This document shows, piece by piece, positions 1-64,000 of a stretch of DNA of 64,000 nucleotides; position 1 is the stretch's first letter; the number at the start of each line of letters is the position of its first letter. Source of the stretch: Nitrospirota bacterium (GTDB lineage: Bacteria > Nitrospirota > Nitrospiria > SBBL01 > JAADHI01); contig JAJDBU010000072.1 in the NCBI GenBank assembly GCA_029261195.1, forward strand, positions 16,168-80,167. The letters are read 5' to 3'. A program made the position numbers and the translations under genes. The notes beneath the pieces are model-generated. The model was not told where the DNA came from, ran no database searches, and saw nothing but the letters and a program-made list of their open reading frames with translations.

Positions 1-303
1 ATCGGCATCATGCTGGGTGCCTTTGCGGGTGGGGCAGTGGCCGGAGATCCGATGTCGCATAACAGGGTGAGTTGGATGGCCTATATTACGCAAGCTGGAA
101 TTAGTCTCGCTTTGGCAAAAGACGTTGCAGTCGCATTTCCAGAGTGGGGGAGCGCCTTCGCCAGCCTGATGATTTCCGTCATCGTACTTAACCAGATTGT
201 CGGTCCCCCGTTTTTCAAGTGGGCGATCCACCTGGCCGGGGAAGTGCGGCCTCATGGTGATGAAGACGATCACCTGGTCTTTAAACTGCCTTCGACTTTG
301 TGA
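1..303 (+). CDS. Cation/proton antiporter, C-terminal fragment
   Basis: The reading frame is open from base 1, so the gene begins upstream and only its last 100 codons are seen. The segment has two hydrophobic stretches (around GVAVAFPEWGSAFASLMISV and the IVLNQIVGPPFFKWAI end) and a short hydrophilic tail. The pattern SHNRVSWMAYITQAG followed by NQIVGPP matches the end of the membrane domain of CPA-type sodium/proton antiporters as I know them from Nitrospira-like genomes. It is convergent with the cupredoxin gene that follows. The family call is fairly secure; the ion cannot be told from this part. Confidence 0.6.
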   Translation: MGIMLGAFAGGAVAGDPMSHNRVSWMAYITQAGISLALAKDVAVAFPEWGSAFASLMISVIVLNQIVGPPFFKWAIHLAGEVRPHGDEDDHLVFKLPSTL

Positions 304-407
304 AGCGGTTTCAAGCTACTTTTTCAAAAAGAGGGAAGGCACAACCGGGAAGCGCAGCATTCAGGCGTCTCTTTGGCGACTCTCCTTGTTCGTCGTTTTC
401 AGTCTTG

Positions 408-821
408 TCAATGGCTGACAACCAAAAGGCCTTCCATGCCAAGGGCTCGATGGCCCTCCAGAATACAGAAATATCCATACCCACCTGTTTTAAATGGAAC
501 AAAGGTCATCACGGTTTTGCTTCCTTTTTCAGAAACCTCTTCTGATGTGATAAAAAAGCTAGGCAATGTAATATGGTGATTGAGCCCGTCATCATTGATC
601 AAGGTAATCTTGACGACATCCCATGCCCGCACGGGGAGAGTTGGATTCACGACACCATCAATTTTTCCACCCACTCCGACAAAGAGTCGCCTTTCTCCCT
701 CCATCACTGTCTTGAGCGTAAAGAATGAAACAGGATGATCCTGATCGGATGTTTCTGCCTCCGCTTTTCCACCTACAAAAAATATCACCACAATAAACAA
801 AAATACTATTTGAGTTTTCAC
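408..821 (-). CDS. Secreted cupredoxin (type 1 copper protein)
   Basis: 137 residues starting with a GTG preceded by AGGAGG. Residues 1-22 form a signal peptide ending AEA. The rest is one cupredoxin fold: the histidine in LNHHITLP and the C-x4-H-x4-M cluster in YFCILEGHRALGM are the expected four type 1 copper ligands. It resembles the single-domain plastocyanin-like proteins that shuttle electrons in the periplasm. It lies 83 bp downstream of the cytochrome b gene on the same strand, so it may be the last gene of that operon and act as an alternative to cytochrome c as electron carrier. The partner is an inference. Confidence 0.8.
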   Translation of the reverse strand: MKTQIVFLFIVVIFFVGGKAEAETSDQDHPVSFFTLKTVMEGERRLFVGVGGKIDGVVNPTLPVRAWDVVKITLINDDGLNHHITLPSFFITSEEVSEKGSKTVMTFVPFKTGGYGYFCILEGHRALGMEGLLVVSH

Positions 822-904
822 GGCATGTTCCTCCTTTCATATTGTTGTGATTCATTCAAACACAAATTTTTCAAGCATTTACAAATAGATGACAGTACTT
901 CACT

Positions 905-2233
905 TTATCGGTCAATCTCATGTTTCAGGCTCAACATGTAGTCTGTTAAATCATGGAGGGCTTGTTCTTCCAAGCCATAGGCCGGCATCATGGAATCGGG
1001 GACCAGCGACTGCGGATCTTTGAAGTGCTGGATGAACCAATCGCGGCTTCGAAGCTCTCCAATGTACGAGAGATCGGGCCCGAAGGCCTCTCCGGCCCCA
1101 TGAATACGATGGCAGGCGGCGCAATCGAGTTCATGATAGACCGCCTTGCCACGTAACACCGAGGGGCTGAGGGTCGGCAGGGAGGAAATATCCCGTATTG
1201 AAATCGCTATCAATGTGAAGACCATGGTGAGAAACAGCCCTCCTCCGACGAAAAAAAACCGTCGAGAGATAGGGCGGCGGTCTTTGCGCCGATCAAGCCA
1301 CGGGAGAAAGAAGAGGATCAGGAAAAAGAGTGACGGCAGGATCAGCGTGCCGACCACCTCCCACGGTCCGGAAAAATATTTCAATAACTGATAGTAAAAA
1401 AGGAAGAACCACTCCGGAATCGGGTTAAACGTCGTGTCGGTTGGATTGGCCGGATCTGATAGGGGGGCCGGAAACCAGACGGCCAATCCTGCAACGATCA
1501 TGAATGCGATGAGGATGCCGACGGCATCCATCGCCACCTGTTTCGGCCAAAACGGTTCCCTGATCCTGGCGGCCCTTGCCTTGTCCCATGGCCCCGCAGG
1601 GCCGACCCTTCTGAGGATGAAGAGATGAAGAGTCACAAGGAGTATCAAGAGCCAGGGCAGAAAGAGGGTGTGAAGGGCGAAAAACCGGTTCAGCGTCATC
1701 GCACCAAGATCCTGTCCTCCCCGAATGATCCTGAGCAGAGACGTGCCCACCAGGGGGAGGGTACCGACAATATTGATTCCTACCTGTGTGGCCCAATAGG
1801 CCCGCTGATCCCACGGAAGGAGGTAGCCGCTGAACCCGAATGCAAGGGTGATGATAAAAAGGACCACCCCGACAAGCCACATCAGTTCGCGAGGCCTTTT
1901 ATAGGCGCCGTAGAGAAAGACCTGGAGCATGTGAAGCCCAATCATCACCATCATGCCACTGGCACCCCAATGATGCAGTCCCCTGACAAAGGAACCAAAT
2001 TCAACCTCTTCCATGATGTAGCGGATCGACTCATGGGCATGCTCAATAGAAGGGGAGTAATAGATGGCGAGAAACATCCCGGTGATCATCTGAAGCAGGA
2101 AGAAAAAGAGGGTAATACTCCCAAAGATGTAGACCCAGCTGGCCCCGCCCGGGATCGCTTCATCCAGGAGTGCAATCTTGATCGGCCTCAGCTTCAGACG
2201 TTCATCGAACCATCGATAGAGCATCTTCTTCAT
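905..2233 (-). CDS. Cytochrome b with C-terminal cytochrome c domain (bc complex)
   Basis: 442 residues from the chosen ATG (MKKMLYRWFDERLKLRP); the longer ORF would need a TTG and a poor leader. The N-terminal part is a bc1/b6f cytochrome b, with histidine pairs in HHWGASGMMVMIGLH and HTLFLPWLLILLVTLH for two b haems and the Qo motif PEWF. After about eight membrane helices a periplasmic haem-c domain follows with CAACH and a probable Met ligand in SMMPAYG. The fusion replaces a separate cytochrome c1. It directly follows the Rieske gene. Such b/c fusions are known from Nitrospira-type complex III. Direction of electron flow is not shown by sequence. Confidence 0.9.
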   Translation of the reverse strand: MKKMLYRWFDERLKLRPIKIALLDEAIPGGASWVYIFGSITLFFFLLQMITGMFLAIYYSPSIEHAHESIRYIMEEVEFGSFVRGLHHWGASGMMVMIGLHMLQVFLYGAYKRPRELMWLVGVVLFIITLAFGFSGYLLPWDQRAYWATQVGINIVGTLPLVGTSLLRIIRGGQDLGAMTLNRFFALHTLFLPWLLILLVTLHLFILRRVGPAGPWDKARAARIREPFWPKQVAMDAVGILIAFMIVAGLAVWFPAPLSDPANPTDTTFNPIPEWFFLFYYQLLKYFSGPWEVVGTLILPSLFFLILFFLPWLDRRKDRRPISRRFFFVGGGLFLTMVFTLIAISIRDISSLPTLSPSVLRGKAVYHELDCAACHRIHGAGEAFGPDLSYIGELRSRDWFIQHFKDPQSLVPDSMMPAYGLEEQALHDLTDYMLSLKHEIDR

Positions 2234-2276
2234 TTTCTTTCTGAAAGCCTCACCACGATGAGGCAATCTCTTTCTG

Positions 2277-2783
2277 CTACAACGCAATCTGACGAGAAAT
2301 CCCTGCCTTGAATTCTTTATAACGCGTTAGAATCCTGTCCCCATCCATCTTGACAGGAAGCCGGTCTAAGGGACGAGGGGCAGGCCCCTTGATGACTTTG
2401 CCATCCAGGGCGAAGACGCTGTTGTGGCAAGGGCACAGGAACGATTGTTTTTTCTGTACCCATCGATACCCACATCCAAGATGTGTACAGATCGGGGAAT
2501 AGACAATGATTTGACCGGTGCTGTCCTTCGCGGCCCAGACCGATTTTTTTTTGTTGGTTTTGTGCCATCCATCCTTGACGGAGAGGACCAGTTCCAGCTC
2601 GGTCGGAACCCCTGTTCGTAGTGCTTCTACAGGACCGATGTCCATCCAAACGGGCTTTCGCCGCTTGAATGCAGGAATGATCGTATATCCCGCAAGGGGG
2701 ATCCCTATTGTTACGCCGACGAGGGCAGCGATGGCGCCGGTCGCCCTAGCCAGAAATCTCCTGCGACCTTCATGCTCTTTCAT
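2277..2783 (-). CDS. Rieske iron-sulfur protein of the bc complex
   Basis: 168 residues with an N-terminal membrane anchor preceded by RRRFL, a Tat-like signal. The [2Fe-2S] cluster motifs are CTHLGCG and CPCHNSVF, with two Cys and two His ligands and the disulfide pair. It carries electrons from quinol at the Qo site to the haem-c domain of the neighbouring cytochrome b. Its start overlaps the stop of the upstream membrane cytochrome gene by ATGA, indicating translational coupling. Function is secure from the motifs. Confidence 0.93.
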   Translation of the reverse strand: MKEHEGRRRFLARATGAIAALVGVTIGIPLAGYTIIPAFKRRKPVWMDIGPVEALRTGVPTELELVLSVKDGWHKTNKKKSVWAAKDSTGQIIVYSPICTHLGCGYRWVQKKQSFLCPCHNSVFALDGKVIKGPAPRPLDRLPVKMDGDRILTRYKEFKAGISRQIAL

Positions 2784-3556
2784 CTTCTCCTCTCATTATG
2801 TTCGGGAAGCAGCCTGGTTGACCGGAACCACATCTCCCAGAGTGAAATAAAAATCTGAAGTAACAAGGCAAGTCCCATCAATACCCCACCGATGATCACG
2901 GTATAAGCAAAAACAGGTTGCAGTTTAGTAAACCACCAGGAGCCGATATCAACCCATATCGCGACAAATGGCGTGGCGATCAAGAAGACACGCCACCGGA
3001 CTTTGATCGCACTGAGCGCAAAAATGCCGCCGGTCAAGAAGAATATAAAACTCATTCCAAATAGATGGACGTGGGAGACGCGAACGAGGGACTTGACTGA
3101 CTGACCCATATCGACCTCTGTATAAACGAGCACTTCTTCATACGAAGTCAGGGGCTCAACCGGCATCCCGGATTCCGGGCTGTGACACATGACGCAATTA
3201 CGCTCTAAAATCGGCTTGAGTGCTGAAAATCCGGATTCTTGGGCACCTGCTTCCAGCCACTGAAAGATGGTTTCTTTTTCACCTGCTGTAATATTGTCAC
3301 CCATTGAACCCTTTAAGGCAGCACCAAGCCTTGTGCCTTGTTGTTTTCCATAATACTTGCCGACAACCGCAGCCACGGGTCCATCTCCCTGCTCGGTGTG
3401 GGGTTCGATTTCGATAAGATAGAGATAAGCCAACGCAAAGAGATACCCAATGCCTATTGTCAACAAAAGGCAGGTAAAGAGTGTCTTAAGCGGCAAGGGA
3501 ATGTGGCTTAGAGTCATTCGATCTTCTTTTTGTGAAGTCATTGACTCGCTCCCCAT
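2780..3556 (-). CDS. Membrane-anchored monohaem cytochrome c, bc-complex associated
   Basis: 258 residues. A first membrane helix (about residues 26-47) is followed by a periplasmic stretch with one haem motif CVMCH, then three or four more helices (about 155-245) with several His residues (VSHVHLFGM) that could bind another cofactor. I know similar proteins only as conserved hypotheticals next to Rieske/cytochrome b genes in Nitrospira-like bacteria. It is coupled by overlap to the genes on both sides, so it is probably a subunit of this bc complex. In-frame ATG codons at 3541 or later are possible starts, since an AGGGGAGC-like site lies before the second Met. Confidence 0.7.
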   Translation of the reverse strand: MGSESMTSQKEDRMTLSHIPLPLKTLFTCLLLTIGIGYLFALAYLYLIEIEPHTEQGDGPVAAVVGKYYGKQQGTRLGAALKGSMGDNITAGEKETIFQWLEAGAQESGFSALKPILERNCVMCHSPESGMPVEPLTSYEEVLVYTEVDMGQSVKSLVRVSHVHLFGMSFIFFLTGGIFALSAIKVRWRVFLIATPFVAIWVDIGSWWFTKLQPVFAYTVIIGGVLMGLALLLQIFISLWEMWFRSTRLLPEHNERRR

Positions 3557-3897
3557 TATTGTTGAGACAAAAGATAAGTTGTCAGGGCTGAGAGGTCTGC
3601 ATCAGAGCCCTTCACCGGCATCATCTTTGCCCCTGGAACCATTTTTTTTGGATTCTTCATGAAAGCGATCAGCCATTCACGGTCACGCTTACTAGCAATG
3701 TGAGAGAGGTCCGGCCCCATCTTGCCGCCCTTTCCCTCAATCATATGGCACATGCCGCATCGTTTTTTTGCATAGAAGGCCTTCCCCACATCAACATCTG
3801 AATCTGAGACATGCACCGGCTCTGAGGCATACAGCGGCTGGAGGCCGGTCATCATACTGATCAATGAAAACACCATCACAATGATTAATCCTTGCAT
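3556..3897 (-). CDS. Small periplasmic cytochrome c
   Basis: 113 residues from the ATG that has AAGGAG six bases upstream; the ORF-track start is nine codons too early. A signal peptide precedes a class I cytochrome c domain with CGMCH and a Met ligand in GAKMMPVKG. It is a likely soluble carrier between the outer-membrane haem-porin encoded upstream and the bc complex encoded downstream. It ends one base inside the start of the next gene. A perfect stem-loop lies between it and the haem-porin gene. Confidence 0.85.
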   Translation of the reverse strand: MQGLIIVMVFSLISMMTGLQPLYASEPVHVSDSDVDVGKAFYAKKRCGMCHMIEGKGGKMGPDLSHIASKRDREWLIAFMKNPKKMVPGAKMMPVKGSDADLSALTTYLLSQQ

Positions 3898-3959
3898 CTC
3901 CATCTCCTTTCTCCCTGACATTTCTCTTTTTTACCGACCTGATCATCATTCTCTCGACA

Positions 3960-3993
3960 AAGGCAAAGGAGGAACGCCGCCCTCCTTTGCCTT
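3960..3993 (-). other. Intercistronic stem-loop between haem-porin and cytochrome c genes
   Basis: The arms AAGGCAAAGGAGG and CCTCCTTTGCCTT form a perfect 13-bp stem with an 8-nt loop. The stem is followed on the minus strand by only a short T stretch, so it may be a leaky terminator or an mRNA-stabilising element that makes the haem-porin more abundant than the genes downstream. The stem contains an AGGAGG that would otherwise resemble a ribosome-binding site. Confidence 0.6.
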
Positions 3994-4006
3994 CCGCTTG
4001 ACTCGC

Positions 4007-5194
4007 CTAAAAGTTGATCATCGCTTCAGCCAGGGCCTGATAGTCCGTCGCCCCCTTGGCGTCATCTGTTGAACGATTTACCTCTAAGGCAAGCCGGAGG
4101 TTCCTCTGGAAGGAGTGAACCGCCCCGATCATCTCCTTCTGACGGACATCTTTACCGGCACCATCATTCGGATCAATCCAGTCGAAGCGGGCCAGAAGGG
4201 TCGTCTCTTTTCCTTTGAGGAACTGTTGCAGTTCTACATAAAAACTGTTCCCTTCGACATCAGACCCGGCCGCAGTCGGAACACTGTCTTCGCTACGGAA
4301 GTAGCCACCGATGATCTCTGTCCCGGAAGAAAAGATCTTGTTGGCCACCATGCCATAGCGATAGAACATATAATCATCCGGAAGGGTTCCATCGTGCCAG
4401 ACCCCTCGATAGCCGTAGAGCGTAAACCCCGAGGCCAGTTCATCAAGGATGTGTTCATAGGCGAACAGGAAATCTTTTTCCCTGTCTTCATCACCCACAA
4501 TTCCGGATTTCCCCCCGATGACAAGACCGTTTAGAACCTGAGCCAGGATCCGGGCGTTGCCAATCACATGTGCGACTTCGACTCCTTTCTGATTTTCTCT
4601 GATCCTGAAACGAATCGGGCTGGTGGTCAGGTCTCTTGATGAGAGGGGTTCTGGGCGGCTAATCCCGGTCGGTCGGTCGAAGCCTCCGATCCCCACCCCC
4701 TGGATCGGGTGGAATTGACCAAATCGAATGGTGGTGAAGTGCCTTGGTTTTCCAAAAAGGGCTCGAACCTGGGCAACGACCTTGATTTCATCTTCTCCTT
4801 CCCATTCGAGTTCCGTAAACGAAGAGATGTTCTCTGACAGCGCTCCGGCATAAAAGAATGTCGTGTCATGCCATTCGAACCTGTTGACGTCACTGGCATT
4901 TTCTTTTGCCTGGTAGCGTGCCCGTCCGCGACCCCGGAGGGAGAGAAAGTGCCCGACATTTGAGATGTCCTGGGCCTGATCAAATTCATCCGACATTCGG
5001 TAGCCCGCCCAGCGGAATTGCTGACCCTTTTTATTCAAATGGGGAACCGCGGGATAATGGCAAAGGCTACAATCGGCGTTATATTTTCTCCCCCATGCAG
5101 GTAGGGCAGAGGCTTCCTGGGGGAGAAACATCCCATAAAGGCAAGAAAATCCAATGCCAAGCATGATCAAAATCCAAGTCGTTTTATGCTTCAT
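4007..5194 (-). CDS. Cyc2-like outer-membrane haem-porin fusion
   Basis: 395 residues with a signal peptide ending near ASALPAWG. Immediately after cleavage comes one haem motif, CSLCHYPAVPHLNKKG, followed by QQFRWAGYRM. The remaining 330 residues alternate polar and aromatic residues as in a beta-barrel and end in an aromatic residue (F). One N-terminal haem on a barrel of about 16 strands is the architecture of Cyc2, the outer-membrane iron-oxidising cytochrome. The match is by architecture and the post-haem motif, and other one-haem porins exist, so the substrate is open. It starts after AGGAGGG and overlaps the Usp stop by ATGA. Confidence 0.7.
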   Translation of the reverse strand: MKHKTTWILIMLGIGFSCLYGMFLPQEASALPAWGRKYNADCSLCHYPAVPHLNKKGQQFRWAGYRMSDEFDQAQDISNVGHFLSLRGRGRARYQAKENASDVNRFEWHDTTFFYAGALSENISSFTELEWEGEDEIKVVAQVRALFGKPRHFTTIRFGQFHPIQGVGIGGFDRPTGISRPEPLSSRDLTTSPIRFRIRENQKGVEVAHVIGNARILAQVLNGLVIGGKSGIVGDEDREKDFLFAYEHILDELASGFTLYGYRGVWHDGTLPDDYMFYRYGMVANKIFSSGTEIIGGYFRSEDSVPTAAGSDVEGNSFYVELQQFLKGKETTLLARFDWIDPNDGAGKDVRQKEMIGAVHSFQRNLRLALEVNRSTDDAKGATDYQALAEAMINF

Positions 5195-5664
5195 TTTACC
5201 CTCCTATTTAATTGAGGTTGTCTGGAGTGCGGTGATTGTTTCTGGAATACCGTGACGGGGCAGGAGGACAGCTGGACAACCCGCTCGGCCTGACTCCCCA
5301 TCAGAAAATGGTCGAATCCCGTCCTCCCATGGGTTCCCATCATGATTAGATCGACCTTCAAGGCCTTGGATAACCGTACAATCTCGATGTGAGGGACGCC
5401 GATGCCCAACTCTGCGCTTGCCTCGATGCCGCTTTGCCTGGCCAGGATCGCCAGGTCGTTCAACAGTGCGTTTGCCTGATCTTTCATATAGGCATAGCCT
5501 TCGTCAAAAAGGGCCGTCATTTCATCCGGATGATCGAGACGCGCCAACACGTGGACAAAGACCACATCCGCTCCAAGCTGTTTGGCCATTGATATGGCGG
5601 CCTTATTTGTCTTGTTGGACAATTCAGAAAAGTCAGTTGGAATCATCACCTTTTTGATCTTCAC
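5191..5664 (-). CDS. Universal stress protein
   Basis: 157 residues from a GTG preceded by AGGAGGGA; the longer TTG start in the ORF track has no such site. It is a single UspA domain: KKVMIPTDFS at the N-terminus and the nucleotide-binding G-x2-G-x9-G-S pattern in MGTHGRTGFDHFLMGSQAERV, so it is probably of the ATP-binding class. It is the first gene of the haem-porin/bc operon, directly behind a sigma-54 promoter. A Usp at the head of an electron-transfer operon suggests a redox or energy sensing role, which is inference. Confidence 0.88.
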   Translation of the reverse strand: MKIKKVMIPTDFSELSNKTNKAAISMAKQLGADVVFVHVLARLDHPDEMTALFDEGYAYMKDQANALLNDLAILARQSGIEASAELGIGVPHIEIVRLSKALKVDLIMMGTHGRTGFDHFLMGSQAERVVQLSSCPVTVFQKQSPHSRQPQLNRRVK

Positions 5665-5720
5665 CTGCTCCCTCCTGTTCTTTGTAAAGCGTTTCGCTAT
5701 TACCAATTAGCAATACAGAT

Positions 5721-5738
5721 AGCAATACAGATGCCAAG
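5721..5738 (-). promoter_or_regulatory. Sigma-54 promoter of the haem-porin/bc operon
   Basis: On the minus strand the sequence TTGGCATCTGTATTGCT has GG and GC separated by exactly 10 bases, the RpoN -24/-12 pattern. A start of transcription near 5710 would give a leader of about 46 bases to the Usp GTG. The -12 part lies in a perfect 12-bp tandem repeat (AGCAATACAGAT twice, 5709-5732), of which only the upstream copy has GG at the right distance. Confidence 0.75.
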
Positions 5739-5878
5739 GAAAATGTGGATTTCTGGAAGAGGTTTTCGACTAAACATTCTGTATAAGTCATTGTAAATAT
5801 GTGTATTTATATGACATCAGTCATTTCTTCGGGGAGGAGAGGGACAGGCTCTTCTCCCTTGCGCAATATCTCTGTTTC

Positions 5879-5904
5879 ATGACAACTGTCATGGTCCGGT
5901 GACA
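5879..5904 (-). promoter_or_regulatory. Tripartite activator site (copy 1)
   Basis: The plus-strand sequence is ATGACA-AC-TGTCAT-GGTCCG-GTGACA. It is a palindrome with a third half-site six bases on. The same arrangement occurs at 11781 and 13080, each upstream of a sigma-54 promoter. Here it lies 144 bp upstream of the GG of the promoter at 5721. A looser partial copy, ATGACATCAGTCAT, is at 5811-5824. The likely ligand is the NtrC-type regulator encoded at 13139-14521. Confidence 0.7.
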
Positions 5905-5933
5905 ATGCCCCTATCGGCTATCTCCTCCAAATG

Positions 5934-5972
5934 AAATGGGCCCGCCCAGCAAACAGCTGAGCGGGCCCATTT
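5934..5972. terminator. Strong palindromic terminator
   Basis: The arms AAATGGGCCCGC and GCGGGCCCATTT form a perfect 12-bp GC-rich stem with a 15-base loop, with T runs on the plus side and weaker ones on the minus side. It probably ends the decahaem operon coming from 6133 on the minus strand and insulates it from the next operon's promoter. Confidence 0.75.
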
Positions 5973-5997
5973 TTCAGCCTCTGGTATCATTTTCTCT

Positions 5998-6129
5998 CTA
6001 ATCGCGCTTGCCGGAACCATCGAAGAAACTTCCGCCACCGACGGTGTGGTCGTCCCCCGGTGAGCACCTAGCTCTGTCCAACCCGTCCCGCAGTTTTGAC
6101 ATCTGGTAGGTCACATTGAAATGTCTCAT
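5998..6129 (-). CDS. Possible 43-residue protein after the mtrB-like gene
   Basis: An ATG three bases after the stop of the MtrB-like gene opens a 43-codon frame ending in TAG, too short for the ORF track. The predicted end (GDDHTVGGGSFFDGSGKRD) is Gly-rich and polar, and there is no membrane segment. No good ribosome-binding site is visible, so it would depend on coupling. It could equally be chance or the remnant of a longer gene. Confidence 0.3.
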   Translation of the reverse strand: MRHFNVTYQMSKLRDGLDRARCSPGDDHTVGGGSFFDGSGKRD

Positions 6130-6132
6130 CCG

Positions 6133-8283
6133 TTAGTCTTTCGATAAGGCGTAAGAAAACCAAAGCCCAATCACACTGACTTTGTAATTGGGGCTTTCCG
6201 CCCCGCTTGCTAAGACGTTTGAAACGGTATTCACGGCAAGGCCGTCAAGCGTCCAATCCCTCGTCTTATACGCTTCGTAAAAGTATCGTGCCTTCATCGT
6301 CAAACGCGGGTTTATTTGATAATTCGCAGAGAGCCTTGCACTATAAAGTCTGGTTTTTAGCTCAGGAAAGGTTTCTGCGGTGCGGCCGAGTGTGCGTGCC
6401 TCAATTGCTCCGATTGATTTTGAATAAGTAAAGTCAAGCCCCACGTTCCAAAGGCCGTTTATATTTGAAAAAGAAAACCCGCTGCTGAGTGTGTTAATCA
6501 TATCCCGATTGTGAGCAAACCAATCCGGTGCGCCAAAGCTCTGGCTTCCTGCTTGATCAGACTTGATCTTTTCGTGACTGAATAGGGTATAAAAACTGCC
6601 ATTTTCAAAAAGTAGTAGAGAGACATCAATGACGATATTCAAGCGATCACTACCTGTCAGACCCAGGACCGAATCTTTATAGTCATCTGAATTGACTTCT
6701 GAGGACAAAGCAACATTCAAACGCTGATGTGGTGTGAGTGAAAACTTTAGCCTTGCTTGGTCTCGGGTCCGATCCGCCAGGTTGAATTTTCTCAAAAGTG
6801 GATTTTGAAAGGTCTCAATTTCATCGGTTCCCCTGTAACGCTTACCATCGCGATCAGCATGTAAGATCTCCAGGCTGACGGGTCTTTTTCCTTTGTTGCC
6901 TGAAGCGGATATTTTTATCCAGACCGTTTTCTCTTCAGTTTTTGAGACTTCTTGAAAGTTCCGTTTATAGATTTCGTAGTTGAGGCCACCTGAAAATCGT
7001 TTCCGACGTCCAAAACGATAATTACTTTTGAGATCGATATTCTGTCGTTGAAAGCTGTAGGGGATATTTGTTCGTGTATCGGAAAAAAAAGTATCCGATT
7101 CTATGAAATCGTAGACTTTTCGCGCGGTTTTATTCTTGCGATTATTGAGGTCATAGAGCAGATTGAGTGTCAGCTTCGCCCTAGGTCTCGAATGTAATCG
7201 AAGATGGAGTCGGGTGGTATTTACTTTTGCGTCCAATGAAGAAATCGGCAATGGACCTACCAGGTTTGCATTGATAGTAGAGGGGATAAAGGCCTCATCC
7301 TGAGTCATACGGCCGAAGGAGAGCATGCCGCTCGCCTGTGTTTGAATCGTGAGTTGGTAAGTTCCTGACAGGGTGATTTGATGTGCCTGATTATCGGGCG
7401 CAAGCGCACTTCGCCCGCGGTCGCCCCCGGTGGTCAGGGGGGTAAATGGATTTTCCCAGGTGATGCTTGGATGTTGACTGTCGAAAAAAGAGCCATAATA
7501 TTCAAGACTTAGAAGTCCTTGTTTATTCGTGTAAGTGATGGATGCATCAATTTCATCCGTGGTGTAATCAATCGGTTTCGCTAAGATTGAAGTGAAGATG
7601 ATAAAATTTCCCGTGTGAAGACCTTGGCCTTCACGTCTTTCCCGCCGGTAATCAAGCACATATTTAAGTTGGGGCGTCAGAAGATACGAAAACCCAAACT
7701 GGGTATTTTCACGCTCATGCGCTATCGGCATTGGACGAAGCGCGTTTGTGAGTTGACTCATTCCCCCCGTACTTGTAGCCCTCGTCCAGCCTGTAGGCAA
7801 AGTCATGTTTGTGCCGCCCGATCCGAGAAAGGGGCTTTTCCCGGAATCGTCTCCTTGTTTTTGGAGTAAGTCATAAGCCAATCTCACTTCGTATTGCCCC
7901 TGCTGCCCCCCCTCTATTTTCAGGCTGCGTGAATCAAGGCCAAGGTCGGAACCGAGCATTTCCCAATAGGAATTTCCCTTCCCCCAATAACGAAGGTCGA
8001 TTTCTCCAATCGCATAAGGCCCTTTGTCTTCGAGTCCACGATAGTCCCCGAATTTGAAGGAATCATCCGAAATATAGGCCGAACCCAGTTCAAACCGCCC
8101 GTGCAAACCTTTTGTATGAGGGCACAATTCACATATCCATCCTGAGGGTTTAATGTCTTCCTTAAGCATGTTTTTTTCCACGGACTCAGCGGTGGAGGAA
8201 GAAGGCGTTAGGACATGAGGAAGAAGAAACACCAGTATGCTTGCAACATTGATCAGATTATTTCGTAAACGTGCTGTGGGCAT
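6133..8283 (-). CDS. MtrB/PioB-family decahaem-associated outer-membrane barrel
   Basis: 716 residues from the ATG with AAGGAG seven bases upstream; the ORF-track start is 58 codons too early. A signal peptide (to about residue 33) is followed by the CELC pair in GWICELCPH, the N-terminal CXXC seen in MtrB proteins, and then a long stretch of amphipathic strands fitting a barrel of the usual size of about 650-700 residues. It should form the pore that holds the periplasmic decahaem cytochrome so electrons cross the outer membrane. It is third in the operon, 17 bp after the DmsE/MtrA-like gene. The family call rests on size, CXXC and neighbours. Confidence 0.85.
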   Translation of the reverse strand: MPTARLRNNLINVASILVFLLPHVLTPSSSTAESVEKNMLKEDIKPSGWICELCPHTKGLHGRFELGSAYISDDSFKFGDYRGLEDKGPYAIGEIDLRYWGKGNSYWEMLGSDLGLDSRSLKIEGGQQGQYEVRLAYDLLQKQGDDSGKSPFLGSGGTNMTLPTGWTRATSTGGMSQLTNALRPMPIAHERENTQFGFSYLLTPQLKYVLDYRRERREGQGLHTGNFIIFTSILAKPIDYTTDEIDASITYTNKQGLLSLEYYGSFFDSQHPSITWENPFTPLTTGGDRGRSALAPDNQAHQITLSGTYQLTIQTQASGMLSFGRMTQDEAFIPSTINANLVGPLPISSLDAKVNTTRLHLRLHSRPRAKLTLNLLYDLNNRKNKTARKVYDFIESDTFFSDTRTNIPYSFQRQNIDLKSNYRFGRRKRFSGGLNYEIYKRNFQEVSKTEEKTVWIKISASGNKGKRPVSLEILHADRDGKRYRGTDEIETFQNPLLRKFNLADRTRDQARLKFSLTPHQRLNVALSSEVNSDDYKDSVLGLTGSDRLNIVIDVSLLLFENGSFYTLFSHEKIKSDQAGSQSFGAPDWFAHNRDMINTLSSGFSFSNINGLWNVGLDFTYSKSIGAIEARTLGRTAETFPELKTRLYSARLSANYQINPRLTMKARYFYEAYKTRDWTLDGLAVNTVSNVLASGAESPNYKVSVIGLWFSYALSKD

Positions 8284-8300
8284 GCAATGCTCCTTCTCCT

Positions 8301-9296
8301 CTATCTCGTTAAGCGTGCACCCGATGGATGATTTGAGCCATGCACTTGAGTGTGGCAATTCATGCACCCTCTCGCTAAAAGCAAAGCAGAGCCTCCAGAG
8401 GGCGGAAGTCCACTCGGTAATCCAGAAACACTGGGATGTCCGGCCCGGGAATGACATTGCTGACAGAGAAACGGCGGACGTTTACTCAAAAGCGAAGGAT
8501 GGTTAGAGCCGTGGACCTGATGGCAAAGCGTACAATCCTCTGATGCGGGCGCATGTTCCCAGAGGAAGGGGCCGCGTTTCTCGGTATGGCAGCTATAACA
8601 GGTTTCGTTCAGGGTTTGACGAATGAGCTGGAATTCAGTGTTTGATCCATGGGCTTGATGGCAAGCCGTGCAGGCCATTTTTCCGTAACGAATCGGATGG
8701 GAGCTGGCCTTAAAACTGTCAGCACGTTTCTGTTGATGACAAGTAAAACAGACTTTTGGCTGATCTTTGATGCTAAAAACCGGGTCACGTTCTGCATGAA
8801 TGCGATGACAGGATGCGCAGGAAACATCTTCTCTTTCATGGGTGCTGCCATGCCAGGCCATTCCGAGCTTCGATTTGTGACAAGTCTCACAGACCTGGTT
8901 TTGTTCACGAATCGATGTACGGGCTCCGAGGCCGAAGCTTCGGATACCAATATTTTTTTCCCCGGTCATCACAGCCTCGGGGTGTAAGGCTCCTGGGCCG
9001 TGACAACTTTCACATTCGAGACCGGCAAAAGGTGTTCGGGCATCCGAAGTTTCAGCATGTCGTGTTTTAAAGATGGAAAGCACCGGAAACGCTGACCCTT
9101 CTCCGTGACATTGAAGGCAGAGATCCGAGCCATACTCGCTATATTGAGGTGGAGCCTCTTTTTTCGGCGCATCGCTCATGGCACCCTGTAAGGCATCCTG
9201 ACTGAAGAGAAGTTCTGGCCAAAAAACCATTAAAAATACCTCCGCAACGGAAAATAAAATCGTGACAAAAAAAACCGTTCTGAGTATTTTGGCCAT
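8301..9296 (-). CDS. Periplasmic decahaem cytochrome (MtrA/DmsE/PioA type)
   Basis: 331 residues from an ATG with AAGGGG upstream. After a signal sequence there are exactly ten CXXCH motifs (CLQCH, CESCH, CETCH, CASCH, CFTCH, CTACH, CYSCH, CTLCH, CQQCH, CMNCH), the number and protein size of MtrA/DmsE. Distal His residues recur in CHQAHGS-like units. It should sit inside the barrel encoded next and link the periplasm to the surface decahaem protein. Gene order is surface cytochrome, periplasmic cytochrome, barrel. Confidence 0.93.
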   Translation of the reverse strand: MAKILRTVFFVTILFSVAEVFLMVFWPELLFSQDALQGAMSDAPKKEAPPQYSEYGSDLCLQCHGEGSAFPVLSIFKTRHAETSDARTPFAGLECESCHGPGALHPEAVMTGEKNIGIRSFGLGARTSIREQNQVCETCHKSKLGMAWHGSTHEREDVSCASCHRIHAERDPVFSIKDQPKVCFTCHQQKRADSFKASSHPIRYGKMACTACHQAHGSNTEFQLIRQTLNETCYSCHTEKRGPFLWEHAPASEDCTLCHQVHGSNHPSLLSKRPPFLCQQCHSRAGHPSVSGLPSGLPPSGGSALLLARGCMNCHTQVHGSNHPSGARLTR

Positions 9297-9331
9297 TGTA
9301 ATCAACCCCTTCTAAGCTTTGCTCTCTCTCC

Positions 9332-9378
9332 AAAGCCGTCTTAGCTCTGATTTTTCCGAGCAGGTATCAGACGGCTTT
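9332..9378 (-). other. Stem-loop between the two decahaem genes
   Basis: The arms AAAGCCGTCT and AGACGGCTTT pair perfectly over 10 bp with a 27-base loop in the gap between the surface decahaem gene and the MtrA-like gene. There is no T run on the minus-strand side. It is more likely an mRNA processing or attenuation element than a full terminator, because the downstream genes have no other visible promoter. Confidence 0.5.
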
Positions 9379-9383
9379 TATTT

Positions 9384-11564
9384 TTACTGAAACTGATGAA
9401 CGGTTTTGATATCTGCGAGCGCACCTTTTCCGTGACAGACCGCACAGGTTTCGACCACTAGGCCTGCCGAGGTAGAAGTCAATGCCCCGTTCGCTGCCTG
9501 AGTCACATCGAAAGCCCCACCATTCTGCTTCATATGTTCAGTTGCCAAGATGCTGGTGTGGCAGGAGGAGCAGACGGCTGTGTTCGGAGTGATATTGACA
9601 TCATCCAATGGGTCGGCAAGGTTGACACCGGTATCAACCGTTGTTGCCAGGACACCTGTTCCAACGGGATAGTAGGTATCGCCCAGGTGGCATTGGGAAC
9701 AATTGTTCAGGTTACCCGGAAATACCACCCCCGTGAAATCGTGAAGACGACTGCCGAATCCATAAACGTAAAGCCCCATCCCGTCAGCGCCTGCATGAAG
9801 GGCATGAATCATCCGTTTAAAATCGATGGATTCTTCCTTCTTTCCGTCGGGGGTCGTTGTTGGATCGGCAGGACGCCGACTCACATCGGTGTTATTTGCA
9901 TTATGGCAACCGAGGCAGAGATCGACATTGTCGGTTCGGTTTGAACCATGGAGACTCAGCGATTTATGACAATTGTTGCATTTGTCCATGTCGACAACGG
10001 CTCTCCTTTTCACAGGCGTCGCATCCGTGATGGAAAAGAAGTCCGTCGCTCCCTTCACAGCGATCCTCTCGACAATGCCGTCACTATCGACATCTACCGC
10101 TGGATGTCCCTCTAATGTCGCCATACCCGAACCTGTGGCGCCCGTCGGAATCGCAACAGTAGAAGTCATTGTGAAAGTTCCATCACCATTGGCAATGGCT
10201 GCGCCTCCTAAAGGATTAAGGCTAACCATTGAAGCAGGCGTTTGACCACTTCCCGTGTTATCGAAATCACTTGAACTCCAGGCAAGATCAATTGCTAGAC
10301 GACTTGCCCCTCCTCCCTGAACAAATGGCGCATCGCTTTGAACATTGTAGGCTGCATCGCCATTACTTGGGTCTGTGACCGAGAAGGTAATCATGGGGAA
10401 TGTCCCTGGGGTTCCATTGGTGACCGAGTGAATATTAAACTTAAATGCGGCGGCGGCAGTATCAGTAAGGATGGCGTGACTTGTGTCGATTCGCCCGATC
10501 AAACCGCCATCACTGTGGCAGCTAGTGCAGTCTGCATTACTGGCAACTACAATATTGGCGAGGCTATGATTTGCGCCAGTTGCAAAGTTCACGTCGTCGT
10601 GGCAGGAAGCGCAGGCTTCCATCGTGGGGGTCTTAAGCCAATTCTGGGCATCCGGCGTTTCGGTGTCGGTTTCGTTGTGACAGGTTCGGCAGTTGCGGAT
10701 ATCCTGAGGCCAAACGACTTTGGAATAGTCATGTTTCGTGTCTCGGAAGCCCCATATTGCATATTCTCCACCAGCGACGACGCTGGGCAATGTTGATCCC
10801 CGGTGTATTTTGTGGATCATGACCTTGAAATCGAGGGTGTTTCCACTATTTGCATCGGTAGAACCAGGATTGTGACAGCTCACACAATATTCGGTATCGA
10901 AGCGGGCGCTGCCATGCATGGATAATTTGTCGTGGCAGACATTGCAGGATTCCGTCTTAACAATTTCGCGGGTGAAAATTCCTGTTGTTGCGCCATCCGA
11001 GGGACGAAAAGTGTAGACCGCGTTGCCTATTGAGGTGGCCCCGCCGCGGATTTCAAATCCAACACGGTGAGTCAGTGCCGCATCGTAGGGTAGGGCGGCA
11101 TTGTTCAAGTCGACTGCAAAGGTATAGCTGTAAGTGCCGTCCAGGTGATCTACAAGGGTTCCGCTTGCGCCGCTTTCAGTTGCCGCCTGGATTTGAGCAA
11201 CCGTGCCCGATCCCCCTCCTCCCGGCTCTTCGGTCCGCGTGATGTAGTTTTGCCACTCACTGGCACCGCCATTAATGCCCGGTACCAAACGCGAAATAGA
11301 AAAACTGATGTTACTGTCCGATAAACCGGTAACCAGATTCTCTTTGTCATCCTTAAGGGTGAACTGAACCACTGCGGGGCTGTTGATCGTTACATCGGTG
11401 ATGCTTGGCGTAATTTTTCCGGCATCAGCAAGTCGTATGCTTGCAGATCTTCCCGGCTGTCCCTGAGGACCTACAGCGCCCTGATCACCATCGCTGCATC
11501 CCAAAAAAATGAGTGCGGGTAAGAGCAGAAGGAAAGCCCCTTGAAATTTACATAAGCGATTCAT
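9384..11564 (-). CDS. Surface decahaem lipoprotein, OmcA/MtrC family
   Basis: 726 residues from the ATG pair behind the strong site AAAGGAGG; an earlier ATG at 11588 lacks one. The lipobox FLGCS after a hydrophobic stretch makes it a lipoprotein, followed by a short collagen-like GPQGQPG. Ten CXXCH motifs fall into two sets: CNVCH, CVSCH, CRTCH, CASCH, CTSCH and, after a beta-rich linker, CNNCH, CLGCH, CSQCH, CSSCH, CAVCH. This is the two-pentahaem layout of the OmcA/MtrC family, the extracellular end of the conduit. The external acceptor or donor (Fe, Mn, partner cell, mineral) cannot be read from sequence. Confidence 0.93.
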   Translation of the reverse strand: MNRLCKFQGAFLLLLPALIFLGCSDGDQGAVGPQGQPGRSASIRLADAGKITPSITDVTINSPAVVQFTLKDDKENLVTGLSDSNISFSISRLVPGINGGASEWQNYITRTEEPGGGGSGTVAQIQAATESGASGTLVDHLDGTYSYTFAVDLNNAALPYDAALTHRVGFEIRGGATSIGNAVYTFRPSDGATTGIFTREIVKTESCNVCHDKLSMHGSARFDTEYCVSCHNPGSTDANSGNTLDFKVMIHKIHRGSTLPSVVAGGEYAIWGFRDTKHDYSKVVWPQDIRNCRTCHNETDTETPDAQNWLKTPTMEACASCHDDVNFATGANHSLANIVVASNADCTSCHSDGGLIGRIDTSHAILTDTAAAAFKFNIHSVTNGTPGTFPMITFSVTDPSNGDAAYNVQSDAPFVQGGGASRLAIDLAWSSSDFDNTGSGQTPASMVSLNPLGGAAIANGDGTFTMTSTVAIPTGATGSGMATLEGHPAVDVDSDGIVERIAVKGATDFFSITDATPVKRRAVVDMDKCNNCHKSLSLHGSNRTDNVDLCLGCHNANNTDVSRRPADPTTTPDGKKEESIDFKRMIHALHAGADGMGLYVYGFGSRLHDFTGVVFPGNLNNCSQCHLGDTYYPVGTGVLATTVDTGVNLADPLDDVNITPNTAVCSSCHTSILATEHMKQNGGAFDVTQAANGALTSTSAGLVVETCAVCHGKGALADIKTVHQFQ

Positions 11565-11621
11565 CATCAACCTCCTTTGCATTTTCATTCAAATGATTCT
11601 CTTTTTCTTACCACTTAGGCT

Positions 11622-11640
11622 TCGCAAACCTCATACCAAA
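11622..11640 (-). promoter_or_regulatory. Sigma-54 promoter of the decahaem operon
   Basis: On the minus strand TTTGGTATGAGGTTTGCG has GG-N10-GC. A start near 11612 would leave a leader of about 48 bases to the ATG at 11564, almost the same as at the 5721 promoter. The -24 element (TGGTAT) is further from consensus than in the other two promoters. Confidence 0.65.
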
Positions 11641-11780
11641 TGCAAGGCATTCTTGACAGAAAAGACTTCCATTCTTATTATTCAATAATAACGCTTAAAA
11701 TTTAATGAGTTACATCATATGGAGTTTTGTTTTGATAAGAGACTTTTTCATTTTTGCCTTTTAGGCGCCCTCTAATATTA

Positions 11781-11806
11781 GTGACAATTGTCATTCTTTA
11801 ATGACG
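11781..11806 (-). promoter_or_regulatory. Tripartite activator site (copy 2)
   Basis: The plus-strand sequence is GTGACA-AT-TGTCAT-TCTTTA-ATGACG. Half-site order and spacing are the same as at 5879 and 13080. It lies 144 bp upstream of the GG of its promoter, exactly the distance seen at the haem-porin operon. Confidence 0.7.
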
Positions 11807-11953
11807 ATATCCCTTGATTGGAAGATCATCATTCGAACTACTGTCAAGACTGTCGTCGTTGTTGCGATCATCTAAATCGCCGATTTTCAGCTTCATCTTA
11901 TTAAATGTCCCATCAGAAGGTTTCATTCAGAGAGATAGATTCTGACAAGGGAT

Positions 11954-12394
11954 TTAATCGGACGGTTCCTGAGATGTTTCTTGCCTTTTATTCAATGTGT
12001 CCCTTAATCGCTTGGTTTCCCGGTAGGCACGATCCAGCGCGAGTCCTTTCTCGACCGCTGCTTCCAATATTTCCAGATTTTTAAATGGTTTTGTGAGATA
12101 GTCGAAAAGACCTTCTCGAACTACACGGACGAAATTACTCTCATCCGGATATCCAGTCATCAGGATTGCAACTTGTCCGGGACGATCCTTCAGCATATCC
12201 TGCAAAATATTCAGCCCCTGTTCATCCGGCAGACGCTGGTCCATCAGGATAAGATTAAAGTCCTTTTCCCGAAAGAGGCGCCGGGCCTCCGATCCCGTGG
12301 ATGCGAGTTGAAGATCAATCGGCTTGCCGCGAAAGAGTCTTTCAAATAATTTTAAAGTGTAGGGGTCGTCATCAACGACAAGGATCCTAAGCAT
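11954..12394 (-). CDS. Receiver-only response regulator
   Basis: 146 residues comprising one receiver domain and a short helical tail. The acidic pocket (VVDDDP), phospho-acceptor Asp (LILMDQRLP) and Lys (LTKPF) are present, so it should accept phosphate. By eye it is about 75% identical to the receiver domain of the NtrC-type regulator at 13139, with conserved stretches also at the DNA level, so it is a recent duplicate that has lost the AAA+ and DNA-binding parts. It follows the DUF411 gene and probably shares its sigma-54 promoter. It may work as a phosphate sink or competitor in a feedback loop (inference). Confidence 0.85.
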   Translation of the reverse strand: MLRILVVDDDPYTLKLFERLFRGKPIDLQLASTGSEARRLFREKDFNLILMDQRLPDEQGLNILQDMLKDRPGQVAILMTGYPDESNFVRVVREGLFDYLTKPFKNLEILEAAVEKGLALDRAYRETKRLRDTLNKRQETSQEPSD

Positions 12395-12423
12395 TCCTAC
12401 TCACTCACTGTTTTAAGAGCTTG

Positions 12424-12873
12424 TTAGTTCCCTTTATGTGAACTATATACAAAGGTTGAACCATCTTTTCTGATTGCAATCACTCTGAAGTCGTCTTTCC
12501 TGTTTCCCTGTTCCATTCCGGGCGCCCCTGTCGGCATCCCCCGAACAGCCAAGCCCCTTATATCGGGTCTTTCTTTTAGCAGTCGCCGAAGATCACTGAC
12601 AGGCACATGGCCTTCGAGCACATATCCCTCCACGACCGCCGTATGGCAAGAACTTAAATGCTGCGGTATTCCAAATTTTTTTTTGAGGGATGCCACATTT
12701 TCGACTGGCTTTTCAGTCACATTGAAGCCATTGTCATTCATATAGCGGGTCCAGTTTGAGCAACATCCACAAAATCGGCTTTTGTAGACCGTGATCTCTT
12801 TTGCTTGAACCACTGTCCAAACATTCTGGACCAGAAACGCAACGACCAATACAAACAAGATTTTTTTTATCAT
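12424..12873 (-). CDS. DUF411 metal-binding periplasmic protein
   Basis: 149 residues with a signal peptide ending VQA and a single DUF411 domain. The family motifs are visible: CGCC near the N-terminus, SSCHTA in the middle, GHVP, and GMPTGAPGMEQG near the end. DUF411 proteins are commonly found with copper resistance genes and are thought to bind metal through the CGCC site. GGAGGACGAGG precedes the ATG. It is the first gene behind the third sigma-54 promoter, followed 29 bp later by the receiver-only regulator. A role as a metal or redox accessory to the electron-transfer regulon is inference. Confidence 0.85.
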   Translation of the reverse strand: MIKKILFVLVVAFLVQNVWTVVQAKEITVYKSRFCGCCSNWTRYMNDNGFNVTEKPVENVASLKKKFGIPQHLSSCHTAVVEGYVLEGHVPVSDLRRLLKERPDIRGLAVRGMPTGAPGMEQGNRKDDFRVIAIRKDGSTFVYSSHKGN

Positions 12874-12902
12874 CCTCGTCCTCCGTTTATCGGTGTGTAT
12901 CA

Positions 12903-12926
12903 GCCATCCTGCCTATGCAGGATGGC
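12903..12926 (-). other. Leader stem-loop of the DUF411 gene
   Basis: The arms GCCATCCTGC and GCAGGATGGC form a perfect 10-bp stem with a 4-nt loop. It would lie inside the roughly 97-base leader made from the sigma-54 promoter, just before the ribosome-binding site. The other two sigma-54 leaders are about 47 bases and lack such a stem. Confidence 0.5.
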
Positions 12927-12980
12927 ATGGTTTTTATCTCTATTATTTTAGTAGCCTAAACAGTTACTTATTTTGAATAC

Positions 12981-12998
12981 AGCAATCGGAATGCCAAA
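12981..12998 (-). promoter_or_regulatory. Sigma-54 promoter of the DUF411/receiver operon
   Basis: On the minus strand TTTGGCATTCCGATTGCT has GG-N10-GC and is the best match to consensus of the three. The expected start is near 12970. Confidence 0.75.
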
Positions 12999-13079
12999 TA
13001 AGGGGGGAGAAGGCCGGATGCCTATTCCCTGCCGACGATGCAGGGATCCTGGCAGGTGCTTGAACGTTGTCACTGATCA

Positions 13080-13105
13080 ATGACATCTATCATGATTCGG
13101 TGACG
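13080..13105 (-). promoter_or_regulatory. Tripartite activator site (copy 3)
   Basis: The plus-strand sequence is ATGACA-TC-TATCAT-GATTCG-GTGACG. The order and spacing are the same as in copies 1 and 2, but here it is 85 bp upstream of the promoter GG. A further half-site, TTGTCA, lies at 13068-13073. Confidence 0.7.
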
Positions 13106-13138
13106 GTGGACCACTTGGTGTACTTGGTGTTGAAGCAA

Positions 13139-14521
13139 TTATGATGTAGGGGGTTTCCCCCACCGTTTCATCCGAACATACAGGTTTTGGCGTGGTATGC
13201 CGCTTAATCGGGCGGCCTCAGAGATATTGCCGTCGGTGGCCTTCAGAAGACGTTTGAGATAGTCAGACTCAAATACTTCACGCTCTTTCTGGTACAGGGA
13301 GATCTCTCCGGATTTCAGTATCGGAGCTTGCGTCTGCTGTGCTTTATTTTCAATCTGGTCTGGATATTCAATCTGAAATGCCTTGATCGGTCCGCCGGAA
13401 TGGAGTGCGACAATCCGCTCAATGGTGTGTTGGAGTTGTCGGACATTTCCCGGCCACGAAATCGTTTCCAATACCTCTATGGCCTCAGGCGTAATAGGAC
13501 CAACCTTCTTGCCGAAGCGGGTATTGAACTGGTCGAGAAAATAAAGCGCCAGAAGGGTAATATCTCCCCCTCTCTCTCGCAAGGGAGGAATTTTAATCGT
13601 GATCACATTAATCCGGTAGAATAGATCTTCTCTGAAATGCCCCTTTCTGACCTCCTCAATAAGCCGTTTGTTCGTTGCGAATATCAAACGGAAATTGCTG
13701 GAACGCAGCTTTGAGCTGCCAAGTCGAGAAAAGGTCCTTTCCTGTAGCACATGGAGCAGACTGCTTTGCATTTTTTCGCTCATATTGGAGATTTCGTCGA
13801 AAAAGAGAGTCCCGCCATCGGCCTTCTCAAAATAACCTGGCGTGGTCTTGATGGCGCCGGTAAACGCCCCCCGCTCGTAACCGAAAAGGGCGCTCTCTAG
13901 GAGTGATTCGGACAAACCCCCGCAGTTGACCACCAGAAAATCTCTTTTGGCATTTTGACTCAAGTCATGGAGATATTTTGCGGCTAGGCTTTTTCCGGTG
14001 CCGCTCTCCCCTTCCAGCAACACCGTTGCATCGAGGGAGGCGATCTGCTCCATTTGCGCCATCAGTTTCGCCATCGCCGGTGAATGGCCGATGAGCGTTA
14101 GTCCGGCCTTCCGAGTGTCGAGGACATTGCGCAAGCGCTTGATTTCACGGTATGCGCGATCAAGCTCAAGGGCCTTTTCGATCACGGCCTCCAATGCTTC
14201 CAGATTCTTGAATGGCTTGGTCAGGTAGTCAAAGAGGCCTTCCCGAACGGCCCGGATGGCGTCACTGACATCGGCATATCCGGTAATCAGGATGGCGACC
14301 TGCTGCGGGCGTTCCTTCCGCATCTCCTTCAGGATTTCGAGTCCCCGTTCTCCGGGAAGCCGCTGGTCCATCAGGATAAGGTTGTAGTCATGTGTTTGAA
14401 AGAGCCGGCGGGCCTCCGAACCGTCCGATGCAAGATCAAGCTTGATCGGTTTTCCCCGGAAAAGTCTTTCGAATAATTTTAAGGTGTAGGGGTCGTCATC
14501 GACGACCAGAATTTTAACCAT
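13139..14521 (-). CDS. Sigma-54-dependent response regulator (NtrC family)
   Basis: 460 residues from the second ATG (MVKILVVDDDP); the first ATG is 12 bases upstream. Domains in order are receiver (1-120), AAA+ sigma-54 activator (about 145-370) and a Fis-type helix-turn-helix (about 415-455). The AAA+ domain has Walker A GESGTGKS, the sigma-54-contacting loop GAFTGA and the Walker B region GGTLFFDE. It overlaps the kinase stop by a few bases. It is the obvious candidate to bind the three tripartite sites upstream of sigma-54 promoters in the 10 kb downstream. Function is secure; the target assignment is inference. Confidence 0.95.
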   Translation of the reverse strand: MVKILVVDDDPYTLKLFERLFRGKPIKLDLASDGSEARRLFQTHDYNLILMDQRLPGERGLEILKEMRKERPQQVAILITGYADVSDAIRAVREGLFDYLTKPFKNLEALEAVIEKALELDRAYREIKRLRNVLDTRKAGLTLIGHSPAMAKLMAQMEQIASLDATVLLEGESGTGKSLAAKYLHDLSQNAKRDFLVVNCGGLSESLLESALFGYERGAFTGAIKTTPGYFEKADGGTLFFDEISNMSEKMQSSLLHVLQERTFSRLGSSKLRSSNFRLIFATNKRLIEEVRKGHFREDLFYRINVITIKIPPLRERGGDITLLALYFLDQFNTRFGKKVGPITPEAIEVLETISWPGNVRQLQHTIERIVALHSGGPIKAFQIEYPDQIENKAQQTQAPILKSGEISLYQKEREVFESDYLKRLLKATDGNISEAARLSGIPRQNLYVRMKRWGKPPTS

Positions 14522-16004
14522 GCACTGTCTCATGAAGGTTGTCGGGCAGCCAAAGCGTAAACGCTGCGCCGCCTCCGGGATGATTGGTGGCGGTAATCAG
14601 CCCGCCATGCAGGATCGCAACATGCTGGACGAGTGACAAGCCCAAGCCGGTTCCTCTTGAACGGGTGGTAAAAAAAGGGGTGAAGATTTTATCGATGATT
14701 TCTTCGGAGAGACCCGGCCCCTTGTCCAGAACAGAAAGAGCCCATCCTTCTCCCCCTTCTCCGTCCCTTGATTCTGCGGAAAGGCGAACGGTCACCTTTC
14801 CCTTCTCGTCTGCCTGAAATGCATTTGAGATGAGGTTAAACAGGGCGTGACGGATCAGGATCGGGTCCACTTCAAGCATGACCGGCTGTTCCGGGAGTTC
14901 TGCTTCCATTGAGAGTGCATGTGTGGCACTCTGCTGGCAGAGGGCCATGATCTCCCCAATCAAGGACTTCATTTCAGTCGGTTTGCGATCGAAACATGAA
15001 ACTTTTGTAAATTCCATCATACGTTGCAGGAAGCTTCGGCAATCCTCTCCTGCGTTCTGGATATCCTCCAGCAATTCTCTTGTATTTTCCGGGTTCTTTC
15101 CCTCCCGCAGGGCGAGTTGCGCCATGTTGACGACACCGACCAGGGGATTGTTGATCTGATGCGCGATTTCCCCGATCATCAGGCCCATCGCCGAGAGTTT
15201 TTCAAGCTGTACAATTCTTTGATGTTCCATGTTTAATTTAGAAAACTGTGTCTCGATCTCTTCCTTGCGTTTTGTAATGTCCCTCATGATACCCACGGAA
15301 ATCCATTTTCCGGAAATTTCCGAAGCAGAGAAGGCATGTTCCATGGGAAATTCAGTCCCATTCTTCCTTTGCACCATCGTTTCAAAGGTATGTCCCAACA
15401 AAGGTTCCGTTCCTGTTCTCCTGAGTGCTTCGACATGTTCCCGAAACACGCCATGATATTTTTCAGGGATGATTGTCGAGAGCATGCTGCGTCCGATGAC
15501 TTCCGAGGCCTGATAGCCGAACAGCTTTTCTGCAGCGGTATTCCAATACAATACAGTTATTTCGTGGTCGATCATGGTAATTGCATCCAGAGACTTTTCA
15601 GTGACAGTACGAAGTTTAGCTTCGCTCTCGCGAAGCGCCGTCTCCGCCATCTTTGATGCTATGCTTGCCGACCGATATTGATTAACCAGAATTGCGGTGA
15701 TCCAGATGACCACCAGTGCGAGCGCCCGATTCAAAAGCACAACCCAGAGGACACCCCCCGGAGGAGATAAAAAATAACCCAGAAGAGTCAGTAATGAAGC
15801 GGCAACAGCCGTTAGATAAGTAAAGCGAGCCTGCGGAGAAAAAAAGGAGAGAAGCACCAGAAGCACGTAAGGCACCCCGCCTGCGTATCCCAGTTGAATG
15901 GCAAGATCAAATACAAAGATCCCGTAGCCCCACATGATGATAAGAATAATCAGCTGCCTGTGGGGGAACTCTCCTCTCAAGGCAATTTTCACACGATCGT
16001 TCAT
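14514..16004 (-). CDS. Membrane PAS sensor histidine kinase
   Basis: 496 residues: four hydrophobic segments (about 18-110), a PAS domain (about 130-245, ending in the usual DITKRKEEIE linker), a HisKA domain with the phospho-acceptor His in GEIAHQINNPL, and an HATPase domain with N (NLISNAFQA), G1 (LDKGPGLSEE) and G2 (GTGLGLSL) boxes. The short loops between helices suggest sensing in the membrane or by PAS, not by a large periplasmic domain. It is the cognate kinase of the overlapping NtrC-type regulator. The signal is unknown; given the regulon, a quinone or redox signal is plausible. Confidence 0.92.
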   Translation of the reverse strand: MNDRVKIALRGEFPHRQLIILIIMWGYGIFVFDLAIQLGYAGGVPYVLLVLLSFFSPQARFTYLTAVAASLLTLLGYFLSPPGGVLWVVLLNRALALVVIWITAILVNQYRSASIASKMAETALRESEAKLRTVTEKSLDAITMIDHEITVLYWNTAAEKLFGYQASEVIGRSMLSTIIPEKYHGVFREHVEALRRTGTEPLLGHTFETMVQRKNGTEFPMEHAFSASEISGKWISVGIMRDITKRKEEIETQFSKLNMEHQRIVQLEKLSAMGLMIGEIAHQINNPLVGVVNMAQLALREGKNPENTRELLEDIQNAGEDCRSFLQRMMEFTKVSCFDRKPTEMKSLIGEIMALCQQSATHALSMEAELPEQPVMLEVDPILIRHALFNLISNAFQADEKGKVTVRLSAESRDGEGGEGWALSVLDKGPGLSEEIIDKIFTPFFTTRSRGTGLGLSLVQHVAILHGGLITATNHPGGGAAFTLWLPDNLHETVHG

Positions 16005-16071
16005 GCACCCCTTTCTATAATGTGAACTGAAGCGCTTCGTTGTAGATAAGGTCTGACTTCATTTTCCCTGG

Positions 16072-16100
16072 TTAGTTCAAAGCCCCTGCTTAGTTCAAAG
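16072..16100. repeat. Pair of 11-bp direct repeats in the divergent promoter region
   Basis: TTAGTTCAAAG occurs twice with an 18-bp period between the divergent kinase and kinase-like sugar genes. Such spacing could be an operator for a dimeric regulator. A TATAAT at 16153-16158 further on may serve the plus-strand gene. Confidence 0.4.
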
Positions 16101-16192
16101 TAAAAACCTACTTCTTTTAGATAAATTTTTCAATTTATACTTTCAGTCTGAGTATAATGACCGGTTATAGTATTTAAAGGCATTCAGGTTTT

Positions 16193-17659
16193 ATGAGATC
16201 AGGGGTTTGCTGCTTGAGTATCGACCCGAAACATCGTCTTTTTCTCACAATTGATCAGGGCGGACATGCAAGCCGTGCTTTCGTATTTGACGCGCAAGGC
16301 GCAGTGCTTGCCAAAGCATCCTGTACGATCAAAACAGACCGTCCCTTACCGTACTGGGTCGAGCACGATGCTGAAGACTTAATCGCTTCAATCCAAGAAG
16401 CGATTAATCAAGCGGTCTCACAATTAGGTAAAAATCAGGACAGGCTCTATGCCGCTGGTCTCGCCACGCAACGGGCCAGTATTGTGTGCTGGAATCGCTT
16501 TACAGGAGAGGCCTTGTCCAAAGTCCTCTCCTGGCAGGACCGGCGTGCGGCAGACTGGATGGAAGCGCTTACGCTGGATTCCTCAGATCTCCACCGGCGC
16601 ACAGGTCTCTTCCCTTCAGCCCATTATGGTGCAAGCAAACTCCGATGGTGTCTTGAACACCTCCCTGCTGTGCAAACAGCCTTGCAAAACGGAACACTCC
16701 TTATGGGTCCTTTGGCCGGTTTTATTATTGCCCGTCTGACGGAAGAAGGGCAAAGCTATGCTGATCCGGCAAATGCCTCAAGGACACTGCTATGGGATAT
16801 CCTGACTGAAAATTGGGACAATCTTTTATTGAAGAGGTTTAAAATTCCGATCACTGCCCTGCCCTTATGTGTGCCGTCCCGCCATGCATTCGGGCATATT
16901 GTCCTTTCCAAAAATCGCATTCCTCTTACCCTTGTTACAGGAGACCAGTCTGCGTCCCTTTTTCATGAGGGTCAGCCTAAGAGAAATGCGGTTTACATTA
17001 ACCTTGGAACCGGCGGTTTTCTTCAAGGTCTGCAAAAACAGCCAATAAAATCAGAGCGCTTATTATCGAGCGTTGTACTCTGTGAAAAAAAGGAAAGGGT
17101 CTATGCACTAGAAGGAACAATTAATGGCGCAGGTTCAGCCCTTGCGTGGTTTTCCGGTCAATACCAGGTGGACAAGTGGTTTGAGTCTGCCGAAGACTGG
17201 TTGGGAAAAACGCTTGCGCCACCGCTTTTTATCAATGCCGTTGGCGGTCTGGCTTCTCCTTATTGGATACCCCGCCTATCATCACAGTTTATCGGCGATG
17301 GAGATCTCACTTCACGATTTACTGCCGTGATTGAAAGCATCCTTTTTTTGATACAGGTTAATCTGGATGAGATGAGGAAGGTGATTGAAGCTCCCTCAGA
17401 ATTGATTCTCAGCGGAGGTCTCTCCGCAATAGACGGCCTCTCCCAGAGGCTTTCAAATCTTTCCGGAATTTCAGTGAATCGTTCTGAAGCCTCGGAGGCA
17501 ACAGCACGCGGTCTCGCCTTCCTCTTGACAAAGCCAGACTCTGCCTGGACAGCGGGCCTTAAAACAAGGCGGTTTTTTCCGGAAGATGACCAAGGACTGA
17601 GATCTCGTTATGCCCGCTGGCAACAGGAAATGAAGAAAGCGATTGAGCAAGAGCGATAA
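16193..17659 (+). CDS. FGGY-family carbohydrate kinase (glycerol-kinase-like)
   Basis: 488 residues, the usual length of the family. The N-terminal phosphate-binding loop LFLTIDQGGHASRAF and the second-domain loop INLGTGGFLQG are the FGGY/actin-fold ATP site. The first is a variant of the glycerol kinase DQGTTSSR motif. It is followed 27 bp later by a glycerophosphodiesterase, so glycerol or a glycerol-like substrate is likely. The motif departures leave other polyols possible. There is no clear ribosome-binding site before the ATG; a TTG at about 16214 is an alternative start. Confidence 0.8.
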   Translation: MRSGVCCLSIDPKHRLFLTIDQGGHASRAFVFDAQGAVLAKASCTIKTDRPLPYWVEHDAEDLIASIQEAINQAVSQLGKNQDRLYAAGLATQRASIVCWNRFTGEALSKVLSWQDRRAADWMEALTLDSSDLHRRTGLFPSAHYGASKLRWCLEHLPAVQTALQNGTLLMGPLAGFIIARLTEEGQSYADPANASRTLLWDILTENWDNLLLKRFKIPITALPLCVPSRHAFGHIVLSKNRIPLTLVTGDQSASLFHEGQPKRNAVYINLGTGGFLQGLQKQPIKSERLLSSVVLCEKKERVYALEGTINGAGSALAWFSGQYQVDKWFESAEDWLGKTLAPPLFINAVGGLASPYWIPRLSSQFIGDGDLTSRFTAVIESILFLIQVNLDEMRKVIEAPSELILSGGLSAIDGLSQRLSNLSGISVNRSEASEATARGLAFLLTKPDSAWTAGLKTRRFFPEDDQGLRSRYARWQQEMKKAIEQER

Positions 17660-17686
17660 GACCAAAACAAAGGAGAAGGAATAACG

Positions 17687-18466
17687 ATGGAGAAAGAGCC
17701 ACAAAAAAAGCAAAAAAAAGAAAAATTCCCTGCTCTTGTCGCCCATCGCGGTTATGCCGCCTGTTTTCCGGAAAACACCCTGCTTTCTCTCAGTGAGGCC
17801 CTCAAGGCCGGAGCCTGTTTTATAGAATTCGATGTCCAACTTTGTGCAGATCACACCCCCTTTGTGATTCATGATCGTTCGCTTGATCGCACCTGTGGCA
17901 TAGAAAAAGACCTTTTCACCTTGTCTTCCGAAGCGCTAAAACAGATTCAAGCCTGTGAACCGGCGCGTTTTGGCAAACAGTTTCAGAATAGGGGCATTTA
18001 CATTCCCACACTGGCTGAAGTGGTCGATTTATTACAAGACTGGCCTGAGGCGACTGCCTTTGTTGAAATCAAAAGAGAGAGCCTCAGGTATCATGGCCTG
18101 GAGTACACTGTCGAGAAGGTGATGACGGTCATCGAAGTTGTGCTTAAGCAATGCTGCATTATTTCAAAATCGACCTCGGCAATCGGCTATGCCAGAAGCC
18201 TGGGTGCAAGCAGTATTGGCTGGGTTGTAACTGAATGGACAGAAAACTCACGGCATCAAATAACGGAATTGGCACCTGATGTGCTCATTTGTAATTATGA
18301 AAAAATTCCCTCACCGACAACTCAATTGTGGCCAGGACCCTGGATTTGGGCCTTTTACGAAGTCATTCATCCTGAGTTGGCGGCAATGCTTTACGCGCAA
18401 GGCGCCACACTAATTGAAACAAAAGACATCGGAAAGATGCTGGAAAATTTCGGAAGCTCTGATTGA
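17687..18466 (+). CDS. Glycerophosphodiester phosphodiesterase
   Basis: 259 residues preceded by AGGAGAAGGA. The GDPD motifs are present: LVAHRGYAACFPENT with the catalytic His-Arg and Glu-Asn, FIEFDVQLCADHTPFVIHD with the metal-binding Glu/Asp and second His, and VEIKRE. It hydrolyses glycerophosphodiesters to glycerol-3-phosphate and an alcohol. There is no signal peptide, so it acts in the cytosol. With the upstream kinase it suggests salvage of membrane-lipid headgroups. Confidence 0.9.
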   Translation: MEKEPQKKQKKEKFPALVAHRGYAACFPENTLLSLSEALKAGACFIEFDVQLCADHTPFVIHDRSLDRTCGIEKDLFTLSSEALKQIQACEPARFGKQFQNRGIYIPTLAEVVDLLQDWPEATAFVEIKRESLRYHGLEYTVEKVMTVIEVVLKQCCIISKSTSAIGYARSLGASSIGWVVTEWTENSRHQITELAPDVLICNYEKIPSPTTQLWPGPWIWAFYEVIHPELAAMLYAQGATLIETKDIGKMLENFGSSD

Positions 18467-18698
18467 ATCCGAGTTGAATTTTCCAAGAGAAACAAATCAG
18501 GTTCAAGGCAGAAATTTCGGAGAATAGTCGGTTATTTCCATGATTTGGGGCGTAAAACCTGAAAGTTTTTGACTCAAAAACAAGGCATGACTTATTCAAA
18601 GCTTCCTTGTAGATGCGGTTCCTTTTCCTAAACCTTGAATCAAATATTCAATGACTGTTAGACTCACAACATTGATTCACTTGGCCTGAAATGATCTG

Positions 18699-19115
18699 AT
18701 GAAAAAAGCAAGTTCTCATCGCGTAATTTTTTGGACTGTCTTGCTGGCCTTTGGCTTGATGCTGACAGGAAAAGCGATTGCCTGTTTCGCGCCTTCCGCG
18801 ATGGAGATGAGCCAGGGAAAATCGATGGACTGCTGCATGGAGCGCTGCCGGATGGAAACGACGCACGAGGCCGCGCAAAAGGCCTGTGAGCAGAGCCTTC
18901 AGGCCTTTAGTCTGCAAGAAACCCTTTCAAACCCCGACAAAAATTGTAACCCTTCAGCTCAAATCATTTTGTCGGACATCAATCCGCTGCCGCTTTTTTC
19001 CTCAGCCTTGCTTGAACCGAATCATCGCATCAATCCGCTTCGGAACGAAGCGCCGATTAAGCGGCACAGTTCAGGTATCCCAATCTATACCTCGATACAA
19101 AGCTTTCTGATTTAG
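18699..19115 (+). CDS. Small secreted Cys/Met-rich protein before the Cus operon
   Basis: 138 residues with a signal peptide (to about residue 30, GKAIA-CF). The mature start is rich in possible metal ligands: M-E-M-S, MDCCMERCRMETTHE and a further Cys. The C-terminal half is low in ligands. I do not recognise the family. The position 120 bp before a CusCBA-type operon and the CC/M/H cluster suggest periplasmic copper or silver binding. Expression signals are weak, with no strong ribosome-binding site. Confidence 0.55.
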   Translation: MKKASSHRVIFWTVLLAFGLMLTGKAIACFAPSAMEMSQGKSMDCCMERCRMETTHEAAQKACEQSLQAFSLQETLSNPDKNCNPSAQIILSDINPLPLFSSALLEPNHRINPLRNEAPIKRHSSGIPIYTSIQSFLI

Positions 19116-19235
19116 ACCTCTTTTTACACTTCCTTAGCTCAACCTTTGTCCACGCGTTTCATCTATTGCGCTGTGTGGCATGGGGTGAACTCCGTCTTTA
19201 AGACTATTTTTTATCGGATCAAGAGAGGATGACCC

Positions 19236-20525
19236 ATGAAATGTTTTTGGATTTTGCCTTTATTTCTGACAGTGATGCTTTTGCCTGCCCTGTTTCCCGA
19301 AAAAGGGAGAGCGGAAGACAAGCTTTTTTTATCCTCGCTCATTGAGGAAGCGCTAGAGGCCAATCCGAATATTGCGGCGGCCAATGCTGCGTGGGAGGCG
19401 CACTTAGCACGCATTGCTCAGGTGAATGTCCTGGATGACCCTGAGATCGGTTTCGACACCTGGAATATTCCAAATACCCTTGATTTAAGTCAAACACGCA
19501 ATTGGATTTTTTTTGCCCGACAACGTTTTCCGGCGGCGGGAACGCTGAAGCTACGCGCGGAGCTGGCAGAAACTGTGGCGACGCGGGCCGAAGCGCAAAT
19601 CAGCATGACGGTTAGATCCATCATCGCGGCGGTCAAAATTGCTTATGACTCACTTTATCTGGCGCACAAAGCCATTGAGGTCAATGCAGAACACCTCGAT
19701 ATTTTGAAACGTTTCGAGGAAATTGCCGAAATTAAGTATCAAACCGCCGCAGTCTCAGAGCAGGATGTGCTCAAGGCGCGCGTGGCCCTGGCACGTTTGG
19801 AAAACGAGCAAGTCACTCTTGAACAGCGCCAGCACACCGCGCGTGCGGCTTTGAATACCCTTTTGAAACGTTCGCCTCGTTCTCCACTGGCAATACCCGA
19901 AAACTTGCGGCGAATTGACCTGCCCTCAGACTTAGTGGCCCTGGCATCCAAAGCCCTGCGTGTACGACCTGAATTGAAAGCAGCCAAAGCGGCGATTAAA
20001 CGTAGTGAGCAAGAGCTTGCGCTGGCGAAGCTTAAATTTAAGCCCGACTATCAAGTCTCCGTTAAGCGATTTCAAAATCAGGGCACGCCCCAGCCGAGTG
20101 GCTGGGGTATTTCGGCCAGCATCAATCTGCCCTGGTTTTTTCATCAAAAACACGACCATCGGATTCAGGAAACACGGCATCGCACGACACAGCAAGAGGC
20201 GATGTACGAAAACCTGAAAGATCAGACCCGTTTTGCCATAGAAGATTTGATTGTAAAGATTCAAACGGCGGGTCGGCTTGCGGCGCTCTTTCAGGAGAAT
20301 GTGATCCCACAAGCAGAACAGTCGGTGGCCTCAGCACAAACGGGCTATCAGACCGACCAGGTTGATTTTCTGGATCTGCTCGAAAGTCAGCGTCAGTTGG
20401 TGACTTTTCGGCTTGAATATTTTCAGGCGCTGGCCTTGCAAAATCAGGAGGTGGCGCGTTTGGAACAGGTGATGGGTTCAGATCTCTCTGATTTTAAAAA
20501 TAAAACGGATGGAGGTTTAAAATGA
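19236..20525 (+). CDS. TolC-family outer-membrane efflux protein (CusC-type)
   Basis: 429 residues with a signal peptide ending GRAED. The rest shows the two long helical hairpin repeats typical of the OEP family (EALEANPNIAAANAAWEA and AVSEQDVLKARVALARLE are characteristic segments). It is the exit duct of the tripartite pump encoded by the next two genes. Its last codons overlap the adaptor start by ATGA. Confidence 0.9.
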   Translation: MKCFWILPLFLTVMLLPALFPEKGRAEDKLFLSSLIEEALEANPNIAAANAAWEAHLARIAQVNVLDDPEIGFDTWNIPNTLDLSQTRNWIFFARQRFPAAGTLKLRAELAETVATRAEAQISMTVRSIIAAVKIAYDSLYLAHKAIEVNAEHLDILKRFEEIAEIKYQTAAVSEQDVLKARVALARLENEQVTLEQRQHTARAALNTLLKRSPRSPLAIPENLRRIDLPSDLVALASKALRVRPELKAAKAAIKRSEQELALAKLKFKPDYQVSVKRFQNQGTPQPSGWGISASINLPWFFHQKHDHRIQETRHRTTQQEAMYENLKDQTRFAIEDLIVKIQTAGRLAALFQENVIPQAEQSVASAQTGYQTDQVDFLDLLESQRQLVTFRLEYFQALALQNQEVARLEQVMGSDLSDFKNKTDGGLK

Positions 20526-21802
20526 AACGATTCTTTGTTGTGAGATTGCTTAGCTGTGTTGTTTTGAATATGAGTCCTTTCGGAGGCGCTGCTTTTGCGC
20601 AAATGGATCAGATGAAAGGCATGGAGGGTGGAAAGATGTCTTTGCCGATGTCTCAAACATCCTCCGGAAATAAAGTACCCGAAGGACAAGTGCCCGTGAT
20701 GCTCACGCCGCACAAACAAAAACTGGTGGGTATAAAGACCAAAGCTGTACGCCAAAAAGTCATGACTAAACGGATCCGCACCATCGGGCGGGTGGATTAT
20801 GACGAACGGACCTTAACGACCGTGACGACCAAAATTGAGGGCTGGATCGAAGCGCTCACCGTGGATGCGACGGGCATGGCCGTTAAAAAAGGCAAACCGC
20901 TCTTTTCAGTCTACAGCCCGAAACTGCTTCAAACGCAGGAGGAATACCTCTTGGCTTTTAAAACGCAAAAAAAAATGAAGCAAAAAAAAGTCAGAGAAAA
21001 CCTGATTTCCGCCAGTCGCCGACGCTTGCTGCTTTGGGATGTCACGCCGCAACAGGTTCGGGAACTGGAAAAACGCGGAAAAGTGATTCGTGCCTTGCCC
21101 GTACTCTCTCCTGCCAGCGGTATTATCACGGAAAAAATGGCCTTGCCCGGCATGTATGTCAAACCCGGCATGGCACTCTATAAAATCGCGGATCTATCCA
21201 AGGTCTGGGTGTTGGTCGATATTTATGAACACGAGCTGGTCTGGATTGAACTTGGACAGCTGTCTGAACTCACTCTGGCCTCCCTGCCCGGCCAGGTCTT
21301 TCGGGGAAAAGTGACTTACATCTATCCCTATCTGAACGAGGGCAGTCGAACGGCGACCCTTCGTATTGAGTTGGATAACAAAGACGGAAAACTTAAACCC
21401 GGCATGTATGCGAATGTTACTTTTACCATAAAGGCAGCGGAAGGCCTGGTCGTGCCGGAAAGTGCCGTACTCGATTCCGGTCTTCGACAAGTCGCTTTTG
21501 TGGCGAAAGCGGGAGGACTATTTGAGCCCCGTGTGATTAAAACCGGACGGCGCTTCAATCACGAGATTGAAATACTGGAAGGTCTGGAAGCGGGTGAACA
21601 GGTCGTCACGCAGGGCACTTTTTTGATCGATTCCGAAAGTAAACTCATGGCCTCCACGGAAGGCATGATGGGCCTCGTGGGTATGGGCGACTGGAAAATG
21701 GAAGGCTCCAAAATGGGCGGCATGGACATGGGAGATGGCAAGATGGACAAGATGCCGAACATGCCGAACATGCCAAACATGAATGGAATGAATCATGATT
21801 GA
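20522..21802 (+). CDS. RND periplasmic adaptor (CusB-type)
   Basis: 426 residues preceded by GGAGG. A signal peptide is followed by a Met-rich stretch (MDQMKGMEGGKM), then barrel-sandwich, helical hairpin and beta-barrel domains of the HlyD/CusB family (GWIEALTVDATGMAVKKGKPLF is the lipoyl-like half). The C-terminus is another Met-rich tail with MPN repeats. Met clusters at both ends fit delivery of Cu(I) or Ag(I) to the pump. It overlaps the pump gene by eight bases. Confidence 0.9.
   Translation: MKRFFVVRLLSCVVLNMSPFGGAAFAQMDQMKGMEGGKMSLPMSQTSSGNKVPEGQVPVMLTPHKQKLVGIKTKAVRQKVMTKRIRTIGRVDYDERTLTTVTTKIEGWIEALTVDATGMAVKKGKPLFSVYSPKLLQTQEEYLLAFKTQKKMKQKKVRENLISASRRRLLLWDVTPQQVRELEKRGKVIRALPVLSPASGIITEKMALPGMYVKPGMALYKIADLSKVWVLVDIYEHELVWIELGQLSELTLASLPGQVFRGKVTYIYPYLNEGSRTATLRIELDNKDGKLKPGMYANVTFTIKAAEGLVVPESAVLDSGLRQVAFVAKAGGLFEPRVIKTGRRFNHEIEILEGLEAGEQVVTQGTFLIDSESKLMASTEGMMGLVGMGDWKMEGSKMGGMDMGDGKMDKMPNMPNMPNMNGMNHD
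21752..21778 (+). repeat. 9-bp tandem repeats encoding MPN units
   Basis: Three copies of ATGCCGAAC (the third ATGCCAAAC) encode MPNMPNMPN in the adaptor tail. Each unit adds one Met, so copy-number change would alter the number of soft-metal ligands without a frameshift. Confidence 0.8.
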
Positions 21803-24800
21803 GCGCATCATTGAAGCCTGTGGCCGCAATCGCTTCATGGTCTTTCTGGGTGTCTTCTTTTTCTCGGCCTGGGGAATCTGGGCGATGGCACGCATTCCCC
21901 TGGATGCCATTCCCGATTTGTCTGACGTGCAGGTCATCGTCTTTACCGATTGGCCGGGGCGTAGCCCCACGCTGATTGAGGATCAAATTACCTATCCCAT
22001 TGTCACGGCCATGACCGCCGCGCCGAAAGTGAAATATGCGCGCGGGCAGTCTTTTTTGGGTCTCTCCTTTGTGAATGTGGTCTTTGAAGACGGCACGGAC
22101 ATGTACTGGGCGAGAAGCCGCGTCATGGAATATATGCAATCCGTCTCAGGCAAGCTGCCGGAAGGCGTTACGCCCACGCTGGGACCGGATGCGACCGGCG
22201 TCGGCTGGGTTTTTGAATATGCACTCGTCGATGAATCGGGTGAACACGATCTCTGGGAGTTGACCTCCTTTCAGGATTGGACGCTGCGTTACTGGCTGCA
22301 ATCTGTGCCGGGTGTGGCCGAGGTCGCCACCATTGGCGGCATGGTCAAGCAATATCAAATCGTACTCGATCCGAACAAACTCCTGGCCTACAAGATCCCC
22401 TTACTTACAGTCATTCAAGCCGTTCGAGAGAGTAATAACGATGTCGGCGGACGCGTGGTTGAGCTTTCGGAGCGGGAATACATGCTGCGGGGTCTGGGCT
22501 ATATCCAAAACCTGGATGATCTGCGCGATATTTCTCTGGCCCTGCGCGGTGATGGCACGCCCATCTTTTTAGGCGATGTTGCGCGTGTGCAGATCGGGCC
22601 GGACATGCGACGCGGGCTTGCGGATTTGGACGGAGAAGGGGAGGTGGTCGGAGGCGTTGTCATCATGCGTTTCGGCGAAAATGCCTTGAATGTCATCGAA
22701 GGCGTGAAAGCCAAACTCAAAGAAATCGAAAGCTCACTGCCCAAAGGCGTGAAGATTGTCACGACTTACGACCGCTCCGATCTTATTTACGGCGCGATTG
22801 ACACTCTGCGTGAAAAACTGGTCGAGATTACCGTCGTCGTCAGTATCATTTGTATTCTGTTTTTGCTGCATTTTCGTTCGGCGCTGGTGGCGATTTTAAC
22901 CCTGCCTGTCGCCATTTTGATTTCTTTTATTGCGATGTATTATTTGGGACTCAGCTCCAACGTCATGTCTTTGGGCGGCATTGCGATTGCCGTGGGGGCG
23001 ATGGTGGATGCCTCCATCGTCATGATCGAAAATGCCCATAGCCGCTTGGAGGAGAAACCCGATGCCGACCGTACCACGGTCATCATCGAAGCCGCAAAAG
23101 AACTGGGCCGACCTCTGTTTTTTTCACTGCTCATCATCACCGTTTCTTTCATGCCCATCTTTACGCTCGAATTTCAGGAGGGACGGCTGTTTAAACCCCT
23201 GGCCTATACCAAAACCTTCGCCATGTTTTTTGCGGCCATTGTTTCCATTACCCTGGTTCCGGCTCTCATGACCCTGTTGATTCGCGGCAAGATCACCCCC
23301 GCCGCCAAGAACCCGGCCAATCGTTTGCTCGTGTGGATCTATCGCCCCTTTTTGAAAGCCGTACTGCGGTTTCGTTTCATTACATTGATCCTGGCCTTGG
23401 TGGGCTTGGCTGCGACCCTGCCCGTTTTTCAAGAACTCGGTACCGAATTCATGCCGCCTTTAAACGAAGGCACGATGCTCTACATGCCGACCACGCTGCC
23501 GGGACTCTCCATCCGCGAAGCCAAGGCGATCTTGCAAAAACAAAATAGGATGCTGAAGGAATTCCCCGAAGTCGAACATGTGTTCGGGAAAATCGGACGC
23601 GCCAAGACCTCGACAGATCCCGCGCCACTCAACATGGTCGAAACCGTTGTCACCTTCAAAGCCCGCGATCAATGGCGAGCGGGTTTGACTTGGGACGAAC
23701 TCATTGACGAGATGGACGCCAAGTTGCAATTTCCGGGCATGCCCAATATCTGGTGGATGCCCATTCAAACCCGGAACGAAATGCTGGCGACCGGGATTCG
23801 CAGCACCCTCGGCATTAAAATTTTAGGGCCGGATTTGGCGGAGATTGAAAAAATTGCCATTGAGATGGAAGGCATTCTTAAACACAAAACAGATGCACGT
23901 TCGGTATTTGCCGAACGTGTCACCGGGGGCTATTACATTGATTTTAAAATCAAACGCCGCGAAGCCGCGCGTTATGGCCTGCGCGTGAAAGACTTGAACG
24001 ACGTTATCGAATCGGCCATCGGCGGTAAAAACATTGCTCAAACGGTCGAAGGGCGCGAACGCTATCCCATCAACGTGCGCTACGCGCGTGAACTTCGAGA
24101 TAATCCGGAATCTCTGCGCCGGGTCTTGGTCGCCACATCGACCGGTGCGCAAATTCCGCTGGGACAAGTGGCCGAAATCTCTATCAATCAAGGCCCGCCG
24201 ATGGTGCGGGATGAAAATGGTTCATTGGCCGGTTTTGTGTTTGTGGACGGCGTGAGCGGTGACCTCGGCAGCTTCGTAGAAAAGGCAAAAAAAATTGTAC
24301 AGGAGAACCTAAAGTTGCCCGCAGGCTATTCCTTAGTTTGGGCAGGACAATATCAATACATGTTACGCGCTAAAGAAAAACTGGCCGTGGTTGTTCCCAT
24401 GACCCTGCTCATTATCTTTGTGGCGCTCTACATCAATTTTAAGTCCATCGCACGCAGCATGATCGTGCTCTTCAGCGTGCCCTTCGCCCTCATCGGCGGC
24501 ATTTGGGCCTTGAAATTATTGAACTACAACATGAGTGTCGCCGTCTGGGTGGGCTTGATCGCACTGGCGGGTGTGGCCTCCGAAATGGGGGTGGTCATGG
24601 TGTCCTTTTTAGACGAAGCTCTGTCCTCAAAAAAAGAAGCTTTGACGGGAGAGAACCTACTTACTTTCATCGCAGAAGGCGCGGCTAAACGCGTGCGCCC
24701 AGTCATGATGACTGCCGCGACCACCTTTATCGGCTTGATTCCTATTTTATGGAGTACGGGCACTGGCGCAGACGTCATGAAACGTATCGCCGCACCCATG

Positions 24801-24890
24801 GTCGGCGGCATGATCTCAGCGACGGTGTTGACCTTGTTGTTGATTCCGGCGATTTATTCACTGTTTCGTCAATGGGAGCTGCGATCTTGA
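21795..24890 (+). CDS. Heavy-metal RND pump (CusA/CzcA family)
   Basis: 1031 residues, full length. It shows the HME-RND start (IPLDAIPDLSDVQVIV, WPGRSPTLIEDQITYP), about 12 helices in two halves, and the TM4 acidic proton-relay segment GAMVDASIVMIENAHSRLE. The segment MPIQTRNEMLATGIRS matches the CusA region that supplies Met ligands in the porter domain. With the Met-rich adaptor this favours monovalent Cu/Ag over Zn/Co/Ni. It sits last in the three-gene operon. Confidence 0.92.
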   Translation: MIERIIEACGRNRFMVFLGVFFFSAWGIWAMARIPLDAIPDLSDVQVIVFTDWPGRSPTLIEDQITYPIVTAMTAAPKVKYARGQSFLGLSFVNVVFEDGTDMYWARSRVMEYMQSVSGKLPEGVTPTLGPDATGVGWVFEYALVDESGEHDLWELTSFQDWTLRYWLQSVPGVAEVATIGGMVKQYQIVLDPNKLLAYKIPLLTVIQAVRESNNDVGGRVVELSEREYMLRGLGYIQNLDDLRDISLALRGDGTPIFLGDVARVQIGPDMRRGLADLDGEGEVVGGVVIMRFGENALNVIEGVKAKLKEIESSLPKGVKIVTTYDRSDLIYGAIDTLREKLVEITVVVSIICILFLLHFRSALVAILTLPVAILISFIAMYYLGLSSNVMSLGGIAIAVGAMVDASIVMIENAHSRLEEKPDADRTTVIIEAAKELGRPLFFSLLIITVSFMPIFTLEFQEGRLFKPLAYTKTFAMFFAAIVSITLVPALMTLLIRGKITPAAKNPANRLLVWIYRPFLKAVLRFRFITLILALVGLAATLPVFQELGTEFMPPLNEGTMLYMPTTLPGLSIREAKAILQKQNRMLKEFPEVEHVFGKIGRAKTSTDPAPLNMVETVVTFKARDQWRAGLTWDELIDEMDAKLQFPGMPNIWWMPIQTRNEMLATGIRSTLGIKILGPDLAEIEKIAIEMEGILKHKTDARSVFAERVTGGYYIDFKIKRREAARYGLRVKDLNDVIESAIGGKNIAQTVEGRERYPINVRYARELRDNPESLRRVLVATSTGAQIPLGQVAEISINQGPPMVRDENGSLAGFVFVDGVSGDLGSFVEKAKKIVQENLKLPAGYSLVWAGQYQYMLRAKEKLAVVVPMTLLIIFVALYINFKSIARSMIVLFSVPFALIGGIWALKLLNYNMSVAVWVGLIALAGVASEMGVVMVSFLDEALSSKKEALTGENLLTFIAEGAAKRVRPVMMTAATTFIGLIPILWSTGTGADVMKRIAAPMVGGMISATVLTLLLIPAIYSLFRQWELRS

Positions 24891-25015
24891 GCGAGGAGTC
24901 TAGGATTTAAAATTCGAAAAAGACAGTAAAATACTTATAAGGAAATTTCCCATATGCTTACCGCTATGTTAATATCTCTTGGGGATAATCTGCTAAGCTC
25001 ATATATGGAGTCAAG

Positions 25016-25639
25016 GTGATCTGGGTTGGTTTAACCGGGGGCATTGCGAGCGGGAAAAGCACGGTCTCTCAGTTTCTAAAACAAGAGGGAGCCTTCATCA
25101 TTGATGCCGATAATATCGTCCATAGGCTGCTTTCTCAAAAGAGCGAAGTGATCGAATCGATAGTCGGGCATTTCGGGAAAAAAGTTGTGAATGCCGCTGG
25201 ACAGATTGACCGCAAGCGTCTTGGCAAAATCATTTTTCGTGACCCGGAAAAACGCATGACCCTGAACAAGATCGTTCACCCCTGCGTTTTTGAAGAATCG
25301 GAGGCCGAAAAAAATCGCATTGCGAATCAAGATCCGAAGGCCGTGATCATTTTTGATGCGGCTCTTTTAATTGAAACCGGGGCTTATCAAAAAATGGACT
25401 GGAACCTTTTGGTCTATTTGGATCATAGGACTCAAATCAATCGCTTGATCAAACGAGATCATCTGACACAAGAGGATGCAGAGCGACGGATCAAGGCGCA
25501 AATATCTATCGATGATAAAATAAGACGGGTCAATGAAGTCATCGATAACCGATATCCCCGTCATGAGGTAGAAAATGCTGTACATCAAATCTACCTCAGA
25601 CTGAAAAGAAAGGCCGGAACATCTATTACCTGTTCATGA
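25016..25639 (+). CDS. coaE: Dephospho-CoA kinase
   Basis: 207 residues starting with GTG behind GGAGT. The Walker A sequence GLTGGIASGKS and the DADNIVH segment are the CoaE signature. It phosphorylates the ribose 3'-hydroxyl of dephospho-CoA with ATP, the last step of CoA synthesis, in the cytosol. It is followed by galU. Confidence 0.95.
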   Translation: MIWVGLTGGIASGKSTVSQFLKQEGAFIIDADNIVHRLLSQKSEVIESIVGHFGKKVVNAAGQIDRKRLGKIIFRDPEKRMTLNKIVHPCVFEESEAEKNRIANQDPKAVIIFDAALLIETGAYQKMDWNLLVYLDHRTQINRLIKRDHLTQEDAERRIKAQISIDDKIRRVNEVIDNRYPRHEVENAVHQIYLRLKRKAGTSITCS

Positions 25640-25680
25640 CTTAATTATCTTAATTCCATAAAAAGGGAGAAAACAAAATA

Positions 25681-26583
25681 ATGCATACACATAAAATCAC
25701 AAAAGCCGTCATTCCCGCAGCCGGATTAGGTACACGATTTTTACCGGCCACAAAGGCCTCTCCAAAAGAGATGCTGCCCCTCGTCGATAAACCTCTGATT
25801 CAATACGTCGTCGAAGAGGCCGTTGCCTCGGGCATCGAACAAATCATCATCGTCACGGGCCGGGGAAAGCGAGCCATTGAGGATCACTTTGATATCTCTT
25901 TTGAGTTGGAAGAAACACTGAAACAAACGGGTAAAGAACGCTTGATCCCCGGCTTGCGACAAATTTCTGACATGGCCGATTTTTGTTATATTCGCCAAAG
26001 CGAGCCACGTGGCCTGGGTCATGCCATCCTCTGCGCAAAACACGTTATCGGGGACGAGCCTTTTGCGGTATTACTGGGAGATGACATCATTGATGTGGAT
26101 CATGGTGTTCCCGCCCTGAAACAGATGGTCAATATTTTCAAATCCAACCCCACCCCCCTCATCGGGATTCAGCGCGTTTTGAAATCAGAGGTTCACCATT
26201 ACGGCATTCTTGATGCCGTAGCGACACACGACGATCTTTATAAAATCAATGACCTGGTTGAAAAACCGTCAGTGGAAGACGCCCCTTCAGACCTTGCCGT
26301 CATCGGAAGATACATCCTGATTCCTGAAATCTTCGAACTGCTCGAAAAGACTCCGCCCGGAAAAGGCAATGAAATCCAGCTCACCGACGCACTTAAGGAA
26401 CTTGTCAGATTGAAAACAATGTATGGCTACCTAATAGAAGGGAACCGCTATGATGCCGGTGACAAACTCGGTTTTCTTAAAGCCACCGTCGAGATCGGCC
26501 TAAAAAACACCGAGTTAGGAAAAAGCTTCGAAGAGTATATCAAAGGACTTTCTTTGGTGAGAGAAGGCCTGCTCAAGGCCTGA
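25681..26583 (+). CDS. galU: UTP-glucose-1-phosphate uridylyltransferase
   Basis: 300 residues preceded by AGGGAGAAAA. The nucleotide-binding motif AAGLGTRFLPATKASPKEM and the downstream VEKP and GEIQLTDAL-like (GNEIQLTDAL) motifs are typical of GalU. It makes UDP-glucose for envelope polysaccharides. Confidence 0.95.
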   Translation: MHTHKITKAVIPAAGLGTRFLPATKASPKEMLPLVDKPLIQYVVEEAVASGIEQIIIVTGRGKRAIEDHFDISFELEETLKQTGKERLIPGLRQISDMADFCYIRQSEPRGLGHAILCAKHVIGDEPFAVLLGDDIIDVDHGVPALKQMVNIFKSNPTPLIGIQRVLKSEVHHYGILDAVATHDDLYKINDLVEKPSVEDAPSDLAVIGRYILIPEIFELLEKTPPGKGNEIQLTDALKELVRLKTMYGYLIEGNRYDAGDKLGFLKATVEIGLKNTELGKSFEEYIKGLSLVREGLLKA

Positions 26584-26716
26584 TTTGTTTTCAGAAGACG
26601 AAATTCAACTCAGACTTTGTCAGAGCTTCCTTAAGCGCTAAGATACATTGCCTTGGCTTCTTTCCCTCGTGTACAATGCGCTTTTTTTGTTGCCAACCCT
26701 CCTAGAGGAGTACTGC

Positions 26717-29104
26717 GTGTCTGAGCCGAGCGAAAACGAAATCAAAGAGATTGAAATCCCGACTAAACTGCCTCTGCTGCCTGTCAGGGATATTGTTGTT
26801 TTTCCTCACATGGTTCTTCCGCTCTTTGTTGGCCGTGCGATGTCGGTCAAGGCCATCGAAAAGGCGGTCTCCGAAAACCGGATGGTCCTACTCGTTGCGC
26901 AAAAATCTTTAGAGGTGGAATCCCCGAAACCCGCCGACATCTACAGGCTGGGCACCGTCGGCACAATCATGCGGATGCTGAAGCTTTCAGACGGTCGCAT
27001 TAAAATATTGGTTCAAGGACTCTCAAAAGCAAAGATTACCTCCTTTTCAAAAAGAACGCCTTATTATCAAGTCAAGATTCAAAATATCGAAGAGACCCCT
27101 TTTGTAAAGATACCGCCTGAAGTCGAGGCCATTGTTCGCATGGTGAAGGAACAGATGGAGAAAGCCATCTCCTTCGGAAAATTTCTTGTGCCTGATGTGA
27201 TTGCCTTAATTGAAAATCTGGAAGATCCCGGCCGCTTGGCCGACCTGATCGCATCCAACCTGGGCCTTAAAGTTGAGGCAGCCCAGGAAATTCTTGAAAC
27301 GATCGACCCTGTTGAGCGCCTCCGGAAAGTCAGTGCCCTCATGGCAAAAGAACTTCATGTGATGGGCATGCAACAAAAGATTCAGACAGAAGCCAAGGGA
27401 GAAATGGACAAGGTTCAGCGGGAATATTATTTAAGAGAACAAGTCAAAGCCATCCAAAAAGAGCTGGGAGAGGTTGATGAGCGCGCCAAGGAAGTCGAAG
27501 AATTCCGTGAGAAAATTACCGCGGCGAAAATGCCTCAGAAAGTTTTAAAAGAAGCGAATAAGCAACTCCGGCGTCTTGAACAGATGCACCCCGACTCATC
27601 GGAGGCCTCGACGGTTCGGACCTATCTTGAGTGGATGGCGGAGCTGCCCTGGAGTAAACAGACAAAGGATAAACTCGATATTGGCGCAGCCCAAAAAGTA
27701 CTGGATGCCGATCACTACGACCTTGAAAAAGTCAAAGAACGCATACTCGAATACCTTGCCGTGCGAAAGATGAAGGGGAAAATGAAAGGGACGATTCTCT
27801 GTTTTGTCGGACCGCCCGGCGTTGGCAAAACCTCACTCGGGAAGTCCATCGCACGTGCACTCGGTAGGAAATTTGTACGGATTTCCCTTGGCGGCATGCG
27901 GGATGAAGCGGAGATTCGCGGACACCGTCGGACCTATGTGGGAGCCCTCCCGGGCCGTTTGATCCAGGGAATGAAGCAGGCGGGCACAATGAACCCGGTT
28001 TTTATGATGGATGAAATCGACAAGATCGGCAGCGATTTTCGGGGAGATCCCGCATCGGCCCTGTTGGAGGTCCTCGACCCGGAACAGAACCGAGACTTTT
28101 CCGACCACTACCTTGCAGTCCCTTACGATCTTTCCCGGGTCATGTTTATCACCACGGCCAACCAGATTGACCCGATTCCGATTCCCCTGCGTGACCGGAT
28201 GGAAATGATTGATCTTTCTGGTTACACAACGGAAGAAAAAGTCGGTATCGCAAAGCACTTTTTACTTCCGAGACAACTTGAAGAACATGGCACTTCGCCG
28301 AAGCGGGTTAAAATTTCAGATGGGGCAATTGAGAAAATTGTAACCGATTACACCCGTGAAGCCGGCGTTCGGAATCTGGAGCGGAAAATCGCCCAGGTGC
28401 TCAGAAAAGTTGCTCGCCGTCTCGCCGAGGGAGAAAAAAAGCACACGTCGGTGACACCGGCCAACCTCCACCGTTTTCTGGGCATTCCCAAATTTTTACC
28501 GGAGATGGAGATTGAGACCGATGAAGTGGGTGTGGCAACCGGGATGGCCTGGACGCCTACCGGAGGGGATATCATTCGAATCGAGGCGGCCATGATGTCC
28601 GGCAAGGGAGCCCTTACGCTCACCGGTTCCCTGGGTGACGTTATGAAGGAATCTGCCCAGACCGCCCTTTCTTTTATCCGCTCTCAGGAAAAAAGTCTCA
28701 AGATCAACGCCGACATCTTTGCTAAAAATGATCTTCATCTGCATGTCCCGGCAGGCGCCATCCCGAAAGATGGTCCCTCTGCCGGCATTACCATCGCCTC
28801 CGCCTTAGCCTCCGCCCTGACCGAAACTGCCCTAAGGCGAGACATTGCCATGACCGGAGAGATTACGCTTCGTGGCAGGGTACTTCCCATCGGTGGACTG
28901 AAAGAAAAGATTCTGGCCGCAAAACGCGCAGGTTTGGAGAGTATCATCCTTCCGAAGCAAAACGAAAAAGACCTTGAAGAGATTCCAAAGCACCTGCAAA
29001 AAGGTCTGAAGTTTATCTTCGCCGCCCATATGGAAGATGTGCTTGCAGTGATCTTTCAGAAAAAAAGACCGGCAAGAAAGCCGCCCGGCAAGAAGACTAT
29101 ATGA
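26717..29104 (+). CDS. lon: ATP-dependent Lon protease
   Basis: 795 residues from a GTG with AGAGGAG upstream; the ORF-track start adds 23 residues of poor leader. Order: LON substrate-binding N-domain ([22 protein letters not shown]), AAA+ domain with Walker [14 protein letters not shown] and Walker [12 protein letters not shown], and the protease domain with the catalytic Ser in [10 protein letters not shown] and Lys in [13 protein letters not shown]. It degrades damaged and regulatory proteins in the cytosol. Confidence 0.96.
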
Positions 29105-29172
29105 AAACTCCCATGAACGCCTTGACAGCTAAAGCTGCGCCCATGGAAGGTTATATGACCCTATGAAAGCTG

Positions 29173-30201
29173 ATGACAATGAAGGGAATGGGCGAATTCG
29201 ACTTCATTGAGCGGATTCAAAAACGATTTCCATCATCTGAAAAAATTCCTGTAGGCATCGGGGACGATGCCGCAGCGCTAAGCTTCTCCCCGAATAATCT
29301 CACCCTTCTGACTACAGACAGCCTCATTGAAAAAACCCATTTCGATCGCGCTTACTGCACCTTTTTTCAGGTCGGGTATAAGGCTGTCTCCGTCAATTTA
29401 AGTGACATTGCCGCAATGGGCGGGAGGCCTCGTTATTTTCTGATCTCCTTAGGTTTGCCGCCTGACATTCAAATCAACGATCTTGATGCCCTCTACCGTG
29501 GCATCGCAAGGGCTAGCCGTGAAGCGGGTATTCACTTGGTCGGCGGGAACACCACAGTGACGCAAGGCAATTTTTTTATTTCCATTACCCTCGCCGGAGA
29601 GGTTGCTCCCAAAAGACTGGTCCGGAGGTCAGGAGCCAGTGAGGGCGATAGACTGTATGTGACCGGGACTTTAGGGGATGCCGCCGCCGGACTTGCACTG
29701 CTCAGGTCGGGAGACGACCCGTACTCTTTTTCAAGGCTTGTTCACAGGCAGCAGAGCCCTATGGCGCGTGTGAATGAAGGTTTGCTTCTGGCGGATCAGG
29801 AGATTGCATCCGCCATGATTGATATTTCGGATGGTCTCACTGCCGACCTTGGACACATGATGAAGCAGAGTCATGTCGGTGCGACACTTGAGTTAGCGCA
29901 GATCCCAATCTCTCCCGCATTGAAACGCTACGCCTTAAAGGCTGGAGTCGATGCCTTGGACTTTGCTTTGTATGGCGGAGAAGATTACGAATTACTTTTT
30001 TCTGTGCCGGAGAAAAGGCTTCATAAGCTGGAGCGCTTGATTGGGGAAGACGTGATTCAGGCGATTCAAATAGGCAGGCTGATATCAACAAGAAAAGGGC
30101 TTGTTGGTCGGGATGACAAAGGAAAACTCAATAAAATAAGCCCAAAGGGCTATGACCATCTTCGATTGAATCAGGAAAAGACGCAATCGACTCAAAGTTG
30201 A
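29173..30201 (+). CDS. thiL: Thiamine-monophosphate kinase
   Basis: 342 residues. The N-terminal GEFDFIERI, metal-binding GIGDDAA, and NLSDIAAMGG are ThiL motifs, with GGNTT and DISDGL further on. It phosphorylates TMP to TPP, the cofactor needed by the 2-oxoacid oxidoreductase encoded later in this window. Several in-frame ATGs compete at the start; the sixth Met may also be used. Confidence 0.93.
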   Translation: MTMKGMGEFDFIERIQKRFPSSEKIPVGIGDDAAALSFSPNNLTLLTTDSLIEKTHFDRAYCTFFQVGYKAVSVNLSDIAAMGGRPRYFLISLGLPPDIQINDLDALYRGIARASREAGIHLVGGNTTVTQGNFFISITLAGEVAPKRLVRRSGASEGDRLYVTGTLGDAAAGLALLRSGDDPYSFSRLVHRQQSPMARVNEGLLLADQEIASAMIDISDGLTADLGHMMKQSHVGATLELAQIPISPALKRYALKAGVDALDFALYGGEDYELLFSVPEKRLHKLERLIGEDVIQAIQIGRLISTRKGLVGRDDKGKLNKISPKGYDHLRLNQEKTQSTQS

Positions 30202-30396
30202 GTCCCTCGGCTAAGGCGCTAAGCCGTAACTCTAAACGCTTAGCTGTACAAAACACCCCGAATTGCCTCTGTATCTGTTGCACCGGGAAATTACTAAGGC
30301 ATTTTCCGCAATGTTTAAGAGAAGAAGGTTAAGTATCGGGCTGGTGAAATTGATGCTTACCGAAGTGTCCGCAATAAAAAGAGCCTGGTCTTCAGT

Positions 30397-30513
30397 TTAC
30401 TGATTGGCAAAAAGATTTGTCGTGGGCGATATGACGATGACCAATTGGAAGATGATAAATCCGACGAGCAACATTGCAGCAACGTAGGCGGCTGATTTCA
30501 AATGCTTTTTCAT
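30397..30513 (-). CDS. 38-residue single-helix membrane miniprotein
   Basis: This short gene was missed by the ORF track. The ATG has GGAGGTTAG ideally placed upstream. The product is a positively charged start (MKKHLK), one hydrophobic helix of about 20 residues (YVAAMLLVGFIIFQLVIVI) and a short polar tail ending NLFANQ. This is the shape of small accessory subunits of membrane complexes or regulatory membrane peptides. It stands alone, between thiL and the fatty acid hydroxylase gene. I do not recognise a family. Confidence 0.6.
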   Translation of the reverse strand: MKKHLKSAAYVAAMLLVGFIIFQLVIVISPTTNLFANQ

Positions 30514-30599
30514 GCTAACCTCCAAAATATAAATGCTAGACCCTACCGAAAAAAGACCTTCCTTGTCAATGTGCCTGACTGTCTCCTTAAATTTTTGTG

Positions 30600-31424
30600 C
30601 TAGTCTCCATCCTGGGTGAAGGCATAGCTGCCGGTTTTTTCAGTGAAGGGGAGGAGTAATATTTTTGGTAGTGTCAGCTTCATCGGGTCTCTGAATTGAT
30701 CCAGTCCGATGGTCATGCCGAGATAACCCTCTTGTGGATGGTGTTTATAGGTTCCCAATAGCATGTCCCACCAGGGCAGGTTAAAACCGAAGTTGCGGTT
30801 GGTCTCTTCACGAATGACGGAGTGGTGAATGAGGTGCATGTCGGGCGTCACGATGAAGCAGCGTAGAATCCCATCAATTTTTTTCGGGATCTGCACATTG
30901 CTGTGATTGAACATCGCCGTCATGTTGAGCAGCACTTCAAAGATCAGGACAGCTTCCGGCGAGGCGCCGATGAATACGACACTGGCCAGTTTGATGCCCA
31001 TTGACAGGATGATTTCAATGGGATGAAAACGGGAACCCGAGGTGACATCCAGGTCGAGGTCGGCATGATGGACCATGTGGAGTCTCCACAAGGCCGGCAC
31101 GGCATGGAACATGACATGTTGAAGGTAGATGATGAGGTCGAGCGTGATGACGGCCAAGAACAGGGATAGCCATTCAGGACAGCGCCAGTAGTTTAATATG
31201 CCCCAGCCCTCTTGATCTGCAAGCACGGCTGCACCGACTGCGGCGCTTGAAAAGAGGGCTCGAAGCAAAAGAGTGTTAATCAGCGTGATGCCGATATTGG
31301 TAAGCCAGCGTTTCGGTTTTGAAGTGCTAAGGGGTCGCCTTGGGGACAGGGACTCCCAAAGGGCCATCAGGGCAAAAACACCCAAGAAGCAAAGCGCCCG
31401 GATTGTGGGTTCATGCTCAATCAT
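30600..31424 (-). CDS. Sterol desaturase/fatty acid hydroxylase family membrane protein
   Basis: 274 residues from the ATG; a GTG six bases upstream is possible. The His boxes are HVMFH, HMVHH and HLIHH, set between hydrophobic segments, which is the di-iron site of the FA_hydroxylase superfamily. Products of this superfamily oxidise lipids or alkyl chains in the membrane; the substrate here is unknown. It is co-directional with hemE, 28 bp downstream of it. Confidence 0.85.
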   Translation of the reverse strand: MIEHEPTIRALCFLGVFALMALWESLSPRRPLSTSKPKRWLTNIGITLINTLLLRALFSSAAVGAAVLADQEGWGILNYWRCPEWLSLFLAVITLDLIIYLQHVMFHAVPALWRLHMVHHADLDLDVTSGSRFHPIEIILSMGIKLASVVFIGASPEAVLIFEVLLNMTAMFNHSNVQIPKKIDGILRCFIVTPDMHLIHHSVIREETNRNFGFNLPWWDMLLGTYKHHPQEGYLGMTIGLDQFRDPMKLTLPKILLLPFTEKTGSYAFTQDGD

Positions 31425-31451
31425 GGTCACTGTAGAAGCCCCCGGCCAGGG

Positions 31452-32489
31452 CTATTGTTCCGCCAGGATTGCAGCGCTTTTTTGATGAACCCTATCAATG
31501 ACCGCTTCCACGGCCTCTAAAGGCGTTTCAGGCAAGATGCCGTGGCCTAAGTTGAAGATGTGTCCGGGGCGTTTTCCCGCACGCTTGAGGATGTTATCCA
31601 CCCGTTTTTCAATCTCCGGAATCGGGGCAAAAAGAGTCAGGGGGTCGAGGTTACCCTGGACGGCGACATCGTGTCCTAAGCGATTCCAGGCTTCATCAAG
31701 CTCAACTCGCCAGTCCAGGCCGATGACATCGCCACCGGCCTCTTTTTGCTGATCAAGCAGGGTTGAGGTTCCGGTTCCAAAATGGAGGACCGGCACACCA
31801 AAGGTATGGAGTTCGGTCATGAGTTGTTTCATATGGGGGAAAACGTATCGACGGTAATCTCCGGGAGAAAGGGTGCCAATCCAGCTGTCAAAAATCTGAA
31901 TGGCCTGTGCTCCTGCTTTGACTTGGGCGGCAAGGTAGTCTGCGATGACACGGCCCAGTTTTGACATTAATTGAGTCCAGAGCTCCGGTGCGCCATACAT
32001 CATTTTTTTTGTATGGAGATAGTTTCGGGAAGAGCTGCCTTCGATCATGTAACTGGCCAGGGTAAAAGGCGCCCCTGAAAATCCGATTAAGGGCACATTG
32101 AGGGCGGCGCGAACCTGGCGGATTGACTGGAGCACAAAGGCTAATGATTCTTCGGGTTCAACCGGTTTCAATGCCTCGATATCTTTTTTATCTCGAAGCG
32201 GATTGTGGATGACCGGGCCCTCCCCTTTGACAAACTCAAGATTGAGACCCATCGGCTCTAGCGGCAGCAGGATGTCGGCGAAGATAATTGAGGCGTCAAA
32301 ATCGAAGCGTTCAATCGGTTGCAGGGTGACTTCGGTGGCCAGATCGGGAGTTTTACAGACGGTCAAGAGTGAATGTTTCGCCCGGATGTCACGAAAGGCC
32401 TTCATGTAACGCCCAGCTTGGCGCATAAACCAGACCGGGGTGGCGTCTACCGGTTCACGCCGACAAGCCCTTAAAAATCGATCATTCAT
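31452..32489 (-). CDS. hemE: Uroporphyrinogen decarboxylase
   Basis: 345 residues from the ATG behind TAGGAG; the ORF-track start is 30 codons too early. The N-terminal VWFMRQAGRYMKAFRDIR and the FSGAPFTLASYMIEG and GTGTST segments are HemE signatures. It converts uroporphyrinogen III to coproporphyrinogen III, needed for the many haem proteins encoded nearby. Its presence argues for the classical haem route. Confidence 0.95.
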   Translation of the reverse strand: MNDRFLRACRREPVDATPVWFMRQAGRYMKAFRDIRAKHSLLTVCKTPDLATEVTLQPIERFDFDASIIFADILLPLEPMGLNLEFVKGEGPVIHNPLRDKKDIEALKPVEPEESLAFVLQSIRQVRAALNVPLIGFSGAPFTLASYMIEGSSSRNYLHTKKMMYGAPELWTQLMSKLGRVIADYLAAQVKAGAQAIQIFDSWIGTLSPGDYRRYVFPHMKQLMTELHTFGVPVLHFGTGTSTLLDQQKEAGGDVIGLDWRVELDEAWNRLGHDVAVQGNLDPLTLFAPIPEIEKRVDNILKRAGKRPGHIFNLGHGILPETPLEAVEAVIDRVHQKSAAILAEQ

Positions 32490-32611
32490 TTTTACTCCTA
32501 AGTAATGGTTATCGCTGAGAAAAAGTCGGCGGATTTTAGCACTCCCCTTTGGGGGAGTCAATGACGCTTTGGAAGCCAATTTTCCTGGTTTGAGCCTTCT
32601 AAAAGACTTGT

Positions 32612-32662
32612 CATATCCCTTCTCTGTAGGGACGGTTTTTATTCTTACAGAGAAGGGATATG
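32612..32662 (-). terminator. Perfect 17-bp inverted repeat after the patatin gene
   Basis: The arms CATATCCCTTCTCTGTA and TACAGAGAAGGGATATG are perfectly complementary over 17 bp with a 17-base loop. It lies just downstream of the patatin gene stop on the minus strand. There is no T run, so it may be a factor-assisted terminator, a binding site or the remnant of a small mobile repeat. Confidence 0.5.
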
Positions 32663-32675
32663 GGAATTCGGGCGA

Positions 32676-33809
32676 TTAGGCCGGGTGGTTTTGGAAATGT
32701 TTTCTCATGGCTTTTCGACCGGCCTCAAGCAAGGCTGTCAGGCGGGCATCACTCATATCGAACTCAGTTGTTCCGTATCCCTTTGCAGGGAGTCGGCAAA
32801 TTTCAGCTTCATGGGCCTCCATAATCTGCCTGTCATGGGCGTCGGTCATCGTGTCGATTAACCTTGAAATCCGCTGCACTGTTTTTAAGCGTCGCACATT
32901 GTGCAGCATCCCCCTTTCGAGGTCTTCATCTCCGGCCTCTTCATCCCGTTTAGCTAAACTTGTGGCAACCTCAAGTTTTTCATCAATCAAAAACCCAAGG
33001 TTAGGCACGGCATTCGGGTCAGTATCGCCCATGACAGTACGGACGGATTCGTCTGTAGATGTGAGTAAATGGATCGGAAAGTTGGAGAGGACGCCTCCGT
33101 CAACAATGGTATCTCCTGTGATATTCTTTGATCGATAGCTTCCCCAGTTTTCTTTCCAACGCACCTCCTGCCAAACGAAGGGGATGCTCATCGACATTCG
33201 CACCGCCCAGACGACAGGGCAATCCGGCGCTGTCCGATGATTTAAAATCAGCATTTCATTGGCCGCTGTGTCAGAAGCAATTAATGTCAGGTCGCTCCCG
33301 GTTTGTTGCTGAAACTCTGCAAGGGTGCTGTCTCCCAAACCAGCGATTTTTACGTCGAGTTTTTCTCGAAGCCAATTGACAAAAGCATTGCCAGCATAAA
33401 GCCCTCCACGCTCTATGAAAGAGAACATCTCTCGATACGCGTCGATTTTCATCAGTTGCTCGAATATTCTACCATCGACGTAGTTTTCCGCCATCCCTGG
33501 TACCCAGGGGATGTCAACCTTTTTAAAGATCGAATAGGTTAAACTGTTTTCAATGTCGTGCTTTTTAAATTTAGCGGGGATATCCATGAAAGAGGAGAAA
33601 CGCGGTTTGCCATCCGGCAGTTTCTCGTTTACTGCCTCAAGCAATTCTCCCGAACGATATTTGGCTGCGAGCAGGGTCGCGGTAATTGCCCCGGCGGATG
33701 TACCCACAAAGCGTCGTGCGTGATGTCCCTGCTCTTCAAACACCTCAAGTGCGCCGACAAATACTGACCCTTTTGCGCCGCCTCCCTCAAATACAAGATC
33801 AAATTCCAT
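32676..33809 (-). CDS. Patatin-like phospholipase
   Basis: 377 residues preceded by AAAGGAGG. The oxyanion motif FEGGGAKGSVFVGAL, nucleophile motif GTSAG and catalytic Asp motif VDGGVLSNFP make the Ser-Asp dyad of patatin lipases. There is no signal peptide. It probably acts on membrane lipids or acyl esters in the cytosol. It stands alone with a palindrome 34 bp upstream of its start. Confidence 0.9.
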   Translation of the reverse strand: MEFDLVFEGGGAKGSVFVGALEVFEEQGHHARRFVGTSAGAITATLLAAKYRSGELLEAVNEKLPDGKPRFSSFMDIPAKFKKHDIENSLTYSIFKKVDIPWVPGMAENYVDGRIFEQLMKIDAYREMFSFIERGGLYAGNAFVNWLREKLDVKIAGLGDSTLAEFQQQTGSDLTLIASDTAANEMLILNHRTAPDCPVVWAVRMSMSIPFVWQEVRWKENWGSYRSKNITGDTIVDGGVLSNFPIHLLTSTDESVRTVMGDTDPNAVPNLGFLIDEKLEVATSLAKRDEEAGDEDLERGMLHNVRRLKTVQRISRLIDTMTDAHDRQIMEAHEAEICRLPAKGYGTTEFDMSDARLTALLEAGRKAMRKHFQNHPA

Positions 33810-33842
33810 TTTTACCTCCTTTTTTATGGGTGAAGTGATGTT

Positions 33843-33857
33843 GTGTCATAATGACAC
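33843..33857 (-). promoter_or_regulatory. 15-bp palindrome upstream of the patatin gene
   Basis: GTGTCATAATGACAC is a perfect palindrome around a central A, located 34-48 bp upstream of the patatin ATG, where it could act as an operator. Its half-site TGTCAT is shared with the tripartite sites, but the halves face the other way. Confidence 0.4.
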
Positions 33858-33993
33858 TGACTATACAAAATAGGTGTATGGCGAATGCGATGTTATTGTT
33901 CATACAATTAAGAAGGAAGATCTGTCAAGTCGAATATTGTCGGTTGTGGCTCCGATACTTCGGAGTCAGGTGAAAAAATGCAGATTTCCATTC

Positions 33994-34022
33994 TTGACTT
34001 GCTTATGATGGCCCACTATACT
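33994..34022 (+). promoter_or_regulatory. Sigma-70-type promoter of ffh
   Basis: TTGACT and TATACT are separated by 17 bp. The expected start near 34029 gives a 29-base leader to the ffh ATG. It is the best vegetative promoter in the window. Confidence 0.7.
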
Positions 34023-34057
34023 CCCCCCTGTTTTTTCTATAATAAGATGTCTCTATC

Positions 34058-35389
34058 ATGTTGGAAAATATAACAAAAAAGCTCGATTCCCTTTTAAAAA
34101 AACTTAAAGGGCGAGGTCTTTTAACCGAGCAAAATATTGATGATGCCCTCAAGGAGGTTCGCATTGCCCTTCTGGAGGCAGACGTCCATTACAAGGTTGC
34201 CATATCCTTCTGCGAATCTGTCCGGAAAAAGGCGGTTGGCAAGGAGGTCTTAGAAAGCCTCACGCCAGGCCAGCAAGTCGTGAAGGTGGTCTGGGAAGAG
34301 TTGACCGAGTTGATGGGTTCGAAAGAGCGGGGGATCGCCCTCGCCTCGAAACCGCCGACCGTCCTCATGCTGGTGGGGCTGCAAGGTTCCGGAAAGACAA
34401 CGACGGCGGGGAAGCTCTCCCGATTTTTCCAGAAAAAAGACAAACGTGTTCTGCTCGTTGGTGCCGATTTGCAGCGGCCCGCAGCCTTAGATCAATTACA
34501 GATTTTGGGCAAGGAGATCGGCGTTTCGGTGCTTTCACCGGACGGACAAAAAGATCCTGTCGTTGTTGCAAAAAATGGGATCGAATACGCCCGGGTCGAG
34601 TGTTTTGATGTCGTGATTATTGACACGGCCGGTCGAATCGAAATTGATCAGGATTTAATGGCGGAACTGGTCCGGATGAAAAAGGAGATTTCGCCGGATG
34701 AGACCCTTCTGATTGCTGATGCGATGACGGGGCAGGTTGCCGTCAATGTGGCGCAGGTTTTCCATGAACAACTCCATGTGACTGGTGTGATCTTGAGCAA
34801 GGCGGAAGGGGATGCGCGGGGCGGTGCGATTTTGTCGATTCGCTCGGTCACAGGTGCGCCTGTTCGTTTTATTGGGACAGGTGAAAAACCGGACGCGCTG
34901 GAACTCTTTCATCCTGATCGGATGGCTTCCCGTATTCTCGGCATGGGTGATATTCTCTCTCTTGTCGAGTTGGCAGAGGAAAAGGTTGATAAAGCGGAAG
35001 CTGCCCAAATTGAGAAGAAGCTCGGGAAAAATCGTTTTACCCTTGAAGATTTTAGCCAGCAACTGAAGCAGATCAAAAAGATGGGCGGCGCTGCAAAACT
35101 GCTCGACATGGTGCCGGGCATGAATCGGATGAAGGCCCTTCCCGATCAAGACAAGGTCGAGAGAGAAATGAAATCGGTTGAGGCCATTATTTCGTCGATG
35201 ACTCAGAAAGAGCGGCGAGATCCAACTGTGATCAACGGCAGCCGTAGAAAGCGGATCTCAAAAGGGAGTGGCACTTCTGTTCAAGAGATAAACCGACTGC
35301 TCAAGCAGTTTCAGCAGGCGAAGAAAATGATGAAGCGGATGTCGTCCGGAAAGGGACGAGGTCTGAAGGGTATGCCGATGTCATTTTGA
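34058..35389 (+). CDS. ffh: Signal recognition particle protein
   Basis: 443 residues: N-domain, GTPase G-domain with GLQGSGKTTTAGKL, DTAGR and the LSKAEGDARGG segment, and a Met-rich M-domain at the end (KMMKRMSSGKGRGLKGMPMSF) that binds 4.5S RNA and signal peptides. It targets membrane proteins to the translocon. It heads the rpsP-khpA-rimM-trmD-rplS series. Confidence 0.97.
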   Translation: MLENITKKLDSLLKKLKGRGLLTEQNIDDALKEVRIALLEADVHYKVAISFCESVRKKAVGKEVLESLTPGQQVVKVVWEELTELMGSKERGIALASKPPTVLMLVGLQGSGKTTTAGKLSRFFQKKDKRVLLVGADLQRPAALDQLQILGKEIGVSVLSPDGQKDPVVVAKNGIEYARVECFDVVIIDTAGRIEIDQDLMAELVRMKKEISPDETLLIADAMTGQVAVNVAQVFHEQLHVTGVILSKAEGDARGGAILSIRSVTGAPVRFIGTGEKPDALELFHPDRMASRILGMGDILSLVELAEEKVDKAEAAQIEKKLGKNRFTLEDFSQQLKQIKKMGGAAKLLDMVPGMNRMKALPDQDKVEREMKSVEAIISSMTQKERRDPTVINGSRRKRISKGSGTSVQEINRLLKQFQQAKKMMKRMSSGKGRGLKGMPMSF

Positions 35390-35407
35390 CATAAGAAGCT
35401 TAGGGGC

Positions 35408-35437
35408 TTACAAGCAGTATTGTAAGGCTGTTATAAT
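35408..35437 (+). promoter_or_regulatory. Possible promoter of rpsP
   Basis: TTACAA and TATAAT are separated by 18 bp in the ffh-rpsP gap. A 7-bp inverted repeat (CTTACAA/TTGTAAG) overlaps the -35 region and might be an operator or a weak terminator. Confidence 0.45.
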
Positions 35438-35469
35438 GGCAAAAATATATATAAACAGAGGGAATGTGA

Positions 35470-35745
35470 ATGTCAGTAACAATTAGATTGACCCGAAAAG
35501 GAAGACATAAAAGACCGTTTTACCGAATGGTTGTTGCGGATACAGAGGCACCGAGGGATGGAAAGTTTATTGAGATTTTGGGCACATATAACCCTCTTGG
35601 TCAGGAAACAGCCGTTCAAATTAAGGAAGAACGGGCAATCCACTGGATCAATCAAGGTGCCTTGGTTAGCGACACGGTAAAGTCACTCTTCAAAAAATCG
35701 AAATTATTTAGACAAGCAGCCGAACAGAAACAGAAGCCATCGTAA
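35470..35745 (+). CDS. rpsP: 30S ribosomal protein S16
   Basis: 91 residues with the S16 pattern [22 protein letters not shown] at the start and the [11 protein letters not shown] segment. The length is normal. It is in the conserved order ffh-rpsP-khpA-rimM-trmD-rplS. Confidence 0.97.
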
Positions 35746-35803
35746 TTCGCTAAGACAAAAGATTTGTCTTTTTCCTATAGATCTGCCAATGGAGGTGTCG
35801 TCG

Positions 35804-36034
35804 ATGAGAGAGTTGATTGAGTTTATTGCAAAATCGCTTGTAGATAGACCTGAAAATGTCGTCGTAAAAGACACAGAGGGCGAAAAAACAACGATTATTG
35901 AGTTGAGAGTGGCGCAAGAAGACTTGGGAAAAGTGATCGGAAAACAGGGACGGACGGCAAGGGCGATGCGAACGATCTTGAATGCCGCAGGTACAAAAAT
36001 TGGAAAAAGGTGTGTCCTCGAAATTTTGGAGTAG
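35804..36034 (+). CDS. khpA: KH-domain RNA-binding protein
   Basis: 76 residues from the ATG behind GGAGGT; the ORF-track start is five codons too early. A single KH fold is shown by [19 protein letters not shown] containing the GXXG loop (GKQG). It is usually encoded between rpsP and rimM, as here, and binds RNA with roles in ribosome or cell-size control. Confidence 0.92.
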
Positions 36035-36097
36035 GTGCCGTTCTTGCCTTGTTGCCTTGTTGCCTGTCTGCCGTCTTAAGGTGTGTGAATCTCAAAT

Positions 36098-36613
36098 TTG
36101 CAGGAAGATAAAGTCACAATCGGAAAGGTTCTCAAGCCCTTCGGTGTACGTGGAGAGGTTAAAGTCTTTCCTTTAACCGATAAGCCGGAACGGTTTCAGG
36201 ATCTTGAAGAAGTCACGATTAAAACAAAGGAGGAGCAGCATCTGCGATATCGACTTTTGCAGGTGGCATTGCGGCCTCCATTTGTTTATGTCGCTTTTGA
36301 GGGGATAAATTGCCCAGAGGATGTTGATCCGATACGGGGTGGCTTGATTCAAGTGCCGGTGTCGGAACGGATCTCTCTACCGGAGGGAGAATATTTTCAG
36401 TCCGATTTGATCGGTCTTGAGGTTTACCGGGTCGATGGTGCATACGTGGGAAGAATTACTGAAATTGTAGAAACAGGGGTGAATGATCTCTTCGTTGTAA
36501 AAAATGGGAAACGTGAGATGCTGATTCCGGCGCTTCGGAAGATCGTTAAGGCAATTGATTTGAAGCAGAACCGGATGGAGATTGATCCACCGGAAGGTTT
36601 GTTAACATTGTGA
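36098..36613 (+). CDS. rimM: Ribosome maturation factor RimM
   Basis: 171 residues. It must start at the TTG at 36098, because a TGA lies in frame 12 bases upstream. The N-terminal VTIGKVLKPFGVRGEVKVFPLTD and C-terminal PRC-barrel part (LIGLEVYRVDGAYVGRITEIV) identify RimM, which helps assemble the 30S head with S19. It overlaps trmD by GTGA. Confidence 0.95.
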   Translation: MQEDKVTIGKVLKPFGVRGEVKVFPLTDKPERFQDLEEVTIKTKEEQHLRYRLLQVALRPPFVYVAFEGINCPEDVDPIRGGLIQVPVSERISLPEGEYFQSDLIGLEVYRVDGAYVGRITEIVETGVNDLFVVKNGKREMLIPALRKIVKAIDLKQNRMEIDPPEGLLTL

Positions 36614-37359
36614 TTCACTGCGATATCCTCACTCTATTTCCAGGGATGCTCGAACCGATTTTTGGACAGAGCATCTTAAAACGAGCAATCGACAAAGGGC
36701 TCCTCAATGTTTGCATTCGTGACCTGCGTGATTTTGCCTACGACAAGCATCGTGTGACAGATGATGTGCCTTACGGCGGCGGTGGCGGGATGCTCTTAAA
36801 ACCCGAACCCATTTTTGCTGCCCTGGATCTTATCCGGGAGGAAAGAGGTGAGATTCGTGTGATTCTTCCCTCACCGCAGGGAAAGCATTTTGATCAGACT
36901 TTGGCAGAGGACTTTTCCAATGAGAAGCTGCCCCTGGTTTTTATTTGCGGACATTACGAAGGGATTGATGCGCGAGTGAACGACGGAATATCGCTCGAAG
37001 AGGTTTCTGTTGGAGATTATATCCTGACCGGGGGAGAGATACCGGCTGCCTTGATGATTGATGCGGCGGTCAGACTGGTTCCGGGCGTTCTTGGCGGGGC
37101 GCTTTCTGCTCAGGAAGAATCTTTTTCCACCTCACTTTTAGAACACCCGCACTACACACGACCTTTTGAATACAGAGGCATGAAAGTGCCGGAGATTCTC
37201 ACCTCCGGTCACCACTCAAAGATTCAAGGCTGGCGTCGGGAGAAGTCCTTGATCAATACCCTGGAAAAGCGACCCGATTTGTTGGAAGAAGCCCCTTTAA
37301 CAAAGGCGGAGAGGCTTTGGGTCGCGGGGCTTGACCTTGAGCAAGAGGGTTTGAGGTGA
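36610..37359 (+). CDS. trmD: tRNA (guanine-N1)-methyltransferase
   Basis: 249 residues starting with GTG. DILTLFPGML, the DDVPYGGGGGMLLKPEP loop, the trefoil-knot segment CGHYEGIDARV and SVGDYILTGGE are TrmD signatures. It methylates G37 of tRNAs to prevent frameshifting. Confidence 0.97.
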   Translation: MIHCDILTLFPGMLEPIFGQSILKRAIDKGLLNVCIRDLRDFAYDKHRVTDDVPYGGGGGMLLKPEPIFAALDLIREERGEIRVILPSPQGKHFDQTLAEDFSNEKLPLVFICGHYEGIDARVNDGISLEEVSVGDYILTGGEIPAALMIDAAVRLVPGVLGGALSAQEESFSTSLLEHPHYTRPFEYRGMKVPEILTSGHHSKIQGWRREKSLINTLEKRPDLLEEAPLTKAERLWVAGLDLEQEGLR

Positions 37360-37451
37360 GTGAAAAATCACATTGAAGTTTATTCTAAGAATGAATCAAT
37401 CTGGAGCACTTTAAAAGTAATCTAATAGACCAAGAGGGAGAAATAGAAAAA

Positions 37452-37889
37452 ATGAATCGGCTTGAGCAAATTGAACAGGGTTATTTAAAAAAAGACGTCC
37501 CTAAAGTGATCATCGGTAGCACAGTGAGAGTACACGTTCGCATCAAAGAAGGGGAAAAGGAGCGCATCCAGATTTATGAAGGGGTCGTCATCCGAAAAAA
37601 AGGCGGGAGTAATCGGGAAACCTTTACGGTGAGAAAGGTTTCTTACGGGATCGGCGTCGAGCGGATTTTCCCGCTTCATTCTCCTTTTGTGACCCAGGTG
37701 GAGACCATTCGTGAAGGGAAGGTTCGGCGGGCGAAACTCTATTATATCCGAACAAGAACCGGTAAAGCCGCCCGGATTCCAGAGAAAGAACGCGTCTATG
37801 CCACCAAGAAGAAGAAAGGCCCTGCGACCACACAGTCTGTTCAGCTTGCCCCGCCAGCTGCGGCCCCGGAAGCGGATACGCCTTCATAA
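37452..37889 (+). CDS. rplS: 50S ribosomal protein L19 with extended tail
   Basis: 145 residues; the L19 core is about 115 ([23 protein letters not shown], and [18 protein letters not shown]). The last 30 residues are a Lys then Pro/Ala-rich extension ([19 protein letters not shown]) not present in most L19 proteins. It is preceded by AGAGGGAG. Confidence 0.96.
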
Positions 37890-37927
37890 ACTTAAATCCT
37901 CAACAAGCTGAGGAGATCCGTCAGTCT

Positions 37928-38539
37928 TTGACGATGACCTCGAATGAAGAGAGACTTTATGCCGCTGGGCGCCGGACGGTCTGCGGCATTGATGAGGCGG
38001 GCCGTGGCCCGCTTGCAGGTCCCGTGGTTGCGGCAGCGGTTGTTCTGCCGCAAGCCCCTGTTTTAGCTCAAGACGATCTCCTCCTCGGACTGATGGATTC
38101 AAAAAAACTGAGCCCACGGAAACGGGACCGGTTTTTTGAACAAATTTCACAGACGGCCCGATCCATCGGAATCGGGGTCGTCGAACACGAGACAATTGAC
38201 CACATCAACATCCTGCAGGCGACAATTCTTGCGATGCAGCGAGCTGTTGAGGGACTTCACCTCCCCGCCGATTACCTGCTCATTGATGCCCTCAAGCTAC
38301 CTGAAATTGATATCCCTCAAGAGGGAATTATTCATGGAGATGATCTGTCCCTCAGTATCGCTGCTGCGTCTGTCATTGCGAAAGTAACACGGGATCGGCT
38401 GATGCTGAAATACCATAGGCTCTTCCCGAAATATGGATTTGATCGACATAAAGGTTACGGAACTCCGGAGCATTTAGAGAAGATCAAGTCCTTCGGCCCG
38501 TGCCGGATTCACAGAAAGACCTTTCGAGGGGTGACATGA
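37928..38539 (+). CDS. rnhB: Ribonuclease HII
   Basis: 203 residues. CGIDEAGRGPLAGPV with the first catalytic Asp-Glu, LMDSKKLSPRKRD, and DALKLP with a further Asp are RNase HII motifs. It removes RNA from RNA/DNA hybrids. The start is either TTG at 37928 or ATG at 37934. It overlaps the next gene by ATGA. Confidence 0.95.
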   Translation: MTMTSNEERLYAAGRRTVCGIDEAGRGPLAGPVVAAAVVLPQAPVLAQDDLLLGLMDSKKLSPRKRDRFFEQISQTARSIGIGVVEHETIDHINILQATILAMQRAVEGLHLPADYLLIDALKLPEIDIPQEGIIHGDDLSLSIAAASVIAKVTRDRLMLKYHRLFPKYGFDRHKGYGTPEHLEKIKSFGPCRIHRKTFRGVT

Positions 38540-38898
38540 CTCTAAGCGGAGCAGAAGGTGAATCCTTTGCCGCGAACTATTTAATTAAAAATGGCTACCG
38601 AATCTTGGAACGGAACTTCCGTACCTCACTCGGAGAGATCGATATCATTGCGCGTGATGGAGAAACCCTCGTCTTTATTGAAGTTAAAGCACGGTCGAGC
38701 ACTCGTTTCGGGCCGCCGCAGTTGGCTGTTGATCACCGTAAACAAGTCAAAATCACCCGTGTTGCCCTGGCCTATCTCAGTCAAAAAAAAGACCCCCCCG
38801 GCCTCTGCAGATTTGATGTCCTTGCCCTTCGGAAAGATCAAGGAAATTTTAAAATTGAGCTGATCCGGAATGCCTTTGACGGAGTCTTTTACCCGTGA
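38536..38898 (+). CDS. YraN/UPF0102 family endonuclease-like protein
   Basis: 120 residues from the ATG that overlaps the rnhB stop, with GAGGGG upstream. GEIDIIARDGETLVFIEVKARSS contains the D-x(n)-E-x-K of the restriction-endonuclease-like fold. The position after rnhB is the common one. The function is poorly defined. Confidence 0.9.
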   Translation: MTLSGAEGESFAANYLIKNGYRILERNFRTSLGEIDIIARDGETLVFIEVKARSSTRFGPPQLAVDHRKQVKITRVALAYLSQKKDPPGLCRFDVLALRKDQGNFKIELIRNAFDGVFYP

Positions 38899-39311
38899 AA
38901 ATGTCAATGGGAATGAACACCAATGTGAAGTACAAAGGACGGGTCTATCACATTCAAACGGAGGACGGCGGAGAGGATAACCCGAGCATCGCAACGTTGC
39001 TGTTCAAGGACGGAGGGGCGGTTGCATCTGCAAAAAAAAGGGATTATGTCGACTTGCTTCAGAGCGATTCCTGCAGGGAAACCGTTGCGGCTTTGATGAA
39101 GGAACAGCATAAAACAATGATCAGAAAGCTGGTGCGAGGGGAAATAGAAGGTCTCGACACGCTTGAGCAGGAGGATCCCCTTCAAACGGTGTTTGTAAAA
39201 GATGTGCCGGAAGCAGAGCAGGTTGATCGCTTGGTGCTCAGCGGAGATGAAAAGGATCTCGATGCCTTGATTCTTGAGTATCTGGCGAAAAGGGATGGCA
39301 ATGTCGCTTGA
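38895..39311 (+). CDS. Conserved hypothetical protein
   Basis: 138 residues starting with GTG, overlapping the YraN stop by GTGA. The N-terminal third is beta-strand-like (NVKYKGRVYHIQTEDGG), the rest helical and acidic. There is no signal peptide or membrane segment. I recall the opening motif (NT-V-Y-G---HIQTED-G) from uncharacterised proteins of delta-proteobacteria and Nitrospirota. Function unknown. It may be translated with the rnhB-yraN pair. Confidence 0.75.
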   Translation: MKMSMGMNTNVKYKGRVYHIQTEDGGEDNPSIATLLFKDGGAVASAKKRDYVDLLQSDSCRETVAALMKEQHKTMIRKLVRGEIEGLDTLEQEDPLQTVFVKDVPEAEQVDRLVLSGDEKDLDALILEYLAKRDGNVA

Positions 39312-39425
39312 TCTACTACCCTTTCGCATACTTATATTTCCCCCCAACTCATGCTTATCTTTACATTTCCACCCTCCGCATCATAAAATCATTCAATTTT
39401 AATTACCTCTTTTTCTGGAATTTTT

Positions 39426-40094
39426 ATGATTCAGATGTACCATGTCTATAAATATTTTCGAAAAGACTTTGTCGCCTTAAATGATCTGAACCTGAAGATT
39501 GAGAAGGGGGAATTTGTTTTTGTCATGGGCGCTAGCGGAGCGGGAAAGACGACGCTGCTCAAGCTCCTCTTTTGTCAGGAACGGGCGGATGAGGGACAGG
39601 TCATTATCGGTGGACAGAATATCTCACGTCTTACGGAGGCGGATATTCCCTATCTTCGCCGGAAGATCGGTTTTGTTTTTCAAGATTTTAAGCTGATTCA
39701 ACGCAAGACGGTCTTTGAGAATGTTGCCCTGCCTTTAGAAATCAGCGGTATGACGAGAGCCGACATTAAAAAACGAGTCAATGATGTGCTCAAGCAGGTC
39801 CGAATTGAACATCGCCATGATCACCGTCCTTCCTATCTGTCGGGCGGAGAACAACAACGGGTTGCCATTGCACGTGCCCTTGTGAATCGCCCCGCAATCC
39901 TGCTGGCTGACGAACCGACCGGTAACCTTGATGATGATCTTTCACTCGACATTGTCGAACTACTTCGAAATATTCATACCACCGGCACCACCGTGATTGT
40001 CGCAACACATGATCGACATCTCTTTTCAAAGGTCATTCGGAGAACCCTTGTATTGAGCAAGGGCACTATCGTCTCGGACGGCCTGCCCGCATGA
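39426..40094 (+). CDS. ftsE: Cell-division ABC ATPase FtsE
   Basis: 222 residues: Walker [11 protein letters not shown]-loop FQDF, signature LSGGEQQRV, Walker [24 protein letters not shown] at the start and the small size match FtsE. It powers the FtsX membrane partner, whose gene overlaps its end by ATGA. Confidence 0.95.
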
Positions 40095-42253
40095 AGTCGT
40101 TTTTCTATCACCTGAAGTCGGCGCTTGAGAACATCAAGCTCAATCAGACCATGGCTTTTTTTTCCCTCGTTTCTTTAAGTCTCACCCTGATGCTCTTCGG
40201 CATCTTCCTGTTGTTTTATTACAATGTGCAGGATTTTGTTCAAATCATGCGGGAGAGTGTTCAATTCAGTATCTATCTCAGAGAAGAGAGCTCAAAAGGA
40301 AAGCGTTCAGAGAAAACGGTGCAGACGCCGTTAGTTAGAGCCATTGAGGCGGACCTGAAAAATGATGTCCGTATTGCTTCCTTTATCTATATTTCAAAAG
40401 AGGAGGCGCTTGAAACTTTTAACACCGCTTTTCAAGATAAAGCCTTGCTGGAACGCCTGGGCGAAAACCCCTTCCCCGCCTCCTTTGAAGTCAAGGTCAA
40501 GGCATTACACCAGGAGCCAGAAAAGATGAAGGGCATTATTGAGCATTTTGAAGCGATGCCTGCGGTCGAAGAGGTACGCTACGGTTCAGAATGGCTCAAT
40601 AACCTTTTGACTTTCCTGAAGTTTTTGAAGGCGATGGGCATTGGCATCGGAGCTTTTCTTGCTCTCACCGTCACAAGTAATATTGCCAACACCATTAGAC
40701 TTCACTTTTATAACCGACGGGAAGAGATTGAAATCATGAAGCTGATCGGGGCGACTCATGGTTTTATTAAAATTCCTTTTGTCCTGGAAGGGCTGTTCAT
40801 GGGGGGCATCAGTGGGCTCTTTTCCCTTCTTTTTCTCTTCCTGGGCTTTGAGTACTCAAAGGACTACATGCTCTCGATTGTCGGAGCGATGGGGAGAAAT
40901 CAGGGACTACAATTTTTACCTGTGAATACTTTGATCGGCCTGATTCTCTTCGGATCGCTACTCGGAGGTGCTGGCAGCTTCATTTCCTTAAGCCACCTAT
41001 TGACGCTGAGAAACCCGGAATTAGCGAGGAAAAAATTTAGAAGCGGGAATCCGCTTCTTTTGTTTGTGACTCTCATCATTGCTTGTGTGTGTTTTTTTCT
41101 GATTTTTATGCCGCCATTGAGCGAAGCAAAAAAGACATCGACTCAAGGGATAGTCAGTTTAAGAAAACAAATTCAAAAGGAAAGGTCGGCACTCAAAAAA
41201 TTAGAATCGGAAATCAAAAACAAGAAAGAAAAACAGCGCAAGGCAAAAAAAAAAGAACGGTCAATTCTTTCCGACTTGGAAAGGATTGACCGACGTTCGA
41301 GGCTTTACCGGAAAGAAGCGCATCTCCTCGAAGCCGAAATTAGCGAGAAGGAAGAGGAAGAAACTTCACTTGTATCAAAAATCAGCATCCTGAAGACAGA
41401 GATTGAAACCAGCCGTCAATTGATTTCAAAACGCTTGACTACCCTCTACAAAGAAAAACAATCGGGGGGACTGAAGATCCTGTTCTCCTCTAAGGACTAT
41501 CCCGATCTGCTCAGAACTCTCTATTACCTGAATACCGCTGCAAAAAAAGAGGACGAAATCCTCTCTGAATTTAAAATAAACCATGTCGAATTGTCGGGAG
41601 AAAAAGACCGTTTGCAGGAGGTCAAAGGCAGCTTGCTCGAAGATCGTAGCGCCCTTGCTAAGAAGCTTTCGGAGAGTCGGACAGAGAGGAGACAAAAAAA
41701 ACGGCTCTTGACCCGGGTACAACGAGAACGGACACTCTACAAAAGGGCGATTTTAGAAATGACCGGGGCGTCTCAGCAGGTGCGTTCATTGATCGCTCGA
41801 CTTCAAAAAGAGAAAAAAACAGAGTCTACAAGTCCGACCGTAAAATTTTCAATGGCCAGGGGTCGGCTGACTTGGCCGAATGAGGGGAAAATTGTCAGTC
41901 GCTACGGGCGGCAGAAGCACCCGAAGTTTGACACTATCATCAACAAGAAAGGGATCGAAATCTCTCCCGGCAAAGGGAATGTCGTCAGAAATATATTTGA
42001 CGGCACCGTCGTTTACGCTGACTGGTTTCGAGGCTACGGCATGATGATCATGATTGATCACGGAGAAAATTATTATTCCCTCTATGCTCATCTGGAAAAA
42101 CTGTTGGTTGGCATCGGCGACCGGATCAAGACAAGGCGTGTCATCGGTCAAATCGGTGGGACAGGGCTTTCACAGGGCTCAAAGCTCTATTTCGAAATCA
42201 GATACCAGGGGAAGCCGATCAATCCGACGACCTGGCTGAAAAAAAGGGGTTAG
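40091..42253 (+). CDS. FtsX-EnvC fusion: division transmembrane protein with built-in amidase activator
   Basis: 720 residues, more than twice normal FtsX. Residues 1-308 are FtsX: helix 1 (21-43), a periplasmic domain (45-175), and helices at about 177-199, 226-251 and 277-305. A fifth helix (320-341) would return the chain to the periplasm. Then come Lys/Glu-rich coiled coils (about 350-450 and 485-580) and a LytM domain (592-716). The LytM domain lacks zinc ligands: the usual HLH is KLY in KLYFEIRYQGKPINP, as in E. coli EnvC, so it should activate amidases and not cleave itself. The frame is continuous, with no sign of a sequencing frameshift. FtsEX normally recruits EnvC as a separate protein. 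Confidence 0.93.
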   Translation: MKSFFYHLKSALENIKLNQTMAFFSLVSLSLTLMLFGIFLLFYYNVQDFVQIMRESVQFSIYLREESSKGKRSEKTVQTPLVRAIEADLKNDVRIASFIYISKEEALETFNTAFQDKALLERLGENPFPASFEVKVKALHQEPEKMKGIIEHFEAMPAVEEVRYGSEWLNNLLTFLKFLKAMGIGIGAFLALTVTSNIANTIRLHFYNRREEIEIMKLIGATHGFIKIPFVLEGLFMGGISGLFSLLFLFLGFEYSKDYMLSIVGAMGRNQGLQFLPVNTLIGLILFGSLLGGAGSFISLSHLLTLRNPELARKKFRSGNPLLLFVTLIIACVCFFLIFMPPLSEAKKTSTQGIVSLRKQIQKERSALKKLESEIKNKKEKQRKAKKKERSILSDLERIDRRSRLYRKEAHLLEAEISEKEEEETSLVSKISILKTEIETSRQLISKRLTTLYKEKQSGGLKILFSSKDYPDLLRTLYYLNTAAKKEDEILSEFKINHVELSGEKDRLQEVKGSLLEDRSALAKKLSESRTERRQKKRLLTRVQRERTLYKRAILEMTGASQQVRSLIARLQKEKKTESTSPTVKFSMARGRLTWPNEGKIVSRYGRQKHPKFDTIINKKGIEISPGKGNVVRNIFDGTVVYADWFRGYGMMIMIDHGENYYSLYAHLEKLLVGIGDRIKTRRVIGQIGGTGLSQGSKLYFEIRYQGKPINPTTWLKKRG

Positions 42254-42363
42254 GATATAATGGCTTTATGTTAAAGTGTGCTGAATTATTGCACGATGAT
42301 TCTATTTTTTGATGACATTATGGTATTTTCATGAGCAGTTTGAAGGACTTGGAGGATAAAAAA

Positions 42364-43734
42364 ATGAAGTTTATCAAGAAGATACGAGTTACTTTTTTGC
42401 TCACAGCCATTTTTGGCACAATCGCAATGACCCTTTTTGTCGGGAAGGGACTGGAGACAAAGGTCTCAGCGGAGACAGAGCAATATAAAGATCTTAAAAT
42501 TTTTTCTGAAGTCTTGTCCTCTCTCAAAAAAAGTTATGTCGAACCGCTTGATACAAAAGATTTGGTCTATGGGGCCATCAAGGGCATGCTTGGCTCCCTC
42601 GATGCCCATTCTGCATTCATGCCTCCCGAAGTTTATAAGGAAATGCAGGTCGATACCAAGGGGGAATTCGGTGGCCTGGGGCTTCAAGTGGGCATCCGTG
42701 ACAAAAGGCTTGTCGTTGTCGCTCCCATTGCCGACACGCCCGCTGCGGAAGCGGGCTTAAAGGCGGGAGACATCATCCTTAAGGTAGACGAGGCTGAAAT
42801 GACTCTAGAAACCACCCTGATGGATGCCGTGCAAATGATGCGTGGCGCAAAAGGGACTGCCGTTACGTTAACGGTTAAACGGAAATCAGAAACAAAACCG
42901 CTCACTTTCACCCTCATCAGAGCCATTATCCGTATCAATAGCGTAAAATCGAAGGTGATTGAGGCGGGGATTGGCTACATCCATCTCAGCCAGTTTCAGG
43001 AACATTCGGCACGAGATATGAAAAAGGCTATCTCAACACTTCTGAACGAAAACATCCACTCCCTTGTCCTTGATCTCAGAAACAATCCCGGCGGGCTTTT
43101 AAATGCAGCGGTCAAGATTTCGGACCAGTTTTTGGAAAGTGGTCAATTAATTGTTTCGATCAAATCACGCGATGGGAATAAGGATGAATATACTGCAAGC
43201 AAAAATAGCGAGCTTGGCGGCATCCCGATCATTGTGCTGGTCAATGAAGGGAGCGCAAGTGCCTCAGAAATTGTCGCCGGAGCCTTGCAGGACTGGAAAC
43301 GTGCCGTTGTGGTTGGCATGCAGACTTTCGGGAAAGGCTCTGTCCAGACGATTCTCCCTCTTTCGGATGGCTCAGCTTTACGCTTGACCACCGCAAAATA
43401 TTATACGCCGAGCGGCCGTTCGATCCAGAACAGGGGCATCGAGCCGGACATCATTGTTCATCCGGAGGTGACTAAAACGGTGGCGACTTCACCGATTGTT
43501 CGAGAGAAAGATCTTGCGCGTCATCTTGTCAATGAGCTTGATCCCAATGCTGACAAGACGGCTCCCTCTGCTCAATCCGAATCGGATGACGAAATCAGCC
43601 CCGAGGATTTTGATCCTTCTGTCCAGAAAGCAAATGAAGACACTCAGTTAAAGAAGGCGATCGATCTCCTGAAGAGTTGGAGAATTTTTAAAGAGATGGA
43701 TCCAATTCTCTCCGTGAAAAAGAACCTTCGGTAA
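42364..43734 (+). CDS. ctpA: Carboxyl-terminal processing protease (S41)
   Basis: 456 residues from the ATG behind GGAGGAT; the ORF-track start is 11 codons too early. Signal/anchor helix, PDZ domain (about 85-170, FGGLGLQVGI) and the S41 protease domain with the Ser in GSASASEI and Lys in FGKGSVQ. It trims periplasmic or envelope proteins. It follows the FtsEX/EnvC genes, a frequent order (envC-ctpA), which supports the EnvC call. Confidence 0.94.
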   Translation: MKFIKKIRVTFLLTAIFGTIAMTLFVGKGLETKVSAETEQYKDLKIFSEVLSSLKKSYVEPLDTKDLVYGAIKGMLGSLDAHSAFMPPEVYKEMQVDTKGEFGGLGLQVGIRDKRLVVVAPIADTPAAEAGLKAGDIILKVDEAEMTLETTLMDAVQMMRGAKGTAVTLTVKRKSETKPLTFTLIRAIIRINSVKSKVIEAGIGYIHLSQFQEHSARDMKKAISTLLNENIHSLVLDLRNNPGGLLNAAVKISDQFLESGQLIVSIKSRDGNKDEYTASKNSELGGIPIIVLVNEGSASASEIVAGALQDWKRAVVVGMQTFGKGSVQTILPLSDGSALRLTTAKYYTPSGRSIQNRGIEPDIIVHPEVTKTVATSPIVREKDLARHLVNELDPNADKTAPSAQSESDDEISPEDFDPSVQKANEDTQLKKAIDLLKSWRIFKEMDPILSVKKNLR

Positions 43735-44097
43735 ATTGAACGATGGCGTACCTGAACGCTTGGTCCAAGCTTGAGTCATTCCGGTCATCCTTTAGCCGGA
43801 ATCCATATGATTTAGTCGTTGTATTCCCGTCGGAAGAATACAGGAGTGAGGAAAAAGTCGTAAGGCTTCAGGCGCTATATCGCTTTGAATGCCTTATTTT
43901 TTCAATGTTTTATGAAATAAAATCTCGCCTTGAAAAATAATCGCAAGTACTCTTGATTTACAAAAAATCATTGTTATATATGCTACTGTCGCTCAAGTAA
44001 GGGCGTTCTGATTGTCAACCAAGGCGCTCGATTTTCGATCAGTTTTGGATCGTGTGAAAACTGCGTATTTTAGTAAAAACTATGAAGGAGGAGAAAA
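43735..44097. other. Gene-poor spacer before groES
   Basis: 363 bp. It has an inverted repeat ATTCCGG/CCGGAAT (43778-43802), a second imperfect one around GTATTC/GAATAC (43821-43840) and the groES promoter. A 65-codon ORF (43743-43940) spans the repeats and looks like chance. No CIRCE element (TTAGCACTC-N9-GAGTGCTAA) was found. Confidence 0.6.
43953..43980 (+). promoter_or_regulatory. Sigma-70-type promoter of groES-groEL
   Basis: TTGATT and TATATA are separated by 16 bp, about 110 bp upstream of groES. A CTTGAAA 20 bp upstream resembles a heat-shock sigma -35, but no matching -10 is seen. Confidence 0.45.
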
Positions 44098-44382
44098 ATG
44101 TCGGAAGCAACTGCAACAGCGGTCAAGTTTAGACCCCTTAAAGAGAGGGTATTTGTCAGATACGAAGCTGAGCCTGAAAAAACAGCAAGCGGACTCTACA
44201 TTCCGGATGCGGCCAAGGAAAAGCCTCAAAAGGGGACCATTGAGGCGATTGGTAGCGAAGTCAAAGACGTCAAGGTTGGGGAAACCATCCTTTTTGATAA
44301 ATACTCCGGCAGCAAGATCAATATTGATGACGAAGAATTCCTCATCATCAAAGAAGAAGATATTCTAGGCGTTGTCGGATAG
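44098..44382 (+). CDS. groES: Co-chaperonin GroES
   Basis: 94 residues behind AGGAGGAG. FRPLKERVFVRYEAEPEKTASGLYIPDAAKEKPQKG is the normal GroES N-terminus with the mobile loop. It caps GroEL for protein folding. Confidence 0.97.
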   Translation: MSEATATAVKFRPLKERVFVRYEAEPEKTASGLYIPDAAKEKPQKGTIEAIGSEVKDVKVGETILFDKYSGSKINIDDEEFLIIKEEDILGVVG

Positions 44383-44424
44383 ACGTATAGAAGCAAAGAT
44401 AAAATTATTTCTAAGGAGGAAGAA

Positions 44425-46074
44425 ATGGCAAAGCAGATACTGTTCGGGGATGAAGCCCGTGCAAAGGTTCTTAAAGGAATCAATCAACTCAGCAACGCGG
44501 TGAAGGCAACCCTGGGACCTAAGGGCCGAAACGCCGTCATCGAGAAAAAATTCGGTGCGCCGACCATCACAAAAGACGGCGTGACTGTCGCGAAAGAGGT
44601 CGAATTACAAGATCCTTTTGAAAATATGGGCGCGCAATTGGTCAAAGAGGTTTCGAGTAAAACTTCTGATGTCGCCGGAGACGGGACAACAACAGCAACC
44701 ATTCTTGCACAGGCCATCTTCAGAGAAGGTGCGAAAAACCTCAGCGCCGGTGCCAACGCAATGGAATTAAAGCGTGGGATCGACAAGGCAGTCGCTTCTG
44801 TGACGGATGAGCTGCTTGCGATGTCCAAACCGTGTCAGTCGAATAAAGAGATCTCACAAATCGGCACCATTTCAGCCAACAATGACGAAACCATTGGTGA
44901 GTTGATTGCCGAAGCAATGGAAAAGGTCGGCAAAGACGGTGTCATCACGGTCGAAGAAGCAAAGAGTGCAGAGACTTCTCTGGAAGTTGTTGAAGGCATG
45001 CAGTTTGACCGTGGATATCTTTCACCTTATTTCGTGACGGATTCCGAACGAATGGAAGTCCACCTGGACGATGCCATCATTCTCATTCACGAAAAGAAGA
45101 TCTCTTCAATGAAGGACCTTCTGCCAGTACTAGAGCAGGTTGCAAAAGCAAGTCGTCCTCTGATGATTATCGCTGAAGACATTGATGGTGAAGCCCTTGC
45201 GACCCTCGTCGTGAATAAACTTCGCGGTACTTTGAATGTCGCAGCAGTCAAGGCGCCTGGTTTTGGTGACCGACGGAAGGCGATGCTTGAAGATATCGCC
45301 ATCCTGACCGGTGGTCAGGTCATCTCTGAGGATCTTGGCCTGAAACTTGAGAATATCAAGTTGGAGGATCTGGGTCGTGCAAAGCGGATTAGCATCGACA
45401 AAGACAATACGACTATCGTCGAGGGAGCGGGTGAGACCACAAAAATTCAGGCGCGCGTCAAGCAGATCAAGGCACAGGTCGAGGAGACCACCTCCGATTA
45501 TGACCGTGAAAAACTCCAGGAAAGACTGGCAAAGCTGGTCGGCGGCGTTGCGGTCATCAATGTGGGTGCCGTTACCGAAACTGAGATGAAAGAGCGTAAA
45601 GCGCGTGTTGAAGATGCGCTTCATGCCACAAAGGCAGCGGTCGAAGAAGGTATTGTTGCCGGTGGCGGCGTTGCTCTCCTGCGTTGTCTTCCTGTGCTTG
45701 ATAAACTTCAGCTTGAGGGTGATCAGCAGATCGGGGTTGATATTATCAGAAGAGCGATTGAAGAGCCGATTCGCCAGATTACGGCAAATGCCGGTTTAGA
45801 AAGTTCTGTCGTTGTCGATCGCGTTAAAAAAGAGAGCGGAGCCGTCGGTTTTGACGCCAACACAGAGACCTATAAAGATCTCGTTGAGGCTGGCATCATC
45901 GACCCGACCAAGGTCACACGAACCGCTTTGCAGAACGCGGCCAGTGTTTCCGGTCTGATGCTGACCACTGAAGTCATGATCGCAGACATCCCTGAAAAGA
46001 AGGATGGCGGTACGGCAATGCCTCCGGACATGGGTGGCATGGGCGGCATGGGTGGTATGGGCGGCATGATGTAG
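44425..46074 (+). CDS. groEL: Chaperonin GroEL
   Basis: 549 residues with the ATP-binding [11 protein letters not shown] and the typical flexible tail of repeated GGM units ([13 protein letters not shown]). The length is normal. It is 42 bp after groES behind AAGGAGG. Confidence 0.98.
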
Positions 46075-46114
46075 GCCTCGCTTCCCAAGCGTTCGAAGAA
46101 CCATCAAGAAACAT

Positions 46115-46156
46115 AAAAAAGCCCTCTGCTGAGATCTATCCAGCGGGGGGCTTTTT
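46115..46156 (+). terminator. Terminator of groES-groEL
   Basis: AAAAAAGCCC...GGGCTTTTT with inner CTGCTG/CAGCGG pairing forms a GC-rich stem ending in a T run, 40 bp after the groEL stop. Confidence 0.8.
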
Positions 46157-46164
46157 GCGTTCTA

Positions 46165-46209
46165 CTACTCTGAAGTCGTGATCTGCTTCCCGTTTCGACT
46201 TCAGAGTAG
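46165..46209. repeat. Perfect 14-bp inverted repeat
   Basis: CTACTCTGAAGTCG and CGACTTCAGAGTAG pair fully, with a 17-base loop, between groEL and the Usp/PCP_red gene. There is no T run. The loop length equals that of the repeat at 32612. Confidence 0.55.
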
Positions 46210-46332
46210 GGGTTTATAGCGTACAAATAAATCTTGTCAACAAAGAATCGAGGGTGTTACAATTTGCCACTTTTTCACTTGATTTTTTAAGTGCTGTTGG
46301 CGATTTTTGTAATTTGTAAAAGGGAGCAAACG

Positions 46333-48987
46333 ATGTATAAATCAATCTATATTCCGGTAGATAACTCAGACTATTCAAATACGGCCATTGATATTGGGAT
46401 GATGCTGGCAAAGCAGTACGGTTCAAAGGTTATTGGAAGCCATGCCTACGCGGCAAAACTGCATGACAAACGTTTCAAGCAAATGGAGGCAGGATTACCG
46501 GAAGAGTACCACGATGAAAATGAGCTGGAACGCCAGCGCAAAATACACGACTCCCTGATTACCCGTGGTCTTGAAATCATCACCGATTCCTATCTCGACA
46601 TCATTGATCAAAAGGCGAATGAGAGCAATGTGCCCATGGAACGGGTGTCCCTGGAGGGAAAAAACTACAAAGTCCTCGTCCAGGACATCGTCAAGAATGG
46701 ATATGATCTGGTTATTTTGGGCGCACTCGGCGTCGGAGCCGTGAGAGAAAGCATGATCGGGAGTGTTTGCGAACGCACGATTCGAAGGGTGCGGAAGTCC
46801 GATATCTTTGTGGTCAAAGAAACCACGGCACCAAAGCCCGGAGAGATGGGGAAAATCGTTGTTGCCATTGATGGCAGTCACCATTCCTTCGGCGGTTTCA
46901 AAACCGCGCTTGCGCTGGCAAAGACCTACAAACTGGAAATGGACGTGATTTCCGCCTTTGATCCCTACTATCATTATGCTGTTTTCAATTCGATCTCCGG
47001 GGTATTGAACGAAGAGGCCGGTAAGGTTTTTCGCTTCAAAGAGCAGGAAAAACTGCATGAAGAGGTGATTGATTCAGGACTCGCGAAGATTTATCAATCT
47101 CACTTGGAAGTCTGCAAAAAATTGGCTGAAGATGCAGAAGTGAAGATTAATACCTCCCTCTTAGATGGAAAACCCTTCGAAAAGGTGTTGCAATATGTCA
47201 AGAAGGAAAGACCTTGGTTGCTCGTGCTCGGTCGGATCGGCGTTCATTCCGATGAAGAGATGGATGTCGGGAGCAACGCTGAAAATCTGATCCGGATGGC
47301 ACCCTGTAATGTTCTGGTTTCCAACAAAACCTACGTCCCGCCGATCGACGCGATTGCAGAATACACGGTTGCCTGGACAGAAGAAGCCTCCAAACGGATG
47401 GAAAAGGTGCCGATCTTTGCGCGAGGCGTTGCCAAGACAGCGGTCTATCGTTATGCGATTGAGAAAGGTTATTCCATTATTACTAACTCGGTTGTTGACG
47501 GTGCGATGGGGGATATCCTTCCGAAATCAGCTGTGGACATGATGAAAAATATTGGAAAAACCCTGGATGAAAAGGGAATCGACCGGGACAAGATGACTTC
47601 TGAAGACAGTGTTTCCGAAACCCTTAAAGGCTCGGGTATCGCCGGCATGATGACGCAGATCGTCGGTGATCGTGATGTCGAACGTGCGGCGAGCTATGAC
47701 GACAAGGCCAAGCTGGATTTTTATCTCTGTAAGGGTTGTGGTTATACGGCAAAAGGGGATCAACCTGTCGAATGTCCTGTTTGTGGCGTAAAGGGCGATC
47801 AATTCCAGTTCATTGATAAATCACTCTTCGAAGCGGCGGCAAAAGCTGAAGGCGGCGTTTCTACAGAAGTCGGTTATGACGGTGTGCCGCTGAACTGGAC
47901 TGAAGATGCCAAAAACATCCTCCGGAAAAACCCTGCGGGATTTGAACGGCGTCGTGCCAAAGCAAAGGTTGAAAAAACGGCCCGGAAGATGGGCTTTCAG
48001 ACGATCTCAAAAGATTTTGCCGTTCGTATTCTTGAAGGCTCGGATTGGGAGGAAATGATGGCTTCCGGTGATGCTCAACAAGCAGAAGATGTGCCCGCCG
48101 CCACTCCAGCAACCCCTCACTTCACTTACAGTGATGAGGCCCAGGCGCGCCTTGAACGGGTGCCTGTGGGTTTCATGCGGGACGCGACGCGTCAGCACGT
48201 TGAAAATCATGCCTTCGCTCAATCAATCAGCCACATCACGCTTGAAGTGGCTGAAGCCGGAATTGCGAAAGCGACGGAGGAGATGACGGCTGTTATGTCA
48301 GGGGCTGAAAGTATCGAGGAAATCAGGAAGAAGATGGCAGCCATGGCCATCGGAAGTGAGCCGACTTTGAAAAAAGAACCGACTAGCTTCCACTTTTGCG
48401 GAATGTGCGGTCACGTCGCAAAAAAAGTGCCCGACAACTGTCCTGTTTGTGATGCGAAGAAGTCTCGATTTATGCTGATGAATGCAGCAAGTGATTATTT
48501 TATCTGCATGGTTTGTAGTCTCGTTGTGGAAGAGGTGGTGCCTGAGCATTGTTCGCTCTGCGGTGCAAATGGCGAATATCACATCCAACTTGAACGGAAA
48601 GAAAGTCCTATAGAACAAGCGCTTGAAGCGATTGCCTGGACTGACGAAGCCAAAGCCATGTTACAAGAGATTCCCGAAGGCTTTATGCGCGAGATGACGC
48701 ATTGGCGTATTGAAGCCGACGCAAGAAAAAAAGGCTTACCTGAAATCGATCCCTCTGTGATTCAGGCGAAGTACCTTCAGTGGAGCCAGGTTTCTCGGCA
48801 GGTTGAGCGGCGCCTCCCCTGGGATGATGAGGCTATCCGTCGTATGAATCTGATCCCTTCCTTTGTTCGCGGGACGGTTGTCGGGGAGATTGAAGCTCAT
48901 GCCGAAGAGCAAAAACTGACACAGGTCACTGCTGAGATTTTAGATCAAGTGACTGCGCAGTGGGCAGAGGCAATGCGCGGGTTTTAA
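46333..48987 (+). CDS. Usp-Usp-PCP_red/rubredoxin mosaic protein
   Basis: 884 residues from the ATG behind AGGGAG; the ORF-track start is 14 codons early. Two Usp domains (2-163, 171-332) are followed by five PCP_red-like domains (348-392, 522-567, 599-645, 769-818, 830-873), each of the form W-x2-[ED]A-x2-[RM][LM]-x3-P-x-[GF]-x-R. Three rubredoxin-like CX2C...CX2C knuckles are interleaved (C466/469/481/484, C689/692/703/706, C725/728/740/743), as in rubrerythrins. There is no signal peptide or membrane segment, so it is cytosolic. PCP_red is known as the C-terminal domain of protochlorophyllide reductase BchB, but no nitrogenase-like reductase subunit is nearby. The function is unknown; an iron-loaded redox sensor, scaffold or electron carrier is possible. 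Confidence 0.85.
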   Translation: MYKSIYIPVDNSDYSNTAIDIGMMLAKQYGSKVIGSHAYAAKLHDKRFKQMEAGLPEEYHDENELERQRKIHDSLITRGLEIITDSYLDIIDQKANESNVPMERVSLEGKNYKVLVQDIVKNGYDLVILGALGVGAVRESMIGSVCERTIRRVRKSDIFVVKETTAPKPGEMGKIVVAIDGSHHSFGGFKTALALAKTYKLEMDVISAFDPYYHYAVFNSISGVLNEEAGKVFRFKEQEKLHEEVIDSGLAKIYQSHLEVCKKLAEDAEVKINTSLLDGKPFEKVLQYVKKERPWLLVLGRIGVHSDEEMDVGSNAENLIRMAPCNVLVSNKTYVPPIDAIAEYTVAWTEEASKRMEKVPIFARGVAKTAVYRYAIEKGYSIITNSVVDGAMGDILPKSAVDMMKNIGKTLDEKGIDRDKMTSEDSVSETLKGSGIAGMMTQIVGDRDVERAASYDDKAKLDFYLCKGCGYTAKGDQPVECPVCGVKGDQFQFIDKSLFEAAAKAEGGVSTEVGYDGVPLNWTEDAKNILRKNPAGFERRRAKAKVEKTARKMGFQTISKDFAVRILEGSDWEEMMASGDAQQAEDVPAATPATPHFTYSDEAQARLERVPVGFMRDATRQHVENHAFAQSISHITLEVAEAGIAKATEEMTAVMSGAESIEEIRKKMAAMAIGSEPTLKKEPTSFHFCGMCGHVAKKVPDNCPVCDAKKSRFMLMNAASDYFICMVCSLVVEEVVPEHCSLCGANGEYHIQLERKESPIEQALEAIAWTDEAKAMLQEIPEGFMREMTHWRIEADARKKGLPEIDPSVIQAKYLQWSQVSRQVERRLPWDDEAIRRMNLIPSFVRGTVVGEIEAHAEEQKLTQVTAEILDQVTAQWAEAMRGF

Positions 48988-49028
48988 GGTGAGCTAAAGA
49001 GCTTAATACTGTTTACGGTTTTTCAACA

Positions 49029-49073
49029 AAGGGTCTGTAATACAGATATCATGTGTTATAGACCCTTGTTTTA
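49029..49073 (+). terminator. Hairpin between the Usp/PCP_red and radical SAM genes
   Basis: AAGGGTCT and AGACCCTT with further inner pairs (TAA/TTA) form a stem followed by GTTTT. It may be a terminator or a partial one that lowers expression of the downstream radical SAM gene, which starts 14 bp later with no promoter seen. Confidence 0.6.
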
Positions 49074-49086
49074 GAAAGGCAATACT

Positions 49087-50475
49087 ATGGCCTACCAGGC
49101 CTACTCGATCTCCTGGAATCTGACGCAGCGCTGCAATCTTTTCTGTACGCACTGCTACCTCAGTGCATTTCCAGGTGCCGATACCTCGAATGAATTGAGT
49201 ACGGAAGAATGTTTCAGGGTGATGGATGACATTGCCAAGGTCAATCCGGATGTCTTCATGATCCTTACAGGTGGGGAGCCTCTGGTTCGTAAAGATATAT
49301 TCGATATTGCCGCCTATGGCTCCGACAAGGGCTTCACTTGTGTTCTCGGAACGAATGGGGTTCTGGTTGGAAAAACGGAAGCTCGCAAGATGCGGGAAAG
49401 TGGACTGATGGGGGCTTCAATCAGTCTTGACTCGGTCGATCCCGTCAAACACGATCAATTTCGTCAGCTTCAAGGCTCCTGGAGAAATGCTCTGCGTGGC
49501 ATTGAGTATCTCAAAGAGGAAGGTCTTGATTTTTCCATCCATATGAGTGTGATGGATTGGAATGTCAGTGAAATTCCTAAGATGGTCGAATTGTCCCGAA
49601 AACTCGGGGCCAAAATCCTCAACTTCTTTTTTCTTATTCAGACCGGTCGCGCCGAAGGCATTATTGATATCGATCCGCGTCAATATAGAGAGATTCTGAC
49701 CTATCTCGCCCGGATGCAGGGTGTTGGCTCACAAGACGCGAACAGCAACGCACAGATCTTGACGCAATATGATGACCCCTGGACGGTTTCTGCCGGTCAA
49801 AACGATGGTCTGATTATCCGGGCAAAATGTGCCCCACACTTTCGACGCATCATCTATGAACTAGATCCGAATTCTCAATTACTGAAAAACTACGCACAGG
49901 GAAGCTGCCCTGCAGGCAAACATTATTGCCGCATCACTCCCACTGGAGAGATCACGCCCTGTCCCTATATGCCGGTGACGGCGGGAAACCTGAGAGAACA
50001 ATCCTTCGATGATATTTGGTACAACTCGCCGGTACTCAATGATCTGAGAGACCCCAATCTGGGTGGACGCTGCGGAGACTGTGAATTTTCAGAGATGTGC
50101 AGCGGCTGTCGTTGTCGCGCTTATGCGGTGCATGAAGATTATCTTGCGGAAGATGCCGCCTGCGATTATCAACCGGGACAATATGGGGGAAAGAAGATCC
50201 GGATGGATGCTTCACAAACCTTCGGCTTGGAACTGAAAACCACCCTGCCCTGGGATGATGCTGCGCGTGAACGATTAAAAGGTCTGCCCTCTTTTGCCCG
50301 AGGCATGGTTGCGCGAGGTGTGGAGCAGTATGCCACAGACAATAAGATTGAATTGATTACCGTGGACGTCATGAAGGTTGTTCGAGAGCGGGCTGAGGCT
50401 CGTATGGGACGTCGTTTTAACTTTACTGAATTTAATCGGAGCGTTTCAGAAAAAACAACTCCGAACAAGAACTGA
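49087..50475 (+). CDS. Radical SAM/SPASM enzyme with C-terminal PCP_red domain
   Basis: 462 residues. The radical SAM cluster is CNLFCTHC (C16, C20, C23), with LTGGEP for SAM binding. The segment NFFFLIQTGRAEG resembles the AhbC/AhbD/NirJ haem-modifying group. A SPASM-like Cys set for auxiliary Fe-S clusters lies at 274-359 (CPAGKHYC, CPYMP, CGDCEFSEMCSGCRC). Residues 388-435 are one PCP_red domain (PWDDAARERLKGLPSFARG). It probably modifies a tetrapyrrole or a peptide; which is unknown. Its PCP_red tail ties it to the genes on both sides. GAAAGG precedes the ATG. Confidence 0.85.
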   Translation: MAYQAYSISWNLTQRCNLFCTHCYLSAFPGADTSNELSTEECFRVMDDIAKVNPDVFMILTGGEPLVRKDIFDIAAYGSDKGFTCVLGTNGVLVGKTEARKMRESGLMGASISLDSVDPVKHDQFRQLQGSWRNALRGIEYLKEEGLDFSIHMSVMDWNVSEIPKMVELSRKLGAKILNFFFLIQTGRAEGIIDIDPRQYREILTYLARMQGVGSQDANSNAQILTQYDDPWTVSAGQNDGLIIRAKCAPHFRRIIYELDPNSQLLKNYAQGSCPAGKHYCRITPTGEITPCPYMPVTAGNLREQSFDDIWYNSPVLNDLRDPNLGGRCGDCEFSEMCSGCRCRAYAVHEDYLAEDAACDYQPGQYGGKKIRMDASQTFGLELKTTLPWDDAARERLKGLPSFARGMVARGVEQYATDNKIELITVDVMKVVRERAEARMGRRFNFTEFNRSVSEKTTPNKN

Positions 50476-50488
50476 AAGGCCGTCTGCT

Positions 50489-51487
50489 ATGTTTGGATCA
50501 AAACAAAAAGAGAACGAAAATCCGATTACCTGGACACCTGAGGCGGAGATACGTTTAAAAAAAGCCCCCTTCTTCCTACGTAAAATGGTCCGGAATCTAT
50601 CGGAGAAAAAGGCTGCCGAATTGGGGATCACAGTGATTACGGAAGAGGTTCTTGCACAATTTAAAGACAAGATGATGACGCCGATGGCGAATGAAGGGAC
50701 GACTGCGGTTCATGAAACCGCGGGAGTCGAAACAAAAGCGCTCGCCTGGACCCGAGAAGCCCAGGAAAGGCTGGACACTGTTCCGGAATTTATGCGGTCC
50801 ATGATTAAAAAGATTGCAGAAGAGGTCGCCCTCGAACGTGGGCACCTTGAAGTGGACATGGACCTGCTCAAAAAAGCAGAGGAGCTGGGAGAGAAAACGG
50901 AAGATCAGACTCGACCTGAGATTGAATGGACCGATGCCGCAAAACTACGACTTGAACAAAAAATTGCAGAATCTCCGGAGATGGCCCGTAACTTCGTTCT
51001 GGATATGTTAAAAAATGACGCCGAAGATCTTGCTCTGGAAATGGGAATCACTCGAATCGATCTGGCTGCAGCAACACAGATTTGGGATGCGCCGAAATCG
51101 GATGTCGCATGGAGTGAAGAAGCCAGAAAACGCCTCATGACCTCTCCCGACTTTGTTCGGAGCGGCATCAAAAAGGCGGCGGAACGGCGAGCCCGAAAAC
51201 TGGGTGTCACGACGGTGACTTCAGAACTACTGACCAAGTTTCGCAATGAAGCCATGATGAAGGCGATGAAACGGCTCCGCGTCTACGGATATGATGAAAT
51301 GACCTTTGATGCCTTTGAAGACGCAAAGGAAAAGACCCCACGACTCAAAGACAATACAGAGGCCGCAAAACGTTTGGATGACATTAAATGTTACATGGAA
51401 AACAAAGGGGACATTGGACTGATCGATGAAGAGATGCTTGATCGTATGAAGGATTATTTAAAAGATCCTTCAAAGAAAAAGATGTAG
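50489..51487 (+). CDS. Tandem PCP_red protein (four copies)
   Basis: 332 residues from the ATG 13 bp after the radical SAM stop; the ORF-track start lies inside that gene and is wrong. Four PCP_red-like domains fill most of it (15-58, 87-130, 147-197, 208-252), each beginning W-[TS]-x2-A and ending with a GIT-like strand and a helix. The third has a 5-residue insertion. The last 80 residues are a charged helical tail. There is only one Cys, no rubredoxin knuckle, no signal peptide and no catalytic motif that I can see. It looks like a scaffold or binding protein. I know of no characterised protein made only of this domain. Confidence 0.8.
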   Translation: MFGSKQKENENPITWTPEAEIRLKKAPFFLRKMVRNLSEKKAAELGITVITEEVLAQFKDKMMTPMANEGTTAVHETAGVETKALAWTREAQERLDTVPEFMRSMIKKIAEEVALERGHLEVDMDLLKKAEELGEKTEDQTRPEIEWTDAAKLRLEQKIAESPEMARNFVLDMLKNDAEDLALEMGITRIDLAAATQIWDAPKSDVAWSEEARKRLMTSPDFVRSGIKKAAERRARKLGVTTVTSELLTKFRNEAMMKAMKRLRVYGYDEMTFDAFEDAKEKTPRLKDNTEAAKRLDDIKCYMENKGDIGLIDEEMLDRMKDYLKDPSKKKM

Positions 51488-51518
51488 TTTGTTTTGAACT
51501 TGGAATCAGGGAGTTAGA

Positions 51519-51977
51519 ATGAATTTTTCCGCCGTCATCGCGCATTGGTTGCATCTCATGTCGGCTATTATCTGGATCGGAGCAGCGGCCTATCAGGTCT
51601 TTGTTCTGGGTCCCCTGATCAAAAAGGGAACCCTTCCTAAAGCGATGGTTGCATCGCTTGCAAAGCGTTATCGCCATGTCTCTCTGACGACCTTGCTTGT
51701 CCTGGTCGTGACAGGGGGAATTAATCTCAAGACCCGCCGTCTGGGATTCGATTCGGTGCCGGGCGGTTATATTTCCGCGCTTGCTGTTAAGGTTTTTATT
51801 GCCGTGGCCATGGCTTCGGGCCTGGTTTTCGGCATGATCCGTTCTTCGAATAAATACGATGATGAATTGAAGAAGGAGGACGGCCCTCCGAACTTCGGCG
51901 CTAATAAAGTGACCCTTGCTATGGGTACCATCGTGATCTTTCTTGCCGCCATGCTGAGACAGTGGGTATCAGAGTAA
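51519..51977 (+). CDS. CopD-like four-helix membrane protein
   Basis: 152 residues behind GGGAG. Four hydrophobic helices, the first with H-x2-H-L (AHWLHLMSAIIWIG) as in the CopD superfamily and related haem-b or copper membrane proteins. Helix 2 holds RYRHVSLTTLLVLVVTGG. It follows the PCP_red genes by 31 bp and overlaps the next gene. Cofactor unknown; His residues could hold a haem or copper and connect the cluster to the membrane. Confidence 0.75.
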   Translation: MNFSAVIAHWLHLMSAIIWIGAAAYQVFVLGPLIKKGTLPKAMVASLAKRYRHVSLTTLLVLVVTGGINLKTRRLGFDSVPGGYISALAVKVFIAVAMASGLVFGMIRSSNKYDDELKKEDGPPNFGANKVTLAMGTIVIFLAAMLRQWVSE

Positions 51978-52609
51978 GAACGGCTTCCAATCCTCTGCAA
52001 TCGCCAGAGAGACTTTTTTTTCTACGGCAATCTATTCGATCTCTTCCGTATCTTTTTCTAAGTGTTATTCTATTCTTCTCCGTCCCTCAAACTTCTTTTG
52101 CGATCCATGCCATCATTAAAGATGGGGAGGCCGTTCCTAGAAGCTACGGTCCACTTATCCTGGGGATGTCTCTAAAATCCTTTTTGGAAACAGAGGGAGA
52201 AAAAAAGGAGCAACCTATGGCAATTGGACAGTTTGCAGATGAGCATCAATACAAACTCGCAGCCCTTCCGTCCTCTCCCGATATTTTAAACATTGTCTGT
52301 GACTTTTATCAGGGAAAGCTCTTTCGTATTGAACTGAACTATCACCCGCTTAAAACCGGAGGGGCCATTGTTCAGGAGCGCATTGATGAATGGACAATCC
52401 GATTCGGTGAACCGCGGGTCAACAATTTCCCAGACGTCCTTCTGGTCTTCTGGGACGATGGTGCCACACGAATGATCTTGCAGTCGGATGAGTCGGAGGG
52501 CTCGACCCTCTATTCCATCACCTATATTGACGATGACCTCTTTCATCTTTTTAGTCGGGAGCGGGTTCAGCGGGAGACCGCCGGTCAGTCAAATTATGGA
52601 AAAAAGTAA
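51962..52609 (+). CDS. Secreted hypothetical protein
   Basis: 215 residues from a GTG overlapping the CopD-like stop by 16 bp. A long positively charged leader and hydrophobic segment (about 27-46, ending FAIHA) suggest a signal peptide; a later start is possible. The mature part is mixed alpha/beta with one Cys and segments such as GPLILGMSLKSF and YHPLKTGGAIV. I do not recognise the family. It may belong to the same transcript as the PCP_red genes. Confidence 0.6.
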   Translation: MGIRVRTASNPLQSPERLFFLRQSIRSLPYLFLSVILFFSVPQTSFAIHAIIKDGEAVPRSYGPLILGMSLKSFLETEGEKKEQPMAIGQFADEHQYKLAALPSSPDILNIVCDFYQGKLFRIELNYHPLKTGGAIVQERIDEWTIRFGEPRVNNFPDVLLVFWDDGATRMILQSDESEGSTLYSITYIDDDLFHLFSRERVQRETAGQSNYGKK

Positions 52610-52663
52610 GCCTATTCGACTGTTTCTGTTGTGCTCTTCCTAAGGATTCCAGCTTAAAAATTC

Positions 52664-52693
52664 TTGACTTGGAATAAAGACGCATTGTAGGCT
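52664..52693 (+). promoter_or_regulatory. Possible promoter of the oxidoreductase operon
   Basis: TTGACT and TAGGCT are separated by 18 bp, about 90 bp upstream of the first subunit gene. The -35 context (TTCTTGACTT) is identical to that of ffh, but the -10 keeps only the key T-A-T positions. Confidence 0.35.
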
Positions 52694-52785
52694 TGTTAAG
52701 CAGTGCCGGGGTAATCTCTAATCTCGGGGCGTAGGAGTCATGCACCGTAAAATCGACATTAAAATTATAAGTGTAGGAGGCATTA

Positions 52786-53400
52786 ATGGAAAAATACCGA
52801 GTCTTACCAGGTCCGGAGGCTTTTTTGCCGCCTGCAGCAGCCTGCGCCGGGGTGGTCCTTCCCGATCCGGGTCAGGGACATATCCACGGTGAAATCGTGC
52901 CGGAAGATGCGGCGATGGAGGAAGCGGCCAAACGCTTTTTGTCTGCCAAAGTGCCGACAATTTTCCCTGGTCCGCTAGTCCTTTGGGGATGGAATGAAAA
53001 TGCAGAACAAAAGGCGACTGCGATCAAGGCCCTTTATGATGTCTTGAAATCTCATAACAACGGGGCATTGCTTATACCAATGCCCGACTATCGTCCGAAA
53101 TATCCAAAAATCGATCCGGAAATTGAAATCAATCCAAACCACCCAAACCTGACCATTTGGCACAACAAAATTGATGTCTGCATGTTTGTCGGTGTGCATT
53201 GCCATCAGGCGAATATGTCCCTGAAAATTATTCGAGGGGGGACGAGTTGTTACACCATTGCAATGTGTGCACAGGCCGGTCATGAGGATGCGATGATCAC
53301 ATTTCGGGATGCGACGCCGGAAAAGATTATGAAACTTGTTGACGCTGTTAAACGCCTTAAGGATTCCGGCGCGTCGAATGACGTGAGGGGTACCGCTTAA
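52786..53400 (+). CDS. Accessory subunit of 2-oxoacid:ferredoxin oxidoreductase (CdhB-like)
   Basis: 204 residues behind GGAGG. It resembles the small carbon monoxide dehydrogenase beta-subunit-like family (GPEAFLPPAAACAG, TIFPGPLVLWGW, NKIDVCMFVGVHCHQANMSLKIIRGGT), which accompanies five-subunit POR/OGOR enzymes of Aquificales and Nitrospira. CdhB-type proteins have a DHS-like fold, so it may bind a nucleotide or help assembly. It is first in the operon and would correspond to the E subunit. Confidence 0.75.
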   Translation: MEKYRVLPGPEAFLPPAAACAGVVLPDPGQGHIHGEIVPEDAAMEEAAKRFLSAKVPTIFPGPLVLWGWNENAEQKATAIKALYDVLKSHNNGALLIPMPDYRPKYPKIDPEIEINPNHPNLTIWHNKIDVCMFVGVHCHQANMSLKIIRGGTSCYTIAMCAQAGHEDAMITFRDATPEKIMKLVDAVKRLKDSGASNDVRGTA

Positions 53401-53449
53401 GTTCAACATCGTTATTAATATAAACGCCAGATGAAATACGAAAGGGGGA

Positions 53450-54652
53450 ATGATGAGTTCAAAATCTCTGATCGGTACCGTTAATAAAAAAGGGCAAAAA
53501 ATCGTCGATCCTGAGTACCTCTTCAATGAGGCACCCAGGGAACGCTTCTTTATGACTGGAAGTGAGGTCGTCAAAGAAGCCATCCGACGGGCAAGTGTCG
53601 ACATCTCTGTTTCCTACCCGATTACCCCGCAAAGTGAGGCAGCAGCATTGGTTGGGGAACTCTGGGTGGAAGGCTATGTGGGTGACTACTTTCGAGGCGA
53701 GAATGAATTCGCAGTGATGTCTGAGTGTGCCGGTGCTTCTTTTGGTGGTGCGAGGGTTTTCACAACGACTTCCGGACCGGGCACCCTTCGAGCCTACGAA
53801 AACTTTCCGATGTGGGTTGGCTCGCGACTTCCCATCATGATTAACTTCATGGTGAGAGGGGTTAACTCTCCCTTAAGTATTCAGCCCGACACCCTGGAAA
53901 TCGGCCTGGTCATTGACACCGGGATGTTGATATGGCACGCCGAAACGGCTCAGGAGTTCTACGACTACCTCCTCAAAGGCTTTCTGGTTGCCGAGGAGCC
54001 GGATGTTCATCTACCCATTGCGATTTGTATTGATGGCTTCTTTGTCAGCCATACGAAGGATGACGTCATGATTACGCCGATAGATATGGCGATTCCTCCC
54101 TATGATCCCTATCGTTCGCCGGTACCCTGCATGGACATGGAGGTTCCTCCGGTTCGGATGATGCGTGATCCCTTTGTCATGAAAAGTAACTACATCAGCT
54201 ATGCAACCCAGGCCAGCTGGCAGCAGGAAACCCGTGCCGCCTGTGAGCGTTCCAGAAAACATACCGTCCGTCTTCTGGGAGGATTAATCGAAGAGGACCG
54301 TAGCGATGCTGAAATCCTGATTGTTTCTTCAGGGACGGCTCTGGCTCAGGGACGTGAAGCTGCACGGATTTTGGCAAAGGAAGGGATTCGGGTGGGCACG
54401 GTGAAGATTAAAACCATTCGTCCATTTCCCACAGAAGAAATTCGACAGGCTACCAAAAACGCCCGTTTGATCTTTGTCCCGGAATTCAATGTGGTGGGCT
54501 GGATGGCGAGAGAAATTAAGGCCTGCATTCCAGATAACCATCGTGTGATAGCAGGACCCCATGTGGCAGGTGGAATGACCTTGCCGCCGGAGGTCATCGT
54601 GGACGAGATCAAAAAAGTCCTTGCGAAGAATAAGGAGGCCATTCATGGATAA
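53450..54652 (+). CDS. 2-Oxoacid:ferredoxin oxidoreductase, alpha subunit
   Basis: 400 residues; ATGATG follows AAAGGGGGA, so either codon may start. FMTGSEVVKEAIRRASVDISVSYPITPQSEAA and FTTTSGPGT are alpha-subunit motifs, and the C-terminal third carries the transketolase-like domain ILIVSSGTALAQGREAA. With beta, gamma and delta it forms or cleaves pyruvate or 2-oxoglutarate with low-potential ferredoxin, a key reverse-TCA step. Sequence alone does not tell which acid is used. Confidence 0.93.
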   Translation: MMSSKSLIGTVNKKGQKIVDPEYLFNEAPRERFFMTGSEVVKEAIRRASVDISVSYPITPQSEAAALVGELWVEGYVGDYFRGENEFAVMSECAGASFGGARVFTTTSGPGTLRAYENFPMWVGSRLPIMINFMVRGVNSPLSIQPDTLEIGLVIDTGMLIWHAETAQEFYDYLLKGFLVAEEPDVHLPIAICIDGFFVSHTKDDVMITPIDMAIPPYDPYRSPVPCMDMEVPPVRMMRDPFVMKSNYISYATQASWQQETRAACERSRKHTVRLLGGLIEEDRSDAEILIVSSGTALAQGREAARILAKEGIRVGTVKIKTIRPFPTEEIRQATKNARLIFVPEFNVVGWMAREIKACIPDNHRVIAGPHVAGGMTLPPEVIVDEIKKVLAKNKEAIHG

Positions 54653-55544
54653 GGAAAAGATTAAAATCAATCCGGAATTTTACGACATCATGCCGGTGGA
54701 ATATCAGGAGCTGGTCGAAAACGCAACCTACGGAAAAGAAGATCGGGGTTGGAAGGATGTCGGTTCCTCAAAAGAACTGATTGAAGAACATTCTTTGTGT
54801 GCGGGTTGTCCTGAGTCCATTGCTTTTCGGCATATCCTTGCCTCCTTGCCAAATCCTGAAGAAACGGTGATGGTCGGTTCAACGGGTTGTACCAGTCTTG
54901 TTTTCCCTCATATCGCCCTTCACAATATTCATTCCCTATTTGGAAATCAGAATGCGGTTGCCTCCGGTCTGAAGAGAGCGCTGGCTTATCGCTTCCCTGA
55001 TAAGATTAAGGATGTGGTTGTTCTTGCGGGAGATGGGGCAACGGTCGATATCGGTTTGGATATGACGCTTCAGTCCTGGTTTCGACAGGAAAAATTTGCG
55101 ACAATCTGCTTTGACAATGAACTCTACGCCAACACAGGTGGGCAGGAAAGCGGTTTGATGCAGAAAGGCTTTGTTGGAAAAATGGCTCCGGCTGGAAAGC
55201 AATTTGAGAAAGTCGACATGCCTGGGCTTGCAAAAACTTCAGGTTGCCATTACGTGGCGATGTTGACCAGCAGCAAACCGAACCGTGTGGAAAAAGTGAT
55301 ACGGAACGCCGTATTGATTGCCAGGGAAATTGGCCCGACCTATGTTCAGATCTATACGCCGTGTATCCTTGAAATTGGAAAACAGATGATGGAAGGTCTT
55401 CAGGAGATGCGAGATTCCGAAGGTCCCGGACAGCGTTTTGAATACCAGGAATTCATCACTGACGAAGCAAAGGCCTACATGGAGGCGAAGCATCCAAAAA
55501 AGAAACGAAAAAAAAAGAGAGTCGAAGAGAAAAAAGTGGACTAG
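54645..55544 (+). CDS. 2-Oxoacid:ferredoxin oxidoreductase, beta subunit (TPP-binding)
   Basis: 299 residues from the ATG with TAAGGAGG upstream, overlapping the alpha gene end by 8 bp; the ORF-track start is 8 codons early. A CAGCPE motif plus a later Cys (STGCTS) holds the proximal Fe-S cluster, and GDGATVDIG...NELYANTGGQ is the TPP/Mg site. The tail is a Lys-rich stretch (KKKRKKKR). Confidence 0.94.
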   Translation: MDKEKIKINPEFYDIMPVEYQELVENATYGKEDRGWKDVGSSKELIEEHSLCAGCPESIAFRHILASLPNPEETVMVGSTGCTSLVFPHIALHNIHSLFGNQNAVASGLKRALAYRFPDKIKDVVVLAGDGATVDIGLDMTLQSWFRQEKFATICFDNELYANTGGQESGLMQKGFVGKMAPAGKQFEKVDMPGLAKTSGCHYVAMLTSSKPNRVEKVIRNAVLIAREIGPTYVQIYTPCILEIGKQMMEGLQEMRDSEGPGQRFEYQEFITDEAKAYMEAKHPKKKRKKKRVEEKKVD

Positions 55545-55588
55545 TCGATACTCGCTGAAGATCAAACGGATAAATGAAGGAGCGATGA

Positions 55589-56275
55589 ATGAGAAGGCGT
55601 ATTAATTTACGGATGTCAGGTCTTGGAGGTCAGGGGGTAGTAACATCTGCCCATGTCCTGGCGACTGCAGCTTCCAAGGATGGGAAATTTGCGATCTCAA
55701 ATCCATTTTTCGGGGCAGAAAAAAGGATGGCGCCCGCTGAGAGTTATGTCAGGATAGGTGATGAAAAAATTTATGATCGAGGAGAACTGGTTTATCCCGA
55801 TGTCATCATGATTTTTCATCCCACCGTGATCACCATGGGAAAATGTTATACCATGCCATTCTATGATGGGATTAAAAAAGGGGGGCTTGTCATCATCAAT
55901 TCAGATAAGCCACTCCCTATTTTAGAAGAGAACCTGAAATTCCTTGAAGATCAGGAGGTGCCGATCTTCTATGTGGCGGCAACGCCCATGGCTGTTGAAG
56001 TTGCAGGTACTGAGTTGGCCACCAATATGGCCATGCTGGGAGCATTGATGGGTGCGACTGATTTGGTGACGATGGAGTCGATGGAGGCTTCTATCCGGGA
56101 TCGTTTCGGAAAAAAATATGTCGCCTCCGGTGGCACAGCAACCCTTGATGAAGCGATTAAGAAGAAGTTCGCCAAAAAAGAGCAACTTCTTGAGAAAAAT
56201 ATGGCGACGGTTCGGAAGGTTTATGATCTAGGCGCAGATTGGATCAAAACAGTTAAATCCCCCGTGTTGGTTTAG
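55589..56275 (+). CDS. 2-Oxoacid:ferredoxin oxidoreductase, gamma subunit
   Basis: 228 residues behind AAGGAG. The opening RMSGLGGQGVVTSAHVLATAA is the gamma-domain signature, followed by GAEKRMAPAESYVRI. It helps bind CoA and completes the core. Confidence 0.94.
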   Translation: MRRRINLRMSGLGGQGVVTSAHVLATAASKDGKFAISNPFFGAEKRMAPAESYVRIGDEKIYDRGELVYPDVIMIFHPTVITMGKCYTMPFYDGIKKGGLVIINSDKPLPILEENLKFLEDQEVPIFYVAATPMAVEVAGTELATNMAMLGALMGATDLVTMESMEASIRDRFGKKYVASGGTATLDEAIKKKFAKKEQLLEKNMATVRKVYDLGADWIKTVKSPVLV

Positions 56276-56293
56276 GAAAAGGAGAAGAGCGCG

Positions 56294-56506
56294 ATGTATG
56301 CTGTTGCGGAAGTTTTAGATGAATCGTGTGTGGCCCATAAGGGCTGTCGCCTTTGTATCATGTATTGCCCCGAAGCGAATACCATTATGTTTGATCCTGA
56401 AAAAAAGGTTGCCGTGGTTAATGAGTATAGCTGTAAAGGCTGTGAACTCTGTGTTGTGGTTTGTAATGCGGCAAAACATCAGGCCATAAAAATGGCTTCC
56501 AGATAA
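56294..56506 (+). CDS. 2-Oxoacid:ferredoxin oxidoreductase, delta subunit (2[4Fe-4S] ferredoxin)
   Basis: 70 residues preceded by AAGGAGAAG. Two cluster motifs, CVAHKGCRLCIMYCPE and CKGCELCVVVCN; the first has a longer first gap (C-x4-G-C). It passes electrons from the beta cluster to external ferredoxin. It is the last gene, and a strong terminator follows. Confidence 0.94.
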   Translation: MYAVAEVLDESCVAHKGCRLCIMYCPEANTIMFDPEKKVAVVNEYSCKGCELCVVVCNAAKHQAIKMASR

Positions 56507-56532
56507 TATTTCAACGCATATCGGTTTTTTTT

Positions 56533-56566
56533 AATCCCATCACTTCAAAGTGATGGGATTTTTTTT
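56533..56566. terminator. Terminator of the oxidoreductase operon
   Basis: AATCCCATCACTT and AAGTGATGGGATT form a perfect 13-bp stem with a 2-base loop, followed by a run of eight T. T's on the other side also make it usable from the minus strand. Confidence 0.9.
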
Positions 56567-56630
56567 GCCTTTTTTAGGGAAAAAAAAGCTTCTCGGGACC
56601 ATTTGCGGAAGCCTGGATCTGGTGGTATAA

Positions 56631-57179
56631 ATGAAGGATCAAGCTAGGGGTTCTGCCCTTATGCTTTCCCCTTGGGTTCTTATTTACATGCACAATCCAG
56701 ATTTAATCCTTTATGATGAAGACTATCAGCGTATTTTAAAGGAACTCCTAAGACTAAACCGTCTCGCCGACGCCAAGCTCTCCTTCCTTGTTGATAAAGA
56801 TGGACAGATGCTCGCATCTGTCGGCGAAACGGAGGATATCGATACCACCTCCCTTGCCTCACTGACCGCCGGTAATATCGCGGCAACTGGTGGTATGGCC
56901 AAGCTTCTTGGCGAAAAGGAGTTTTCTCTCCTTTTTCACGAAGGCGAAAAAGACAATATTCACATTTCTTTGATCGGGCAGCGGGCCATTCTTGTCGTTA
57001 TATTTGATGGCCGGTCTTCATTGGGGCTTGTTCGTCTACGAGTGAAAAAGAGCATTGTTGTTTTGACTGAAATCTTTGTGAAGGTGCTTGAGAAAATGGA
57101 GAAGCCTGATCATGCTCAGGACGGGGGCGATTTTTTTACGGAAATATCCGAAGAGGATATTGAAAACTTGTTCAGTTGA
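56631..57179 (+). CDS. Roadblock/LC7 (MglB-like) protein
   Basis: 182 residues. A roadblock fold is shown by LSFLVDKDGQMLASVGETEDIDTTSLASLTAGNIAATGGMAKLLGE, which is the MglB pattern, plus an acidic tail. MglB acts as GTPase-activating partner of MglA, encoded 43 bp downstream. The exact start is uncertain; starts at Met-11 or Met-20 would remove a hydrophobic leader unusual for MglB. Confidence 0.85.
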   Translation: MKDQARGSALMLSPWVLIYMHNPDLILYDEDYQRILKELLRLNRLADAKLSFLVDKDGQMLASVGETEDIDTTSLASLTAGNIAATGGMAKLLGEKEFSLLFHEGEKDNIHISLIGQRAILVVIFDGRSSLGLVRLRVKKSIVVLTEIFVKVLEKMEKPDHAQDGGDFFTEISEEDIENLFS

Positions 57180-57222
57180 TTCCTTAAATTAAAATACTGG
57201 GATCGTAACCCGGGAGCACAAG

Positions 57223-57810
57223 ATGTCTTTTATTAATTATTCGGCGCGTGAGATCAGTTGCAAGATTGTTTACTACGGACCCGGGCTCTGTGGGAAGACA
57301 ACAAATCTACAACATATCTACAAAAAAATTAATCCCGACAGCAAGGGGAAAATGATTTCTCTTGCAACCGAAACGGAAAGAACGCTCTTTTTTGATTTTC
57401 TCCCCCTGGCCCTAGGGACCATCAAAGGCTTCAAAGTTCGTTTTCACCTTTATACCGTTCCAGGGCAGATTTTTTATGACGCGAGTCGAAAGCTCATTCT
57501 TCGGGGAGTCGATGGTGTCATCTTTGTTGCGGACTCCCAAGTGGAACGAACCGAAGCCAACCTGGAAAGCCTGGACAACCTTTCTATCAACCTGAAGGAA
57601 CAGGGTTTTGACTTGGAAAAACTCCCCTACATCATTCAGTACAACAAACGTGACCTTCCCAATATAACTCCTGTTGACGAGATGGAGCTTACGCTGAACC
57701 CCCGAAAAGTCCCCTCGTATGCCGCGGTCGCGTCCGATGGAACGGGTGTCTTCGAAACCCTTAAAGATGTGGCCAAGTTGGTCATCATGGAGCTTAAGAA
57801 AAAGGCTTAA
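57223..57810 (+). CDS. MglA-like Ras-family GTPase
   Basis: 195 residues. The P-loop is GPGLCGKTT, switch 2 is TVPGQ in place of the usual DxxGQ, and the base-specificity motif is NKRD. All are typical of MglA. With MglB it is a polarity switch for motility or surface-apparatus placement. Its stop overlaps the convergent meaB end by 17 bp. Confidence 0.92.
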
Positions 57811-58708
57811 GGCGGGTTTCAATTAACTCATATGGATTTTTTTCGCGTAAAAGTACGGCTTCAATTTCCTGCTCTGAAAAAGGGATATTTCCTATTTTAT
57901 TTGCGATACTCTCGCACAGGAGCAAGCGAAGTTCCTCCGCGATGAGGTCAATCTTTTTCCTTCGGTTTACCTTAACTGTTTTCATTTCCTTCTTCAAAAT
58001 ATTCAATAGTTCGGGAATACCACTGCCCCCATCCGAATCAACCTTCATAAGGAGCCGTTCGGGCTCCAGTACCCGGAGCTTAAGAAAAAAAGAATCGCTT
58101 TGATCCAGATCGCCCTTATTCACAACAACGATGTCTCCAATTTCAAAAAGTCCGGCCTTCATCGCCTGGATTTCATCCCCTATGCCTGGCGATAAGACCA
58201 GCAGGACAGTTGGAGTCAAGCGGGCAATTTGAACCTCATCCTGGCCGACCCCGATTGTTTCAATCAAGATGACGTCGTATCCCGCAGCATCAAGAACATG
58301 GATGCTTTCAAAGAGGGCCGGACTGATTCCGCCCCACATTCCCTGAGTCGCAAGGCTTCGAATATAAACGTCTTGATCAAGGAAGTGCTCATGCATTCGG
58401 AGACGGTCGCCAAGAATTGCGCCCCCCGAAAAGGGGCTACTCGGATCAATTGCAAGCACAGCGACAGAATGCTTTTCCTTTCTAAAGCCTGTGATGAGTC
58501 GATTGATCAGCGTACTTTTTCCCACCCCTCCAGGACCGGTTACGCCAATCACATTTGCGTTTCCTGTGTGAGTATAAAGCGCTTTTAATAAGGGCCTTGC
58601 TTCTGGGGCACGGTGCTCTATTTGTGTCAGTAGGCGTGAAATAGAACGGATATTCCCACCCAAGATCGGATCAACTATTTCATGATCTTTTTTATTTAAA
58701 CTACCCAA
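57794..58708 (-). CDS. meaB: Methylmalonyl-CoA mutase-associated GTPase MeaB
   Basis: About 304 residues. There is no ATG start: the ORF opens at TTG 58723, but the TTG at 58708 (behind AAAGG) is as likely; both overlap or abut the dehydrogenase stop. [17 protein letters not shown] is Walker [22 protein letters not shown] and [11 protein letters not shown] are ArgK/MeaB motifs, and NKGD is the G4 motif. It protects and reloads B12-dependent acyl-CoA mutases. No mutase gene is in the window. Confidence 0.88.
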
Positions 58709-59858
58709 GAAGTGCCTTTGCAATCACCATTCGCTGAATCTCAGAGCTGCCTTCTCCGATTTCACAAAGTTTAGCGTCTCGGAAATAGCGTTCGACCTCG
58801 GCCTCTTTCATGAATCCAAGGCCGCCATGAATTTGAAGCGCCTGATTTGTTGCCCGCATCGCCAGTTCAGATGCAAAAAGTTTGGCCTCTGAGGCGGCGA
58901 GATGAAAGGACTTGTTCTGATCTTTTAAGAGGGCGGCCCGGTAGACCAGGAGCCGGGCCGCTTCAAGCTCAGTAGCCATGTCGGAGAGTTTTGATTGAGT
59001 GGACTGAAAGGCCGAAATAGATCGGCCAAATTGTTGCCGGGTTCCGGCATATCGGATGGAGTCTTCGAGAGCGCCACGAGCAAAACCGATGGCCATAGCG
59101 CCGATGCCGATTCGGCCACCATCCAATATTTGAAGCGCATCCTGAAAACCGTGGTGAAGCGTACCGATTAAGTTTTCGCTTGGAATACGAAGTTGGTCAA
59201 AATGAAGAGCAGCGGTGTCAGAGGCGCGAACCCCGAGTTTATTTTCGACCTTTCCAATGACCAAGCCCGGGGTATCTCGTTCGACCACAAAAGCGGAGAT
59301 CCCTTTTGAAGCTTTGTTCCGGTCTGTTTTTGCCAGAATGACATAAATACCCGCAGTTGAACCCTGCGTAATAAACTGCTTTGAACCATTGATCATCCAC
59401 TCGCCTTTTTTCCTCACCGCAGTAGTTCGCACCGCAGTGGTCTGCATTGCCGCCGCATCCGAACCCGATTCCGGCTCAGTCAAGGCCCAGGCCCCGAGCT
59501 TCTCCCCCTTCGCAAGCGGAACGACGAATCGCTTTTTCTGATCCGTATTTCCAAAGCGGTACAGGTGACCTAAGCAAAGGGCGTTGTGGGAGGCGACGAT
59601 GAGGGCAGTTGCTCCGTCAACGCGAGCGATCTCTTCCAGAATAATCGCCGTCTCCATGGCTGCCATGCCTCCGCCACCCAAGGCTTCAGGGATGGCGATG
59701 CCAAAAAGTTTCAGGGCGGCCATCGGAGGAATCAGGGCGTGCGGGAAGGTTGCAGCCTCGTCTCGTGCCATTGCACCCGGAGCAATCTCCTGCAAGGCAA
59801 AATCGCGAAGCATTTGCCTCAGGAGTTGCTGGGCTTCCGTCAGTTCAAAGTCGATCAC
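58701..59858 (-). CDS. Acyl-CoA dehydrogenase
   Basis: 385 residues of normal length. FAD/substrate segments [13 protein letters not shown] and the [15 protein letters not shown] region are present, and the C-terminal [14 protein letters not shown] carries the base Glu in the position used by short-chain dehydrogenases. It oxidises an acyl-CoA and passes electrons to ETF. It lies with meaB and a DUF35 protein, suggesting branched or short acyl-CoA metabolism. Confidence 0.94.
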
Positions 59859-59878
59859 GTTCCGGCATCTCCTTCAAT

Positions 59879-60361
59879 CTACACGCTGGGAACAAAATAG
59901 ACGTCGGTTGCCAAAAACTTGCTGTTTCTTAAAAATTGTGCTCTGACGGCCATGCCGATTCGGGCCTGCTCTTCCTCTATACCGATAAGGCGGGAGAGTA
60001 GAAGGGTGTCGAATCCTTTAAATGCAACCAGTATCAGGGTATAGGGTGTCTCTTCCAGAAAGGCCTCCCCGCCAAAATAGCAGGTCGTAAAGGTGTGGAT
60101 CACTCCCTCAGCAGGTATCTCACGCCACTGGGTCTTTTTCCCGCAGTTCATGCAATGGCCTCGGGGGGTTGCAAATGTTGCAGGGCAGTGTGTACAGGCG
60201 CTTCCAAGTAATTTCCCCTTTGAAAGTGCCGTAAAAAAGGGGGAGTCCTGAGCATATGAATGGACGTAATTGACCTCGTAATGCCAAAGCATAATGATCG
60301 GATCGATACTGTAGAGGGTGGTCCCTTCCTCTGTTTCCCGAACTTTAATCTTTTTTGGCAT
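59879..60361 (-). CDS. Zn-ribbon/OB-fold (DUF35) acyl-CoA-associated protein
   Basis: 160 residues from the ATG behind AAGGGGG; the ORF-track start is 38 codons early. The rubredoxin-like zinc ribbon CTHCPATFATPRGHCMNC is followed by an OB fold (GVIHTFTTCYFGGEAF). DUF35 proteins partner thiolases or hydratases acting on CoA esters and may channel the acyl-CoA. It is 20 bp upstream of the dehydrogenase gene. Confidence 0.88.
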   Translation of the reverse strand: MPKKIKVRETEEGTTLYSIDPIIMLWHYEVNYVHSYAQDSPFFTALSKGKLLGSACTHCPATFATPRGHCMNCGKKTQWREIPAEGVIHTFTTCYFGGEAFLEETPYTLILVAFKGFDTLLLSRLIGIEEEQARIGMAVRAQFLRNSKFLATDVYFVPSV

Positions 60362-60898
60362 GATTTCCCCCTTACTTGAATGAAGGATACTCGTCAATAT
60401 GAGAATAACATATTGACCTTCTCCATCCAGAATGAATGAGTTCTTCTCTCGTATGTGTAAAGTGAGGCAGGACAATTTTATACTAAAATGTAGCGATACT
60501 CCTTATTTGATTGCATTAAATTAAGTGAGACAATACATTGCTTTGTGATGGATAATATGGTATTATTCTTACCTATAAGCAAATTCAAGGGAAGTAATTG
60601 GCTGTGATGAGGAGATTAGAATTAATAAGTTTGCTTTTTTCTTTAGAAAAAGCTTGAAAATGAACTCCTCTAAATTCTATCTCCCCCCCCCCCCCATTTG
60701 AGGGGATTGACCCAAGGAGAGTAAATTTTATAAGGTAAGCAACCTTATTTTTTTAGAATATTCTTTTGTTAAAAATAACAGCACATCTGTTTTAGGCCGA
60801 ATTCAATTTGAAACGGTTATTCGTTTCTTGTTGTCATTTTGGAAAAGTTCAAGATTTAGAGAAATAATACGTCTAATTTAATTCATAGGGAGCGAGAC
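60362..60898. other. AT-rich spacer upstream of the giant surface protein
   Basis: 537 bp without a convincing gene. It is much richer in A and T than its surroundings and holds the poly-C tract at 60683-60695. It must contain the promoters of both divergent genes, but no clear -35/-10 pair stands out. Confidence 0.6.
60683..60695. repeat. Run of 13 C (poly-C/poly-G tract)
   Basis: Thirteen consecutive C's in an AT-rich intergenic region, about 205 bp upstream of the large secreted protein's start. G:C homopolymers of this length are prone to slipped-strand length change. Confidence 0.85.
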
Positions 60899-63800
60899 AT
60901 GAATCGTTATACTATTCTAAATTCAATGTTACTGGCTGGAAAAAAACTTTGGAAGAGGCCCTTAAGTTTGCAAGTTAACTCCTTTCTAAAAACCGGTCTT
61001 CTGGCAATCGTCCTTACGATGGTGATGGCGAACATAAATATTTCTTCTGCTCATGCAGTTACGAGGGTAATGAACCTGGGTGATTCAATCAATTTGGGGT
61101 TCGGAGATGGTCTGACTACTTCCACTCACAATGGTTATCGGAAGACTTTATATAATGATTTAGTCGCAGCCGGTTATGTCATTGATTTTGTGGGTGGCTT
61201 GTCAACTGGAGATGGAACTGGATTTGACCAGGATCATGAAGGACATAATGGTTTTAGGGCAGATCAGATCACAATTAATATCACAGGGTGGCTGGATGCT
61301 GCTTTGACGGCAGGAACACCGCCGGATATCATCCTGTTGCATATTGGAACAAACGATATTAGTAACGCTGAAACTGCAGCAAGTACCAGAGATGATGTCA
61401 ATGCCATTCTCAATCAGATTGATGCTTGGGAATCGACCAACTCCAGAACAGTTCATGTGCTCTTAGCCCGTATTATTCAAAGAAAATCCACGTCCCCTGC
61501 GGCGAAAATTACCGCAACGACAGATTATAACAATCTACTCGCAACATTGGTCACTACGCGAAAGGCCGCTTCGGGCACCGAATTACTGACTTTTGTCGAC
61601 CATGAAACAGGTTGGACGGATACTGACCTGTTTGATGAAGTCCATCCCAATGTTTCCGGCTATACAAAGATGGCGAATACATGGCAGACAGCGCTCACGG
61701 CCGTACTGGGTTCCCCCAGCACTTCGGGTCCGACTGTGACAGGGCTTTCATTGAGTGAAGTTGGTACAGCGCCTAATTTAGATTTGGTCGCCGGTTTTAC
61801 TTTAGGAGGAACCGGTATAACCGGAGCTACGGCCTGGACCCTTGGTGGAACCCCGATTATGACGCTCTATATGCCCTTTGAAGGGGGTCTTACAAATGCG
61901 ATTTCCGATTTTTCAGGTGGGAGTAATCATGGTGTTTTGGGGGCTTCCGGTGCTAGCTGGGGGGCGATAAGCGGATATGACAGCCAAGGCGCATTTACAT
62001 TTGATGGAACATCCACTGCGAAAATAGACCTGGGGTCGGCAAGTGTAGTACCGACGGGTTCCTATACCAAGTCGGCCTGGGTGAAGAGGACAGGCAGTAA
62101 TGTCAACATGAATATTATTTCAGGTGCGAGCGGTCACGCGTTCTGGGTGCCTTTGTCTGGTGGGCAGCATCATTTATCGGCCGGCCACGGTGGTGGCTTT
62201 GCGCATGTTCAAGACCCGGCCGTATTTCCTTTGGATACAACGTGGCATCATGTTGTCGTGACCTATGAAGCCAACGCGGGGACGACATCGGGTAACGGCA
62301 TCATGAAACTCTATATGGACAGTGTGGCGGTTCACACGAATGTAGATGTTTCCCCTATTGCATCAGATTTGACGGTTCAGATTGGTTCGTTTGGCAGTGG
62401 TGTTGCTGGGGCAAACTGGATCGGCGGAATTGATGATGTGAGAATTTACAACCGTGCTATATCCCCTGAGCAGGTACTGAAGCTGTTTCAGGGCAAGACG
62501 AAAGAAATCGCGTCTACTGAAACCTTTGGAGGAGAATCCTGGCGAGCCCAGGTGACCCCGTTCTCGCAAACGGCTAAAGGCGTGACACTATTATCGGCAC
62601 CTTTCGTTACGACTGGCGTAACACATACCATTACGTCGAGTGTCTCAAGTGGCAGTGGAACCATCACTCCCCTGGGGGCTCTTTCGGTGAATAATGGCGC
62701 GACGAATGCGACATTTACGATTACGCCGCAAGTAGGCTGGGACATTGACGATGTGCTTGTGGATTCCGGCGCGAGTACGGTGTCAGTCCTGACAGACCTG
62801 GTTGCAATTGGAAGCACAACAGCAAAAACCTACACATTTCCAGCGGTCACTGCCGATCGGACAATCGCAGTGGCTTTTGTGCCCCTCGCGCCAGGCGCTT
62901 TGACGATCTCTAGTCTTTTGCTGTCTGCATCGACAGGGAGCAATTCAACAGCAGATGATTTGACGGCTGGTTTTACCTTGAATCCACCGGGTACAACTGC
63001 TGCTGTTGCATGGAATAAAAACGGATCACCCCTTATGTCACTTTACATGCCTTTTGAGGGAGGGTTGGGAAACGCAGTCCGTGATTTTTCAGGCAATCCG
63101 CTTAATTTGATCGGTACGCCCGGTGCGGGTGTTGTCTGGGACGTGTCCGGTGGTCATGATGTTAAGGGCGCATTTACTTTTAATGGCGCTTCCACTGCTG
63201 AGATTGATATGGGAACGGCAAGTGTGGTGCCGACGGCTTCCTATACCAAGTCAGCCTGGGTAAAAAAAACGGGCAGCAACAATTTAATGAATATTATTTC
63301 AGGCGCGAATAATTCCGGTCACGCATTTTGGGTGCCTTCCAACGGGGCTTTTGTTCCTGTTGATGGGATTCACCAATTATCGGCCGGGCACAATGGGACT
63401 TGGAACCATGTTCAAGATCCAGCCCCTTTTACAGATGGTTTTTGGCATCATGTTGCCGTGACATATGAAGCCAACGCGGGGACGACACCGGGTAATGGCA
63501 TCATGAAACTCTATAAAAACGGTGTAAAGGTTGCTGAAAATCTAGACGTTCCCCCCATTATATCCGATTTGACGGTTCAGATTGGTTCTTTTAGCAGTGG
63601 TGTGACTGGGACAAACTGGATTGGTGGCATTGATGACGTAAGAATCTACAAGCACGCCTTGTCCCTTGAACAAATTACCGTTCTTGCGGGGACGCACGCG
63701 ACGATTACAAATCCGAATATGATTTCATCTTCTGAGACCACGGCCGGGGATATCTGGCAGGCGCTTGTGACGCCGTTTTCAGCAACTGAGAGGGGTGCAA

Positions 63801-64000
63801 CAATTACATCCAATAGCCTCACAATCGGAGCTGGAGCTACCTACGCAATCACATCGACAGCGGGAGCAAACGGAAGTATTTCTCCGACTCCGACGGCGAC
63901 AGTGAATCACGGTGCAGATCAGATTTTTACGATCACACCCGCCGTGGGCTATCACGTTCTGGATGTGGTGGTGGATACAATATCAAAGGGGCCACTCACC
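60899..64000 (+). CDS. Giant secreted GDSL/SGNH-LamG-B-repeat protein (5' part)
   Basis: 1034 codons are open to the window end; the gene continues beyond it and was not in the ORF track. The ATG follows AGGGAGCGAG. A signal peptide (about 28-53, ending SSAHA) is followed by an SGNH hydrolase (57-270) with block I GDSINLGFGDG, block III GTND and block V DEVHPN. Then come a LamG/concanavalin-like domain (321-530), a divergent InlB-type B-repeat (about 575-660), a second LamG (713-925) and the start of a second B-repeat. It looks like an exported or surface esterase/adhesin acting on polysaccharide or lipid esters. Substrate unknown. Confidence 0.85.
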   Translation, partial: MNRYTILNSMLLAGKKLWKRPLSLQVNSFLKTGLLAIVLTMVMANINISSAHAVTRVMNLGDSINLGFGDGLTTSTHNGYRKTLYNDLVAAGYVIDFVGGLSTGDGTGFDQDHEGHNGFRADQITINITGWLDAALTAGTPPDIILLHIGTNDISNAETAASTRDDVNAILNQIDAWESTNSRTVHVLLARIIQRKSTSPAAKITATTDYNNLLATLVTTRKAASGTELLTFVDHETGWTDTDLFDEVHPNVSGYTKMANTWQTALTAVLGSPSTSGPTVTGLSLSEVGTAPNLDLVAGFTLGGTGITGATAWTLGGTPIMTLYMPFEGGLTNAISDFSGGSNHGVLGASGASWGAISGYDSQGAFTFDGTSTAKIDLGSASVVPTGSYTKSAWVKRTGSNVNMNIISGASGHAFWVPLSGGQHHLSAGHGGGFAHVQDPAVFPLDTTWHHVVVTYEANAGTTSGNGIMKLYMDSVAVHTNVDVSPIASDLTVQIGSFGSGVAGANWIGGIDDVRIYNRAISPEQVLKLFQGKTKEIASTETFGGESWRAQVTPFSQTAKGVTLLSAPFVTTGVTHTITSSVSSGSGTITPLGALSVNNGATNATFTITPQVGWDIDDVLVDSGASTVSVLTDLVAIGSTTAKTYTFPAVTADRTIAVAFVPLAPGALTISSLLLSASTGSNSTADDLTAGFTLNPPGTTAAVAWNKNGSPLMSLYMPFEGGLGNAVRDFSGNPLNLIGTPGAGVVWDVSGGHDVKGAFTFNGASTAEIDMGTASVVPTASYTKSAWVKKTGSNNLMNIISGANNSGHAFWVPSNGAFVPVDGIHQLSAGHNGTWNHVQDPAPFTDGFWHHVAVTYEANAGTTPGNGIMKLYKNGVKVAENLDVPPIISDLTVQIGSFSSGVTGTNWIGGIDDVRIYKHALSLEQITVLAGTHATITNPNMISSSETTAGDIWQALVTPFSATERGATITSNSLTIGAGATYAITSTAGANGSISPTPTATVNHGADQIFTITPAVGYHVLDVVVDTISKGPLT
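61850..63700 (+). repeat. Tandem LamG modules conserved at DNA level
   Basis: Two modules share long DNA stretches, for example TTCCTATACCAAGTC at 62059 and about 63239, with a period near 1.18 kb (about 392 codons). The similarity is strongest in the middle and end of LamG. This indicates recent internal duplication and possible recombination between copies. Confidence 0.75.

Follow-up and report, generated by a model that had tools for sequence, protein, structure and literature searches.

The gene at positions 49087..50475 (+) of the window, a 64,000-nucleotide stretch of DNA from a Nitrospirota bacterium, raises the question of what a radical SAM/SPASM enzyme does with a PCP_red domain at its C-terminus and with PCP_red proteins encoded on both sides of it. 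The initial annotation described the protein as having features of AhbC, AhbD, and NirJ followed by PCP_red, and it proposed that the tail might dock the enzyme on its two neighbors. Pfam matches bear out the domain make-up. The predicted protein has 462 amino acids, starts with ATG, and is part of a conserved clade. It contains Radical_SAM (residues 11-169, 87 bits), SPASM (residues 274-333, 43.4 bits versus a cut-off of 21.5), and PCP_red (PF08369; residues 389-430, 50251..50376, +, 43.1 bits versus a curated gathering cut-off of 32.5). All three domains score above the Pfam cut-offs, placing the protein in the radical SAM superfamily and among the SPASM-type auxiliary cluster and PCP_red proteins. 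The radical SAM cluster motif CX3CX2C consists of C16, C20, and C23 (49132..49155, +), and a GGEP motif lies within the Radical_SAM domain. Eight auxiliary cysteines are found at C248 (in a CAPH motif), C274, C292, C329, C332, C338, C341, and C359 (49828..50163, +). In an alignment of the tail-bearing relatives all eight are invariant, as are the three cluster cysteines and the GGE of GGEP. The AF2 model has a confident core, a low-confidence linker, and then a helical tail, with a mean pLDDT of 82.5. Its nearest solved folds by Foldseek are PqqE, SkfB, and SuiB, a ranking that mainly mirrors which SPASM enzymes have solved structures.

On sequence evidence the tail-bearing proteins make up a widespread family without a name, whose members are haem-pathway-type radical enzymes of the AhbD/NirJ2 type. 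The best NCBIfam match of the window's protein is NirJ2 (TIGR04055, a putative haem d1 biosynthesis radical SAM protein) with 315 bits against a cut-off of 500, and the AhbD haem b synthase profile (TIGR04545) gives 300 bits against an equivalog cut-off of 500. The AhbC and NirJ profiles give 183 and 190 bits against cut-offs of 650 and 515, and among the matches listed the protein is under the cut-off of each peptide-maturase family (RiPP-maturing SPASM). A maximum-likelihood tree was built on the core only, with the PCP_red tail excluded. The tail-bearing proteins form one clade (SH-aLRT 99-100) that is sister to NirJ2 in the best tree (SH-aLRT 89-91), with an AU p of 0.62 for a grouping with AhbD instead, and AhbC and NirJ are distant from it. 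The radical SAM phylogeny suggested in the initial annotation therefore puts the clade beside NirJ2 and AhbD. Membership in AhbD, NirJ2, AhbC, or NirJ was rejected by the cut-offs and the tree.

The cysteines give a similar picture. The tail family, AhbD, and NirJ2 have the same eight auxiliary cysteines, and AhbD shares the CAPH motif as well. AhbC and NirJ have four: they share the radical SAM motif and a CX2CX5CX20-21C auxiliary motif with the tail family but are without C248, C274, C292, and C341. The window's protein contains this motif as CX2CX5CX20C, the same as NirJ (PMC10548856). Of the likeness first proposed, the AhbD part holds and extends to NirJ2 on the basis of HMM scores, tree, and cysteines, while the AhbC and NirJ parts do not fit the scores or the cysteine set. 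The tail family also differs from its nearest relatives. The NirJ2 proteins examined have no PCP_red tail, and AhbD forms a separate clade. In the strand NFFFLIQTGR (residues 179-188, 49621..49650, +), residue 185 is proline in every AhbD and NirJ2 protein compared, but 49 of the 61 tail proteins have cysteine there, and the window's protein and its order have glutamine.

The tail is kept throughout the family. It is present in every relative whose full open reading frame was checked, and PCP_red was found at 48 of 48 tail-family loci in a cross-phylum scan of one genome per species, so chance fusion is excluded. The initial annotation named clear placement in a characterized family whose normal members all carry the tail as a point against its idea; all members do carry it, but the family is uncharacterized. 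A survey of 246 genomes of the phylum Nitrospirota showed the family throughout the window's class, where only three genomes lack it. Tail-bearing members were found in Nitrospirota, Nitrospinota, Brocadia and other Planctomycetota, Rokubacteria, Gemmatimonadota, Alpha- and Gammaproteobacteria, and Chloroflexi. Plasmid records contained distant relatives only.

Upstream of the radical SAM gene is an 884-amino acid protein (46333..48987, +) with two Usp, five PCP_red, and two rubredoxin-like domains by Pfam. Downstream is a 332-amino acid PCP_red-only protein (50489..51487, +) with three Pfam matches over threshold and one weak one. The presence of PCP_red in both neighbors, as first noted, is thus supported by Pfam, and the proposed link to the Usp/PCP_red protein is backed by 32 of 43 loci in which a member of the same Usp gene family lies directly upstream of the radical SAM gene. 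The four-repeat PCP_red-only protein is mostly restricted to the window's order, and therefore it is no general partner. Next comes a small hydrophobic protein of 152 amino acids (51519..51977, +), probably multi-pass membrane and by weak matches CopD-like, a counterpart of which follows the radical SAM gene in many Nitrospiria loci. An uncharacterized protein (51962..52609, +) is also part of this cassette in other members of the order, with 42-49% identity. An inverted repeat, AAGGGTCT/AGACCCTT, lies just upstream of the radical SAM gene (49029-49067), where a gap of roughly 100 bp follows the Usp gene; the Usp and radical SAM genes of one relative (L039) touch. Mostly in Proteobacteria, a protoporphyrinogen oxidase (PPO) gene is found 3' of the radical SAM gene (14 of 48 loci), in most cases with a 4-bp overlap, which is the usual arrangement in Proteobacteria. 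Three of these were tested and scored 230-286 bits with TIGR00562 (cut-off 97.85). In the same scan a PPO gene was near only 1 of 32 tail-less relatives. Two of the genomes (G049 and G008) have a second PPO besides, beside their hemN and hemH genes. The gene overlap suggests that the radical SAM enzyme takes part in synthesis.

PCP_red is found in other proteins related to tetrapyrroles. By sequence, the C-terminal domain of BchB/ChlB, the dark protochlorophyllide reductase, is PCP_red; its position is the same as in the tail family, but BchB/ChlB is a nitrogenase-like enzyme without a radical SAM domain. In f16 genomes (L018 and L019; G006 and G016) PCP_red is fused to an AhbD that scores 489 bits against the cut-off of 500. 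This AhbD lineage gained its tail independently of the main clade (AU p 0.0002), and the same test ruled out one shared origin for all PCP_red tails. In f19 genomes, which are without the radical SAM-tail enzyme, PCP_red is fused N-terminally to a chlorite dismutase/HemQ-family domain (L267, L268, and L269; G028, G037, and G010). One further protein (L270 in G184, 826-1653) combines a NIR_SIR domain of the sirohaem reductase type with PCP_red and ferredoxin-like clusters. Because these fusion partners work on tetrapyrroles or belong to families that do, PCP_red appears to be a tetrapyrrole-handling module, and we infer from this pattern of partners that it may bind a tetrapyrrole. A text search for PCP_red found nothing relevant.

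These fusions also bear on the docking idea. The enzyme might dock on its neighbors by PCP_red-to-PCP_red contact, but the partners BchB, AhbD, HemQ-type, and NIR_SIR speak for the handling of tetrapyrroles more than for docking of one tail on another. A model close to the first proposal has a SPASM enzyme that modifies peptides or proteins and uses its tail to dock on the PCP_red proteins. Such an enzyme would fit the SPASM domain, the solved folds nearest to the model, and the conserved partner next door with the same domain. We regard it as very improbable, since the tree and the cysteine set group the enzyme with tetrapyrrole enzymes, and the coupling to PPO and the four kinds of fusion would be left unaccounted for.

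Several other PCP_red genes were observed. Some Nitrospirota families without the radical SAM-tail protein carry the PCP_red-HemQ-family fusion. Cytochrome 579 of Leptospirillum has an unusual haem (PMC8126622), and a connection between this haem and the fusion-bearing families, whose identity as Leptospirillum is tentative, is a lead. In the window's genome a two-PCP_red protein, an Mrp-like ATPase, and a haem-oxygenase-like/CADD protein are encoded together (L059 in G000:C55, 8561-11003), and parts of this set recur at three other loci (L055, L231, and L233). B12-binding radical SAM genes with a BchE-like domain order (L050 and L222) adjoin the Usp/PCP cassette in Nitrospira and, in f26 genomes, the gene for a small PCP_red protein.

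The distribution of the family is linked to OR-N type CydAA' cytochrome bd-like oxidases, which are different and themselves uncharacterized proteins. Canonical bd oxidases are not known to require genes of this kind, a point against a haem-making role of the family for these oxidases. The OR-N oxidases, named here as in PMC12342949 and PMC10839748, are regarded as the principal terminal oxidases in Nitrospira and Nitrospinota, with cofactors and function unconfirmed (PMC10839748, PMC12342949). They were assigned by their resemblance to the bd-like genes that Nitrospiria and Nitrospinota carry in several copies. In 10 of 48 tail loci an OR-N type CydA lies no more than about 6 kb away, accompanied by cytochrome c/EB_dh genes. 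The 32 tail-less control loci had no convincing CydA (two weak matches, 35-37 bits) and no EB_dh. Two genomes (G049 and G268) have contiguous runs of CydA, cytochromes c, Usp/PCP, and radical SAM/PCP genes, in some cases followed by PPO. In the window there is no oxidase beside the radical SAM gene; four OR-N CydA-like genes are on other contigs of its genome (L294-L297; G000 C75, C64, C55, and C77), and cytochrome c and EB_dh genes accompany two of the four.

Whole genomes show the same association, counted over genomes that are not independent and include many MAG records. Of 26 tail-family genomes from outside Nitrospiria, 24 have OR-N CydA, compared with none of 24 genomes with tail-less relatives, a zero that leaves out three matches near 1e-11 (Fisher p 3e-12). 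In the window's class both OR-N and the tail family are nearly universal. In Nitrospirota outside the class, PCP_red occurs in 23 of 24 OR-N genomes versus 23 of the 133 genomes without OR-N (p 7e-14). Almost every genome in this second group of 23 has one copy only; the copies that were read belong to a HemQ fusion, a NIR_SIR fusion, a small protein, or, for G228, the radical SAM tail. Three within-genus pairs of genomes (G156/G107, G176/G158, and G150/G134) consist of one with both OR-N and PCP_red and one with neither. Four genomes (G008, G228, G258, and G269) have the radical SAM-tail protein and no OR-N match, an absence that is unsure in these drafts. Part of the co-occurrence may reflect the type of respiration, as the tail-less controls are mostly anaerobes.

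The association could also arise if the proteins handled, inserted, or checked the quality of haem for OR-N oxidases, with the radical SAM protein acting as a carrier or assembly factor that leaves the haem unchanged. The Usp/PCP_red and PCP_red-repeat proteins are carrier-like, and the Brocadia oxidase operon contains a Usp/PCP gene. Some haem-related radical SAM proteins, such as HemW, are insertion factors. However, the invariant CX3CX2C, GGEP, and eight auxiliary cysteines exceed the needs of a carrier, and the overlap with PPO genes favors synthesis. This explanation is quite unlikely in our view.

The enzyme is not needed for haem b. As first noted, a hemE gene is encoded elsewhere in the window (31452-32579, -; TIGR01464, 443 bits versus a cut-off of 303). 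The genome encodes hemE, PPO, HemH, and HemQ, which make up the coproporphyrin route, and therefore the radical SAM-tail enzyme is dispensable for haem b. The early suggestion that it need not be for haem itself is consistent with this separate route. No HemN over the cut-off was found in the window's genome. Elsewhere the tail family coexists with HemN (G131, G049, and G008) or with AhbD over or near its cut-off (G002, G021, and G006), and haem b synthesis by this enzyme was dropped as a candidate function. A related explanation is that it carries out the oxygen-independent last decarboxylation of ordinary haem synthesis at low oxygen, as AhbD or HemN would, and that the OR-N link is secondary because both would fit a microaerobic way of life. 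AhbD and NirJ2 are the nearest relatives, PCP_red is fused to AhbD and HemQ-family domains, whose families act on coproheme, and HemN over the cut-off is missing here, all of which would fit. We nevertheless consider it unlikely, as members coexist with HemN and AhbD, the proline at 185 is replaced by cysteine or glutamine in most of the family, and an extra dedicated PPO would be needless.

On balance we favor a role for this haem-pathway-type radical SAM enzyme in making or preparing a haem dedicated to OR-N oxidases, in which PCP_red would be the tetrapyrrole-handling module. The basis for this is the domain make-up, the clade, the cysteine set, the neighborhoods, the co-occurrence, the fusion partners, and the separate haem b route. 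From these we infer a substrate, a reaction, and a product distinct from haem b. The enzyme would act on a side chain of an iron-porphyrin or its precursor, with propionate the likeliest target by analogy with AhbD and NirJ (PMC10548856). It would belong to a small tetrapyrrole pathway whose other members are the Usp/PCP_red protein and a protoporphyrinogen oxidase dedicated to this pathway; in Nitrospiria the CopD-like small membrane protein may stand in place of the oxidase. The OR-N type cytochrome bd-like oxidases would receive the haem that the pathway makes or prepares. PCP_red would be a binding or hand-over module that presents the substrate on the enzyme, and on the repeat proteins it may carry or store the tetrapyrrole. 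More tentatively, nitrifiers, anammox bacteria, and their relatives might make an undescribed haem as the cofactor of OR-N terminal oxidases, by a dedicated pathway consisting of the PCP_red radical SAM enzyme, PCP_red carriers, and the dedicated protoporphyrinogen oxidase.

Although PCP_red is known chiefly for its occurrence in chlorophyll synthesis, the proposed function would make it a module for handling tetrapyrroles in general. A family that co-occurs with OR-N oxidases across phyla and has the look of a haem-modifying enzyme may also provide a handle on which haem these oxidases use.

Follow-up and report, generated by a model that had tools for sequence, protein, structure and literature searches.

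A four-repeat PCP_red protein kept across the Nitrospiria and its possible role as an adaptor for OR-N-type bd-like oxidases

Introduction

The PCP_red domain, its fold and single stand-alone copies of it are already known. It forms the C-terminus of BchB/ChlB in DPOR (2KRU, 2YNM), and Asr4154 of Nostoc (2L09, 62 aa) is a stand-alone copy with a solved fold. No role assigned to the domain was found in the literature searched, in which PCP_red outside DPOR was also sought without result. The window, the whole stretch of 64,000 nucleotides analysed here, comes from a Nitrospirota genome and encodes a protein that a first-pass annotation described as little else than PCP_red repeats. This genome encodes no PF00148 (nitrogenase-like, BchB/BchN or DPOR-type) protein, so a role of PCP_red in DPOR is excluded here. 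What does an array of such domains do in an organism without the reductase, and what does it bind?

Domain structure and predicted fold

The features of the four-repeat protein (4r) are as follows.

50489..51487, + strand: four-repeat PCP_red protein (4r), 332 aa (Pfam, local HMM and orthologues)
50525..50674, + strand: PCP_red repeat 1, residues 13-62 (78.9 bits, locally built HMM)
50741..50890, + strand: PCP_red repeat 2, residues 85-134 (76.2 bits, locally built HMM)
50921..51097, + strand: PCP_red repeat 3, degenerate and with an insertion, residues 145-203 (14.2 bits, locally built HMM)
51104..51253, + strand: PCP_red repeat 4, residues 206-255 (75.4 bits, locally built HMM)
51254..51484, + strand: conserved helical tail, residues 256-332 (AlphaFold2 secondary structure; repeat-4+tail fusions)

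The reading frame started with ATG and had no internal stops. PF08369 (PCP_red) matched it in four stretches (153 bits, E 2.1e-45; curated cut-off 32.5), and no other Pfam family exceeded its cut-off (runner-up E 0.008). The chain consisted almost wholly of PCP_red units followed by 77 further residues, as the first-pass annotation had it. Three of the four copies cleared the Pfam cut-off singly. Repeat 3, which carries an eight-residue insertion and was located at residues 145-193 by the local HMM, scored 23.7 bits when scanned alone, below that cut-off, and was matched to repeats 1, 2 and 4 by profile-profile comparison (hhalign, 97.8% probability). The further claim that 4r has no cofactor-binding set of cysteines also held: the single cysteine (C301) is not conserved. 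One histidine is (H119). The net charge along the chain was not consistently positive, with −4 in repeat 2 and −5 in repeat 3.

The tail had been described as charged. This is correct as far as composition goes (47% charged residues), but the tail is also predicted to be helical by AlphaFold2, and 20 of its 77 residues are invariant across 34 orthologues. Since it recurs with repeat 4 in fusions to Usp proteins and near a bd-like oxidase gene (see below), we count the two together; judged from sequence, they are one mobile module, and the tail is more than a mere charged extension. The full-length model showed a helix-strand-helix pattern in this region. Two hidden PCP_red half-repeats in the tail were ruled out by hhalign (probability <5%) and were also disfavoured by a model of the isolated tail (pLDDT 59, no structural match).

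The AlphaFold2 model of 4r, built from 34 orthologues (pLDDT 71, pTM 0.41), showed a recurring strand-helix-helix-strand-helix pattern. This chain was neither disordered nor of an unrelated fold, the two outcomes that would have spoken against the first reading: its top PDB matches in Foldseek were 2KRU (TMt 0.75) and 2L09 (TMt 0.68), with a probability of 1.00, and ChlB of DPOR (2YNM) matched at 1.5 A over 50 columns. A sequence search agreed (phmmer against 2KRU, E 2e-6). According to the model, the units have the known PCP_red fold, while at pTM 0.41 it does not fix how the repeats are arranged relative to each other. By sequence and predicted fold, 4r thus shares its domain with BchB/ChlB, but it has four copies and neither the nitrogenase-like PF00148 body nor the equivalog score of that family. 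Asr4154 resembles 4r in lacking a reductase body but is a single copy, without a repeat array or conserved tail.

Retention and conservation

A match to 4r was present in 147 of 147 genomes of the class, here taken as Nitrospiria (E<=1e-3). Nearly all were full length with 48-82% identity, and the few shorter matches include hits split over contigs. The protein also occurred beyond the class, in one further family (f18). The class-wide retention of the array, together with the absence of PF00148 from the window's genome, supports the earlier proposal that the domain acts outside the reductase. Mean column identity was 65% in 34 orthologues. For repeats 1, 2 and 4, the nearest relative was the repeat at the same position in another species in all comparisons (102/102), which indicates that these repeats diverged before the radiation of the class and have been kept distinct since.

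Repeat 4 was the most conserved unit. In its second helix (residues 221-238), 15 of the 18 residues never vary, and these fall on all faces of the helix, beyond what a purely structural helix would need. Such near-invariance implies a binding surface, at the level of sequence, and fits the binding function of its own that the first-pass annotation had suggested for the domain.

Gene neighbourhood

The genes around 4r are listed below.

46333..48987, + strand: two Usp, three rubredoxin-like and five PCP_red domains in one chain (Pfam; order kept in order-level relatives)
49087..50475, + strand: radical SAM/SPASM protein, NirJ2/AhbD-like, with a C-terminal PCP_red (50245-50394) (domain searches, local HMM)
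51519..51977, + strand: DUF4149/CopD-like membrane protein (position kept across the taxonomic order)
51962..52609, + strand: ORF without assigned function or Pfam hit (follows in close relatives too)

Both genes upstream of 4r encode PCP_red as well. The order Usp, radical SAM, 4r, DUF4149 was kept in the taxonomic order of the window, whose relatives at that rank are genomes of Candidatus Manganitrophaceae and Troglogloeales. The Usp/rubredoxin-like/PCP_red architecture is unusual, yet it is kept within this order. In the Nitrospirales, 4r lies at another genomic place altogether.

The radical SAM neighbour contains Radical_SAM and SPASM domains and a CX3CX2C motif (CNLFCTHC). It matched NirJ2 and haem b synthase best, and it stayed below the equivalog cut-offs of the NirJ/AhbD haem families (TIGR04055, TIGR04545 and TIGR04051: 315, 300 and 190 bits against 500, 500 and 515). 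It differs from NirJ2/AhbD-like proteins (TIGR04055, TIGR04545) also in its extra C-terminal PCP_red. The substrates of NirJ/AhbD-like enzymes are tetrapyrroles.

The genome's two remaining PCP_red copies sit in one 262-aa protein whose sequence shows two CXXC pairs in a Zn-ribbon pattern; its gene is flanked by one for an Mrp/NUBPL ATPase and one for a CADD/PqqC-like protein. In three families (f7, f8, f9), the same trio (Mrp, Zn-ribbon/2xPCP_red, CADD-like) is followed directly by 4r, and in f8 the two gene groups adjoin each other, with a cytochrome c/EB_dh protein, a thioredoxin-like protein and DUF420 encoded alongside. The genes thus travel as one system.

Several other genes were seen in passing. 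In deep Nitrospirota lineages, the radical-SAM/PCP_red gene is followed by a protein of about 240 aa without Pfam or NCBIfam hit (L107:9539-10252, L159:6559-7290, L165:3963-4637, L173:4050-4784), which is likely a further member of the PCP_red system. Two contigs of family f21 (L160, L166) carry genes for PCP_red proteins of a different kind, some 340-460 aa long and without radical SAM or Usp partners, that adjoin an HNH-type-looking gene and form a separate PCP_red lineage. In the window itself, a Roadblock/LC7 protein is encoded beside an Arf-like small GTPase (56631-57810), which recalls bacterial polarity switches, and a protein of the CO dehydrogenase/acetyl-CoA synthase epsilon family (PF02552) precedes the POR-type 2-oxoacid:ferredoxin oxidoreductase genes (52786-56275).

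Fusions in relatives

In one draft genome outside the class (G015, family f20), a single ORF of 706 aa joins the radical SAM protein to a complete 4r, tail included. It scored 339.6 bits against the 4r profile, and its repeat 1 is the PCP_red of the enzyme itself. In five genomes (G009, G019, G028, G184, G260; families f14 and f37), the Usp protein ends in a repeat-4+tail module (73-87 bits). A 199-aa protein in G014, with one PCP_red plus repeat 4 and tail, is encoded next to a bd-like oxidase. In effect, 4r is the detached form of modules that its two neighbours carry in relatives. These fusions are the strongest evidence, taken from sequence comparison, for what 4r binds. They involve both neighbours that the first-pass annotation had named for binding tests, which favours these proteins as partners of the PCP_red module over the tetrapyrroles and Fe-S proteins also listed there.

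Linkage to bd-like oxidases

The oxidases considered here are those called bd-like or OR-N CydAA' (PMC6606698, PMC12342949, PMC10839748). In this literature they are described as uncharacterised, and their composition and function as without experimental confirmation (PMC6606698, PMC12342949, PMC10839748). The bd-like gene cluster has been reported in Nitrospina and anammox bacteria as well (PMC6606698). Co-occurrence was counted across 296 genomes sampled from the phylum, 126 from the class and 170 from outside it. PCP_red was present in 126/126 and 39/170, respectively. The oxidase, searched with a reference from G244, was present in 126/126 and 20/170; each of these 20 genomes outside the class also carried PCP_red. 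Outside the class this association is strong (Fisher 1.3e-15), a value uncorrected for relatedness in counts that shared ancestry inflates.

Gene positions pointed the same way. In eight genomes from seven families outside the class (G014, G094, G155, G157, G184, G244, G246, G256), a PCP_red gene (Usp and/or radical-SAM/PCP_red, or 4r-like) lies beside the oxidase or a few genes from it, and in two more (G032, G139) the distance is about 12 kb or less. In the Nitrospirales (L277, L279, L282), the Zn-ribbon/2xPCP_red gene sits inside the oxidase operon, one gene from the bd-like oxidase, and DUF420 and a methyltransferase-like gene are found near the pair; matching coordinates place the two at a distance of about 7 kb in a further five genomes. 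PCP_red positions in GC-rich loci were taken from a whole-genome search, because longest-ORF calling misassigned small genes there. The operons of OR-N type CydAA' oxidases, known from Nitrospira and Nitrospinota, thus hold PCP_red genes.

One contig labelled Nitrospinota (L246) belongs to a genome with the full Nitrospiria PCP_red set, of the same phylum as the window. The label is probably wrong; we assigned the contig to the window's phylum because the genomes collected around it show coordinates identical to those in the first sample.

PCP_red and the OR-N oxidase both co-occur and are linked in operons, as expected of an accessory factor, although the linkage concerns PCP_red relatives of 4r and mostly not 4r itself. 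In the window's genome and in the class, 4r does not stand beside an oxidase; the link runs through its PCP_red relatives and through co-retention. Several deep lineages have the Usp protein, the radical-SAM/PCP_red protein and the oxidase without 4r, which is therefore not always needed. Four genomes (G009, G015, G209, G260) carry the Usp or radical-SAM/PCP_red pair, with no bd-like gene detected.

Proposed function and alternatives

Our working model, held with roughly even confidence, is that 4r is an adaptor in a complex of the Usp and radical-SAM proteins, and that this complex matures or services OR-N-type bd-like oxidases. It draws on the PCP_red fold, the class-wide retention, the lack of DPOR, the fusions and the linkage to oxidase operons. 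As a dedicated docking subunit built of PCP_red modules, 4r would tether the Usp/rubredoxin-like protein to the NirJ/AhbD-like radical-SAM protein via PCP_red contacts, with repeat 4 and the tail as its main grip. PCP_red itself would act through protein-protein contact. The assembly would then mature or service the haem-containing cytochrome bd-like oxidases of Nitrospirota as its presumed client, and the radical-SAM step might act on the haem or the protein of the oxidase.

A rather unlikely alternative is that the repeats bind a tetrapyrrole, such as a haem precursor or modified haem, and that 4r carries this ligand and passes it on, either to the radical-SAM protein or to the oxidase. Elsewhere, PCP_red is known from DPOR, a porphyrin reducer, the radical-SAM partner is closest to NirJ2 and haem b synthase, and haem proteins are abundant in the linked operons. 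However, 4r offers one conserved His and no conserved Cys, the fusions show closeness to proteins without calling for a bound ligand, the radical-SAM scores are far under the equivalog cut-offs, and a ferrochelatase in the window's genome makes the Ahb route unnecessary.

A bolder extension of the adaptor model, unlikely in our judgement, takes PCP_red as a plug-in docking module of an unrecognised haem-cofactor maturation machine for OR-N bd-like oxidases, a module that DPOR shares. Its parts would be the Usp/rubredoxin-like protein, the NirJ/AhbD-like radical SAM protein, 4r as scaffold, Mrp as carrier and the CADD-like protein of diiron type; its product would be a modified haem or a crosslink required by these oxidases.

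It is very improbable that 4r serves the neighbouring pyruvate/2-oxoacid:ferredoxin oxidoreductase genes, and with them CO2 fixation, instead of the oxidase. Although the POR gene set follows in the window, no POR genes were seen beside 4r in order-level relatives (L102, L126), where the genes after DUF4149 differ, and the Nitrospirales have 4r elsewhere; this reading was rejected. A histone-like, nucleic-acid-binding repeat protein is more doubtful still: Foldseek gave a weak resemblance to histone folds and to the C-terminal lids of AAA+ proteins (E of at least 0.45), two repeats are clearly negative, and the partners are enzymes and redox proteins. Scarcely credible, and rejected, is a DPOR remnant of BchB C-terminal domains drifting without function, since the loss of BchB/BchN and the degenerate repeat 3 stand against the lack of any gap in retention, the 65% column identity and repeat-specific invariant residues, a pattern of strong purifying selection.

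Discussion

Within the limited set of literature searched, no account was found of the four-repeat protein, its fusions or the oxidase link, and text searches of PMC6606698, PMC12342949 and PMC9040806 turned up nothing on radical SAM, universal stress or protochlorophyllide proteins. Here PCP_red occurs without its reductase, in four copies, and is kept throughout a class whose nitrifiers and manganese oxidisers are of global importance. Its fusions to the adjoining enzymes in relatives make its role testable by simple pull-downs. The link to the oxidase names candidate accessory factors for the OR-N bd-like oxidases, which are presumed to be the terminal oxidases of Nitrospira-type nitrifiers.
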